Program-made: the position numbers and the translations under genes
Origin: an uncultured Methanomassiliicoccales archaeon
GTDB taxonomy: Archaea > Thermoplasmatota > Thermoplasmata > Methanomassiliicoccales > Methanomethylophilaceae
Assembly: GCA_949298875.1 (NCBI GenBank)
Contig: CASFYI010000008.1
Coordinates: forward strand, 1-43,466
Reading direction: 5' to 3'
Length of the DNA stretch: 43,466 nucleotides
In this document: positions 1 through 43,466 of the stretch, one piece after another
How the letters are laid out: each line of letters opens with the position of its first letter
Numbering within the stretch: position 1 is the first letter of the stretch
Notes under the pieces: generated by a model
What the model saw: only the letters and a program-made list of their open reading frames with translations
Told to the model about the DNA's origin: nothing
Database searches by the model: none

Positions 1-641
1 ATCATCTGGCCGACGCGCTCGAACCTCACGCGCCCGACGGCCTTCAGCATGGCTATCCTCTCGGAAATGCTGGCCTCGGCCTGCACGAGCAGCATGGCCT
101 CGTCCATGTCGATCCCGGCGCTCTCCATGAGGTCGGCGAACGTCCTCATCATGGCCGGCTTAGCGAACTGGAAGTGCCCGCTGTCGGTCAGCATCCCTCC
201 CAGGAGCATGAGGGCGGCGTCCCTAGGGATGTCGATCCCGGCGGCGTCCAGCACCTCCTTCACGATCTCGCAGCAGGACGTGCGGCCCGGGTCGCAGAGG
301 AAGAGCGGCACCCCGTCCCATCTCCCGGTGGGCATGTGGTGGTCGATCACCACGTCTGCGCCCTCGAAGCCCTCGCCGAGCTGCTCGGGGGAGGACGTGT
401 CCACGACGACGCGCATCTCGAACCCCTCTCCCGCACCCTCGCGGATGGTCGTCTCCATCTTGGTGGCGACCATGCGCGCCACGCGGTCCACCCCGTCAGG
501 GGCGAATATGGCGCAGTTGGGGAAGCAGCGGGCTATCGCGTAGGCGGAGCCGACGGCGTCCATATCCGCGTTCCCGTGGACGAGGACGGCTTTCGTCCTG
601 TCGGAGGACAGGGCCTCGATGATTTCCTCGACGATGCCCAA
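1..641 (-). CDS. DHH-family phosphoesterase (NrnA/RecJ-like), 3' end beyond window
   Basis: Predicted metal-dependent phosphoesterase that cleaves short oligonucleotides or cyclic dinucleotide products. The first ~210 residues are present. The N-terminal motif HGNADMDAVGSA (about residues 22-33) matches the DxD metal site of the family, and VIDHHMPTG (about residues 99-107) is the DHH motif. The DHHA1 region lies past the left edge. The only usable start upstream of the first motif is a TTG, preceded by GGGAGGAAG about 7 bases away. It begins one base after the CGA codon that I take as the end of the ABC permease gene, so the two are probably co-transcribed. All arginine codons seen are AGG, CGC or AGA. 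NrnA-like activity is inferred from motifs only. Confidence 0.85.
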   Translation of the reverse strand, partial: MGIVEEIIEALSSDRTKAVLVHGNADMDAVGSAYAIARCFPNCAIFAPDGVDRVARMVATKMETTIREGAGEGFEMRVVVDTSSPEQLGEGFEGADVVIDHHMPTGRWDGVPLFLCDPGRTSCCEIVKEVLDAAGIDIPRDAALMLLGGMLTDSGHFQFAKPAMMRTFADLMESAGIDMDEAMLLVQAEASISERIAMLKAVGRVRFERVGQM

Positions 642-642
642 C

Positions 643-1971
643 TCGCTTCCTCCCAGTGAGTGTCTGGACCCATTTGTTCTGGCCCAGACCGGTGATGAGG
701 ATGTCCGAGTTGTACATCCTCACCGTGATCAGTATGGTCACGATGGCGAACACGGCCATGTATCCGATCCCGCCGAGCACCAGGGTGATGTCCCCGTACA
801 TGAGGGCCTGCATGGCCATCATCGGATGCGAGAACGGGATGACGAACAGGATCGCCTGCAGGAACCCGCCGCATCCGTACCATCCGGAGAACATGATCAC
901 GAACATGGGGATCATGGCCAGGATGCTGATGGGCAGGGTCATGGTCTGGGCGGACTTGTAGTTCTTGGCGAACGCGCCGAGGATCATGCAGATGCCCAGG
1001 GCGCAGACGATGGACAGGAACATGGACACCATCACGAGGGCCCAGTCCCCTATGTCGAGCGCGAGCCCGAGGCTCTTAAGGTCGGTTCCCTGGCCGGAGC
1101 TGACGACGCCGGTCATCGCTCCCATGTAGATGCTCATGCCTATCATGTAGGCGAGACCGTAGACGAGTCCCACGATCGCGGCGGCCGCGATCTTGCCGCT
1201 GACGATGGACGTCCTCTTGATGGGCATCGTGAGGAGCGTCTCCAGGGTCTTGTTCTCCTTCTCGGAGCCGATGGAGCTGATGACGATGCTGCCGACCATC
1301 ATGATGATGATCATGATGACCAGCGGGATCATCATGGTCTGGCTGGAGATCTCGGTGTCGATGTCCGAGGGGGTGACCCCGGAGTGGGCCACTCCGTCGA
1401 TGACGGTGCTGACCGAGTCCCCGCCGGTGTACATCGGGTCCATGATGTAGCCGATGTCCGCCCCGCCGTCCCCGGACAGGGATATTAGCTCCTGCGTGAG
1501 GCTGCCCTCGACGAGGGAGACGATCGAGGACATGACCGTGGACGATATGGTGCCGAACATGCCGGTGGGCTCGTAGAGGTAGTACTGTTCGACGGTGATC
1601 TGCTCCGAACCGGCTATGCATGCCTCGAAGGTCGATCTGTCAGGGAACGCGAGGACGTTGGCGATGCCGCGGGATTCCATCTCGGCCATGATCGCCTCGT
1701 CATCGCCGTAGGCGGCGTCCATGATGACGATCTTGTCGGACTCGTCGCCGTAGTATCCCTGGAGGGTGCCGATGAGGTCCCAGCCTTCCAGGTAGTCGCC
1801 CTCCTCGGCCACGAGGCCGAAGGAAGGCAGCTCCGCGGCCTTGTCGACCTCGGTGCCGATGAGCCCTCCCATGCCCGCGAAGATCACGACCATGACGAGC
1901 ACGGATATGACGGAGCCCGGGGTCAGCATCTCCCTGACCTCCTTCCTGATGATGGATGTCATGTGGCTCAT
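643..1971 (-). CDS. ABC-2 type transporter permease (NatB-like)
   Basis: Membrane subunit of an ABC exporter, 442 residues if it ends at CGA. One N-terminal membrane segment is followed by a large extracytoplasmic domain (about residues 40-210) and a cluster of about five or six hydrophobic segments, the usual NatB/YhaP plan. The motif SEKENKTLETLL before the second half is typical. It overlaps the ATPase gene by ATGA. With the standard code the frame stays open to a TGA at 496, which adds an arginine-rich tail of about 49 residues and overlaps the DHH gene by about 146 bases. The first in-frame CGA follows GRK, 26 residues after the last membrane segment, and leaves one base before the next start. 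The substrate is unknown. Confidence 0.85.
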
Positions 1972-2687
1972 CCTTTCACCGCCTTGACGAACACCTCTTC
2001 GAGGGTGTCCACCCCGAACCTCTCCTTGAGCTCCGCGGGGGTCCCGAGGAGGATGAGGTTCCCCTGGTCGATCATCCCGACGCGGTCGCAGAGCATGTCG
2101 ACCTCGAACATGTTGTGGGACGACATTATCACGGTGACCCCGGTCTTCGCGATGGACCTGATGACCTCCCTGACCTCGTAGGCGTTGATGACGTCCAGCC
2201 CGGAGGTGACCTCATCCATGATCGCCAGCTTGGGGGACGGCATGATGGCCCTCGCGATGAGGAGCCTCCTCATCATCCCCTTGCTGTAGGTGTCGACCTT
2301 GGAGTCTATCCTCTCGCCCAGGTCGGCCAGCTCTATGCCCTTGCGGACCATCTCGGCCTTCTCCTCGCCGGACGCGAAGAAGCTGGCCATGAACTCCATG
2401 TACTGCCTCCCGGTGAGGTCCTTGTAGGCGCCCGCGTCCTCGGGGAGGTAGCTGATGATCCTCCTGACCTCGTCGGGCTCTGCGGCCACGTCGTGGCCGA
2501 AGACGCTGATGCTCCCGGACGTTATGCGGAGGAGCGTCGATATCATGCGGAGCGTGGTGGTCTTCCCGGCGCCGTTGTGTCCGATGAGGCCGAAGATCTC
2601 CCCTTCGTGGACGGTGAGCGAGATGCCGTGGACCGCCTCCCTGTTGCCGTAGGACTTCCTGACGTCCTGCAGTTCGAGAGCTTCCAT
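1968..2687 (-). CDS. ABC transporter ATP-binding protein (NatA-like)
   Basis: ATPase subunit of the exporter, 239 residues, the normal size. Walker A is GHNGAGKTTT (about residues 38-47), the signature region is YSKGMMRRLLIARA (about 135-148), and Walker B is LAIMDEVTSGLD (about 155-166), with the switch histidine in SSHNMFEVD. The ATG start is about 25 bp downstream of a TATA-like box, consistent with a leaderless transcript heading an operon with the permease and the DHH phosphoesterase. Its TGA overlaps the permease start. The family exports drugs, ions or lipids; the specificity cannot be read here. Confidence 0.93.
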   Translation of the reverse strand: MEALELQDVRKSYGNREAVHGISLTVHEGEIFGLIGHNGAGKTTTLRMISTLLRITSGSISVFGHDVAAEPDEVRRIISYLPEDAGAYKDLTGRQYMEFMASFFASGEEKAEMVRKGIELADLGERIDSKVDTYSKGMMRRLLIARAIMPSPKLAIMDEVTSGLDVINAYEVREVIRSIAKTGVTVIMSSHNMFEVDMLCDRVGMIDQGNLILLGTPAELKERFGVDTLEEVFVKAVKG

Positions 2688-2707
2688 GCTCCGAGGCTAT
2701 GTGGACC

Positions 2708-2717
2708 CCTTATTTTA
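2708..2717 (-). promoter_or_regulatory. TATA-like box for the ABC transporter operon
   Basis: On the minus strand the sequence reads GATAAAATAAGG, centred about 25 bp before the ATPase ATG. This is the expected spacing for archaeal TBP with a leaderless transcript. A run of ten G lies immediately upstream. Confidence 0.55.
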
Positions 2718-2769
2718 TCGGTTCGGGGGGGGGGAATGTGGTTCCAAATGATGAAAAATGAAGGAAAAT

Positions 2770-2785
2770 CGGGGCCGGAGCCCCG
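2770..2785 (-). terminator. Hairpin plus T-rich tract after the exosome superoperon
   Basis: Read on the minus strand, a 6-bp stem CGGGGC/GCCCCG with a TCCG loop lies 13 bases after the prefoldin stop. It is followed by ATTTTCCTTCATTTTTCATC, a T-rich stretch typical of archaeal termination. This probably ends the exosome operon transcript before the ABC promoter. Confidence 0.6.
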
Positions 2786-2798
2786 TGGAAAGGTATTT

Positions 2799-3167
2799 TC
2801 ACTCCTCGTCGGAGGGTGCCGCGGGACGGGCGTTGCCCATGGCGGCGTTGATGGACTCGGAGAGGGTCTTGTACTTCTCCTGGAGCGAGGTCTCCTGGCG
2901 GCCGAGGCTGTTGACCCTGACCTCCATGGTCTCGACGGACTCCTCGAGGTCGGCCACCAGGGCGGCCTTGTCCTCGACCTTCACGAGCAGGGAACCGGCG
3001 GACTTGTAGACGTCGCCGGTGGCTGCCTTGAGCTCCTCCAGGGTCCTCATCATCTCCCTCCTCTGGGCGTCGTACTGCGCCTTCTGGGTGGAGACCGCCT
3101 GCAGCTGCTGCTGCACCTGCTGGAACTGGGCGATCTGGTTCTGGAGCTGGGGGCTGATGCCGTTCAT
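2799..3167 (-). CDS. pfdB: Prefoldin beta subunit
   Basis: Hexameric co-chaperone subunit that passes unfolded proteins to the thermosome. It has 122 residues, the normal family size. Two long amphipathic helices (about 5-45 and 70-110) flank a short beta hairpin region (SAGSLLVKVEDKAALVADLE), the prefoldin beta plan of coiled-coil arms around a hairpin. The start ATG overlaps the pcc1 stop as ATGA; a longer in-frame extension upstream is arginine-rich and overlaps pcc1 and rpoP, so I rejected it. It is the last gene of the exosome superoperon, its usual place in many euryarchaea. Confidence 0.93.
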   Translation of the reverse strand: MNGISPQLQNQIAQFQQVQQQLQAVSTQKAQYDAQRREMMRTLEELKAATGDVYKSAGSLLVKVEDKAALVADLEESVETMEVRVNSLGRQETSLQEKYKTLSESINAAMGNARPAAPSDEE

Positions 3168-3397
3168 CTTCTCACCTTGGCGATGTGTTCCACTGACTGC
3201 ACTACGATGACGCACTCGAGATACGAGTTGAGGGCCGCCCTCATGGCGGACGTGTCGTCCGCCTCTATCCTGACGACCGTCTCGCCCCCTTCGGAGGAGA
3301 CGGACGCGCGGGTCCTCGGCAGTTCCCTGCCGGACTCCGGACCCAGGGCCTCCGCGGCCGTATCGGCCCCGGACACCCTCAGCACGGCCCTGAGCAT
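3164..3397 (-). CDS. pcc1: KEOPS complex subunit Pcc1
   Basis: Small dimerisation subunit of KEOPS, which makes the universal t6A37 modification of tRNAs reading ANN codons. It has 77 residues. The sequence VVRIEADDTSAMRAALNSY (about 40-58), followed by a second strand and helix, is the Pcc1 signature. It sits between rpoP and prefoldin beta, the standard archaeal order, and overlaps prefoldin by ATGA. The short length makes the assignment depend on motif plus context, which agree. Confidence 0.88.
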   Translation of the reverse strand: MLRAVLRVSGADTAAEALGPESGRELPRTRASVSSEGGETVVRIEADDTSAMRAALNSYLECVIVVQSVEHIAKVRR

Positions 3398-3400
3398 CGC

Positions 3401-3532
3401 TCAGTCGGACTTCAGGACCTTCTTCACGTTGGGTCTCTCCTTGAAGAAGATCTTGGATCCGCACTTCTCGCACTGGAGCCCCAGGGCGTTGACGTTCCTG
3501 ACGGGCTCGTTGCACTTGGCGCATCTGTACAT
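3401..3532 (-). CDS. rpoP: DNA-directed RNA polymerase subunit P (Rpb12 homologue)
   Basis: A 43-residue zinc-binding subunit of archaeal RNA polymerase. It starts MYRCAKC and holds two CxxC pairs, CAKC (4-7) and CEKC (21-24), which coordinate one zinc ion. The length is near the family norm of 44-49. It starts 7 bases after the eL43 stop and ends 3 bases before the pcc1 start. Longer in-frame starts upstream would overlap eL43 and were rejected. Confidence 0.93.
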   Translation of the reverse strand: MYRCAKCNEPVRNVNALGLQCEKCGSKIFFKERPNVKKVLKSD

Positions 3533-3539
3533 CGTGGCC

Positions 3540-3791
3540 TCACTGCTCGCTGACCTGGGAGATCTCCCTCTTGGTCTTCGGGTTGTAGGCGCCGGCCGCG
3601 AACTTGGTGCCGCAGTGGGAGCAGTACCAGATGCCGGAGCTCTCCCTCTTGACGGAAGCGTGGTGGCATACCGGGCACTCGTGCTTCTTCTTCTGCTGCG
3701 CCTCGATGTTCTTGATCCTGTTGCGGACGATGACTCCGTACCTGGCTCCGAACCTTCCGGAGCTGCCCGCTTTGACTGTCCTCTTTGCCAT
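3540..3791 (-). CDS. rpl37ae: 50S ribosomal protein eL43 (L37Ae)
   Basis: Large-subunit ribosomal protein of 83 residues. It begins MAKRTVKAGSSGRFGARYG, characteristic of the family, and has a zinc ribbon CPVC (about 39-42) and CSHC (about 57-60). It lies 6 bases after rrp42 in the exosome superoperon. Arginine codons are AGG and CGC only. Confidence 0.96.
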   Translation of the reverse strand: MAKRTVKAGSSGRFGARYGVIVRNRIKNIEAQQKKKHECPVCHHASVKRESSGIWYCSHCGTKFAAGAYNPKTKREISQVSEQ

Positions 3792-3797
3792 GTGGGA

Positions 3798-4571
3798 TCA
3801 CCCAATTATCTTTCTTATCTCCGCGCCGATCTCCACGGCCCTGTCGAGGCACTGGCTCAGCTCGTCGAGCGTGATGGATCCGCATCCGCCCTTCTGCATC
3901 GCCCTGAAGTTGCCGTCGTCGTCCGTTGTCACAGTGAGACGTGCGGTTGAAATCTGCTCTTCGTCGTAGTCGGGGTCCACTATTAAAGTGTTTCCGACTT
4001 TGGCCTCCGTCACCGATATCGGCGTGCAGGTGACCGGGAGGGGCTTGTTCTCGCCCTTGCCGTACTGCTCGCACGGGATGATGGCGCTCTTCAGGGCGCA
4101 CACGGCGGCCAGGTTGGCGGCATCGAACAGGTTGCCGTCGTGGTCGATGGCGTAGATGTCGATGTAGCACATCCAGACCTCCTCTCCGGGGGTGATGCAC
4201 AGGGCCTCGACGTCGACCATGCCGGACTCGCGGATTCCGCGGTCGACGACACGTGCCAGCTCGATGGCGTCCTCTCCAGGCGGCCCGGACTCGAAGGTGG
4301 GGTGGGCCATGGGGATGAGTTCCATCCCGGTGGTGAGCACTCCGAGGTTCGGCGTGTCGCCGAAGGGGGTGCCGGGGATGATCTTGATGCCGGCGATGAC
4401 GGTGGTGTTGCCGAGTCTGACGCGGGCGGACCCGTCGGCGGACTCAATGAGGCCGGTCTCGACCTCGATGTTCCTGAAGTCCTTCACGCCGCGGCCGTCC
4501 TGCCTGGTCCCCTTCTCGAGGAGGCGGAGGATGTGGTCGCGCTTGATCTCGGACATCATCTCGTTGCTCAT
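3798..4571 (-). CDS. rrp42: Exosome complex component Rrp42 (non-catalytic RNase PH subunit)
   Basis: Ring subunit of the archaeal exosome, which pairs with Rrp41 to form the hexameric 3'-5' RNA phosphorolysis and tailing chamber. It has 257 residues, the normal size. The RNase PH fold is recognised from the N-terminal [18 protein letters not shown] and from the [10 protein letters not shown] and [19 protein letters not shown] strands. It lacks the catalytic aspartate cluster present in Rrp41, as expected. It starts in an ATGA overlap with rrp41; longer starts in this frame run antisense-like through rrp41 and were rejected. Confidence 0.96.
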
Positions 4572-5311
4572 TCGGATGCCTCCCTGTCTTTGGAGTAGCG
4601 CCTCTTGAGGGCGTCGACCTGCAGGTCGTGGACCTCGTGGCAGGCGTTGACTGCGAGCTCGATCGCGTGATCCAGCTCGGCGCGGGTCATGTTGCCGTCC
4701 ATCTGGAGCAGGACGATCTCGTCGGTGCTGGGGACGATGGCTATGGGGACGTCCGCCTGCCCGTAGTTGTCCTCCTCCTTGTTCAGGTCCAGGAGGACCT
4801 TGCCGTCGGCCTTGCCCGCCGCGATGGCGGGGACGATGTCCCTCATGGGGATCCCGGCGTCTGCGAGGGCCACGGACGCGGCGGTCAGACCGGCGCACCT
4901 GGTCCCGGCGTTGGCCTGGAGGATCTCGATGTAGACGTCGATGGACGCGCGGGGGTAGAGCTCGGTCAGGACGACCTTCTCCAGCGCCTCCGCGGTGATC
5001 TTGGAGATCTCGATGCTCCTCCTGTCGGTCCCGGGCCTCTTCCTGTCGGAGACCGAGTAGGCCTCCATGTTGTACTTCACCTGGACGATGGCCTTCTCGG
5101 GGTTCTGGAGGTGCCTGGGGTGGCATTCCCTGGGGCCGTAGACGGCCGCCAGGACCTTGTTCTTCCCGATCTCGACATATGCCGAGCCGTCCGCGTTGTG
5201 CAGGACGCCGGCCTCGATTTTGATCGGCCTGTGCTGCTCGGCGGTCCTCCCGTCGATGCGCATGCCGTTCTCGTCGACCAATACCATATCAGTGTGTCCG
5301 CTCATTGTCAC
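4568..5311 (-). CDS. rrp41: Exosome complex exonuclease Rrp41 (catalytic RNase PH subunit)
   Basis: Catalytic subunit of the archaeal exosome, phosphorolytic 3'-5' RNase and polyadenylating enzyme. It has 247 residues. RIDGR and [18 protein letters not shown] carry the RNA- and phosphate-binding arginines, and [17 protein letters not shown] (about 173-189) holds the acidic catalytic residues. I chose the first ATG because it makes an ATGA overlap with the rrp4 stop; a second ATG two codons later is possible. It works as a ring with Rrp42, capped by Rrp4, all encoded together here. Confidence 0.96.
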
Positions 5312-6015
5312 TCGTCCCCCTCATCATTCTCGCTCTGGGGGAGCTTGCTCTCGATAAATTCCCTGACCAGGTCGGTCAGGTTGCCGCACTGCGCCTTCTC
5401 CTCGATCATGCGGATGGCCCTCACCGCGACATCGGCGTTCTCCTCGTCGCCGTCGACCCAGACCATTCCGTTCTGTCCGACGGTGATCCTGCAGTCGGTC
5501 ATGTTCTTCAGCATCGAGATCATCGATCCGCTCTTGCCGATGATCCTCGAGACCTTGGAGTGGGAGACCTTGACGAGCCTCCCTCCCTCCAGCCTCCTGA
5601 GGCCGGAGTCCTTCATCGTGACCTGGATCTTCTTGCTCTCGTCGACCGACAGCACCTTCAGCAGGACGACGTTGCCCATGCCGAGGTAGCGGGACGTGTC
5701 CCCGAACTCCACCTTCCAGGGGACCTCGTTGACGTGGAGGGGCGCGGGGTAGGGCGCTCCGATGTCGACGAGCCAGTTCGAGGGCCCTATGTCCACGATG
5801 ACTCCTATGACCGTGTCCCCGGAGGTGGGCATGTAGCAGCCCCTCAGGGGTATGACGCCCACAGTGTTCTGGAACACGTTGCGGACGCCCATGACGCTGG
5901 CGCGCACCTTGCCGCCCTGGACGTATGCGTAGTCGCCGGGTTTCATCCCGGTCCCGTCGAGGACGTCGCCTGGCACGACGATCTCGCGCGTCTGTCTGGC
6001 GTTTCTTCTCTCCAT
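5308..6015 (-). CDS. rrp4: Exosome RNA-binding cap protein Rrp4
   Basis: Cap subunit that feeds RNA into the Rrp41-Rrp42 ring. It has 235 residues in the usual order: N-terminal domain starting [16 protein letters not shown], an S1 domain (about 60-140), and a KH domain with GxxG loop IIGKSG (about 165-170). The ATG at 6015 is preceded by AGAGTGAT, a good ribosome site. A GTG three codons upstream would put a CGA codon at position 3, so I rejected it. It lies 19 bases after SBDS. Confidence 0.94.
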
Positions 6016-6034
6016 TCGTATCACTCTTTGAATA

Positions 6035-6733
6035 TCATTCGTTGACGAGCTTCACCGAGGCGCTTCCGCGGGTCTTGTGCTTCAGCTTCTCCGTGAGCTC
6101 GGTGATGACTCCCGCGGGGATCTCCATGCTGCCGATCCAGTCGCCCTCGGGCGTCCAGACCTCCCTGTCGACGATGCCGTACGATATCAGGTCGTCGTAG
6201 CAGCGTCCGTAGTCCGTGCCCTTGAGCTTGATGGCGATCCTGCTCCTCTCGAACCTGATCGGGATGAGGGGGCGCAGGAGCTTCATGGCCTCCTCGATCT
6301 CCTTGTCCAGGGGCTTGAAGAGGTCCACGTGGAACTTGGCCTCCTCCAGCGCCATCTCGATCCTGGACGGGGGATGGGGGGTGTGGGTCTGGGGGTTGAT
6401 GGCGTTCGCGGCGATGTACGCCACGACCTGGTGCCTCTTGGCCTCGAGCATCTCCTTGCGCTGCTCGGCGGTCATCTGCACCTCGCCCTTCTCCAGGATC
6501 CTCCTCGCGATGTCGGCGATCTCGGTGGTCCCGAAGGCCTCCTTCACCTTGTCCTCCGGGGGCCTGGTGCCCTTGGAGGCGTTCTTGAAGACGTCCTCGA
6601 CCGCCATGTACTCGACTATGTCGAACTGCTTGCCGGCCTTGATGAGGTCGACCACCTTCGGGTCCAGGAGGATCTCGAAGGTCTCCCCGTGGCTCTCGAG
6701 GCGGGCGGTTATGGCGTCGTCTAGGTTTACCAT
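6035..6733 (-). CDS. Ribosome maturation protein SBDS
   Basis: Orthologue of the Shwachman-Bodian-Diamond protein, involved in late 60S/50S subunit maturation. It has 232 residues with the three-domain SBDS layout: an N-terminal FYSH domain (MVNLDDAITARLESHGETF start, KGTRPPEDKVKEAFG loop), a central helical domain containing TEQRKEMLEAKR-like sequence, and a C-terminal ferredoxin-like domain. It sits between psmA and rrp4, the conserved order of the archaeal exosome superoperon. Upstream in-frame codons overlap psmA and look non-coding. Confidence 0.95.
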   Translation of the reverse strand: MVNLDDAITARLESHGETFEILLDPKVVDLIKAGKQFDIVEYMAVEDVFKNASKGTRPPEDKVKEAFGTTEIADIARRILEKGEVQMTAEQRKEMLEAKRHQVVAYIAANAINPQTHTPHPPSRIEMALEEAKFHVDLFKPLDKEIEEAMKLLRPLIPIRFERSRIAIKLKGTDYGRCYDDLISYGIVDREVWTPEGDWIGSMEIPAGVITELTEKLKHKTRGSASVKLVNE

Positions 6734-6746
6734 CCTACCGGCCTTC

Positions 6747-7457
6747 TCACATCTTGCCGATGAGCTCGGAGACCTCCTCCTCGGAGAGCCTCCTGAACTT
6801 CTGGCCGTTCGCGGCGACGCCGATCTCGACGGAGTCCGCCTTGGGCTTGTCCTCAACGGCGGCTGCGAGGGCCTTGAGGCCGAGCAGCGCGGCCTTCTCG
6901 AAGGTCATGCCGTCCTCGAACTCCTTCTCGAACAGGTCCATGACCGCCGGGCGCCCGTTGCCGATGCCGGTCGCCTTGTACGCGACGAGGGCTCCGGACG
7001 GGTCGGTCTCGAAGAGATGGGCGCCGAGGTCGTCGGTGCCGGCGACGAGCAGGGCCGTTCCGAAGGGGCGGACCCCGCCGTACTGGGTGAAGTTCTGCTC
7101 GTAGTCGCAGATCTTCTTGACGAGCATCTCGACCCCGATGTTCTCGCCGTAGTTGACCCTGTGGATCTGGGCCTGCTTCCTGGCCTCGTCCACGAGGATC
7201 CTCGCGTCCGCCACGAGTCCGGAGGTCGCGCATCCGATGTAGTCGTCGATCTCGTGGATCTTCTCCGTGGATTTGGGCTCCAGGAGCTTGCTCGAGACCC
7301 TCCTGTCGACGATGAGCATCACCCCGTCGTCGTACTTGATCCCGATGGTCGTGGAACCCTTCTTCACGGCCTCGCGGGCATACTCCACCTGGAAAAGTCT
7401 TCCGTCGGGGGAGAATACTGTGCTCCCCCTGTCATAAGCCATCTGTCCGGGTTGCAT
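6747..7457 (-). CDS. psmA: Proteasome subunit alpha
   Basis: Alpha-ring subunit of the archaeal 20S proteasome, 236 residues. The N-terminus MAYDRGSTVFSPDGRLFQVE is diagnostic, with the YDR gating motif at about residues 8-10. The alpha-type sequence GVRPFGTALLVAG is also clear. A GGAG ribosome site precedes the ATG. A TATA box at 7504-7509 could drive psmA separately from pop5; that box would lie inside pop5 under the standard code, but outside it if pop5 ends at CGA. Confidence 0.97.
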   Translation of the reverse strand: MQPGQMAYDRGSTVFSPDGRLFQVEYAREAVKKGSTTIGIKYDDGVMLIVDRRVSSKLLEPKSTEKIHEIDDYIGCATSGLVADARILVDEARKQAQIHRVNYGENIGVEMLVKKICDYEQNFTQYGGVRPFGTALLVAGTDDLGAHLFETDPSGALVAYKATGIGNGRPAVMDLFEKEFEDGMTFEKAALLGLKALAAAVEDKPKADSVEIGVAANGQKFRRLSEEEVSELIGKM

Positions 7458-7502
7458 GAAAAGACCTGCTCCTTTACTTTACGCGACCTGATTAAAGGGG
7501 CC

Positions 7503-7510
7503 GTATAAAG
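7503..7510 (-). promoter_or_regulatory. TATA box between pop5 and psmA
   Basis: On the minus strand CTTTATACGG reads as a TATA box. Transcription would start about 24 bases before the psmA ATG, leaving room for its GGAG ribosome site. This makes sense as an internal promoter only if pop5 has already ended at the CGA codon at 7542-7540. Confidence 0.5.
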
Positions 7511-7539
7511 CGTTTGGGCAGTGCGCCACTGGGTGCGCG

Positions 7540-7830
7540 TCGCTTCCTTCTGCGTCTCGGGGCGGCGAGCTGGGGGTGCCTGGTCCTCAGCGCCCTCAGG
7601 GTCCCGGAGCAGTCGAACGGGCGGCTCCCGGGCATCGCGGAGCACATCGCGTCCTCCAGGGCGGCGCGGTCGGACGGCAGCGAGCGGATCACGGCGTATC
7701 CGCGGCCGCAGGTGATGACCTTCGCCGAACGCACCGAGGAGACGGCCGTCTCGGCCCTGTGCCTGTCCGCATTGGAGGGTACCTCGAACGCCGTGTAGCG
7801 GCGTCTGCCGCGCACCGATTTGACCACCAT
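7540..7830 (-). CDS. rnp2: Ribonuclease P protein component 2 (Pop5/Rnp2)
   Basis: Protein subunit of archaeal RNase P, which trims tRNA 5' leaders. It has 96 residues when ended at CGA. The core GRRRYTAFEVPS, then RGYAVIRS and the C-terminal SGTLRALRTRH (matching the family's SGTL motif near the end), identify it. The ATG lies about 26 bp after a TATA box, so translation is probably leaderless; a longer start 26 codons upstream would precede that promoter. The first in-frame CGA follows RRRRK soon after the SGTL helix. In the standard code the frame runs on to a TAA at 7492, through the psmA TATA box, adding 16 residues. Confidence 0.85.
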
Positions 7831-7851
7831 GCAAACGGCGACTGGCCGGAC

Positions 7852-7859
7852 GGATATAG
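7852..7859 (-). promoter_or_regulatory. TATA box for the exosome superoperon
   Basis: TCTATATCC on the minus strand lies about 25 bp before the pop5 ATG, the standard archaeal distance for a leaderless start. Confidence 0.6.
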
Positions 7860-8364
7860 AGTTTCCGAGACGGTTTAGGGAGGTCGAACTTCCGGTCATT
7901 ACAAGCATCGGCCGGAACGTTTCGGCCGAAGGCGTTCCAAGGGCTTGGGTATTACGAATTCAAAATAGGTGTTACCGAGACGATGGATGAATGAGTTACA
8001 TCCATCATACATGTGCCAGTATCTTCGCGGAATGCATCCATCGTGCCAAAGATTTGATAAGCACACGAAAACAAGGCATTCCGAAGTTTATATTGTCACA
8101 TAGTTATCCAAAACGTTTTTCATCTACAAACAATCCAGTCGTATTATCAAAAATACTAATACACATTTTTGTCAGTTTTAGGATTGCTGGCTATTATTGA
8201 TTTAGCTTACCCTAAATATTTTAGGAGCCTTAAAAAATCCAAATCCAAAAACTCTAAACGTAATGCTTCATTCAATATATATTCATTTTGTAGTAGCCAT
8301 TAATATAGTGATATCCCGTTCAAAGCCACGTTCCAAACACCATGTTGGTAACGGAGGCAATGAC
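7860..8364. other. AT-rich intergenic promoter region of the hdrA-mvhDGA operon
   Basis: About 500 bp without a credible gene. The part from about 7960 to 8350 is strikingly AT-rich compared with the surrounding high-GC DNA. It contains possible TATA boxes at about 8274-8282 (AATATATAT) and 8302-8308 (AATATAG), and a perfect 15-bp inverted repeat CCTAAA-TAT-TTTAGG at 8211-8225 that could be an operator. Nearer pop5 there are GC-rich partial inverted repeats (GGAACG...CGTTCC, about 7914-7939). Small open frames here have no ribosome sites or recognisable products. Confidence 0.6.
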
Positions 8365-8367
8365 TTG
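8353..8367 (+). promoter_or_regulatory. Ribosome site selecting a TTG start for hdrA
   Basis: GGAGG at 8353-8357 stands 7 bases before the TTG at 8365, the best spacing. An ATG at 8360, only 2 bases after GGAGG, opens a two-codon frame (ATG ACT TGA) that overlaps the TTG. The longer in-frame start about 100 bp upstream would add an AT-rich leader of unrelated composition. Confidence 0.6.
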
Positions 8368-11300
8368 AGCAAATCAGCATTGGTTATCGGTGGAGGAATC
8401 GCGGGAATCCAGGCATCCCTGGATCTGGCAGACCGCGGCATACACGTCTTCCTGGTGGAGAAGGACCCCACCATCGGAGGCGTCATGTGCCGTCTGGACA
8501 AGACGTTCCCTACGAACGACTGCTCCGCGTGTATCCTCTCCCCTAAGATGGCGGACTGCGCCGGACACCCGAACATCGACGTCCTGACCTACCACGAGGT
8601 CCAGAAGGTCGAGGGACAGGCCGGCGACTTCAAAGTCACCGTACTGAAGAAGGCCAGGTACGTCAATCCCAAGGAGTGTACGGGCTGCGGCGACTGTCTC
8701 GCCAAGTGCCCTGTGAAGAACATCCCCGACAAGTACGAGTACGGACTTGTCAACAGGAAAGCCATCTACATCCCCCACGCGCAGGCCGTCCCCCGTGTCG
8801 CCATCATCGACGGGGAGCGCTGCAACATGATCCAGAAGGGCAAGTGCGGGCTCTGCGCGAAGAACTGCGGAAAGGGAGCCATCCACTACGACGACAAGGA
8901 TGAGGTCATCACCCTCGAGGTCGGATCCATCATCGCCGCTCCCGGATTCAAGGTCTGGAACGCCGAGACCGCCACCGAGTACGGCTACGGCAGGTACCAG
9001 AACGTCGTCACCGCCATCGAGTACGAGAGGCTCATGTGCGCGTCCGGACCCCACAGGGGCCACATCGTCATCCCCTCCAGCGGGGAGGACCCCAAGAAGA
9101 TCGCGTACATCCAGTGCTGCGGATCCAGGTCCGAGAAGAAGGGCTGGAAGAAGTACTGCTCCTCCGTGTGCTGCATGTACGCGGTGAAGCAGGCCATGAT
9201 CACCAAGGAGCACGGAGACCTCCAGGAGGACATCTTCTTCATGGACATCAGGTCCTATGGAAAGGAGTTCGAGGCCTACATCCACAGGGGAGAGCGCGAG
9301 TACGGCATCAACATGCACAGGGCCGCCCGCGTCTCCAACATCGAGGAGGACCCCGTCACCAAGCAGCTGACCGTCAACTATACCGACGCCAACGGCGACG
9401 CCGTGTCCGATGTCTTCGACATGGTCGTCCTCTCCGTCGGACTCGTTCCCCCCGAGGGAGCCGAGGAGTTCGCCCAGACCCTGGGAATCGAGCTCAACGA
9501 GTACGGCTTCTGCAAGACCTCCGTCTTCCACCCCCTGGAGACCACCAAGCCCGGTATCTTCGTGACCGGAGCCTTCGCGGCCCCCAAGGACATCCCGACC
9601 TCCGTCGCCGAGGCATGCGGTGCCTCCGCCAAGGCCGGGGCCTACATCGTCGACGAGAACTTCGAGCCCTGCGCCCCCAAGGTCTACCCGCCCGAGAAGG
9701 ACGTGGAGGGCAAGGAGCCCAGGATCGGAGTCTGGGTCTGCCACTGCGGAATCAACATCGGATCCGTGGTCGACGTCCCCGCCGTCACCGCCTACGCCAA
9801 GACGCTCCCCAACGTCGTCCTGGCCGAGGAGTCCCAGTACGCCTGCGCACAGGACTGCCTCGAGAGCATCTCCGCCGCCATCCAGGAGCACGACCTCAAC
9901 AGGGTCGTCGTCGCGTCCTGCACCCCCAGGACCCACGAGCCTCTCTTCAGGGAGGCCTGCAGGAACGGCGGTCTGAACAAGTACCTCTACAACATGGCCA
10001 ACATCCGCGACCAGTGCTCCTGGATCCACATGCACGAGCACGAGGCCGCCACCGCCAAGGCCAAGGACCTGCTGAGGATGGCCATCGCGAAGGCCCGTCT
10101 CCTCGAGCCCCTCGTCGGAGCCGAGATCCCGGTCACCAACGCCGCCGCCGTCATCGGAGGAGGAATCACCGGTATGACCGCCGCCCTCGACATCGCCGCG
10201 CAGGGATACCCCGTGCACCTCGTCGAGAGGGAGGCCGAGCTCGGTGGATACGCCCGCAACTTCCGCTTCAGGGAGGACGGAGTCGATGTCCAGGAGTTCC
10301 TCGCCGACACCATCAAGAAGGTCGAGAGCAACCCCCTGATCACCGTCCACAAGAACGCGGTCGTGAAGGACATCCCCGGATACGTCGGTAACTTCAAGCT
10401 GCAGCTCGAGGGTGGAGAGGAGTACCCCATCGGTGCCGTCCTGTTCGCCGTCGGAGCCGCCGCCTACCAGCCCACCGAGTACAACTTCGGCAGCGACCCG
10501 AAGGTCATGACCCAGACCGCGGCCGAGAAGGCCATGGACGACGGATCCTTCAACGGAAAGAACGTCGTGTTCATCCAGTGCGTCGGTTCCAGGAACGACA
10601 AGGTCGCCTACTGCAGCAGGGTCTGCTGCGCCGCGTCCTGCCGCGAGGCCATCAAGATCAAGATGGCCGACCCCACCGCCAACGTCACCATCATCCACAA
10701 GGACATCAGGACCTACGCCTTCCGCGAGGAGCTCTACTACAGGGCCTGCCAGATGGGCGTCAAGTTCATGAGGTACAACGAGAGCGAGCCGCTCCCCGAG
10801 TACGACGGCAACTGCGTCAAGGTCTTCGACGCCACCCTGGGTGCGCAGGTCGAGATCCCCGTCGACACCGTCATCCTCGCCGCCGGTATCGCCCCCGACA
10901 GAGAGAACAAGGAGAACCTCGCCAAGATGGTCAAGGTCCCCATCTCCAAGGACGGATTCTACTTCGAGGCCCACCAGAAGCTGAGGCCGGTCGACTTCGC
11001 CACCGAGGGTGTCTACGTCGCCGGTGCCGCCCACTGGCCCAAGTTCATGGACGAGTGCATCGCCCAGGCCTCCGGAGCCGCCTCCAGGATGCTGACCGTC
11101 ATCTCCAAGGACAAGCTCATCTCCGAGGGTATCACCGCCGTCTCCAACCCCGACAGGTGCGACGGATGCGGCGTGTGCGTCGGATGCTGCGACTACAACG
11201 CCATCACCCTGGTGGAGCAGCCCAACGGACTCGTCAAGAGCAACGTCAACGCCGGACTGTGCAAGGGATGCGGATGCTGCGTCGCCTCGTGCCCGGCCGG

Positions 11301-11388
11301 TGCCATGGAGCAGAGGGGCTTCAGGAGCAAGCAGATCATCGCCGAGATCGACGCTTGCCTCGACTACCCCGTCGGTGGAGGAGAGTGA
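8365..11388 (+). CDS. hdrA: CoB-CoM heterodisulfide reductase subunit A, tandem HdrA module form
   Basis: Flavin-containing, electron-bifurcating subunit of the MvhADG-HdrABC complex. It takes electrons from H2 through MvhD and splits them between ferredoxin and the CoM-S-S-CoB heterodisulfide. The 1007 residues exceed the classical HdrA length of about 650. Residues ~1-450 are an extra HdrA/QmoA-like module: FAD motif VIGGGIAGIQAS (about 6-17) and a ferredoxin site CTGCGDCLAKC (about 105-115). Residues ~455-1007 are a full HdrA: CHCGINIG start, VVASCTPRTHEP, second FAD motif VIGGGITGMTA (about 594-604), and two C-terminal 4Fe-4S sites, CDGCGVCVGCC and CKGCGCCVASC. It leads the mvhDGA operon; hdrB and hdrC are not in the window. 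All arginine codons are AGG, CGC, CGT or AGA. Confidence 0.93.
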   Translation: MSKSALVIGGGIAGIQASLDLADRGIHVFLVEKDPTIGGVMCRLDKTFPTNDCSACILSPKMADCAGHPNIDVLTYHEVQKVEGQAGDFKVTVLKKARYVNPKECTGCGDCLAKCPVKNIPDKYEYGLVNRKAIYIPHAQAVPRVAIIDGERCNMIQKGKCGLCAKNCGKGAIHYDDKDEVITLEVGSIIAAPGFKVWNAETATEYGYGRYQNVVTAIEYERLMCASGPHRGHIVIPSSGEDPKKIAYIQCCGSRSEKKGWKKYCSSVCCMYAVKQAMITKEHGDLQEDIFFMDIRSYGKEFEAYIHRGEREYGINMHRAARVSNIEEDPVTKQLTVNYTDANGDAVSDVFDMVVLSVGLVPPEGAEEFAQTLGIELNEYGFCKTSVFHPLETTKPGIFVTGAFAAPKDIPTSVAEACGASAKAGAYIVDENFEPCAPKVYPPEKDVEGKEPRIGVWVCHCGINIGSVVDVPAVTAYAKTLPNVVLAEESQYACAQDCLESISAAIQEHDLNRVVVASCTPRTHEPLFREACRNGGLNKYLYNMANIRDQCSWIHMHEHEAATAKAKDLLRMAIAKARLLEPLVGAEIPVTNAAAVIGGGITGMTAALDIAAQGYPVHLVEREAELGGYARNFRFREDGVDVQEFLADTIKKVESNPLITVHKNAVVKDIPGYVGNFKLQLEGGEEYPIGAVLFAVGAAAYQPTEYNFGSDPKVMTQTAAEKAMDDGSFNGKNVVFIQCVGSRNDKVAYCSRVCCAASCREAIKIKMADPTANVTIIHKDIRTYAFREELYYRACQMGVKFMRYNESEPLPEYDGNCVKVFDATLGAQVEIPVDTVILAAGIAPDRENKENLAKMVKVPISKDGFYFEAHQKLRPVDFATEGVYVAGAAHWPKFMDECIAQASGAASRMLTVISKDKLISEGITAVSNPDRCDGCGVCVGCCDYNAITLVEQPNGLVKSNVNAGLCKGCGCCVASCPAGAMEQRGFRSKQIIAEIDACLDYPVGGGE

Positions 11389-11394
11389 TTCACA

Positions 11395-11814
11395 ATGGCA
11401 GACTTCGAACCTAGGATCGTCACGTTCTGCTGCAACTGGTGCTCCTACGCCGGTGCCGACGGCGCCGGTGTGGCCAGGCTGCAGATGCCGACCAACTTCC
11501 GCATCATCAGGACCATGTGCTCCGCCCGTGTGGACCCCGAGTTCGTCCTCAGGGCCTTCGCCAAGGGCGCCGACGGCGTCATGGTCCTCGGATGCCACCC
11601 CGCCGACTGCCACTACATCGGTGGAAACTACAGGGCCAGGAGGAGGATCGCCCTCCTCAGGATGGTCCTGGAGCAGTACGGATTCGACCCCAAGAGGCTC
11701 AAGCTCGAGTGGGTCTCCGCTTCGGAGGGAGAGAAATTCCAGAAGACCATCGTCGAGTTCGTCGACACTATCAAGGAGCTCGGACCGACCCCCCTCGTCA
11801 AGGAGGAGAACTGA
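11395..11814 (+). CDS. mvhD: F420-non-reducing (Mvh) hydrogenase iron-sulfur subunit D
   Basis: A [2Fe-2S] protein that carries electrons from the MvhAG hydrogenase to HdrA. It has 139 residues, the usual length. The conserved cysteines are seen in FCCNWCSYAG (about 11-20), RTMCSARV (about 39-46) and LGCHPADCHY (about 64-73). It follows hdrA by 6 bases and precedes mvhG by 1 base, so the four genes are one transcript. Confidence 0.96.
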   Translation: MADFEPRIVTFCCNWCSYAGADGAGVARLQMPTNFRIIRTMCSARVDPEFVLRAFAKGADGVMVLGCHPADCHYIGGNYRARRRIALLRMVLEQYGFDPKRLKLEWVSASEGEKFQKTIVEFVDTIKELGPTPLVKEEN

Positions 11815-11815
11815 A

Positions 11816-13123
11816 ATGGGATTCTTCGACAAGCTGTTCAAGAAGGACAAGGACGCGAAAGAGGCGCCCAAGGCCGCCCCCAAGGCGGCCGAGAAGCCCA
11901 AGGAGGCCCCGAAGGCGGCCGCCGCACCCGCAGCGGCCCCCGCGAAGCCCGCAGGATCCGCCGGCAACCCCGGCCCCTACGACTTCATCGTGCCCCCGGT
12001 CGCCATGCCCGGCGACTCCAAGATCCCCGCGGGAGTCCAGCTCGAGGCCGCTGACCTCGGACCTCTCCTCCCCGGTGCCCCCGCCGGCGGCAAGATCAAG
12101 CTCGCCGTCTACTGGTGCGCCGCCTGCGGCGGATGCGACGTGTCCCTGCTGGACACCCACGAGAGGCTGCTGACCGTCGGCGACATGGCCGACATCGTCA
12201 TGTGGCCCGTCGCCGCCGACGGAAAGGAGAAGGACATCGCCGCCATGGACGACGGCGAGATCACCGTCTCCATCATCTCCGGAGCCGTCAGGAACTCCGA
12301 GAACGAGCACATGGCCAAGCTGCTGAGGCAGAAGTCCAAGATCGTCGTCTCCTACGGAACCTGCGCCGTCTTCGGCGGAAGCCCCGCCCTGGCCAACCTC
12401 GTGCCCGGCGGAGCCAAGGACATCCTGGACTACGTCTACACCAAGACCCCGTCCTCGGCCAACTTCCAGCAGGAGTACCACGCCGACGCACCCCAGGTGC
12501 CCGTCAACTCCTACCAGGCCCCCGAGGGAGAGCTCACCCTGCCCGTGCTGTACGACACCGTCAAGACCCTCGACCAGGTCGTCGATGTCGACTACTACGT
12601 GCCCGGATGCCCGCCCCTCCCGGAGACCATCTCCAACATGCTGAAGGCCGTCGCCGACTTCGCCTACAACGGAGTGCCCCTCCCGCCCAAGGGAACCACC
12701 ATCGGTGTCACCACCAGGACCCTGTGCGAGGAGTGCCCCAGGCAGAAGACCGGTGCCAGGATCACCGAGCTCAAGGAGCCCTACCAGATCGATGTCGATC
12801 CGGAGAAGTGCCTCATGGAGCAGGGAATCCTGTGCCTCGGACCCGCGACCGTCGGCGGATGCGGCGCCAGGTGCACCCGTGTGGGACAGCCCTGCCGCGG
12901 ATGCTACGGACCCTCCCCTGATGTCCAGGAGCAGGGTGCGTCCATCTTCACCGCCGTCGCTTCCCTCTATCCGATCCTGGACGAGGACCCGATCTGCGGA
13001 GAGGACGAGATCATCAAGATCATGGGCGGAATCAAGGACCCCCTCGGCTACTTCTACGCCTACACTCTGGGCAAGTCGCTGATCAAGAGGGCCGTCATCG
13101 AGAACAAGACAGGAGGCAACTGA
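11816..13123 (+). CDS. mvhG: F420-non-reducing [NiFe] hydrogenase small subunit G with long N-terminal extension
   Basis: Small subunit, whose iron-sulfur clusters pass electrons from the NiFe site to MvhD. The 435 residues are well above the roughly 300 of typical MvhG. The first ~55 are a Lys/Ala/Pro-rich, low-complexity tail starting MGFFDKLFKKDKDAKEAPK; the family domain begins near KIKLAVYWCAACGGCDVS (about 93-110), which supplies the proximal cluster cysteines. Further cluster ligands are in VSYGTCAVFGG, VPGCPP, CEECPR and GGCGARCTRVGQPCRGC. The ATG follows the mvhD stop by one base; no alternative start lies just before the conserved domain. Confidence 0.94.
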   Translation: MGFFDKLFKKDKDAKEAPKAAPKAAEKPKEAPKAAAAPAAAPAKPAGSAGNPGPYDFIVPPVAMPGDSKIPAGVQLEAADLGPLLPGAPAGGKIKLAVYWCAACGGCDVSLLDTHERLLTVGDMADIVMWPVAADGKEKDIAAMDDGEITVSIISGAVRNSENEHMAKLLRQKSKIVVSYGTCAVFGGSPALANLVPGGAKDILDYVYTKTPSSANFQQEYHADAPQVPVNSYQAPEGELTLPVLYDTVKTLDQVVDVDYYVPGCPPLPETISNMLKAVADFAYNGVPLPPKGTTIGVTTRTLCEECPRQKTGARITELKEPYQIDVDPEKCLMEQGILCLGPATVGGCGARCTRVGQPCRGCYGPSPDVQEQGASIFTAVASLYPILDEDPICGEDEIIKIMGGIKDPLGYFYAYTLGKSLIKRAVIENKTGGN

Positions 13124-13124
13124 A

Positions 13125-14642
13125 ATGGCTGGACCAGTCATATGGGATGAGAAGCAGAAAGTGACCACCAAGCGCGTCACCGTCGACCCCATCACCCGTC
13201 TCGAGGGACACGGGAAGATCGAGATCTTCCTGGATGACAAGGGAGACGTCGAGAACGCGTACTGGCAGGTCCCCGAGCTCAGGGGATTCGAGAGGTTCTG
13301 CATCGGCAGGAGGGTCACGGAGCTCAACCAGATCACCGCCAGGCTCTGCGGTGTGTGCCCCGGCGCGCACCACCTGGCCGCGACCAAGGCCATCGACGGC
13401 TGCTACAACGCCAAGCCGACCGAGACCGCCTACCTCATCAGGGACGCGTTCTACAACGCCCACTTCGTCCACAGCCACATCGCGCACTTCTACGCCCTGG
13501 CTGCCCCGGACTTCGTGTGCGGACCCGCCGCCCCCGCGGCGGAGAGGAACGTCCTCGGTGTCGTCGGACACGTCGGACTCGAGCTGGGCGGAGCCGTCAT
13601 CAAGACCCGCAGGGAGGCCCAGAACATCCAGGCCATCATCGGTGGAAAGCCCACCCACCCCCTCGTCGGTGTCCCCGGAGGAGTCTCCAAGGGAGTCACC
13701 AAGGAGGAGCAGCAGCAGATGATCGGGTTCGCCCAGGACATGGTGGAGTTCGCCAAGACCTCCCTCCAGGTGTTCAAGGATGTCGTCCTGTCGAACAAGG
13801 AGTACATGGACATCGTGCTGAACAAGGACCTGTACTACCACGAGACCTACCACATGGGACTCGTCAACGACAAGGACCAGTTCGAGATCCATGACGGAAA
13901 GGTCAAGGTCGTCAACCAGAAGGGAGAGCAGACCAACCTCTACGACCCCTACGACTACCTGGATAACATCGCCGAGGCCTCCGAGCCCTGGTCGTACGAG
14001 AAGTTCCCGTACCTCAAGAAGCCCGGATACAAGGGACTCGTCGACGGACCCGACTCCGGTCTGTACAGGGCCAGCCCCCTGTCCAGGCTGAACGTCTGCA
14101 AGGAGATGCCCACCCCGCTCGCCCAGGACGCCCTGGTCGAGTACCGCGGCATCCTCAAGGACGCCGGTGTCGAGGGACCCTGCCAGTTCACCCTGGCAAC
14201 CCACTGGGCCAGGATCATCGAGATGATCTGCTGCGCCGAGAAGTGCCTCGAGGACGTCTCCAACCCCGACATCCTCAACGGCGACATCAAGCAGCACGAC
14301 CTCGTTCCCGGCGGAAGGGGTGTCGGATGCGTCGAGGCTCCCCGCGGAACCTTGACCCACGACTACACCTGCGACGAGAACGGTATCGTCACCGCGTGCA
14401 ACATGGTCGTCGGAACCACCAACAACAACGGTCCCATCTGCATGGACGTCGCGAAGGTCGCCAAGGGCCTCATCCACAACTACGACGTCTCCCCCGGACT
14501 GCTGAACATGGTCGAGATGGCGTTCAGGGCATACGACCCCTGCAACTCCTGCGCGACCCACGCTCTGCCCGGGCAGATGCCGCTGACCGCGGTCATCAGG
14601 AACTCCGACGGATCCGTGTACGACACGATCACCAGGAACTGA
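13125..14642 (+). CDS. mvhA: F420-non-reducing [NiFe] hydrogenase large subunit A
   Basis: Catalytic subunit that oxidises H2 at a NiFe centre for heterodisulfide reduction. It has 505 residues. The L1 motif RLCGVCPGAHH (about 73-83) and the L2 motif DPCNSCATH (about 472-480) hold the four nickel-ligating cysteines. About 25 residues follow the final histidine; in this family such a tail is removed by a maturation protease after nickel insertion. It starts one base after mvhG and is the last gene of the operon, followed by a strong hairpin. Confidence 0.97.
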   Translation: MAGPVIWDEKQKVTTKRVTVDPITRLEGHGKIEIFLDDKGDVENAYWQVPELRGFERFCIGRRVTELNQITARLCGVCPGAHHLAATKAIDGCYNAKPTETAYLIRDAFYNAHFVHSHIAHFYALAAPDFVCGPAAPAAERNVLGVVGHVGLELGGAVIKTRREAQNIQAIIGGKPTHPLVGVPGGVSKGVTKEEQQQMIGFAQDMVEFAKTSLQVFKDVVLSNKEYMDIVLNKDLYYHETYHMGLVNDKDQFEIHDGKVKVVNQKGEQTNLYDPYDYLDNIAEASEPWSYEKFPYLKKPGYKGLVDGPDSGLYRASPLSRLNVCKEMPTPLAQDALVEYRGILKDAGVEGPCQFTLATHWARIIEMICCAEKCLEDVSNPDILNGDIKQHDLVPGGRGVGCVEAPRGTLTHDYTCDENGIVTACNMVVGTTNNNGPICMDVAKVAKGLIHNYDVSPGLLNMVEMAFRAYDPCNSCATHALPGQMPLTAVIRNSDGSVYDTITRN

Positions 14643-14652
14643 TCAAAACCCT

Positions 14653-14668
14653 GGGGGCGAAAGCCCCC
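14653..14668 (+). terminator. GNRA-loop hairpin after mvhA
   Basis: A perfect 6-bp GC stem GGGGGC/GCCCCC with a GAAA tetraloop begins 10 bases after the mvhA stop and is followed by TCCTTACAC. It probably ends the hdrA-mvhDGA transcript or stabilises its 3' end. Confidence 0.6.
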
Positions 14669-15088
14669 TCCTTACACATCTAACCCTTCTGCATCCGTTT
14701 TCCGTAATGTTGTTCTGTCAGGACTCGACACGCGATCCCATACAGTAGATTGTCGATCAGCCCCATCGGGGCGTCTGTCATCTCAATCAGAAGTCGGTCA
14801 TGATGGCCACAGCTTTGTTTGACATCATGTCCGATCATCCCTTTTGCGTGCATCAAATCTGGGTGAAGCAGAGGCAGATGTGGCTTCGGTGCGTTCTCAT
14901 CCGGATGCGAGATGCCGATTTGGCCTGATTGTTCCTGGGCTAATCGAACAGACCATCGTCTCTTGCCTCGAGCCAAGCCTCGACCAGCCGTACCCAAAGC
15001 ATCAAAGGACCATCAATAGGCTGAATGGTCTGGATCACACGTCTACAGACGTAGGACGTAAACGAAGCAAGAAGGATGAAAGGGGTTT
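14669..15088. other. Intergenic region of unusual composition, no supported gene
   Basis: About 420 bp with GC near 50%, clearly lower than the genes on either side. A minus-strand frame of 105 codons (14680-14997) exists, but it ends in TAG, contains several CGA codons, has no ribosome site or promoter, and encodes nothing I recognise. The composition suggests a decayed gene or foreign remnant, or an unrecognised RNA. Confidence 0.4.
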
Positions 15089-15110
15089 CCGCCCGCATCG
15101 GTGCGGGCGG
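15089..15110 (-). terminator. Hairpin after the repeat-protein gene
   Basis: A 9-bp stem CCGCCCGCA/TGCGGGCGG with a 4-base loop lies 6 bases after the TGA of the minus-strand gene and is followed on that strand by AAACCCCTTTCATCC. This is a good terminator candidate. Confidence 0.6.
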
Positions 15111-15116
15111 GTGGAT

Positions 15117-16577
15117 TCAGATCAGGGAAGTGATCCCGAGAGCTTCGAGGGTCTCGGTCTCTCCGAACCAGCCCTCGTCGTCCAGGGTCTTCCAGATGAC
15201 GTTCCTGGAGTCTACCCAGATGGTCACGCGATCGTCATCGTCGCGGTACGAGTACTTCTGGCACTGCACCCCGTTCAGGGTCTCGGATCCCTCGGATGTC
15301 ATGCGGTCGATCTGCGTCTGGGTGACCATGATGTCGTCGAGGAAGTCATTGGCGGACATCCTCTCCATCTCGACCTTGTTGCCCTCCCTCTCCTCAACGA
15401 TGAGGCGGCCGTTCTCGATCGCTATGATGGTCCTGGTCTCGGCGTATCTGTCGTCATCGTCGTGGATGGTGTAGTAATCGCCCACGGCGAGCTCAACGCC
15501 GTATCTGTTCTCGGAGGGCGAAGGGGTGGGCGTGGATCCGCCTCCGCTGGACGGGACATCGAGGAACAGGGAGGTCCCAGTGAGCTTGTATGTCTCGACC
15601 TCATCCCTCCAGTCGTCCCACTCGGTGATCGTGAACATGTAGATCACGTCGTCGGATGCCCCGACGTAGAACGTGATCTGCTCGTCCCAGTCGAATCCGG
15701 GGTAGTACTTGGGCTGATACACGTTGCATGAGACGTTTCCGAACTCGGTCTCGATGGTCTCCGTCCTCACAGGGGAGTCGGTACCGGAGTAGATGAGCAG
15801 GTTGCGGAATCCCTCCTGGGATATCCTCTCGGAGTCGTCCCACTCCCAGTCGTCGTCATCGGTGTAGAAGACCCATCCGTCGCGGACTTCGAGGACGGTG
15901 AACCTCTCGACATCCTCCCTCCAGCCCCTCTCGTTGTACTCGGTGTACTCGATGTAGTCGCCCCGGACGATCTCGTCCCTCACCGTGGAGGTGTCGATCG
16001 ACGGCGTGGACGGGACGTCGACGCTGGTCGAGGTGTCGATCATGTTGGTGCTCTTCAGGACCGTGGTGTAGGTCTCCGACGAAGCGTTGGATCTGATGGT
16101 GATCTCGGTCTTGTAGATGATGTTGGTCCCCTGGCCGATCCAGTCGTAGGTGGATACGGTGGTGGCGTTGCCTGCGGAGACCTCGCTGAAGTAGATGTCG
16201 CAGACGACCTGACCCATATCGGTGGAGATCGTCTCGCTCCTCTGGTACATGCCGGTGGGTGTCGATGTGCTGACATCGTCCAGGAATCCGGTGACGGAGT
16301 CGCTGGTCCTCTCGGTGGTACCGTCTGTGGTGACATCGACGAGGACGGTGTCGTCCTGGATGTCGACGACCTCGTAGGTCGTCACGGTGGGTGCAGTCGA
16401 GTCCGAGGAGGAGGACTCGAGGGTGTACATGTCTCCGATCGAAACGGAGTTGCCGATGGCTCCGCTCCTCGTCGGAGAGTCGGGGCCATTGTCGTTTAAC
16501 GCGATGTATGCGCCCACTGCGGCGCAGACTACGAGGACGACCACGGCTATGGCTGCAACGGCTTTGACGGACGTCAT
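15117..16577 (-). CDS. Secreted or membrane-anchored protein with three tandem ~130-residue repeats
   Basis: No recognised family. The 486-residue protein starts with a hydrophobic segment (about residues 4-26, rich in Ala and Val) that is a signal peptide or anchor, then a Ser/Thr/Asp-rich outer part. Three copies of one domain follow, at about 40-180, 200-345 and 360-486. Each opens with G(D)-Y/M-Y/I-x-hydrophobic (GDMYTL, GDYIEY, GDYYTI), contains a strand pair ending in FLDD or FRNLL, then a V/C-C/N motif (GQVVCDIYF, GNVSCNVYQ, GVQCQKYS), and ends with a strand near the next copy. The outside location and Asp/Glu-rich loops suggest a cell-surface role. It has its own TATA box and terminator. 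Function unknown. Confidence 0.85.
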   Translation of the reverse strand: MTSVKAVAAIAVVVLVVCAAVGAYIALNDNGPDSPTRSGAIGNSVSIGDMYTLESSSSDSTAPTVTTYEVVDIQDDTVLVDVTTDGTTERTSDSVTGFLDDVSTSTPTGMYQRSETISTDMGQVVCDIYFSEVSAGNATTVSTYDWIGQGTNIIYKTEITIRSNASSETYTTVLKSTNMIDTSTSVDVPSTPSIDTSTVRDEIVRGDYIEYTEYNERGWREDVERFTVLEVRDGWVFYTDDDDWEWDDSERISQEGFRNLLIYSGTDSPVRTETIETEFGNVSCNVYQPKYYPGFDWDEQITFYVGASDDVIYMFTITEWDDWRDEVETYKLTGTSLFLDVPSSGGGSTPTPSPSENRYGVELAVGDYYTIHDDDDRYAETRTIIAIENGRLIVEEREGNKVEMERMSANDFLDDIMVTQTQIDRMTSEGSETLNGVQCQKYSYRDDDDRVTIWVDSRNVIWKTLDDEGWFGETETLEALGITSLI

Positions 16578-16597
16578 CGGTATGCATTCGCAGATTT

Positions 16598-16606
16598 AGA
16601 ATAAAT
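16598..16606 (-). promoter_or_regulatory. TATA-like box for the repeat-protein gene
   Basis: GTATTTATT on the minus strand lies 22-29 bp before the ATG, within a short AT-rich stretch between two GC-rich genes, consistent with a leaderless transcript. Confidence 0.45.
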
Positions 16607-16684
16607 ACGAATGCGTGGAAAATTGCAACGATACAATTCTGTTAACGCTGTTATTTAGAGTGTTTGAACATTCTCAAAAACGGT

Positions 16685-17491
16685 TCACGAGTATTTGGCG
16701 CGGCGTTTCGGTCCGTTGTCGCGGTCCTTCCAGGGCCCGTTGCGCCTCCCCTCGATCATCAGGTCCGCCCTCCTGCCGAGGTCGATCCCGTCTAGAAGGT
16801 AGAGATGCGCATCATCCAGGTCCAGGAGGCCGCTGTTGAGGACGGGTCCAAGGAGCTCGTCGCCGACCGTGTTCACCGGGGAACCCCCGAGCATGCGGTT
16901 GAACGCCGGCACCACGATGAAGCCCTCCGGGAGCTTGGGGTATCTGTCGTTCGATCCGGCGTTGAACCTTCCCCTGAGCCAGCACGGCTCGGTCGTCTGC
17001 CTCCCCACCCCGTCCCTGAACATGACGGCCGGATGGTTGTGCGCCATCACGAGGAACCTGGAGGACATCACCTCCTCGGACGGCCACGTGTGCCCGTGGA
17101 TGAATCCCACATCGCCGACGGTCATCCCGGTGGCCGGACGGATGTTGACGCGTCCCGGGAGGAACTCCTCTATGCCCGTGTCGTGATTCCCGCGGACGAC
17201 GTCTATCGTGTCGAAGCGCTCCGAGAGCTCCTCGAAGAAATCCGGGATCTCGGCGTACTCCTGCTTCGTGGAACCGGGGACGGAGTCCTTGACGTCGCCT
17301 ATGACGATGAGGCGCCTGGCCTCGTCCCCCGCCGCCTCGATGATGGAATCGAGCATGTCGCGGGTGTGGGACACCAGATGGAATCCCTTGCTGCGGAGGT
17401 GGGATTCGAGGCCGATGTGGAGGTCTCCGATGACCAGGGCGTAGTCCACCATCAGGGCCGGGATGCCGTGAACCGGCTGGATCTCGGTCAT
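16685..17491 (-). CDS. Metallophosphoesterase (MJ0037-like, calcineurin superfamily)
   Basis: Predicted two-metal phosphoesterase of 268 residues. The ligand motifs appear in order: GDLHIG (about 22-27), GDVKDS (about 65-70), GNHDT (about 100-104), AHNHP (about 150-154), with HGHTW (about 132-136). It is the type related to archaeal MJ0037, often found near nucleic-acid helicases; no helicase is present here. The ATG overlaps the nnr stop as ATGA, in an operon srp19-nnr-MPE. The substrate is unknown. Confidence 0.88.
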   Translation of the reverse strand: MTEIQPVHGIPALMVDYALVIGDLHIGLESHLRSKGFHLVSHTRDMLDSIIEAAGDEARRLIVIGDVKDSVPGSTKQEYAEIPDFFEELSERFDTIDVVRGNHDTGIEEFLPGRVNIRPATGMTVGDVGFIHGHTWPSEEVMSSRFLVMAHNHPAVMFRDGVGRQTTEPCWLRGRFNAGSNDRYPKLPEGFIVVPAFNRMLGGSPVNTVGDELLGPVLNSGLLDLDDAHLYLLDGIDLGRRADLMIEGRRNGPWKDRDNGPKRRAKYS

Positions 17492-18864
17492 CTGAGGCCT
17501 TCCCTGAGGGCAGTCGGGATGGAATCGATGACGTCCGTGGCGATGAGTCCATAGGACCTCTCCGAGAATGCGATCTCCCCCGCCCTACCGCAGATGTAGG
17601 CTCCGAGGCAGGCGGCGTCGAATGCCGTCATGCCCTTGGCTATGAGCCCGGCGACGCATCCCGCAAGCACGTCCCCGGTTCCGGCGCCGGTCATGGCAGG
17701 CGTGCCGGTGCGGTTCACCCTCGTCCTGGATCCGTCGGTCACGATGTCGTCGGCCCCCTTGAGCAGGATGACGGAGCCCGTCGTGCGGGCGATGTCCTCG
17801 GGGTTGCCCCCTCCCAGTCCCTGGAACTCCCCGCGGTGGGGTGTCAGGACGGTCTCGGGACTCAGCCTCATCCCTCTGACGGCGGTTATCCCGTCGGCGT
17901 CGATGACCATCGGCCTGTCGCAGCGGGATACGAACGCGCGGACCGCTCCCATCGTATCCTCGGAGGTCCCGAGGCCGGGGCCGATGAGCACCGTGTCGTA
18001 GGACCGAGATTCTCCGAGGAGCATGTCCACGGAATCCGGCGTGAGCCTGTCCCCGGGCAGGTCCGTGACCATCAGGACCGGCGTCGACAGGGACACCTGC
18101 AGATGGACCGACTCCGGCGAGAACAGCCTCACGATGTCCGTCCCCGTGCGGAGCGCCGACAGGCAGGCCATGGCTGGCGCGCCGAAGTACGGGCCGCCCG
18201 CGATGACCATGAGCCTCCCGTTCTGTCCCTTGTGGCTGGATGCGCCGGGGACGGGGTATCTGAGCATGTCGCCGGGGCCTACGAGATGGTAGGCCTCGTA
18301 TGGGATCCCGATGTCCGAGACGACGATCTCCCCGCTGTTGGATGGGTCCATGCCCTCCTTCAGGTCCATGAAGGTGACGGTGACGTCGGGATGCACCGCC
18401 AGGTCCGTTCCGAGGCCGGAAGGGACATCGACGGAGACGACCGGTCTCCCGCATGTCCCAGTCTCATCGATGAACGCGGCGTAGTCCCCTCTCGCCCTTC
18501 CGGAGACGCCCGTCCCCAGGGCGCAGTCGACGACCACGTCGAATCCCGAGAGCATCCCCGCGGTGTAGCGGGAGATCGGGCATTCGAGCAGCGAGTAGTA
18601 GAATCTGGATTCGTCCGAATGTATCCTGGAGGGCTCGCACAGCAGCGCCACCTCGACGCGGGAGGGGTCCATGTCGAGAGCGGCGGCGAAGCCGTCCCCG
18701 CCGTTGTTGCCGGAGCCGCAGACGAATAATATGCGGGAGTCCGGATATCTCGATCCCAGGAGGTCCGAGACGGATCTGCCCGCGTTGCCCATGAGGTCCC
18801 TGACGCTCACGCCGAGGGCCTCGGCGTTGGCATCGGACACCCTGGAGTCCAGGGCGGTCAGCAA
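17488..18864 (-). CDS. nnr: Bifunctional NAD(P)H-hydrate epimerase / ADP-dependent NAD(P)H-hydrate dehydratase
   Basis: Repair enzyme that restores hydrated NADH and NADPH. It has 458 residues with an N-terminal YjeF epimerase domain (FVCGSGNNGGDGFAAA, about 45-60; VDVPSGLGTD) and a C-terminal YjeF/ribokinase-like dehydratase domain (SHKGQNGRLMVIAGG; VLIGPGLGTS; TPHRGEFQ; TPAMTGAGTGDVLAG with the catalytic aspartate). The chosen TTG start overlaps the surrounding SRP19 sequence and follows GGAAGG; a further upstream extension is arginine-rich, contains a CGA codon and overlaps srp19, so I rejected it. It ends in an ATGA overlap with the metallophosphoesterase. Confidence 0.9.
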   Translation of the reverse strand: MLTALDSRVSDANAEALGVSVRDLMGNAGRSVSDLLGSRYPDSRILFVCGSGNNGGDGFAAALDMDPSRVEVALLCEPSRIHSDESRFYYSLLECPISRYTAGMLSGFDVVVDCALGTGVSGRARGDYAAFIDETGTCGRPVVSVDVPSGLGTDLAVHPDVTVTFMDLKEGMDPSNSGEIVVSDIGIPYEAYHLVGPGDMLRYPVPGASSHKGQNGRLMVIAGGPYFGAPAMACLSALRTGTDIVRLFSPESVHLQVSLSTPVLMVTDLPGDRLTPDSVDMLLGESRSYDTVLIGPGLGTSEDTMGAVRAFVSRCDRPMVIDADGITAVRGMRLSPETVLTPHRGEFQGLGGGNPEDIARTTGSVILLKGADDIVTDGSRTRVNRTGTPAMTGAGTGDVLAGCVAGLIAKGMTAFDAACLGAYICGRAGEIAFSERSYGLIATDVIDSIPTALREGLR

Positions 18865-18869
18865 GGGGA

Positions 18870-19166
18870 TCGCCTTCCTTGGTTCTCGACGAGGACCTGT
18901 CCGATCCTCGGGAGGATCTCTGTCTTGGAGAGCTTCCCCTTCTCGACCTTGACGCATCCGTGCTTCTCACGGGGCGCCTTCGGGTAGGACATGTCCTCCC
19001 TGACCTCGTACTCCAGGTCCAGGAGCATCGCGCCCTTGGCGATCATGTCCAGGTCCGGCTTCGCGACGCAGAGGTCCTTGGGGAGCCTCCTGCCCTGGGC
19101 TCTAGTGAGTCCCTTGTCGAAGTATTCGGGCCAGAGCGTTATCGCAACATCCGGGTCGTATGCCAT
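18870..19166 (-). CDS. srp19: Signal recognition particle 19 kDa protein
   Basis: SRP19 binds the tip of 7S RNA and prepares it for SRP54 binding in membrane targeting. It has 98 residues if it ends at CGA. The sequence ITLWPEYFDKGLTRAQGRRL (about 9-28) is diagnostic, with KPDLDMIAKGAMLL further on. The first in-frame CGA follows LVENQGR; the standard-code end is TGA at 18858, four codons later (SPC). The sequence GGCGATC at that point looks like a GGTGATC ribosome-site/stop combination carrying T to C, ahead of nnr. A TATA box lies 26 bp before the ATG. Confidence 0.9.
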
Positions 19167-19187
19167 GTCAGCCTCGATGGAGCGCCC

Positions 19188-19196
19188 GCTATATGA
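19188..19196 (-). promoter_or_regulatory. TATA box for srp19-nnr-metallophosphoesterase operon
   Basis: TTCATATAGC on the minus strand is centred about 26 bp before the srp19 ATG, as expected for a leaderless archaeal transcript. Confidence 0.55.
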
Positions 19197-19215
19197 ACGT
19201 GCGTCAAGATGGGAT

Positions 19216-19245
19216 GTCCGGCCTCCAGAAGCTCGGAGGCCGGAC
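19216..19245 (-). terminator. 11-bp perfect stem-loop after eS8
   Basis: GTCCGGCCTCC and GGAGGCCGGAC form a perfect 11-bp stem with an 8-base loop, 11 bases after the eS8 stop. It separates the eS8 gene from the srp19 promoter and is a strong terminator candidate. Confidence 0.65.
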
Positions 19246-19256
19246 GAACAATGTAA

Positions 19257-19637
19257 TCACTCGAGCAGCACTGCGTTGACGGCGCCGTCCTGGCCAGGCC
19301 TGGACGTGATGACGGCGTCACCGATCTCGGTGGAGATGGTGGCTCCCTTGTTCATGATGTTACGCTGAACGTAGTTGGGGTCGGACGGGTTGGACTTCAC
19401 AGTCAGGATCTTGACCTTCTTGACGGTGTTGGTCTTCTTGTCGACGACGTTGGCGTACTGAGCGCTCAGCATTCCCACCTTGACACTTCCGCCGGCTCCG
19501 CGATACTGCTTCAGGGTCTGCTCACCGATTCTGGTGAACTGCTTCTCCCTGCCGATCTCGAACTTCCTCTTCCCGTGGCTGGCGACGAGCCTGCCGCCAG
19601 TGGGCTTCCTGTTGGATTTACCCTGCCAAAGTGCCAT
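19257..19637 (-). CDS. rps8e: 30S ribosomal protein eS8
   Basis: Small-subunit protein of 126 residues. The N-terminus MALWQGKSNRKPTGGR and the sequence GKRKFEIGRE are diagnostic of archaeal S8e, as is the end motif TSRPGQDGAVNAVLLE. It is transcribed alone, between a TATA box (about 30 bp upstream) and a strong hairpin downstream. Confidence 0.97.
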   Translation of the reverse strand: MALWQGKSNRKPTGGRLVASHGKRKFEIGREKQFTRIGEQTLKQYRGAGGSVKVGMLSAQYANVVDKKTNTVKKVKILTVKSNPSDPNYVQRNIMNKGATISTEIGDAVITSRPGQDGAVNAVLLE

Positions 19638-19664
19638 TGTAATCAGGCCACGCCATTCAGGATG

Positions 19665-19673
19665 TGTATTTAA
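19665..19673 (-). promoter_or_regulatory. TATA box for the eS8 gene
   Basis: TTTAAATAC on the minus strand, about 30 bp before the ATG, is a consensus archaeal TATA box. Confidence 0.6.
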
Positions 19674-19720
19674 AGATTATTGGGGAGGGACGGAGGAGCG
19701 CCTCGCGTCCCCGCCCCCGA

Positions 19721-20365
19721 TCAGTGGTCGGTGGGTCCGATGAGCTCCACGGACACCTTGCCGTCGGTGATGTCCACGATCGCCATGCGACCGTCCTTCG
19801 CCGGGCCGGGGTTGACGAACACGGTGCCGTCGGCCTCCACGACGCCGATCGCCTCGTGGATGTGTCCGGACATGGCGAGTACGGGGTGGTAGCGGTCCAC
19901 GATCTCCCTGATCGCGGGACTGCCGACGCTCTGGCCTGAGGGGATCTGGTCGAGTATCCCGTAGGATGGGGCGTGGGTCATGAGGACCATGCCGTCGTCG
20001 GAGATGCCCTCCAGCGCGTCGGTTATGTCCTCCTCATCGAGCTCGAACGGGGTGCCGAAGATGGTGATGTTGGATCCCCCGAGGCCGACGAACCTGAGCC
20101 CGCCGATCTCCTCGGCCCTTCCGTGCATGTCCACAGCGACATCGGAGATGCCCTGGGGGAAGTCCACGGGGTCGCAGTTGCCGGGGATGGCGTACACCTT
20201 GCGGTTCAGCTTGGAGAGGATGCCCCTCGCATCCTCCACGGTGCCCATGTCCGTGACGTCGCCGAGGCACACGATGAACTCGGCGCCGTGCCTCTCGGCC
20301 ATGTCGTTGATCTTGTCGATGACGGAAGCCTTCTGATGCAGGTCCGTGAAGAGGAGGAATCTCAT
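19721..20365 (-). CDS. Metallophosphoesterase (YfcE/MJ0936-like)
   Basis: Small calcineurin-type phosphoesterase of 214 residues. Motifs in order are FTDLHQK (about 6-12), GDVTDMG (about 35-41), GNCDPVD (about 61-67, the GNCD variant found in YfcE/MJ0936 enzymes), THAPSYG (about 129-135) and SGHIHEA (about 165-171). Such enzymes hydrolyse phosphodiesters in vitro, but their natural substrates are mostly unknown. A TATA-like TTAAGTA lies about 25-30 bp upstream, pointing to a separate leaderless transcript. Confidence 0.9.
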   Translation of the reverse strand: MRFLLFTDLHQKASVIDKINDMAERHGAEFIVCLGDVTDMGTVEDARGILSKLNRKVYAIPGNCDPVDFPQGISDVAVDMHGRAEEIGGLRFVGLGGSNITIFGTPFELDEEDITDALEGISDDGMVLMTHAPSYGILDQIPSGQSVGSPAIREIVDRYHPVLAMSGHIHEAIGVVEADGTVFVNPGPAKDGRMAIVDITDGKVSVELIGPTDH

Positions 20366-20513
20366 GGGGCGCCGAATCGTCGCAGAGCATACTTAATGAT
20401 GTGCTGGGAGGCCTCCGCGCCGGCGCCTCCTATATGAATCCTGCCTCGTGCGTCAGATGTGCGCGCCGGCCGCCGTCCACGGGCCATGGGGGCGGGAGCA
20501 GTATCAACACGAT

Positions 20514-20538
20514 GAGGGGGTTTTCGGTGTACCCCCTC
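20514..20538 (+). other. Perfect 8-bp hairpin just upstream of the radA promoter
   Basis: GAGGGGGT and ACCCCCTC form an 8-bp stem with a 9-base loop, ending 9 bp before the radA TATA box. A second TATA-like box (CCTATATGAA, about 20428-20437) lies upstream on the same strand, so the pair could bound a small RNA of about 80 nt. Otherwise this 220-bp intergenic region holds no gene I can support. Confidence 0.4.
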
Positions 20539-20546
20539 TGTCCCGC

Positions 20547-20555
20547 TTATATAGG
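20547..20555 (+). promoter_or_regulatory. TATA box for radA
   Basis: TTATATAGG places transcription start near 20575. That is downstream of the GTG at 20570 and upstream of the ATG at 20588, and so decides the start codon of radA. Confidence 0.65.
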
Positions 20556-20587
20556 CGTTCGCCGTCGTCGTGTCAGAGAGGATCGAA

Positions 20588-21532
20588 ATGGTCACGAAGA
20601 CACTGGAGGACATCCCCGGCGTGGGGCCCGCCATCGCCGAGAAGCTGCGCGAGGCAGGATACACGGAGCTCATGGCTATCGCCGTCGCATCGCCCAAGGA
20701 GCTCGCGGAGACCTGCGAGATCGGGGAGAAGAAGGCGGCCGATATCATCGAGGGCGCGAAGCTCTGCGCGGACATCGGCGGATTCGAGACCGGAGAGGAC
20801 ATCCTGGAGAGGCGCAAGGCCGTCACCAAGCTGACCACCGGGTCCCAGGCCTTCGACGAGCTGCTCGCCGGCGGACTGGAGAGCCAGAGCATCGTGGAGT
20901 TCTTCGGCGAGTTCGGAAGCTGCAAGACCCAGGTCTGCTTCCAGCTCGCGGTGAACGCTACGCTCCCCGAGGAGCGCGGAGGCTTCGATTCGGATGTCAT
21001 CATCATCGATTCGGAGAACACCTTCCGTCCCGAGAGGATCATCCAGATGGCCAACTACCTGGGCGTGGATCCTGACGAGACCCTCAAGAGGATCCATGTC
21101 GCCCGCGCTTTCAACTCACAGCACCAGGTCCTGCTCGTGGACAAGGCCATGGAGCTCGCCCAGGAGATCAAGTGCAGGCTCCTCATCGTGGACTCGCTCA
21201 CGTCCCACTTCCGTGCGGAGTACGTCGGCCGCGGCGCGCTGGCCGAGAGGCAGCAGATCCTCAACCGCCATATGCACGACCTGCTGAACTTCGCCACCGT
21301 CAACAACGCGGTCATCGCCGTGACGAACCAGGTCGCGGCCAAGCCCGACGCGTTCTTCGGCGACCCCACCAGGCCCATCGGGGGACACATCGTGGGACAC
21401 ACCGCCACCTTCAGGATCTACCTGAGGAAGGGCAAGGCCGGCAAGAGGATCGCCAGGCTCATCGATTCGCCCAACCTGCCGGAGGGCGAGGCGGTGTTCA
21501 TGGTGACCGAGGACGGCATCAAGGACGCCTGA
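20588..21532 (+). CDS. radA: DNA repair and recombination protein RadA
   Basis: Archaeal Rad51/RecA-family recombinase that forms filaments on single-stranded DNA for strand exchange. It has 314 residues. The N-terminal helix-hairpin-helix domain ([18 protein letters not shown], about 8-25) precedes the ATPase core with Walker [13 protein letters not shown] (about 199-210) and the L2-loop/ATP-cap sequence [14 protein letters not shown] (about 260-273). Walker A reads GEFGSCKTQ (107-115): the usual glycine before the lysine is cysteine (codon TGC). The ATG follows AGAGAGGATC. Arginine codons are AGG, CGC and CGT. Confidence 0.95.
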
Positions 21533-21571
21533 GACCGCCAGATTCATTAGTCGGTCGGTATAAACGGGGGC

Positions 21572-22567
21572 GTGAGCCCCCAACAATTCTTCTTCGAGCT
21601 CTCCGGCGAGTCCAAGGACATGCCTCCCGCGGAGGCGGTCAGATGCATCGAGGCCGAGGCCGGCGACCACCGCGTCGTCAGGACCGGCCCGGGATACATG
21701 GTGGCCGAGTTCGACCCCTCGGCGCTGGACGGCATCGCCGACAGGATAGCGCTGACGCACAGCATGGGGCGCTACCTCGGGATGTACGATCCGGACGACG
21801 TCTCCAACCTCGAATCCGCTGAGCTCCCGGAGGGGAGCTTCGCCATCCGCGCGAAGCGCTTCGAGGGCATGATGAGGGATGCGGACTCCCAGGGGATCAT
21901 CAGGAGGATAGGCGGGATACTCTCCAAGAGGAACGACGTCAACCTCCGCGAGCCGGATTTCGTGGTGCGGATGCAGATGTGCGACGGCATCCACCTCTAC
22001 CTCGAGCAGAGGGTCACGGAGACCGATCTGCTGGAGAAGCGCAAGGTGGGGGAGAGGCCGTTCTTCTCGCCGATATCCCTGCACCCCAAGTATGCGAGGG
22101 CGCTGATCAACCTCACCGGGGTGAGGAAGGGGGGCACGGTCCTGGACCCGTTCTGCGGGACGGGAGGCATCGTCATAGAGGCGGCCGAGATGGGGATGCG
22201 CGCCATGGCATCCGACTTCGACCCGGAGATGGTCGACGGTTGCAGGGAGAACATGGAGTTCTACGGTCTCCCGATACACGACTTCGAGGTCCTGGACATA
22301 GGGGAGATAGGGGAGCGCTTCCACGATGTGGATGCGATCTGCACCGACCCGCCCTACGGCAGATCCACGAAGACCGGCGGCGAGGACATAGACGTGATCT
22401 ACCGCCGCGCCGGCGAGGCCATACCGAAGGCTCTGAGACAGGGAGCGAGGGCAGGAGTGGTCCTCCCCCATCCGATGGAGTTCCCGGCGATGGAGCTGGA
22501 ATCGATGTTCGTGCAGAGGGTGCACGGCTCCCTCTCGAGGCACTATCACATCTTCAGGAATCCGTGA
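21572..22567 (+). CDS. tRNA (guanine(10)-N2)-dimethyltransferase (TrmG10)
   Basis: SAM-dependent enzyme that makes m2G or m2,2G at tRNA position 10. It has 331 residues: an N-terminal THUMP region starting with the family hallmark FFFELSGE (about 6-13), then a Rossmann methyltransferase domain with VLDPFCGTGGIVIEA (about 191-205) for SAM binding and the catalytic motif TDPPYGRST (about 262-270). The GTG start is chosen because FELSGE sits at the N-terminus in the family. It follows radA by 39 bp and overlaps the convergent downstream gene by 14 bases. Confidence 0.9.
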   Translation: MSPQQFFFELSGESKDMPPAEAVRCIEAEAGDHRVVRTGPGYMVAEFDPSALDGIADRIALTHSMGRYLGMYDPDDVSNLESAELPEGSFAIRAKRFEGMMRDADSQGIIRRIGGILSKRNDVNLREPDFVVRMQMCDGIHLYLEQRVTETDLLEKRKVGERPFFSPISLHPKYARALINLTGVRKGGTVLDPFCGTGGIVIEAAEMGMRAMASDFDPEMVDGCRENMEFYGLPIHDFEVLDIGEIGERFHDVDAICTDPPYGRSTKTGGEDIDVIYRRAGEAIPKALRQGARAGVVLPHPMEFPAMELESMFVQRVHGSLSRHYHIFRNP

Positions 22568-22907
22568 ACTCGTCGGTGACATCGACCCAGGGGGCTCCCG
22601 ACGGCGCCTCCCCGTCCATGTAGGCGAGCACGGCCGACTCGATGTCCTCGAAGCGCTTGGTCCTGAGCCTCCACTGCCTGAAGCCGCTACCGGACGGCAT
22701 GCGGACCTCCGCGACGTAGCTGGTCCCGAGCGCTATCCCCTCTGTCCACACGGACGCCTGGACGAACGAGTCCTCGGAATCCGGGACGGGCTCGACGACG
22801 AAGAACTCGCTCTCCCCGTTCGGGACGCTCCTCACGGCGGATTCGATGTCCTGGAGCCCCTCGGCGGCGCGGGGCTCGGCCTCCCCGACGGTCACATACC
22901 ATGTCAT
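22554..22907 (-). CDS. Conserved-looking hypothetical protein, 117 residues
   Basis: I do not recognise the family. The protein is acidic and has no membrane segment or signal peptide. It may contain two similar halves: GLQDIESAVRSVPNGES and RFEDIESAVLAYMDGEA share a DIESAV core in a helix, each preceded by a strand-rich stretch, which suggests an internal duplication. It overlaps the tRNA methyltransferase end by 14 bases in convergent orientation. Codon use is like its neighbours and it ends in TGA, so it is probably a real gene. Confidence 0.7.
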   Translation of the reverse strand: MTWYVTVGEAEPRAAEGLQDIESAVRSVPNGESEFFVVEPVPDSEDSFVQASVWTEGIALGTSYVAEVRMPSGSGFRQWRLRTKRFEDIESAVLAYMDGEAPSGAPWVDVTDEFTDS

Positions 22908-23020
22908 GCGGGGATGATTGTCGGACTCCGTATTTCAAGTGTCCAGGGACATGTTCGGCGCGGGCGTCTGGCACTTGGGGGTCCGTCTCCCGGATGTCCC
23001 GCGATGTCGCTATCTTTTAG

Positions 23021-23047
23021 TATGGTGCCTATATCGTAAACCATATA
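23021..23047 (+). promoter_or_regulatory. Promoter region of GGGP synthase with nested inverted repeats
   Basis: The 205-bp gap before the gene holds TATGGT...ACCATA and, inside it, CTATA...TATAG around CCTATATCG. Both half-sites overlap possible TATA boxes, so a repressor bound here would block TBP. The rest of the leader is GC-rich and can fold. Confidence 0.4.
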
Positions 23048-23112
23048 GTGCGCGGTGTCCGGGCGGCCCATGGCCGTGTGGCATCGGCCGCATACGTACC
23101 AGATGTGATTTC

Positions 23113-23859
23113 ATGACCGTCATGGACAACCTCCGCGAAATGATCGCCTCGAAGGGGACCCTCCACATGGCCCTCATCGACCCCGACAAGCAGCCCCCGG
23201 AGGAGGCCGGCAGGATTGCGGAGAGGATGCTCGCCGCAGGCAGCGACGCGGTCCTCATCGGGGGATCCACCGGCGTCACCTCCGAGAACCTCGCGGCCAC
23301 CACGAGGGCTATCAAGGACGCATCCGGACTCCCGGTCATCCACTTCCCCGGCAACGCCGAGGCGCTCTCCCCGGAGGTCGACGCGCTCCTCTTCATGAGC
23401 ATGCTGAACAGCACCGACCTCAAGTGGGTCATCGGCGCCCAGGTCTACGCCGCTCCGTACATCAGGAAGCTCGGCATCGAGACCATCCCCATGGGATACA
23501 TCATCGTCGAGCCCGGGATGAAGGTCGGCGAGGTCGGCAAGGCCGACCCGATCAGGAGGGACCAGATCGACCGCGCCGTCGCCTACGCGCTCGCCTGCGA
23601 GATGTACGGCATGAGCATCGTGTACCTCGAGGCGGGTTCCGGCGCCGACAGGCCCGTGCCCCCCGAGATGATCTCGGCCGTCAAGAAGGCTGTGGGCATC
23701 CCACTGATCGTGGGCGGAGGCATCCGCACCCCCGAGGCCGCGGCCGCCGCGCGCGAGGCGGGAGCCGACATCATCGTCACCGGGACGCTCCTCGAGCAGT
23801 GCAGCGAGGGATCCGTCCTGAAGGCAGTCGTCTCCGCCGCCAAGGGGGTCTCCCAGTGA
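23113..23859 (+). CDS. Geranylgeranylglyceryl phosphate synthase
   Basis: Makes the first ether bond of archaeal membrane lipids by joining sn-glycerol-1-phosphate to geranylgeranyl diphosphate. The 248-residue TIM barrel shows HMALIDPDK (about 18-26, magnesium site), GGSTGVT, YLEAGSGADRPVP (about 174-186) and the phosphate-binding LIVGGGIRTPE (about 199-209). The ATG follows GATGTGAT, a good ribosome site. The TGA overlaps the GTG start of the zinc-ribbon gene, so the two are probably translated together. Confidence 0.95.
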   Translation: MTVMDNLREMIASKGTLHMALIDPDKQPPEEAGRIAERMLAAGSDAVLIGGSTGVTSENLAATTRAIKDASGLPVIHFPGNAEALSPEVDALLFMSMLNSTDLKWVIGAQVYAAPYIRKLGIETIPMGYIIVEPGMKVGEVGKADPIRRDQIDRAVAYALACEMYGMSIVYLEAGSGADRPVPPEMISAVKKAVGIPLIVGGGIRTPEAAAAAREAGADIIVTGTLLEQCSEGSVLKAVVSAAKGVSQ

Positions 23860-24218
23860 GCGACTGGAGCGGCGGACCGTCCTACAACACGCCGATCTCC
23901 CCGCGCGCGCCCATGTGGCTGACGCCGGAGGAGAGGGCCGCAGGCATCACCAAGGACCTGAAGGTCGCCGCCAGGCGCTATCTGTGCCCCAACTGCGGGA
24001 GGGAGTTCAGCCTCTTCCAGTCCAGGGCTGTCGCCTGCAAGGCGTGCCCCCAGGCCAGCTCCAACTGCCCGTACGTCCGCTGCCCCTACTGCGACAAGGA
24101 GTACCCCATCGCGGGATTCATCGTGCCGGACGACAAGGTCGACCAGGTCCACATCAACAACTACGCGGACCGCGTCTTCGACAACTGGCAGAACGCCTAC
24201 GGCAACAACAGGCGCTGA
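23856..24218 (+). CDS. Zinc-ribbon protein of unknown function
   Basis: The 120-residue protein has cysteine pairs CPNC (about 45-48), CKAC (about 62-65) and, after a lone CPYVRC, CPYC (about 75-78), enough for one or two zinc ribbons. No other known domain is visible; the C-terminal part is polar and ends NNRR. The GTG start overlaps the TGA of GGGP synthase. A nucleic-acid or protein-binding role is possible but not shown. Confidence 0.75.
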   Translation: MSDWSGGPSYNTPISPRAPMWLTPEERAAGITKDLKVAARRYLCPNCGREFSLFQSRAVACKACPQASSNCPYVRCPYCDKEYPIAGFIVPDDKVDQVHINNYADRVFDNWQNAYGNNRR

Positions 24219-24227
24219 TCAGCGCCT
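24210..24227. other. 18-bp perfect palindrome holding two convergent stop codons
   Basis: AGGCGCTGATCAGCGCCT is its own reverse complement. The zinc-ribbon gene ends AGG CGC TGA into it from the left and the COG3044 gene ends AGG CGC TGA into it from the right, so both proteins end Arg-Arg and the two stop codons abut. Confidence 0.8.
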
Positions 24228-25781
24228 TATGAACAGCATCTGAGGGTGCCTCAGCAGCACCGCAGCCATGTCCACGGCCCTGGCCTGCGCATGGGCCATG
24301 CCGGTGCCCTCGGATGCGTCCTTCTCCCTCAGCATCGCCAGCGCATCCCCGCAGACGGTCCTGAGATCCTTCGAGCCGTCCATCGATTCGCGGGCCAGGG
24401 CTATCGCGTCCGCCACCGCCCTGGTCTGGGCGTGGTCGAAGAACCCTGCGACGGGAGCCGTCACCTTGTATTCCCCGATCTCGACGGTGCGGATCTCTGG
24501 GGCGGAGGTGCTGACCTCCTTCCTGCCCTTCTCGAAGGAGACGTTCTTCGCAACGGGATAGCGCCCCTGGGGGATCGGGAACTCCGACCCTTCACGATGC
24601 TCGACGTCGAGCCTCCCGACCCTGTACCCGTCCATGGACAGGGCGAGTCCGGCCCTGGAGACGGCGTCGACGTCCCCGGTGACCATGAGCACCGAGATCC
24701 TGGAGCGGCCGAGGGAGCCGGCGGTCTCCGAGACGGGTACTAGGTCATTGTCGCCGGAGACGACCGACCTGCGCAGGACGCACGGGCACGAGTACTCCTC
24801 GTCCATGATGATGAGGCGGGATCCGCATCCGACAGCCTCGTCCACGGATTCCATCTCGGAGGCGGGTCCCGTGAGCCTTCCTGATTCGTAGGGCCTTCCG
24901 GCCTCGGTCATCACGTACACGGCGTCCGGGTCGGAGATCACGAGCTCCCTTCCGTCCCCCGGGATGTGGTCGTAGATGCCGGCGAACACGGCGTCCGCGA
25001 GGACGGACTTCCCGGACCCGCTGGGTCCGGAGATCGTGGTGAACCCGATCGGTATCCCCATGCCGGTGACGGGGTCGCCGTTGGGGACCTCGACGGTCAC
25101 CTTGAGGGAGTCGTCGCAGTCGAACGGTACCGCGTCGGTCATGGGGGCGAGGCCGTCGTCCCTGCGGGGAAGGATCGAGCCGATGCCGACGAATGCGGCG
25201 AGGCCCAGCTCCGGGAGCCTGGACCTGATGGAGTCCGCGTTCTCGGCGGTCTCCAGATGGTTGTAGAGCTTCTGCCTCTTGTAGGAGGCGAACAGCATGG
25301 ACTCGGAGACGATGAGCGAGATCCTCCCGAAGATGAGGTCGATGGCGGACTCCTCGTCGACCTTGTTGGCCTTCGAGGGGAGGTCGGCGGTGAAGCGCGC
25401 CTCCACGTAGTGCTCCGTGACCTCCACGCTCCCGCGGTCGAGGATCTCCTGGCCGGGGCGGGGCATGTAGACGACGCCCCCGTCGGTCTTGGGGATGTTG
25501 GAGCGGGCGTGCGTCCTGGCGGACTCCCAGAACCTCCTGGCTATGATGTCGCCGAGGGCCGCCCTGCGCGAACCGTTGGAACGGGTGTCCTCCGGGAATC
25601 CCGCCCTCTTCATGGGGACGCGGACCCTCATCCTGGAGTGCCCCATGCGGTCCCCCTGGACCTCGTCTATGAAGAGCTCGAAGCCCTCGGTGACGAAGGA
25701 GCCCTGTATGTTCCTGTATTTGGCGAAGGGCTTGCCGTCCGCGTTGTGGATCGTCTTCCTGAGTATCTCCTCGGATGCCAT
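24219..25781 (-). CDS. Predicted ABC-class ATPase (COG3044 / PF09818)
   Basis: A 520-residue soluble ATPase not associated with a permease. The N-terminal part (GKPFAKYRNIQGSF, then FELFIDEVQGDRMGHSRMRV, about 35-55) and the middle (AGIYDHIPGDGRELVISDPD) match the COG3044 family, whose better-studied member is a trypanosome RNA-editing-associated protein. Walker A is GPSGSGKSV (about 253-261) and Walker B is RLIIMDEEYS (about 323-332). The ATG follows GGAGG and overlaps the preceding gene as CGATG. The role is unknown; an RNA-related one is possible from the family. Confidence 0.85.
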   Translation of the reverse strand: MASEEILRKTIHNADGKPFAKYRNIQGSFVTEGFELFIDEVQGDRMGHSRMRVRVPMKRAGFPEDTRSNGSRRAALGDIIARRFWESARTHARSNIPKTDGGVVYMPRPGQEILDRGSVEVTEHYVEARFTADLPSKANKVDEESAIDLIFGRISLIVSESMLFASYKRQKLYNHLETAENADSIRSRLPELGLAAFVGIGSILPRRDDGLAPMTDAVPFDCDDSLKVTVEVPNGDPVTGMGIPIGFTTISGPSGSGKSVLADAVFAGIYDHIPGDGRELVISDPDAVYVMTEAGRPYESGRLTGPASEMESVDEAVGCGSRLIIMDEEYSCPCVLRRSVVSGDNDLVPVSETAGSLGRSRISVLMVTGDVDAVSRAGLALSMDGYRVGRLDVEHREGSEFPIPQGRYPVAKNVSFEKGRKEVSTSAPEIRTVEIGEYKVTAPVAGFFDHAQTRAVADAIALARESMDGSKDLRTVCGDALAMLREKDASEGTGMAHAQARAVDMAAVLLRHPQMLFIRR

Positions 25782-26230
25782 CGTCTAACCTCCAGAAGTC
25801 TACCGCCTATCCTGGGGTCGGACTCCTCCCTGACGGGGCCGTCGCCGACCAGCTCCTCTATGAGCACCTCCATCACGAGCCAGGACACCATGCCCGGGCC
25901 GAAGTCGCCAGTGGCGCAGAACCCCTCCCTCCCGGCGGAGCCGTGGAGATGGAGCAGCGGGTTGCCGTCCGCATCGGGGAACACGGTGCCGTGCCCGGTG
26001 ATCTCGCATTGGTGCTCCAGCTCGATGACGATGGGCTCGACCCTGTCCCCCACGGGGACCCTCGGGCCGCTGACCATGCGGGACCCGGCGTCGACGGCGC
26101 CGGTGACGTGCACCAGGGCACGGGCTATGCCGTTGTCCCTGCAGAAGGATTCTATGGTTTCGCGGAGGACCTCGCCGTCCTCCAGGCGCAGGATGAAGAC
26201 CCTCCCCCTGGCGAGCTCGGCGCTCCTCAT
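25781..26230 (-). CDS. PPC/DUF296-domain protein
   Basis: Archaeal PPC-domain protein of 149 residues, close to the usual 140-150. The fold signature is seen in ARGRVFILRLEDGEVLRETI at the start, IARALVHVTGAVDAGS, and the metal-site motif LLHLHGSAG (about 93-101). Plant homologues bind AT-rich DNA; the archaeal role is unclear. The first in-frame CGA, after LLEVR, overlaps the next gene's ATG as CGATG, the position normally taken by TGATG. In the standard code the frame continues 114 bases into the COG3044 gene to a TAG at 25667, giving a Ser/Arg-rich tail with no family counterpart. Confidence 0.85.
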
Positions 26231-26239
26231 GTGCGGACC

Positions 26240-26614
26240 TCAGCGGTATCTGCTGTACTTGTCCAGGAGCTTGCTGATCTTGTCGACCTCGTCCTTGGTG
26301 AGGTCGCCCGCGTCCTGGAAGGTCCTCACGAAGTCCTTCGCGTCCTTGGTGGACACGCGGGACGCCTTGGCGATGACCGAGGCGAGGAAGGAGGACGCCT
26401 TTGCGGGGTCCATGGCGGACGCATCGAGAATCTGGTTCATGTCGTACTTGAAGGGGTTGATGCGGTGGGTGTTGAGCATCGCCTGCCTCTTGGTGGACTC
26501 CTTGGTCCTCTGAGGCCTGTTCTTCTTCCCCTTGTCGTACTGGTTTCCCGTCTGGGGCTTGTTGACGACGACCTTGTTCTTCTTCGGCTGCGTTGTTGCG
26601 GACTGACCAGGCAA
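26240..26614 (-). CDS. Small basic hypothetical protein
   Basis: I do not recognise the family. The 124-residue protein has a disordered, Lys/Gln-rich N-terminal third (about 1-45) and a helical C-terminal part with regular hydrophobic spacing (SSFLASVIAKASRVSTKDAK). The basic tail suggests nucleic-acid or ribosome contact. The start is TTG, preceded by TAGGAGC and by a TATA box about 40 bp upstream. It leads the PPC and COG3044 genes, with a 9-bp gap. Confidence 0.7.
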   Translation of the reverse strand: MPGQSATTQPKKNKVVVNKPQTGNQYDKGKKNRPQRTKESTKRQAMLNTHRINPFKYDMNQILDASAMDPAKASSFLASVIAKASRVSTKDAKDFVRTFQDAGDLTKDEVDKISKLLDKYSRYR

Positions 26615-26651
26615 GAATATTGCTCCTATCGGGTTTCGAATCAGCCACTTC

Positions 26652-26660
26652 TATTTAAAG
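26652..26660 (-). promoter_or_regulatory. TATA box for the basic protein-PPC-COG3044 operon
   Basis: TTTAAATAG on the minus strand gives a transcript of about 15-20 bases before the TTG start. The TAA inside it is where the upstream AAA-ATPase frame would end under the standard code. Confidence 0.6.
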
Positions 26661-26720
26661 GAATGCGCGGTTTATGATGGCTGTCCGACAAGTGCTAAGA
26701 CGTTCCCCTCTGTTGCGTCG

Positions 26721-28397
26721 TCGGAGGTCGACGGTCTCCGCCCTCGCCTCGGCCCTCTTCACATGGAATGCCAGCCCTATCAGGACGGTCCTCCCGCGCA
26801 TCCCCCTGTGATATCCTACCCTGCGGATCTGCTCGAGTGCGTCGTTGGCCTCCTGTCCGAGGCTCTCGTCGCTTCCGGCCGTCTTGATCTCGATGACGAT
26901 GTTGGGTCCCCCGTCTCTCGGGACGGCCACGATGTCCGCGCGTCCGTTGCCGCGTTCCGGCTCCGCCCTGACGTCGTGGTCCGGGAAGATGCACAGCATC
27001 ACGGCCATGAGGATGTTCTGATAGTCTGCGTGTCCCCTGACGGTCAGGTAGCTGCCTGAATCCAGGATCTCCTCGACCGTCCTGCGCACACCTTCTGCAT
27101 CCCTCTCGGTCATCGCCCTCTCCAGGTCGGGCAGCATGCTCCCTCCCTTCTCTCTGAGTCTGGAGGTGAACCTCCCCATCACGGACTGGATCTCCTTGTT
27201 CGGCAGTGACAGCAGGTATTTCCCGTCCCCGTCGGGGATGGCCTTCAGATATCCGGCCATCACCATGAGGGACAGCATCTCGGTGCCTCCCTCGCCGTTC
27301 CCCATGGCCTCCAGGATGTCGTCGTACGTCATCGATCTGATGACCTCGCTCCTCGTCGGGACGCCTCTGACGATACCGCTGATCAGCGGAAAGTTCCTGT
27401 ATCTAAGCCTGGTCATCATCCAGATCAGGGGTTCGTCCGATCCGCTCATCGCCCAGTACCCGTCGGGTTCGAAGCCGTGGTAGACGTAGTTGAGCACGCT
27501 GAACGTGTTGTACACCTCGGAGTCTCCGAACCTGTAGCCGTCGTACCACTCCCTGACCTCGTCGAACTTTTCGGGGTGCCCGTAGTACTCCAGCATGTCG
27601 CGGACCTCCCTCTCTGTGAATCCGAACCTCTCTCCCGACCTCTCGGAGAACACGTCGTTCACGACGACGCCGTTCAGGCCGGAGAACATCCCCTCCTTGG
27701 CGATTCTGGTGATGCCGGTGATGTATGCCAGTTCGATGCATCCGTTGTCCTTCAGGGTGGCGGATAGGATCTTGCCGAGGAACTGCGTGATGGGGCGGAG
27801 GGAGTCCGTATCGAATGCCTCGGTGACGGGGTGGTCGTACTCGTCGATCAGGACGACCACCCTCCTCCCTTCATATGTGCGGTAGAGGATCTCGCTGAGC
27901 GTCTTCAGAGAATTCACGAGCAATGACTGGGGGACGCTGTTCAGGCCCAGCGACTCGTACAGACGCTTCTCGTCCGGCGTCGTCGCATCGGTCTGGAACA
28001 GCTCGTGGTGGGCCTTGAAGGCATGATGGATCTCCTCCGTCATGGCTCCGATGAAGTTGTCGAAGGTGTCCGTGAGGATGTCCTTGAGATTCATCCTGAT
28101 GACCGGGTGGGTGTTCCTGTGGCCGTCGAACTCGTGGTGCTTCGATATCTCGAGGCCGTCGAACCAGTCGTTCCCCTCGTACTTCAGGTTGAAGAACGCA
28201 TCCAGCATCGACAGGTTGGTGCTCTTGCCGAATCTGCGCGGACGGACGTAGATGTAGACGTTTCTGCTGCGATCGCCGAGGATGTCCGCGATGAGCATGG
28301 TCTTGTCGACGTAGTAGATGTTCCCTTCCTTGAAGTCCCTGAACGGGACTCCGCTGATGCTCAAGTACGCCAGGTTTCCGTGCCTGTAATCCCTCAT
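26721..28397 (-). CDS. AAA-ATPase-like / PD-(D/E)XK nuclease protein (PF09820-PF08011 type)
   Basis: A 558-residue protein of a family expanded in gut bacteria and archaea. The N-terminal P-loop domain shows YIYVRPRRFGKSTNLSML (about 49-66; Walker A variant RRFGKST) and Walker B VVVLIDEYDHPV (about 175-186). The C-terminal region has the nuclease core GRADIVAV and NIVIEIKT (about 500-522). The ATG at 28397 follows GGAAGGTG; longer starts include a CGA codon. The first in-frame CGA (two in a row, CGA CGA) follows AETVDL near the end. The standard-code end is TAA at 26655, inside the next gene's TATA box. The role may be defence or mobile-element-related, but this is inference. Confidence 0.85.
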
Positions 28398-28469
28398 TCC
28401 ATGCACCTTCCACATCCCATCGTCTCGGGGATGGCGAGTCAGACATTCAAATGTCATATAGACTTTCTA

Positions 28470-28479
28470 TAATGATGAA
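28470..28479 (-). promoter_or_regulatory. TATA-like box for the AAA-ATPase gene
   Basis: CATTATAGAAAG on the minus strand would start a transcript near 28446, leaving a leader of about 50 bases that carries the GGAAGGTG ribosome site. The 157-bp divergent gap to thiL also holds the thiL TATA box. Confidence 0.4.
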
Positions 28480-28526
28480 CGGTTGTGAACAGATAATAAT
28501 TTTCGGTGTCCGGCGACACGGATATC

Positions 28527-28534
28527 CTTATACC
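28527..28534 (+). promoter_or_regulatory. TATA box for thiL-radical SAM operon
   Basis: CTTATACC lies 21-28 bp before the thiL ATG. GGAG also stands 7 bases before the ATG, so either leaderless or led translation is possible. Confidence 0.5.
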
Positions 28535-28554
28535 CTGCATCCGATGGAGCACCG

Positions 28555-29487
28555 ATGACCCTGATCGGAGAGATCGGCGAGAGGCAGCTCATAGAGGACT
28601 TCGGGACGTTCATAGTCCGGGAGGGCGAGGTCGGTCCCGGCGACGACGCCGCGGTGCTCGGCAGGGGCGTCGTGGTCTCCACGGACGCCGTGACCTTCGA
28701 CAGGCACATGCCCGCCGGCATGACGTACGAGCAGTTCGGCTGGTACTCCGCGGCGGTCAGCTTCAGCGACCTCGCGGCGATGGGCGCGCGCCCCAAGGGG
28801 ATACTGGCATCGCTGGTCCTCCCGGGCGATCTGGATGTCCAGGCCGCATACGACATAATGAGCGGGATAAGCCAGTGCGCCGAGTTCTGCGGCACCGGGA
28901 TCGCCGGAGGGGACACCAAGGTGGGCCCCGGGGTGGTCACGACGACCGCGCTAGGATCCATGGACGGCAGGAGGCCGATTCTCCGCTCCGGCGCCAGGCC
29001 CGGGGACGTCGTCGCGGTGACAGGGCCCGTCGGCGGCCCGGCGGCGGGATTCGTCTCGCTGGAGCTCGGAATTGACGCCGAGGACGCCAGGAGTCAGCTC
29101 TACGTGCCGGTCCCCAGGGTGGCCGAGGGGGAGGCGATGGCCGCGACGGGGGTCGTCACGTCGTGCATGGACCTGTCCGACGGGCTCGGCACGGCGCTCA
29201 ACACCATATGCGCCGCCTCCGGCGTGGGCATGGAGGTGGAGCTGTCGTTCATACCCAGGGGGCCGTCGGTCGACGAGATGGCCGAGGCGTCCGGCAGGGA
29301 CGTCAGGGACCTGCTCCTGGGCTGGGGAGGGGAGTACGAGCTCGTCTTCACCGCGCCCCAGGACGCTCTCGACAGGCTCTACGAGGCCGAGGTGCCCTTC
29401 TCGATAATCGGGATAGTCAACGACACCGGCGCACCCCACTTGATCGACGGGGGCGAGAGGACGGTGATCCCCTATGGCGAATATCGA
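28555..29487 (+). CDS. thiL: Thiamine-monophosphate kinase
   Basis: Phosphorylates thiamine monophosphate to the cofactor thiamine diphosphate. It has 310 residues when ended at CGA, the usual ThiL length. Motifs are GPGDDAAVL (about 27-35, metal and ATP site), STDAVTFDRHM, DLAAMGARPKG (about 75-85), CMDLSDGLGTAL (about 204-215) and GGEYELVF (about 259-266). The first in-frame CGA follows IPYGEY, 14 bases past the start of the radical SAM gene. Under the standard code there is no stop until a TAG at 30738, which would give 727 residues with a 417-residue Arg/Pro/Gly-rich tail covering the whole next gene in another frame. That is not credible as ThiL. Confidence 0.9.
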
Positions 29488-30487
29488 TTCCCGGATCGAG
29501 GCGGCGTACTGCGAGAGGGACGGCGACGCCTTCGTCTGCGGCCTGTGCCCGCACCACTGCAGGATCGGCGAGGGCCAGACCGGACGCTGCATGGCCCGCA
29601 GGGCCGAGGGCGGGACGCTGTTCGCGTCCAGCTACGGGAAGGTCACGTCCATGTGCGTGGACCCGATGGAGAAGAAGCCCCTATACAACTACATGCCCGG
29701 GAGGAGGTGCCTGTCCATCGGCGGCGCCGGGTGCAACATGCGCTGTCTCCACTGCCAGAACTTCGCGATATCTTCGATACCGACCGGCAGGAGGAGGTCC
29801 ACCTACGTGTCGCCCGAGGACCTGGTGGCGCACTGCAGGCGCGAGGGCCTGAACGTCATCGCGTTCACCTACAACGAGCCCATGATCTGGTACGAGTACA
29901 TCCGCGACGTGGCCGCCGTGGACCCAGACATACGCATCGTCCTGGTGACCAACGGGCTGGCGTGCGAGGGCCCCCTCAGGGACCTCTGCCGCATCGCGGA
30001 CGCCATGAACATCGACGTCAAGGGGTTCACCGAGGAGTTCTACATGCGGGAGTGCGGCGCCCATCTCCGGGACGTCCTGGACTCGGTCCGCATAGTCTTC
30101 TCCGAGGGGGTGCATCTCGAGCTCACGTACCTGGTGATCCCGGGGCTCAACGACTCCGAGGACGAGGTGCGCGCATTCTGCTCGTGGGTGGCGTCGGAGC
30201 TCTCCTCCGATGTGCCCGTACATTTCACCAGGTTCCATCCCGACTACAAGCTCACCGACGTCCCGTGGACGCCCGTGGAGACGGTTCTCAGATGCAGGGA
30301 GATAGGCATCGAGGAGGGTCTGAACTACGTCTACGTCGGCAACATAATCGCCGAGGGGCCGGGGGACACCTTCTGTCCGAGGTGCGGCAGGCCGGTCATA
30401 CGCAGGTTCGGGTTCTCGGTGGACGCGTCGGAGCTGGACGGCTCCAGGTGCTCCAACTGCGGGTTCGATCTCGGCATAGTGCGCCGA
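29474..30487 (+). CDS. amrS: AmmeMemoRadiSam-system radical SAM enzyme
   Basis: PflA-like radical SAM protein of 337 residues if it ends at CGA. The radical SAM cluster motif CNMRCLHC (about 87-94) follows a conserved CGLCPHHC (about 21-28). FTYNEPMIWYEY (about 134-145), NIDVKGF and LTYLVIPGLND fit the AmrS family. A C-terminal zinc ribbon, CPRCGRP and CSNCGFDLG, is where family members end. The first in-frame CGA comes three codons later, after GIVR; the standard-code end is TGA at 30601, giving a 38-residue Arg/Pro/Ser tail. It overlaps thiL by 14 bases and the convergent peptidase gene by 17. Usual partners Memo and AMMECR1 are not in the window. Confidence 0.88.
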
Positions 30488-31307
30488 CGGGGTCCCCGAG
30501 GATCAGCACCAGGGCGAGCGCCAGGAACATCGGCGCGACGAACGGCACCGAGGGTGCCGCACGCGCTCTCGCGATCCCCGCATCTTTCAGTTCGCGGATG
30601 ATGTCCGCCGCCGTCCCGGGCGATCCCCTGCATCCGACGAGGTCCTCTCCGACAGGCCTCTGGACGGGCCAGTGGAAGTCCGGGTCCATCGATCCCACAT
30701 CCATCTCCAATGTCGTGAGCATCCCTTTTCCGGTATAGCCGGAGCGGAGGTTCAGTGCGAGGATCCAGAGCGACCCGGCGAGAGACATCGCCAGTGCCAG
30801 CAGCAGGACCGACAGCACCGGTGGAAGCGCCGAGCCGTGCCATATCAGCGGGATGACGGATGTCTCCGGAAGAGACGGGAGGATCAGTGCCAGCGTCATC
30901 GCGCATTTGGCGTCCGCCCCTCCGGTGAGAAGCCCGCACCTGTGGAGGAGGACGCACATGGCGAACATCGCGGCTGAGACTATCCCGTCCGTGATCCCGG
31001 AGGTCAGGGCCGGCAGGGCCATCGAAGCGAACCCCGCCGCTACCACCGGCGCGGCGGCAGGTCCTACCAGCCTCCCAGACAGCATGTACCATGAGAGCAG
31101 GAGGCCGCCGGCAGCGTAGAGCGCCCCTGTCAAAGGGTCTTTGCCGATCCCGATCCCGGCGGCCGCCAGGGGGATCCCGATGACGCAGAGGATGAGCCAG
31201 TGCGCGTCGGGGACGTGTCTGGTCCTCCAGTCGCAGATGGCGCCGGAGGCCATGACGGCCAGGACGACAGATGTCTGCAGCAGTCCGATGATGCCCTCCG
31301 GTTCCAT
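30471..31307 (-). CDS. Archaeal type IV prepilin peptidase (A24 family)
   Basis: Membrane aspartyl protease that cleaves class III signal peptides of archaellin or pilin subunits. It has 278 residues and about seven hydrophobic segments. The two catalytic aspartates are in CDWRTRHVPD (about 24-33) and GGADAK (about 127-132), the GxGD-type site. A TATA-like TTATC lies about 25 bp before the ATG, which I chose over a start 73 codons upstream in polar, arginine-rich sequence. The last hydrophobic segment ends ILGDPVGALC and is followed at once by CGA. The standard-code frame runs to TGA at 30396, inside the radical SAM gene. Confidence 0.82.
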
Positions 31308-31387
31308 GGGGCGGGGCTCGGGCTCCGGGGTGATAAGCGTTGCGGAGTGCGTCAGTGCTGCGCGATTCGCGTGTCTCCCTTTTCTTA

Positions 31388-31397
31388 ATTTTAAATA
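31388..31397 (+). promoter_or_regulatory. TATA box for the MscS gene
   Basis: ATTTTAAATAGG lies about 25 bp before the ATG in a short AT-rich stretch between divergent genes. Confidence 0.6.
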
Positions 31398-31418
31398 GGA
31401 TGCGGAAATCGGCGCTAC

Positions 31419-33044
31419 ATGAACGCAAGGAGGCTCACGCTCCTCTCGGCATTGCTCATCCTCGCGGCGGTCATCGCGGCTTCCGCGGCTCCGCAGTCCG
31501 AGGCCCTGGCCGAGGGGGATCTCCACATCGACACCATCGACGGGAACGATCTCTCGCTGACGCTGGACAGCGGCACCAGCGAGACGGTGAACCTCTATGT
31601 GACCAACAAGGGCGATACGCCGGTAGCCCTCTCGGTGGATTCCGTGTCAGGTCTGGGCGATTCCGTATCGGTGTCCACGAAGATCACTGTCCTGGATTCG
31701 GTCAATCCGGATTCCGGGGTCCTCATGCCGGCCGGACACGACGGCAACATGGCGATAATCGAGGTCACCGTCTCGGCCGATGCCTACTCAGACAACAAGA
31801 CCGTCGTCGGCACGGTCACGCTGCTGGCCAACAGCATCGGCGACGGCGAGGGCGGGGTCGAGATCGCATGCCCGATCACCGTGGAGGTCACCTCCGTCTT
31901 CGCCACGGGGGACGCCTACAACAAGTTCTTCGGCGTGTTCCCCAACACGCTGGACGCCCCGCTCAACTCGGTGTGGGTGACCGCCCTGGTGACCCTGATC
32001 ATCTGGATTATCGCCACCGTGATGGTGTCCGAGATCATCATCCCGATGTTCACCCGCCTCGTCGGGGCGAGGAAGACGCAGGACGAGAAGAGGACGCTCA
32101 CCAAGCGCCTGACGTCCATGATCACCGTGGTGATGTTCGTCATCGCCGTCAACGAGTGCGTGCAGATCGTCGGGGCCAACGCAGGGATGGCCCACTTCAT
32201 CGGAGCCCTGTCCATGGTCGTCTACGTAGTGGTCGGCTCGCTGATCGCCTGGATGGTCTACCTGTTCATCGTGACCGCCTTCCTGAAGGGCCTGGACGAG
32301 GCCGCCGATGTGGACGGGGTCGACATGTCCCTGCTCCCGCTGCTCAAGATGATCGGGAAGCTGGTGATCTGCGTGGTCGCGGTGTGCGCGGCGCTGTCGG
32401 CCTTCGGCGTGGACTTCGCCGGCATCATGGTCAGCGCGGGAGTGGTCACCCTGGGCATAACGCTCGGTGCGCAGGAGACCCTCAACCAGTTCTTCAGCGG
32501 CATCGTGCTCCTGGCCTCTCGCCCGTTCAAGAAGGGCGACTTCATCCAGATCAACGACACCACCTACAGGGTCCGCAGGGTCAGGCTCATGTACACCGAG
32601 CTGGAGAACTGGGACTTCGACCGTGTGGTGACGATGCCGAACAACGCCGTGTCCACGGCCACCCTGGTCAACCTGTCCTCCGTGGACTTCAACAGGACCA
32701 GGATCTTCATCTACGTCGATGTCGCCTACGGCACGGACCTCGACAAGGCGAAGGCGTCCCTGGAGACCGCCGGCAGGAAGCATCCCCACGTCATCACCGA
32801 CGGGTCCTGCATCCCTCCCAACGCCAGGCTCGTGGAGTTCGCCGGGTCGGGCATCAAGTTCCGCCTCGCCTGCTACGTGGACGACTTCAACAACAGCGCC
32901 CACTACGCCGGGCAGATCCGCGAGCTCGTCTACAGGCAGCTCAACGACGACGGCATCGAGATCCCGTACAGCAGGATACAGGTGGACATCCTCACCGACC
33001 CCTTGGACTACCGTCACGGGGACGGCGGGGCGGACGCATCTTGA
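31419..33044 (+). CDS. MscS-family mechanosensitive channel with secreted N-terminal domain
   Basis: Channel that opens on membrane tension and releases solutes after osmotic downshift. The 541 residues start with a signal peptide (about 1-26, ending near SAAPQSEA). A beta-rich outer domain follows (about 30-165; the stretch TSETVNLYVTNKGDTPVALS resembles the NEW3/CARDB type). Then come four hydrophobic segments and the MscS core: pore helix VSAGVVTLGITLGAQETLNQ (about 341-360), beta domain RPFKKGDFIQI (about 368-378), then NNAVSTATLVNLS. The N-terminal outer domain is uncommon for MscS. It ends in TGA and is followed by a series of hairpins. Confidence 0.9.
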   Translation: MNARRLTLLSALLILAAVIAASAAPQSEALAEGDLHIDTIDGNDLSLTLDSGTSETVNLYVTNKGDTPVALSVDSVSGLGDSVSVSTKITVLDSVNPDSGVLMPAGHDGNMAIIEVTVSADAYSDNKTVVGTVTLLANSIGDGEGGVEIACPITVEVTSVFATGDAYNKFFGVFPNTLDAPLNSVWVTALVTLIIWIIATVMVSEIIIPMFTRLVGARKTQDEKRTLTKRLTSMITVVMFVIAVNECVQIVGANAGMAHFIGALSMVVYVVVGSLIAWMVYLFIVTAFLKGLDEAADVDGVDMSLLPLLKMIGKLVICVVAVCAALSAFGVDFAGIMVSAGVVTLGITLGAQETLNQFFSGIVLLASRPFKKGDFIQINDTTYRVRRVRLMYTELENWDFDRVVTMPNNAVSTATLVNLSSVDFNRTRIFIYVDVAYGTDLDKAKASLETAGRKHPHVITDGSCIPPNARLVEFAGSGIKFRLACYVDDFNNSAHYAGQIRELVYRQLNDDGIEIPYSRIQVDILTDPLDYRHGDGGADAS

Positions 33045-33047
33045 TTC

Positions 33048-33124
33048 TGCGAATTTCGCAGCCGGCGGGCATCGCATCCCGCCGGCGGCGGTCCGACCAC
33101 TGCGGATATCGCCCGTCGGACCGC
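33048..33124 (+). other. Three consecutive perfect inverted repeats between MscS and lrp
   Basis: TGCGAA-T-TTCGCA (33048-33060), GCCGGCGGG/CCCGCCGGC with an 8-base loop (33061-33086) and GCGGTCCGAC/GTCGGACCGC with a 17-base loop (33088-33124) follow the MscS stop almost without gaps; the last is followed by GTTTTCCC. They probably terminate the MscS transcript, and the third may also be a binding site upstream of the lrp promoter. Confidence 0.6.
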
Positions 33125-33135
33125 GTTTTCCCATA

Positions 33136-33145
33136 GATTTAATAT
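33136..33145 (+). promoter_or_regulatory. TATA box for the lrp-dap operon
   Basis: GATTTAATATC suggests a transcription start near 33168, leaving a leader of about 25 bases with GGTGATC as ribosome site before the lrp ATG. Confidence 0.5.
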
Positions 33146-33192
33146 CGGGGCGCACTTCACTCGGACCATCAGGCGGAGCCCGGGTGATCGAT

Positions 33193-33615
33193 ATGATTGA
33201 CAACCTCGACAAGAAGATCATAGAGCTGCTGAAGAAGGACTCGAGATGTCCGTTCGTCGAGATAGCCAACCAGCTCGGCGTATCTGAGGGGACCGTGCGC
33301 AGCAGGGTCCACAAGATGGTCGAGGAGGGCATCATACGCGGGTTCACCATCAAGACGAGCTCGAAGAACGTCAAGGCGCTGGTGGAGATCAGCATCGCGG
33401 TGAACACCGACACCCAGGAGATAGCCAGGGAGCTGGCCGGGTACGACGGCGTCACCGAGGTGTTCGAGGTCACCGGCGACCAGGACATCATCGCGATCGT
33501 CGACGTGGAGTCCTCGCAGCACCTCAACGAGATCATCGAGAGGGTCCGCCGGTACGACAACATCCTCAGCACCAGGACAAGGCTGATACTGAAGGAGCAT
33601 TACGGGGAGGCCCGA
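33193..33615 (+). CDS. Lrp/AsnC-family transcriptional regulator
   Basis: DNA-binding regulator of amino-acid metabolism, 140 residues. The N-terminal helix-turn-helix (DNLDKKIIELLKKDSR, then EIANQLGVSEGTVRSRVHKM, about 23-42) is followed by the RAM effector domain. Placed first in the lysine operon, it may sense lysine or an intermediate, as the related LysM does. The first in-frame CGA follows HYGEA, a normal end for this family. A second CGA two codons later overlaps the dapA ATG as CGATG. Under the standard code the frame continues 183 bases into dapA with a Ser/Arg/Pro tail. Confidence 0.88.
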
Positions 33616-33620
33616 TCACG

Positions 33621-34493
33621 ATGTTCGCAGGAACCGGAACCGCACTCATCACGCCGTTCGCCAAGGACGGCTCCGTCGACGAGGAGGCGCTCAGGCGCCT
33701 CGTCGACTTCCAGGAATCCAACGGGGTGGACGTCCTCGTGCCGTGCGGGAGCACCGGCGAGTCCGCCACCCTCGACCACGAGGAGCATCTCCGCGTGATC
33801 GAGATCGTCAGGGACCAGGCGAAGAAGGCGAAGGTCCTGGCCGGGGCGGGGAGCAACTGCACCCGCGAGGCCGTCGCCCTGAGCCGGAGCGCCCAGGACA
33901 TAGGCGCGGACGGGGTCCTCTCCATCGCGCCCTACTACGTCAAGCCGACCCAGGAGGGTCTCTTCAGGCACTTCGAGGCGGTCGCCGACGCCATCGACAT
34001 ACCCGTGATCGTCTACAACATCCCGGGAAGGACCGGCATCAACATCACCTCCGACACGCTGATGCGCATCGCCGAGGTCGACGGCATCGCCGGGGTCAAG
34101 GAGGCCAGCGGCAACATGGCCCAGATCCAGGACATCCTCAGGCGGAGGCCGGAGGGCTTCGAGGTCCTCAGCGGCGACGACGCGCTCACGCTCGCGCTGG
34201 TCTGCCTCGGGGGCGACGGCGTGATCTCGGTGGCCAGCAACTGCTGCCCCGCCCTCATGTCCGACCTGGTGCGCAGCGCCAGGGCGGGGGACGTCGCGTC
34301 CGCCCGCGCCATACAGTCCAAGCTCCTCCCGCTCTTCTCGGCCCTCTTCGAGGAGTCCAATCCGATACCCATCAAGTACGTCATGGGCGGGATGGGATAC
34401 GGCAACGGCGAGCCCAGGCTCCCGCTGACCCCCCTGAGCGAGGGATGCAGGGAGAGGATCGACCAGGTCCTGAGGGGGATCGGCATCGCCCGA
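33621..34493 (+). CDS. dapA: 4-hydroxy-tetrahydrodipicolinate synthase
   Basis: Condenses pyruvate with aspartate semialdehyde in lysine synthesis. It has 290 residues, matching bacterial DapA at about 292. Key sites are PCGSTGESATL (about 42-52), the tyrosine in YNIPGRTG (about 133-140) and the Schiff-base lysine in GVKEASGN (about 160-167). The first in-frame CGA follows QVLRGIGIA, which aligns with the end of E. coli DapA. The standard-code end is TGA at 34520, adding nine residues (RGRSRRFYL) that overlap the ribosome site and start of lysC. Confidence 0.92.
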
Positions 34494-34516
34494 GGGCGGT
34501 CCCGGAGGTTCTACCT

Positions 34517-35869
34517 ATGATAACAGTCATGAAGTTCGGCGGCACGAGCGTCGGCTCCGCCGAGGCCCTGAAGAGGGTAGCCAAAATCATCGCCGACAAG
34601 GAGGACGAGAAGGTCGTCGTGGTCTCCGCCATGTCGGGGATCACGAACTTCCTTGTGAGCGTCGCCGACAGCGCGAACCCCGATGTGGAGTCCGTCGTGA
34701 CCGAGTTCTCCAACAAGCATCTCATGGCCGCGTCCCAGCTCTTCGAGGGCGAGACGATGGCCGAGTTCCGCGCGGAGTTCGACTCCCGCATCGAGGGCTT
34801 CCGCAAGGCGCTCCTCGCGGACCGCGAGGACCCGTTCTACAAGGACGCGGTCGTCTCCCAGGGCGAGAGGTTCTCCTCGCTCATGCTCGCGTTTGTCCTG
34901 AGGGACATGGGCATCAAATCCGTGGCCCTGACGTCGGAGGATGTGGGGATCATCGCCCTCGGCACCCCCGGCAACGGATCCGCGGACCTGCTCAACACCG
35001 CCTCCGGCATGACCATGAGGGTCAAGCCCCTGCTGTCCATGGGCGTGGTCCCCATCATCACCGGATTCTACGGCGTCGGTCCCAACAAGGGCCCGCTGAC
35101 CTTCGGTCGCGGCGGATCCGACTACTCCGCGGCCGTCGTCGCCAACGCCATCGACGCGGACATGCTGGAGATCTGGACGGACGTCGACGGGTTCATGACC
35201 GCCGACCCCCGCATCGTCGCCGGCGCGAAGAAGATCCCGGAGATGAACTTCGGGGAGGCCGCGGAGCTGGCCTACTTCGGCGCCAAGGTCCTCCACCCGA
35301 GGACCATCGAGCCCGTCAGGCTCAAGCACATCCCCCTGAAGGTGAAGAACTCCTTCAGGCCGGAGGAGCCCGGCACCCTGATCCATCACCTCAGGAAGAG
35401 CACGGCCGAGATGCTCCGCTCCGTCGCCGCCAAGACGGACCTCTCGATCATCACCATAAGCTCGGCCGAGATCGCGTACCGCCCGGCGATGGTGGCGCGC
35501 ATCATCGACAAGATCGCCGAGATCAACGTCATCATATACTCCATATCCACGACCCTGTCGTCCGTGGCGTTCCTCGTCCACAACAACGACGTGAAGATGA
35601 CCCTCAGGCAGCTGAACGGCCTGTCCGGAGGGGACATCGAGAGGATCGACGTGAAGAACGACGTGGCGCTCATCTGCGCCGTGGGGGACAACCTGCTGGA
35701 CAAGTGCGGGGTCTCCGGCGACGTCTTCGGCGCGGTCAAGGAGGCCAACGCCAACGTGGAGATGATCTCCGAGGGTGCGTCCGACGTGTCCCTCAACTTC
35801 GTCGTCCCGATGAGCAAGGTCATAGACGTGGTGCGCACGCTCCACGAGAAGTTCATAGGTGGTCAGCGA
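34517..35869 (+). CDS. lysC: Aspartate kinase
   Basis: First step of the aspartate pathway. It has 450 residues. MKFGGTSVGSAEALKRV (about 5-21) is the ATP-site signature, FGRGGSDYSA (about 198-207) the kinase core, and two C-terminal ACT domains start near DLSIITISSAEI and DVALICAVGD, which are probably the lysine or threonine feedback site. The first in-frame CGA follows LHEKFIGGQ, where the family ends, and overlaps the lysA ATG as CGATG. The standard-code frame continues to a TAG at 35935 inside lysA. An in-frame ATG four codons in is an alternative start. Confidence 0.93.
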
Positions 35870-37125
35870 TGTTCCGCGAGTTCCCCGCGAAGGACGGGGT
35901 CATGTACATCGGCGGCAAGTCCGCCGTCGAGATAGCCGACGAGTTCGGCACGCCCGTCTACGTGACGGACGAGCAGAGGGTCAGGGAGAACTACCGCCGC
36001 ATCTACGGCGCCTTCTCCAGGTTCATGGACACCAGGGTGCACTACGCCTGCAAGGCGAACACCAACCTGGCCATCCTCAGCATCCTGAGGGAGGAGGGCG
36101 CCGGCATCGACGCCGTCTCCATCGGCGAGGTCATGTCCTGCCTGAAGGCGGGATTCACGCCGGACCGCATCATGTACACCGGCGTCAACGTCTCCGACGC
36201 CGAGCTTAAGGCGGTCTCCGAGCTGGGGGTCATGATCAACCTCGACTCTGCGTGCGAGATGGAGCGCCTGGCGAGGATCGCCCCCTGCTCCGACGTCTCG
36301 TTCAGGATCACCCCCGGAGTCGGCTCCGGCCACAGCGCCAAGGTCACCACCGGCAACAAGGGCGCCAAGTTCGGCATCCCCCTGGACCAGGTGATCGACA
36401 CCTACGCCAGGGCGAAGGACCTGGGATTCAACATCAAGGGCATCCACGCCCACATCGGCTCCGGCGGACAGGTCGTCGAGCCCTTCATGGACATGATGGA
36501 GGTCCTCATCGAGCTGGTCAACGAGCTCAAGGGCCTGGGCATCGACCTGGAGTTCATCGACATGGGAGGCGGCATCGGCGTGCCCTACCGCCCCCAGGAG
36601 GAGGAGATGGACGTCGAGGAGCTCGCCTCCAACCTCACCAGCATGATCGAGGAGGAGACCGATGTCAAGACCATCATGCTGGAGCCCGGCAGGTACATCG
36701 TCTGCGACTCCACCGTCCTGCTCACCCGCGTGAACGACCTCAAGGACACCGGTGTGAAGAGGTATGTCGGTGTGGACGCGGGATTCAACACCCTCGTCAG
36801 GCCCACCATGTACGACTCCTACCACCACGTGGCGCTGGCCAACAGGATGGGCAAGGCGTGCACCAGCAAGTACGACGTCGTCGGGCCGATCTGCGAGTCC
36901 GGCGACTACCTGGCCCACGACCGCGTCCTCCCGGACCCCCAGGTCGGGGACCTGGTGGCCGTCTACGACGCCGGCGCGTACGGATTCTCGATGTCCAGCA
37001 GGTACAACTCCCGCCCCCTGTGCGCGGAGGTCCTGGTGAACGACGGGAAGGCCGAGCTCATCCGCGAGGCGGAGACTATGGAGGACGTCTGGCGCCACCA
37101 GATCGTCCCGGAGAGGCTGAGATGA
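35869..37125 (+). CDS. lysA: Diaminopimelate decarboxylase
   Basis: PLP enzyme converting meso-diaminopimelate to lysine, 418 residues. The PLP lysine lies in YACKANTNLAIL (about 60-71). Further sites are HAHIGSGGQV (about 193-202), EPGRYIV (about 273-279) and, for substrate binding, CESGDYLA (about 341-348), which carries the catalytic cysteine. The start overlaps lysC as CGATG, and the TGA overlaps dapF as ATGA, so translation is likely coupled across the operon. Confidence 0.95.
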   Translation: MFREFPAKDGVMYIGGKSAVEIADEFGTPVYVTDEQRVRENYRRIYGAFSRFMDTRVHYACKANTNLAILSILREEGAGIDAVSIGEVMSCLKAGFTPDRIMYTGVNVSDAELKAVSELGVMINLDSACEMERLARIAPCSDVSFRITPGVGSGHSAKVTTGNKGAKFGIPLDQVIDTYARAKDLGFNIKGIHAHIGSGGQVVEPFMDMMEVLIELVNELKGLGIDLEFIDMGGGIGVPYRPQEEEMDVEELASNLTSMIEEETDVKTIMLEPGRYIVCDSTVLLTRVNDLKDTGVKRYVGVDAGFNTLVRPTMYDSYHHVALANRMGKACTSKYDVVGPICESGDYLAHDRVLPDPQVGDLVAVYDAGAYGFSMSSRYNSRPLCAEVLVNDGKAELIREAETMEDVWRHQIVPERLR

Positions 37126-37952
37126 GGTTCTGGAAGTACCAGGGGCTGGGGAACGACTTCATCCTCCTGGACGGCACCGACGGGAAGCTGTCGGTGGACC
37201 CCGAGTGGTGCAGGCGCATGTGCGACCGCCACTTCGGCATCGGGGCCGACGGGGTGCTCTACGTGCTCCCCGGGGAGGGCACCGACATCACCATGAGGAT
37301 CATCAACGCCGACGGGACCGAGGCGGAGATGTGCGGCAACGGCATCCGCTGCGTCGCCAAGCACGCCTGGGACTACGGCATCGTGGGCGCCGAGAGGTTC
37401 AGGATCCACACCCTGGCCGGCGACCTGGTGGCGGAGACGTTCCGCGACGATTCCGGGAAGGTTTCCACCGTGAGGATCAACATGGGCGCGCCCATCACCG
37501 ACGGCCGCACCGTGCCCGTCGACCATGACGGCGAGTTCATAGACCAGCCGTTCACCGTCGAGGGCATCGAGCTCAGGGCCAGCGCGGTGTCCATGGGCAA
37601 CCCCCACTTCGTGACGTTCACAGAGCTCACCGACGCCCAGATCGACATGCTGGGCCCGGTGCTGGAGCGCCACCCGTTCTTCCCCCGCAAGACCAACGTG
37701 GAGTTCTGCAGGGTGGAGGACGGAAAGATACACATCCGCGTGTACGAGCGCGGCGCCGCATGGACGCTGGCCTGCGGGACCGGCGCGTGCGCATCCACGA
37801 CCGCCGCCGCCCTGACCGGGCGCGTGCCCTTCGGGGAGCCGGTCGACGTGGAGCTCCCGGGCGGATGGCTGAGGATAACGATCGACAAGGATCTCAAGTA
37901 CGCCCTCATGGAGGGGCCGGCGGAGCTGGTCTTCGAGGGCGAGGTTTCGTGA
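37122..37952 (+). CDS. dapF: Diaminopimelate epimerase
   Basis: Interconverts LL- and meso-diaminopimelate without a cofactor, using two cysteines: EMCGNGIRC (about 70-78) and LACGTGACA (about 217-225). The 276 residues are the normal length, starting MRFWKYQGLGNDFILLDG, the family hallmark. It sits between lysA and dapL. Confidence 0.95.
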   Translation: MRFWKYQGLGNDFILLDGTDGKLSVDPEWCRRMCDRHFGIGADGVLYVLPGEGTDITMRIINADGTEAEMCGNGIRCVAKHAWDYGIVGAERFRIHTLAGDLVAETFRDDSGKVSTVRINMGAPITDGRTVPVDHDGEFIDQPFTVEGIELRASAVSMGNPHFVTFTELTDAQIDMLGPVLERHPFFPRKTNVEFCRVEDGKIHIRVYERGAAWTLACGTGACASTTAAALTGRVPFGEPVDVELPGGWLRITIDKDLKYALMEGPAELVFEGEVS

Positions 37953-37956
37953 TACG

Positions 37957-39120
37957 ATGACTACATTCGAACAGGCAGACAGGCTGAAGCAGATTCCCCC
38001 CTACCTCTTCGTGAGGCTGGAGAAGCTCTCCGCGGAGAAGAGGAAGGCCGGATGGGACATGATCGACTTCGGGATCGGCGACCCCGACCTCCCGACGCCG
38101 GAGTGCATCGTCGAGGCGATGGCGGAGTCCGCCGCAAAGAACGAGAACCAGAAGTACTCCTCGTCCCAGGGCGAGAGGCGCCTCCGCGTGGCCGTCGCCG
38201 AGTGGTACAAGAAGCGCTTCGGGCTCGACATCGACCCGGACACCCAGGTGTGCATCACCATCGGCTCCAAGGAGGGCATCTTCAACATCGCCCAGGCCTT
38301 CGTCAACGCCGGCGAGACCATCATCGCGCCGTCCCCCGGATACCCCGTGTACTCGGGAGCGGCCACGATCTTCAACGAGGCCAAGTGCGTCAAGGTCCCC
38401 CTGAGGGCGGAGAAGAACTGGCTGCTCGACGTGGACGAGTGCCCCAAGGGGGCCAGGATGCTCTACCTGAACTATCCGAACAACCCGACGGGAGCGACCT
38501 GCGACCTCGATTACCTCAAGAAGGTCTACGCCTGGTGCCAGGAGAACAAGACCATCCTGTGCTACGACGCCGCCTACTCCGAGATGTGCTACGACGGCTA
38601 CAGGGCCCCGTCCATCCTCCAGGTCGGACCGGACGCCATCGAGTTCGGCTCTTTCTCCAAGACGTTCAACATGACCGGGTTCAGGCTCGGATACGCCGTC
38701 GGCCATCCCGACCTCATCGCCGGGCTGACCAAGTGCAAGGGCCAGACCGACTCCGGAGCGCCGGCGTTCATCCAGGATGCGGGCATCAAGGCCCTGAGCC
38801 TCTACGGCGACGACGGGGAGATCCCGCAGGCCGTCAGGGACAACATGGCCATCTACGCCGAGCGCAGGAGGGTCCTCGTGGAGGGCCTGAGGGAGCTCGG
38901 ATACGACGTGGTCATGCCCAAGGGCACGTTCTACGTCTGGTTCGACTGCGGCATGCCGTCGGCCGAGTTCACCCAGAAGATGATCGACCTCGGCGTCATC
39001 GTCACCCCCGGGAACGGGTTCGGCGAGAGCGCCGACGGATACATCAGGATGACCGTCACCGAGCCCGTCGAGAGGATCAAGCTGGCCCTCGAGAGGATGA
39101 GGCGCGGATCGTACGAGTGA
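37957..39120 (+). CDS. dapL: LL-diaminopimelate aminotransferase or related class I aminotransferase
   Basis: PLP enzyme of 387 residues. IDFGIGDPDLPTP (about 31-43) and NYPNNPTGA (about 170-178) are typical class I motifs, and the PLP lysine is in GSFSKTFNMTGFRLGYAVG (about 229-247). Its place next to dapA, lysA and dapF makes the DapL reaction likely: direct conversion of tetrahydrodipicolinate to LL-diaminopimelate. By sequence alone, an aspartate or other aminotransferase remains possible. It is the last gene of the operon. Confidence 0.85.
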   Translation: MTTFEQADRLKQIPPYLFVRLEKLSAEKRKAGWDMIDFGIGDPDLPTPECIVEAMAESAAKNENQKYSSSQGERRLRVAVAEWYKKRFGLDIDPDTQVCITIGSKEGIFNIAQAFVNAGETIIAPSPGYPVYSGAATIFNEAKCVKVPLRAEKNWLLDVDECPKGARMLYLNYPNNPTGATCDLDYLKKVYAWCQENKTILCYDAAYSEMCYDGYRAPSILQVGPDAIEFGSFSKTFNMTGFRLGYAVGHPDLIAGLTKCKGQTDSGAPAFIQDAGIKALSLYGDDGEIPQAVRDNMAIYAERRRVLVEGLRELGYDVVMPKGTFYVWFDCGMPSAEFTQKMIDLGVIVTPGNGFGESADGYIRMTVTEPVERIKLALERMRRGSYE

Positions 39121-39223
39121 TCCCGCAGGGGCTGGGGCATCCCCCTCCCCCTCAAAACCCGTTCCATTCTGCCGCTCGGACCTCCGGGCCTTCCATCGCA
39201 TCCCGCCTAAGCTTCCCCCGTCA

Positions 39224-39236
39224 CCATAATATATGG
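39224..39236. promoter_or_regulatory. Promoter and possible operator of the MarR gene
   Basis: CCATA-ATA-TATGG is an inverted repeat that contains the TATA box and lies about 25 bp before the ATG. A MarR dimer bound here would block TBP, suggesting autoregulation. The rest of the 136-bp gap after dapL is GC-rich with a small GGGGCATCCCC hairpin. Confidence 0.45.
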
Positions 39237-39256
39237 AGCATGGGGAGGGAATCCCC

Positions 39257-39736
39257 ATGACCGAGGACTGCGGAATGCTGATCAAGCTGATCGCCAACCG
39301 TATCGACAGCCGCTTCGAGGAGGAGCTCTCCTCCTGCGGGATGTCGTACACGGATCTCCGCTTCATGCGCTTCGTCATAGTGATGGGCCGTCCGGTGAGG
39401 ATGAGGGAGCTGGAGGAGTACTACGGGTACGCGTTCCCGACGGTGGCAGGCGCGGTCAAGAGCCTCGAGCGCAGGGGCCTGGTCGAGCAGCTCCCCGACG
39501 AGAGCGACCGCAGGGTGAGGCTGGTGTCCCTCACCGAAAACGGCAGGGAGGCCGTCCAGAGGATGGAGGCCCTCCGCAGGAGGATGGAGGACGAGCTCAC
39601 GGCCGGTCTGGACCGGTCGGAGCGCGAGACGCTCGTATCCCTTCTGGAGCGCGTCCGCGAGGGGTTCTGCGGCGACGACCGCGGAAGGATCCCGCCGAAG
39701 GACGGCAAGGATGTGTTCAGGACCCTGGGGTCGTGA
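39257..39736 (+). CDS. MarR-family transcriptional regulator
   Basis: Winged-helix DNA-binding protein of 159 residues. The core YTDLRFMRFVIVMGRPVRM, then YAFPTVAGAVKSLERRGLVE (recognition helix, about 61-80) and the wing DESDRRVRLVSLTENGREAV (about 84-103) are diagnostic. The ATG follows GGGGAGGG and lies at leaderless distance from a TATA box; a start eight codons upstream is in frame but less likely. The ligand and targets are unknown. Confidence 0.9.
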   Translation: MTEDCGMLIKLIANRIDSRFEEELSSCGMSYTDLRFMRFVIVMGRPVRMRELEEYYGYAFPTVAGAVKSLERRGLVEQLPDESDRRVRLVSLTENGREAVQRMEALRRRMEDELTAGLDRSERETLVSLLERVREGFCGDDRGRIPPKDGKDVFRTLGS

Positions 39737-39795
39737 CATCGGGATGTTCCGATGGACGATGGGAGCAGGTTCCCAAGTGATGATTCAAAATTCTA

Positions 39796-39883
39796 TGGCG
39801 TGGGAGGAGGGATTCGAACCCTCGGGTCACATGGTGACATCAGATTAGCAGTCTGACGCCTTGCCAGGCTGGGCCACTCCCAC
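39796..39883 (-). tRNA. tRNA-Ser (anticodon GCU), CCA encoded
   Basis: On the minus strand the acceptor stem GTGGGAG/CTCCCAC, the D-arm TGGCCCAGCCTGGCAAGGC, the anticodon arm CAGA-CTGCTAA-TCTG (anticodon GCT), a long variable arm (TGTCACCATGTGACC) and the T-arm GAGGGTTCGAATCCCTC fold into a class II tRNA. The discriminator is G and the CCA end is encoded. It decodes AGC and AGU serine codons. A TATA-like TTTAAG lies about 30-35 bp upstream. Confidence 0.95.
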
Positions 39884-39972
39884 AGTTGTGACCGGACAAA
39901 GGCTTACCGTTCTTAAAGGTTGGCCATGCACGATCCGTCTGAGGGACGCTATGGCGTCCAAATTACCTAGAA

Positions 39973-40551
39973 ATGACAAAATACGCGGGAATGGGATGCA
40001 TTATCATGGATGCGAGGGGGAGGCTCGGATGGTTCTACGTCGTCGCACTTGTGGTGCTGATTATTCTGTGCGTTTTGCCACCATTGATGGTCCCAGACGG
40101 CACAGTGGTCGATATCGGCGGTCTCCCAGGTAGGATGGACAACGGGGATCTTTGGTCTTCCATGGACTTCCTCTCAGCTACGGTGTATTCCATCGGCGAC
40201 ATGTTCTGTCATCAAATGGGTGACAGGACGATGTACATCGGTGGGAACGAGATGCCGATATGTGTCCGCGAGTTCTCCATGGTCCTCGGTGCTCTGGCGG
40301 GTATGATCTCCGGTATGGTGGTATGCCGGCGGATTGACGTTCGGTTGATCGTCTGGACCGTCGCATCCTTAGCCATGGTACTCGTTGCCCCTGCCGAGTG
40401 GATCTATGCTTCATTCATCGACACCTCGGTCGGCATGGCTCCTGTTTGGGCCAGCGGGTTGGTCTCTGGGTTCGGGTTCGCTCTCCTTATCCACTGCATT
40501 ATGTCATGGTCATTTTCGCGGTTCTCCAAGCACCGGGAGGACACGGTTTGA
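39973..40551 (+). CDS. DUF2085-like membrane protein
   Basis: Membrane protein of at most 192 residues with four hydrophobic segments (about 18-38, 98-116, 124-145 and 153-175). The motif FCHQMGDRTMYIGGNEMPIC (about 78-97), a CHQ...R...plC pattern, is the hallmark of DUF2085, whose function is unknown. The start is uncertain: ATGs at codons 1, 7 and 12 are possible, and codon 12 (40006) best fits the first membrane segment and a TATA-like ATTACC upstream. Codon use is less GC-biased than the metabolic genes, with several CGG arginine codons. Confidence 0.75.
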   Translation: MTKYAGMGCIIMDARGRLGWFYVVALVVLIILCVLPPLMVPDGTVVDIGGLPGRMDNGDLWSSMDFLSATVYSIGDMFCHQMGDRTMYIGGNEMPICVREFSMVLGALAGMISGMVVCRRIDVRLIVWTVASLAMVLVAPAEWIYASFIDTSVGMAPVWASGLVSGFGFALLIHCIMSWSFSRFSKHREDTV

Positions 40552-40567
40552 TGAGGCTGCCTAGGAC

Positions 40568-40578
40568 AGTATCTTTAA
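40568..40578 (+). promoter_or_regulatory. TATA box for the adhesin-like gene
   Basis: TATCTTTAAGC lies about 28 bp before the ATG, at the distance of a leaderless transcript. Confidence 0.5.
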
Positions 40579-40603
40579 GCATAGAGATTCTGATTCGATT
40601 CTC

Positions 40604-42489
40604 ATGAAAGGCCAGGCAGCCGTATTCGTTGCCCTAATCGTCGTTCTCTCTTCCGTCGCACTTGTCTCGACGGACATTGAGGCCGACGACGGGCCATGGG
40701 CTGGCGGATCGGGTTCACAGTCCGATCCCTATCTCATATCCACTGAGCAGCAGCTGCAGTACATCGGTGCTGTGGCAAGTAACCCCAATAACCACTATCT
40801 TCTGATTAATGACATAACCGTCACAAGTTCATGGATGCCCATCGGCAGCAGCGGGGGCGCTTTCAACGGAACCCTGGACGGGAATGGTTACACCATCAGA
40901 GGTCTGAACCTCGATGGGGACGGCGATGTCGGATTCATCGCAGACAACAATGGGACCGTCCGCAACCTCTTCTTCGATGATGTCACGGTTGTTCTGACAG
41001 GCTATGAGGTCATTGGCGGAATAATCGCTGCCACGAACACAGGTACGATCGAGAACTGCCTCGTGAGTAACAGCTCCCTCACAATGGACTATACGTCCGA
41101 GGATGTTGTCGCTACCATCTACGCTGGTGGCATCGCTGGTTTGAACAGGGGTACAATCTCGATGTGCGAGATGAAGGATAGCGATGTCAACATATCCCAC
41201 ACGAGCCGCGACTCGATCAGCTACATCACGGACGAGCAGCGTCTGGATGTCCAGAACAACATGTACGTCGGTGGCATAGCAGGGTATTCGAGTGGTGTCG
41301 TGGAGAATTGTCTCTCCAATGCCTCTGTGTCGGTGTACACTCAGAGCAGGTTCACAGGCACTGCCCACATGGTCGGTGGTTTTGAGCCCACTGTTAAGAG
41401 CTATGGAGGAGGTATCGTAGGATACAGCTCGGGGAGGGTTTCCGACTGCGCCAATGTTAATGATACCGCCTTCTCCGGAAAGATGGAGATACCGGGAAGA
41501 ACTTCTGGGGAACCCCTTCTGCACAGAGATTCTGCGACAGCGGCTTCAGTGTGATCTGTGGCTACGGAACCACGACCGGCTCCACCTCCTGTGCCATGAA
41601 CATCGGGTTCATACCGCAGACTGTCTACAGCGCATGGGATCACACCACAAATCCTAACGAGGCGGATGCGGCGTGGTTCATCAACAACAGCGTCCCGCAC
41701 CTGGTCCATCCGTTCCTCCGCGTGGACAAGGCTCCCGACAAGACCAATTATGTTGCTGGGGACAACTTTTCCTCTGAGGGGCTGCTTGTCAGTGTCCATA
41801 ACACCAACGGCGGATCCGAGCTTGTCACCCCGAGCAGGATCTCCGATAAGTTCAGCGACGATTACTCATTCATCTCCCTGATAGTGCAGAGCGGCTCCCG
41901 CACCACCCACTTTAGCTACGGCATCGAGGTGGAGCCGGAGTTCACCGTGCTCAGCGCTCCCAGCAAGACCACGTACTATCCAGGGGAACTCTTCGATCCC
42001 ACCGGAATGAAGATCGGATATAGGATGTCGAGCAGCGAGTCCTACCAGGAGTTTACAGGATATACCGTCTATCCCAATGTCTTGGCCCTCGGAACCAATG
42101 AAGTCACTGTAGACTGTGGCAGCTGGACCACGACGTTCCAGGTGACCGTAGTAGAGCCTCCTGACAACGTTCTCACCGTCAGTTTTATGGATGATGTAGC
42201 AGGGAACTACTCCGAATACTATCTCAGCGGCCAGACAATGACGTTTAAGGCTCCGACATCTGGAGACAGGGTGTTCCTCGGATGGAACACAGCCCAGGAC
42301 GGCAGTGGCACTTCATACTCCCCTGGAACTACAATCACCGTGACTGTGAATTCCACGTTCTATGCCATCTGGGAGCCCGAACCCTCATCTGGTGACGACT
42401 CTGGCGGACTATGCGACTTCTCGCTGGTTTTGGCCTTCATCGCCGTGTTCGTCGCGGTCTTCGTGCCGATGGCGCTTGTGCGTTGGTGA
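40604..42489 (+). pseudogene. Adhesin-like surface protein with GLUG repeats, split by a frameshift
   Basis: Surface protein of the adhesin-like type common in gut methanogens. The first frame (40604-41554) has a signal peptide (about 1-24), then a GLUG-type beta-helix region with repeats such as GGIIAATNTGTIENCLVSN, GGIAGLNRGTISMC and GGIAGYSSGVVENCLSN. It runs into TGA after GEPLLHRDSATAASV. The continuation is in the frame one base earlier: NFWGTPSAQRFCDSGFS and onward to 42489, with Ig-like domains (APDKTNYVAGDNFSSEGL, APSKTTYYPGELFDPTGM), a Listeria-Bacteroides repeat (FLGWNTAQDGSGTSYSPG) and a C-terminal membrane anchor. The shift lies at about 41460-41500, without a homopolymer. It may be a broken gene, a programmed frameshift or a sequence error. 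Confidence 0.8.
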
Positions 42490-42552
42490 TCTAAACGGCG
42501 GTTCGCCGCCATCTTACGTCCCCTTCGGGGGACGGCCGTTTCTCAGTCTAAT

Positions 42553-42562
42553 CGATATACAT
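42553..42562 (+). promoter_or_regulatory. TATA box for the nicotinamidase gene
   Basis: CGATATACATAG lies about 25 bp before the ATG and suggests a leaderless transcript. Confidence 0.55.
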
Positions 42563-42580
42563 AGTAATACATCCCCAGTC

Positions 42581-43129
42581 ATGGATTTCTCAACCGAGGT
42601 CAGCGGTAACAAGTTCCTGGTGGTCGTCGACATGCAGAACGATTTCATCGACGGCTCCCTCGGCACCCCTGAGGCAGTCGCGGTCGTTCCGCGCGTGGTC
42701 GACCGGATCGGATCCTTCGAGGGGACGGTCGTGTGCACGCTGGACACGCACGGCGAGGACTATCCCGATACGAGGGAGGGCAGGATGCTGCCGATCCCCC
42801 ACTGCATCAGGGGGACTCACGGCTGGTCGATGCCGGACCCGGTGGAGGCGGCCTTGGCCGCCAGAGGTGCCCGGCGCTACGAGAAGCCCACGTTCGGTTC
42901 GGTGGAGCTCGCGGAGTTCCTCCGCGATTCCGGAGCAGTCAGCGTCGGCGTGATCGGTCTGTGCACGGACATCTGCGTCGTGAGCAATGCGCTGATGATC
43001 CGCACGTTCCTCCCGGAGGCGGATGTGTGGGTGGACGCGTCGTGCTGCGCGGGTTCCACGCCGGAGATGCACTCCTCCGCCCTGGAGACGATGGGAAGCT
43101 GCCAGGTGCGCATCGTCGGCAACGAGCGA
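42581..43129 (+). CDS. pncA: Nicotinamidase / isochorismatase-family hydrolase
   Basis: Converts nicotinamide to nicotinate in NAD salvage. It has 182 residues, the size of archaeal nicotinamidases. The catalytic triad is visible as VVDMQNDF (Asp about 17), YEKPTFGS (Lys about 107) and GLCTDICVV (nucleophile Cys in TDIC). The first in-frame CGA follows VRIVGNE, where the family ends. Under the standard code the frame goes on 12 codons, through two more CGA codons, to a TAG at 43163. A TATA box lies about 25 bp upstream of the ATG. Confidence 0.9.
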
Positions 43130-43303
43130 TGTCGATTCGAACGACCTATCTTCTTTATAGGGTAGAAAGAGATACTAGAGAATACGCGGACAGCTGGAAG
43201 ATGCTGCCTGTGTGTGGCGTGCGAATCCGATCGGATGCGGACGGTGATGACAATCGTTCGATGATATCCGGTCGGCCTCCGGAAGACTCGACTACAGTAA
43301 TCC

Positions 43304-43425
43304 ATATATACAAGTGGGCTGTAGGGGGGTCTGCGCGAGGCGCGGAGGACCCCTGATCACAGGGAGTCTGTCCGGACAAGTCGCGTAGTGGATATCGGCG
43401 GTTGAAGGCCTTGAACACAAGGCTT
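43304..43425 (+). ncRNA. Candidate small RNA gene in the pncA-downstream region
   Basis: No gene is supported from 43130 to the window end. A TATA box (CATATATAC, 43303-43311) is followed at transcript distance by a stem GGGGTC/GACCCC enclosing GCGC-GAG-GCGC. A further stem, GGCCTTG/CAAGGCT with an AACA loop (about 43406-43423), lies just before a second TATA box. A transcript of about 95 nt from roughly 43330 would be well structured, but it matches no RNA family I know. Confidence 0.3.
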
Positions 43426-43433
43426 ATATACTT
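43424..43433 (+). promoter_or_regulatory. TATA box near the right edge
   Basis: CTTATATACTT is a consensus archaeal TATA box, placed 20-29 bp before a possible tRNA gene that runs off the window. Confidence 0.55.
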
Positions 43434-43452
43434 CCCCGGTATGCACGGGAAT

Positions 43453-43466
43453 GCGCGGGTTGCGTA
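43453..43466 (+). tRNA. Possible 5' end of a tRNA-Leu, cut by the window edge
   Basis: The last 14 bases, GCGCGGGTTGCGTA, resemble the start of archaeal tRNA-Leu genes (acceptor stem, then TTGC and the D-arm). They are positioned correctly behind a strong TATA box. Too little is present to be sure. Confidence 0.35.

Follow-up and report, generated by a model that had tools for sequence, protein, structure and literature searches.

An N-terminal arm on the hydrogenase small subunit MvhG of Methanomethylophilaceae, with membrane-surface tethering as a candidate role

The mvhG gene and its N-terminal extension

The stretch of 43,466 nucleotides analysed here (the window) makes up contig 8 of a genome of 1.34 Mb and 79.7% completeness, which belongs to the order Methanomassiliicoccales and the family Methanomethylophilaceae (f1 among the families compared). 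Four genes of a hydrogenase operon follow one another on its plus strand in the order hdrA-mvhD-mvhG-mvhA, the operon context of an mvhG gene. A long form of hdrA (8263..11388), whose true start may lie inside the open reading frame, stands upstream of mvhD (11395..11814), and the stop codon of mvhD ends one base before the ATG of mvhG. The mvhG gene itself (11816..13123) encodes 435 amino acids and is followed by mvhA, the hydrogenase large subunit (13125..14642).

To which hydrogenase does this small subunit belong? The Pfam family Oxidored_q6 (PF01058) covers residues 104-278 with 88.4 bits against a cut-off of 27, and cysteines 104, 107, 183 and 265 are invariant across 83 aligned sequences. 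The nearest solved chains are both MvhG of the MvhADG-HdrABC complex (PDB 5odc chain E, E 1.1e-59; 9sw2 chain E, E 2.8e-55), which residues 92-425 cover over nearly their whole length and with which the window protein shares an operon context of hdrA, mvhD and mvhA. Frh gamma chains match at E 7.4e-12 or weaker and periplasmic [NiFe] chains at 1.8e-6 or weaker. On sequence grounds, the product is MvhG, the small subunit of the F420-non-reducing hydrogenase.

The solved MvhG chains begin at the core, whereas the window protein carries 92 residues ahead of it. Because the alignment to 5odc chain E starts only at residue 94, those to two other F420-non-reducing hydrogenase chains at 92 and that to Oxidored_q6 at 104, residues 1-92 (11816-12091) are an extra element, here called the arm. 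The first-pass annotation had placed about 90 residues before the small-subunit domain, and the alignments agree. The hydrogenase core, delimited by Pfam and the solved chains, takes up residues 93-435 (12092..13120, plus strand). MvhG itself is well known; the arm appears to be a new feature, since a search of the open-licence literature found no description of it.

In group 1 membrane-bound [NiFe]-hydrogenases, membrane attachment lies with the small subunit, which has a Tat signal and is anchored by a transmembrane helix at its C-terminus. The 92-residue arm of MvhG differs from these in having no arginine, which rules out a twin-arginine signal for Tat export.

Translation start and distribution of the arm

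A Shine-Dalgarno sequence, AAGGAGG (11800..11806, plus strand), lies within the 3' end of mvhD and ends nine bases before the ATG of the arm. By a loose pattern, all 78 readable mvhG genes of Methanomethylophilaceae have a similar sequence ahead of the arm. Could the arm be an artefact of a wrongly chosen start codon, or be left untranslated? The window gene has an in-frame ATG at residue 63, and among the 78 arms there are five cases of an internal start with a Shine-Dalgarno-like sequence before it. Set against this, 53 of the 78 arms lack an internal ATG and 24 lack ATG, GTG and TTG altogether, so that in those 24 the arm is translated if the core is, and codons 2-10 are under purifying selection by pN/pS (values below). 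The first-pass annotation had named internal initiation, or removal of the extension, as evidence that would count against it; with 78 of 78 starts preceded by a Shine-Dalgarno-like sequence and no internal start in 24, the arm start is well supported, and we regard an artefact as very improbable. Starts in this family were taken as the first ATG past the end of mvhD, an ATG being kept over an in-frame GTG or TTG one to three codons earlier; the second of two close ATGs was used in L141, L146, L147 and L155, and a TTG in L148 and L152.

How widespread is the arm? A search of 147 Methanomassiliicoccales genomes gave an MvhG match in 138, including ten Methanomethylophilaceae genomes with weak matches only. 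N-termini were read at 80 loci of the family and 30 others, from families f2 (1), f3 (4), f5 (11) and f6 (14). Two family loci that ran off their contigs (L007, L138) were dropped, which leaves 78; the window locus (L001) and one 99% identical to it (L003) were both counted. Outside the count stand 22 of the 102 family genomes (seven with no match, ten with a weak match, G087 among them, and five with fragments only), as well as family f4, represented by an MvhG fragment only.

All 78 readable family genes have the arm, at lengths of 48-105 residues. In 29 of the 30 genes from f2, f3, f5 and f6, the earliest start after mvhD leaves two to seven residues before the core, and a start two or three residues ahead of the core is available in all 30. 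The exception is L185 (f3), whose earliest start leaves 30 residues and which also has a start two residues before the core preceded by a Shine-Dalgarno-like sequence. Of a further 53 named loci (L059-L111), mostly bacterial with some Methanomassiliicoccales, just two have arms, each about 60 residues long. These are L104 and L109 from assemblies labelled Thermoplasmatales, the latter being Methanomethylophilaceae genome G025; the remaining readable loci have at most 15 residues before the core, one having no found start and two being cut. In a class-wide search over a sample of 400 genomes out of a larger set, the listed matches outside the order begin at about residues 78-93, as judged from alignment positions, start codons aside.

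The comparison of MvhG N-termini in related genomes proposed in the first-pass annotation thus separates the family (78/78) from its relatives, which have at most seven residues in 29 of 30 genes. The arm had been called unusual for MvhG; this is true outside Methanomethylophilaceae, while inside the family every readable gene has it. Judged by these N-termini, the arm is specific to the family among the families checked. The simplest reading is a single gain at the base of Methanomethylophilaceae, because arm-bearing genes were read in 12 of its 14 genera.

Several observations were made alongside. G087, a 97% complete genome of the window's genus, matched MvhG and the hydrogenase large-subunit family only weakly, and its assembly or lineage may lack the Mvh operon. 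Some f5 and f6 genomes (G019, G021, G134-G139, G141-G143, G145 and others) have a second MvhG-like gene, about 44-50% identical, whose match begins at residue 84-92. At the f3 loci L179, L181, L185 and L189, mvhD and mvhG are separated by about 370 bases, within which a different frame stays open for about 120 codons; its product looks, by eye, like a helix-turn-helix protein.

Conservation and predicted structure of the arm

The arm of the window protein divides into three parts, all on the plus strand. The tip, residues 1-12 (MGFFDKLFKKDK; 11816..11851), is hydrophobic and cationic and is the proposed membrane-surface anchor. The linker, residues 13-78 (11852..12049), is rich in Ala, Lys and Pro and then in Pro, and varies in length and sequence. 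The root, residues 79-92 (ADLGPLLPGAPAGG; 12050..12091), is semi-conserved, lies just before the core and reads ADLGxLLPGAPPGG or a variant of it in most family members.

Hydrophobic residues fill tip position 3 in 100% of the 78 genes, with 97% at position 4, 92% at 7 and 47% at 8, and Lys or Arg occupies position 6 in 77%, position 9 in 67% and position 10 in 86%. Positions 3, 4 and 7 are hydrophobic together in 70 of 78 tips; shuffles of residues 2-14 average 1.18, and the observed count was reached in none of 2000, although these counts are not independent since the 78 sequences share ancestry. Eight tips break the pattern, five of them beginning MGWWADRKKKK. The residues themselves vary (FF, FL, WW, FI, VV) while hydrophobicity is kept. 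At least three Lys or Arg residues stand at positions 5-14 in 77 of 78 tips, and the first 14 residues have a median net charge of +3, with one member at or below zero.

Across the family, the linker is 31% Ala, 14% Lys, 12% Pro and 9% Glu, and its net charge has a median of +0.5 and a range of -9 to +6. The first-pass description of a low-complexity extension rich in Ala, Pro and Lys fits the window protein well, whose residues 1-50 contain 17 Ala, 11 Lys and 7 Pro with a net charge of +5 (the full 92-residue arm has +2). Its description of the arm as basic applies to the first 14 residues and fails for the linkers. A C-x-C or CC cluster occurs in the linker of 14 of the 78 arms, for example ECDCGCKEHE (L136, L137, L143, L145, L149, L008, L028 and others); in these lineages it might bind a metal or take part in redox chemistry. 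The arm of the window protein is free of cysteine.

Selection acts differently along the arm. In 20 genes of the window's genus (L003, L019 and L129 set aside), pN/pS is 0.123 over codons 2-10, 0.200 over codons 2-12, 0.754 in the linker, 0.186 over the 14 root codons and 0.163 over the first 60 core codons. With pN/pS low at tip and root and 0.754 between them, selection keeps both ends of the arm while the middle drifts. In the 102 family genomes, a strict DNA pattern for the tip has 22 matches, of which 21 lie at mvhG starts; controls had none. Out of 78 mvhG starts, the 21 that match all come from the genus of the window, and so narrow a pattern would miss looser tips on other proteins. 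The lone match outside mvhG is a 95-residue open reading frame (L193, G048:C2:20525) beginning MGFLDKLFKRCKKKK.

The window protein was modelled with AlphaFold2 on an alignment of 83 rows (A1; 67 family and 16 other sequences, from the 78 and 30), and a second structure alignment (A2) comprised 28 family and seven other rows. The model has a mean pLDDT of 69.5. Residues 1-10 are predicted as coil (mean 52), nearly all of residues 9-68 fall below 50, and the blocks 71-80, 81-90 and 91-100 reach 64, 84 and 91. Since confidence rises to 84 at residues 81-90 and is mostly below 50 over 9-68, the root is predicted to be placed and the rest of the arm to be free.

These data bear on whether the arm serves within the complex or in its assembly, folding onto Mvh or Hdr subunits, stabilising the complex, helping it to oligomerise or acting in maturation of the small subunit. 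Such a role would fit the constraint on the 14 arm residues nearest the core and their confident placement beside it in the model. Predicted disorder over residues 9-68 and lengths of 48-105 residues speak against it, as does the operon hdrA-mvhD-mvhG-mvhA that arm-less relatives in the order share; we consider an internal or assembly role unlikely.

Does the tip form an amphipathic helix, as was claimed at first? The hydrophobic moment exceeds that of a tip's own shuffles at P<0.05 in one of 78 tips over 12 residues and in 12 of 78 over 19; the window tip gives P = 0.18 and 0.10. The model of L153, which has a longer tip, shows a helix at residues 3-21 (block pLDDT 62 and 47) and then disorder, in a weak model of mean pLDDT 58.6. 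The moments point the same way as this helix, though weakly for any single tip. A membrane-binding score exceeds a cut-off of 0.68 in 67 of 78 tips; it leans on charge, and we give it little weight. For the window protein, predicted as coil at the tip, an amphipathic helix is only weakly supported by moment and model. The broader claim of a flexible arm with a sticky tip fares better, as it is supported by tip conservation, a near-neutral linker and predicted disorder.

Cargo peptides of protein shells combine a helix with a Pro/Ala linker, and the arm resembles them, so that it might address MvhG to an encapsulin or a bacterial microcompartment. Encapsulin (PF04454) was found in none of the 102 family genomes, and the microcompartment shell protein (PF00936) in none of 41 genomes, 25 of them from the family, while control genomes matched in both searches; the window genome is about 80% complete. 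The chance that the arm is shell cargo is minimal.

A candidate membrane tether

What might the tip bind? The first-pass annotation had suggested the extra module of HdrA, the membrane or an acidic partner. Long HdrA has been described as a two-FAD form (PMC4153887). Every one of the ten operons compared encodes it, and five of them have the arm; the five without are L218-L222 from f2, f3, f5 and f6. Because long HdrA occurs with and without the arm, here beside arm-less MvhG in five of five non-family loci, a link to its extra module was rejected. Nor is it likely that a basic linker meets an acidic partner, since the charge of the linker is not conserved. A link to the lack of a second NADHdh-family protein, or of an Ech-type membrane hydrogenase, was not supported either: family genomes G074, G031 and G101 have a second, lower-scoring match and the arm, and non-family genomes G001, G004 and G005 have one match and arm-less MvhG. 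That the second match is Ech-like is inferred from its score. Counts of the large subunit by PF00374 are uninformative because the matches are fragments.

A parallel to the arm comes from FtsY. The FtsY of the window genome (L214) begins MFDSLKSKMKGLFSKGKK, followed by a Pro/Glu-rich linker, and the hydrophobic moment of its start exceeds that of its own shuffles at P = 0.012 over 19 residues. Similar starts occur in G031, G048, G072, G076 and G110; six of 14 genomes were readable, all Methanomethylophilaceae. For E. coli FtsY, membrane-binding N-terminal helices have been reported (PMC8082313 and PMC7987157). The FtsY A-domain and the MvhG arm have the same layout of a short hydrophobic and cationic N-terminal stretch, a long low-complexity linker and a folded enzyme domain, and the MvhG tip likewise combines an N-terminal position and cationic charge (median +3 over 14 residues) with a conserved hydrophobic pattern (3/4/7 in 70 of 78). 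The two are non-homologous, however; the MvhG tip is shorter, and its linker is about neutral and made of Ala, Lys and Pro, where the FtsY of the window genome has Pro and Glu. In a second parallel, the Wolinella methylmenaquinol:fumarate reductase with its SdhE-type hydrophobic subunit, membrane association has been credited to amphipathic helices without transmembrane domains (PMC2680327). That enzyme is also an Hdr-related redox complex, but its helices lie in the heterodisulfide-reductase-related subunit and not on a hydrogenase small subunit or a linker.

Might the tip instead dock onto protein? As a hydrophobic and cationic helix on a leash, it could have as its target not lipid but the Fpo-like complex, HdrD or HdrBC, some enzyme that uses ferredoxin, or another copy of Mvh-Hdr. 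A tip as constrained as the core on a nearly free linker fits any short linear motif, and partners are at hand, since a NADHdh-family protein, as in the Fpo-like complex, occurs in 136 of the 147 genomes of the order. The same NADHdh-family partners occur in arm-less families, though, and Fpo and HdrD are described across the whole order (PMC10804542). A matching arm was absent from the few HdrB/HdrD-type proteins that could be read (L231, L232, L234, L237 and L238, for example), in a partial survey of 24 loci, many of them unreadable for orientation or start. The interchange of FF, FL, WW, FI and VV at kept hydrophobicity suits lipid more than a specific groove. Docking onto protein is a strong competing reading, though the less likely of the two.

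We consider a membrane-surface tether the best explanation of the arm, with a probability of roughly 0.5. The arm has the architecture of a tether, as read from its sequence, in that a conserved tip, a free linker and a conserved root follow one another. Lipid is preferred as the target because hydrophobicity is kept while identity varies, because the tip is cationic, because the FtsY of the window genome is built likewise and bacterial FtsY has reported N-terminal membrane-targeting helices, and because the protein partners that can be named also occur in arm-less families. Against the tether, conservation would look alike if the tip were a short linear motif for binding protein, the tip is short, the helix and moment tests are weak, and eight of 78 tips are off pattern. 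The Mvh-Hdr complex of methanogens has also been described as cytoplasmic (PMC4153887 and PMC10658910).

How would the tether work? On lipid contact, the first ten or so residues would fold into a short amphipathic helix, with hydrophobic residues at positions 3, 4 and 7 (and 8 in about half of members) and Lys or Arg mostly at 6 and 9-10. The helix would dip a little way into the inner leaflet, its cationic face turned to the lipid head groups, and the linker, of about 20-80 Ala-, Lys- and Pro-rich residues joined to the core by the root, would let the hydrogenase stand off the membrane. In Methanomassiliicoccales, MvhADG-HdrABC is thought to supply reduced ferredoxin to a truncated Fpo-like complex, which oxidises it at the membrane and passes the electrons to HdrD (PMC6019823, PMC7374477 and PMC10804542). 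If the bifurcating complex were kept on the membrane, possibly close to the Fpo-like complex that oxidises ferredoxin, reduced ferredoxin would have less far to travel to the Fpo-like/HdrD complex. Folding on lipid, membrane binding and a gain for ferredoxin transfer are all inferred.

We put forward, as a speculation that may well not hold in full, that the bifurcating Mvh-Hdr of Methanomethylophilaceae is bound peripherally to the membrane. Through the MvhG arm, acquired in the family ancestor, the complex would be moored beside the ferredoxin-oxidising Fpo-like/HdrD pump, and bifurcation and ion pumping would form one membrane-surface assembly. The arm bears on how the seventh order of methanogens couples cytoplasmic electron bifurcation to a truncated Fpo-like ion pump. 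If the proposal is true, the Mvh-Hdr of one large host-associated family would be membrane-associated and not soluble.
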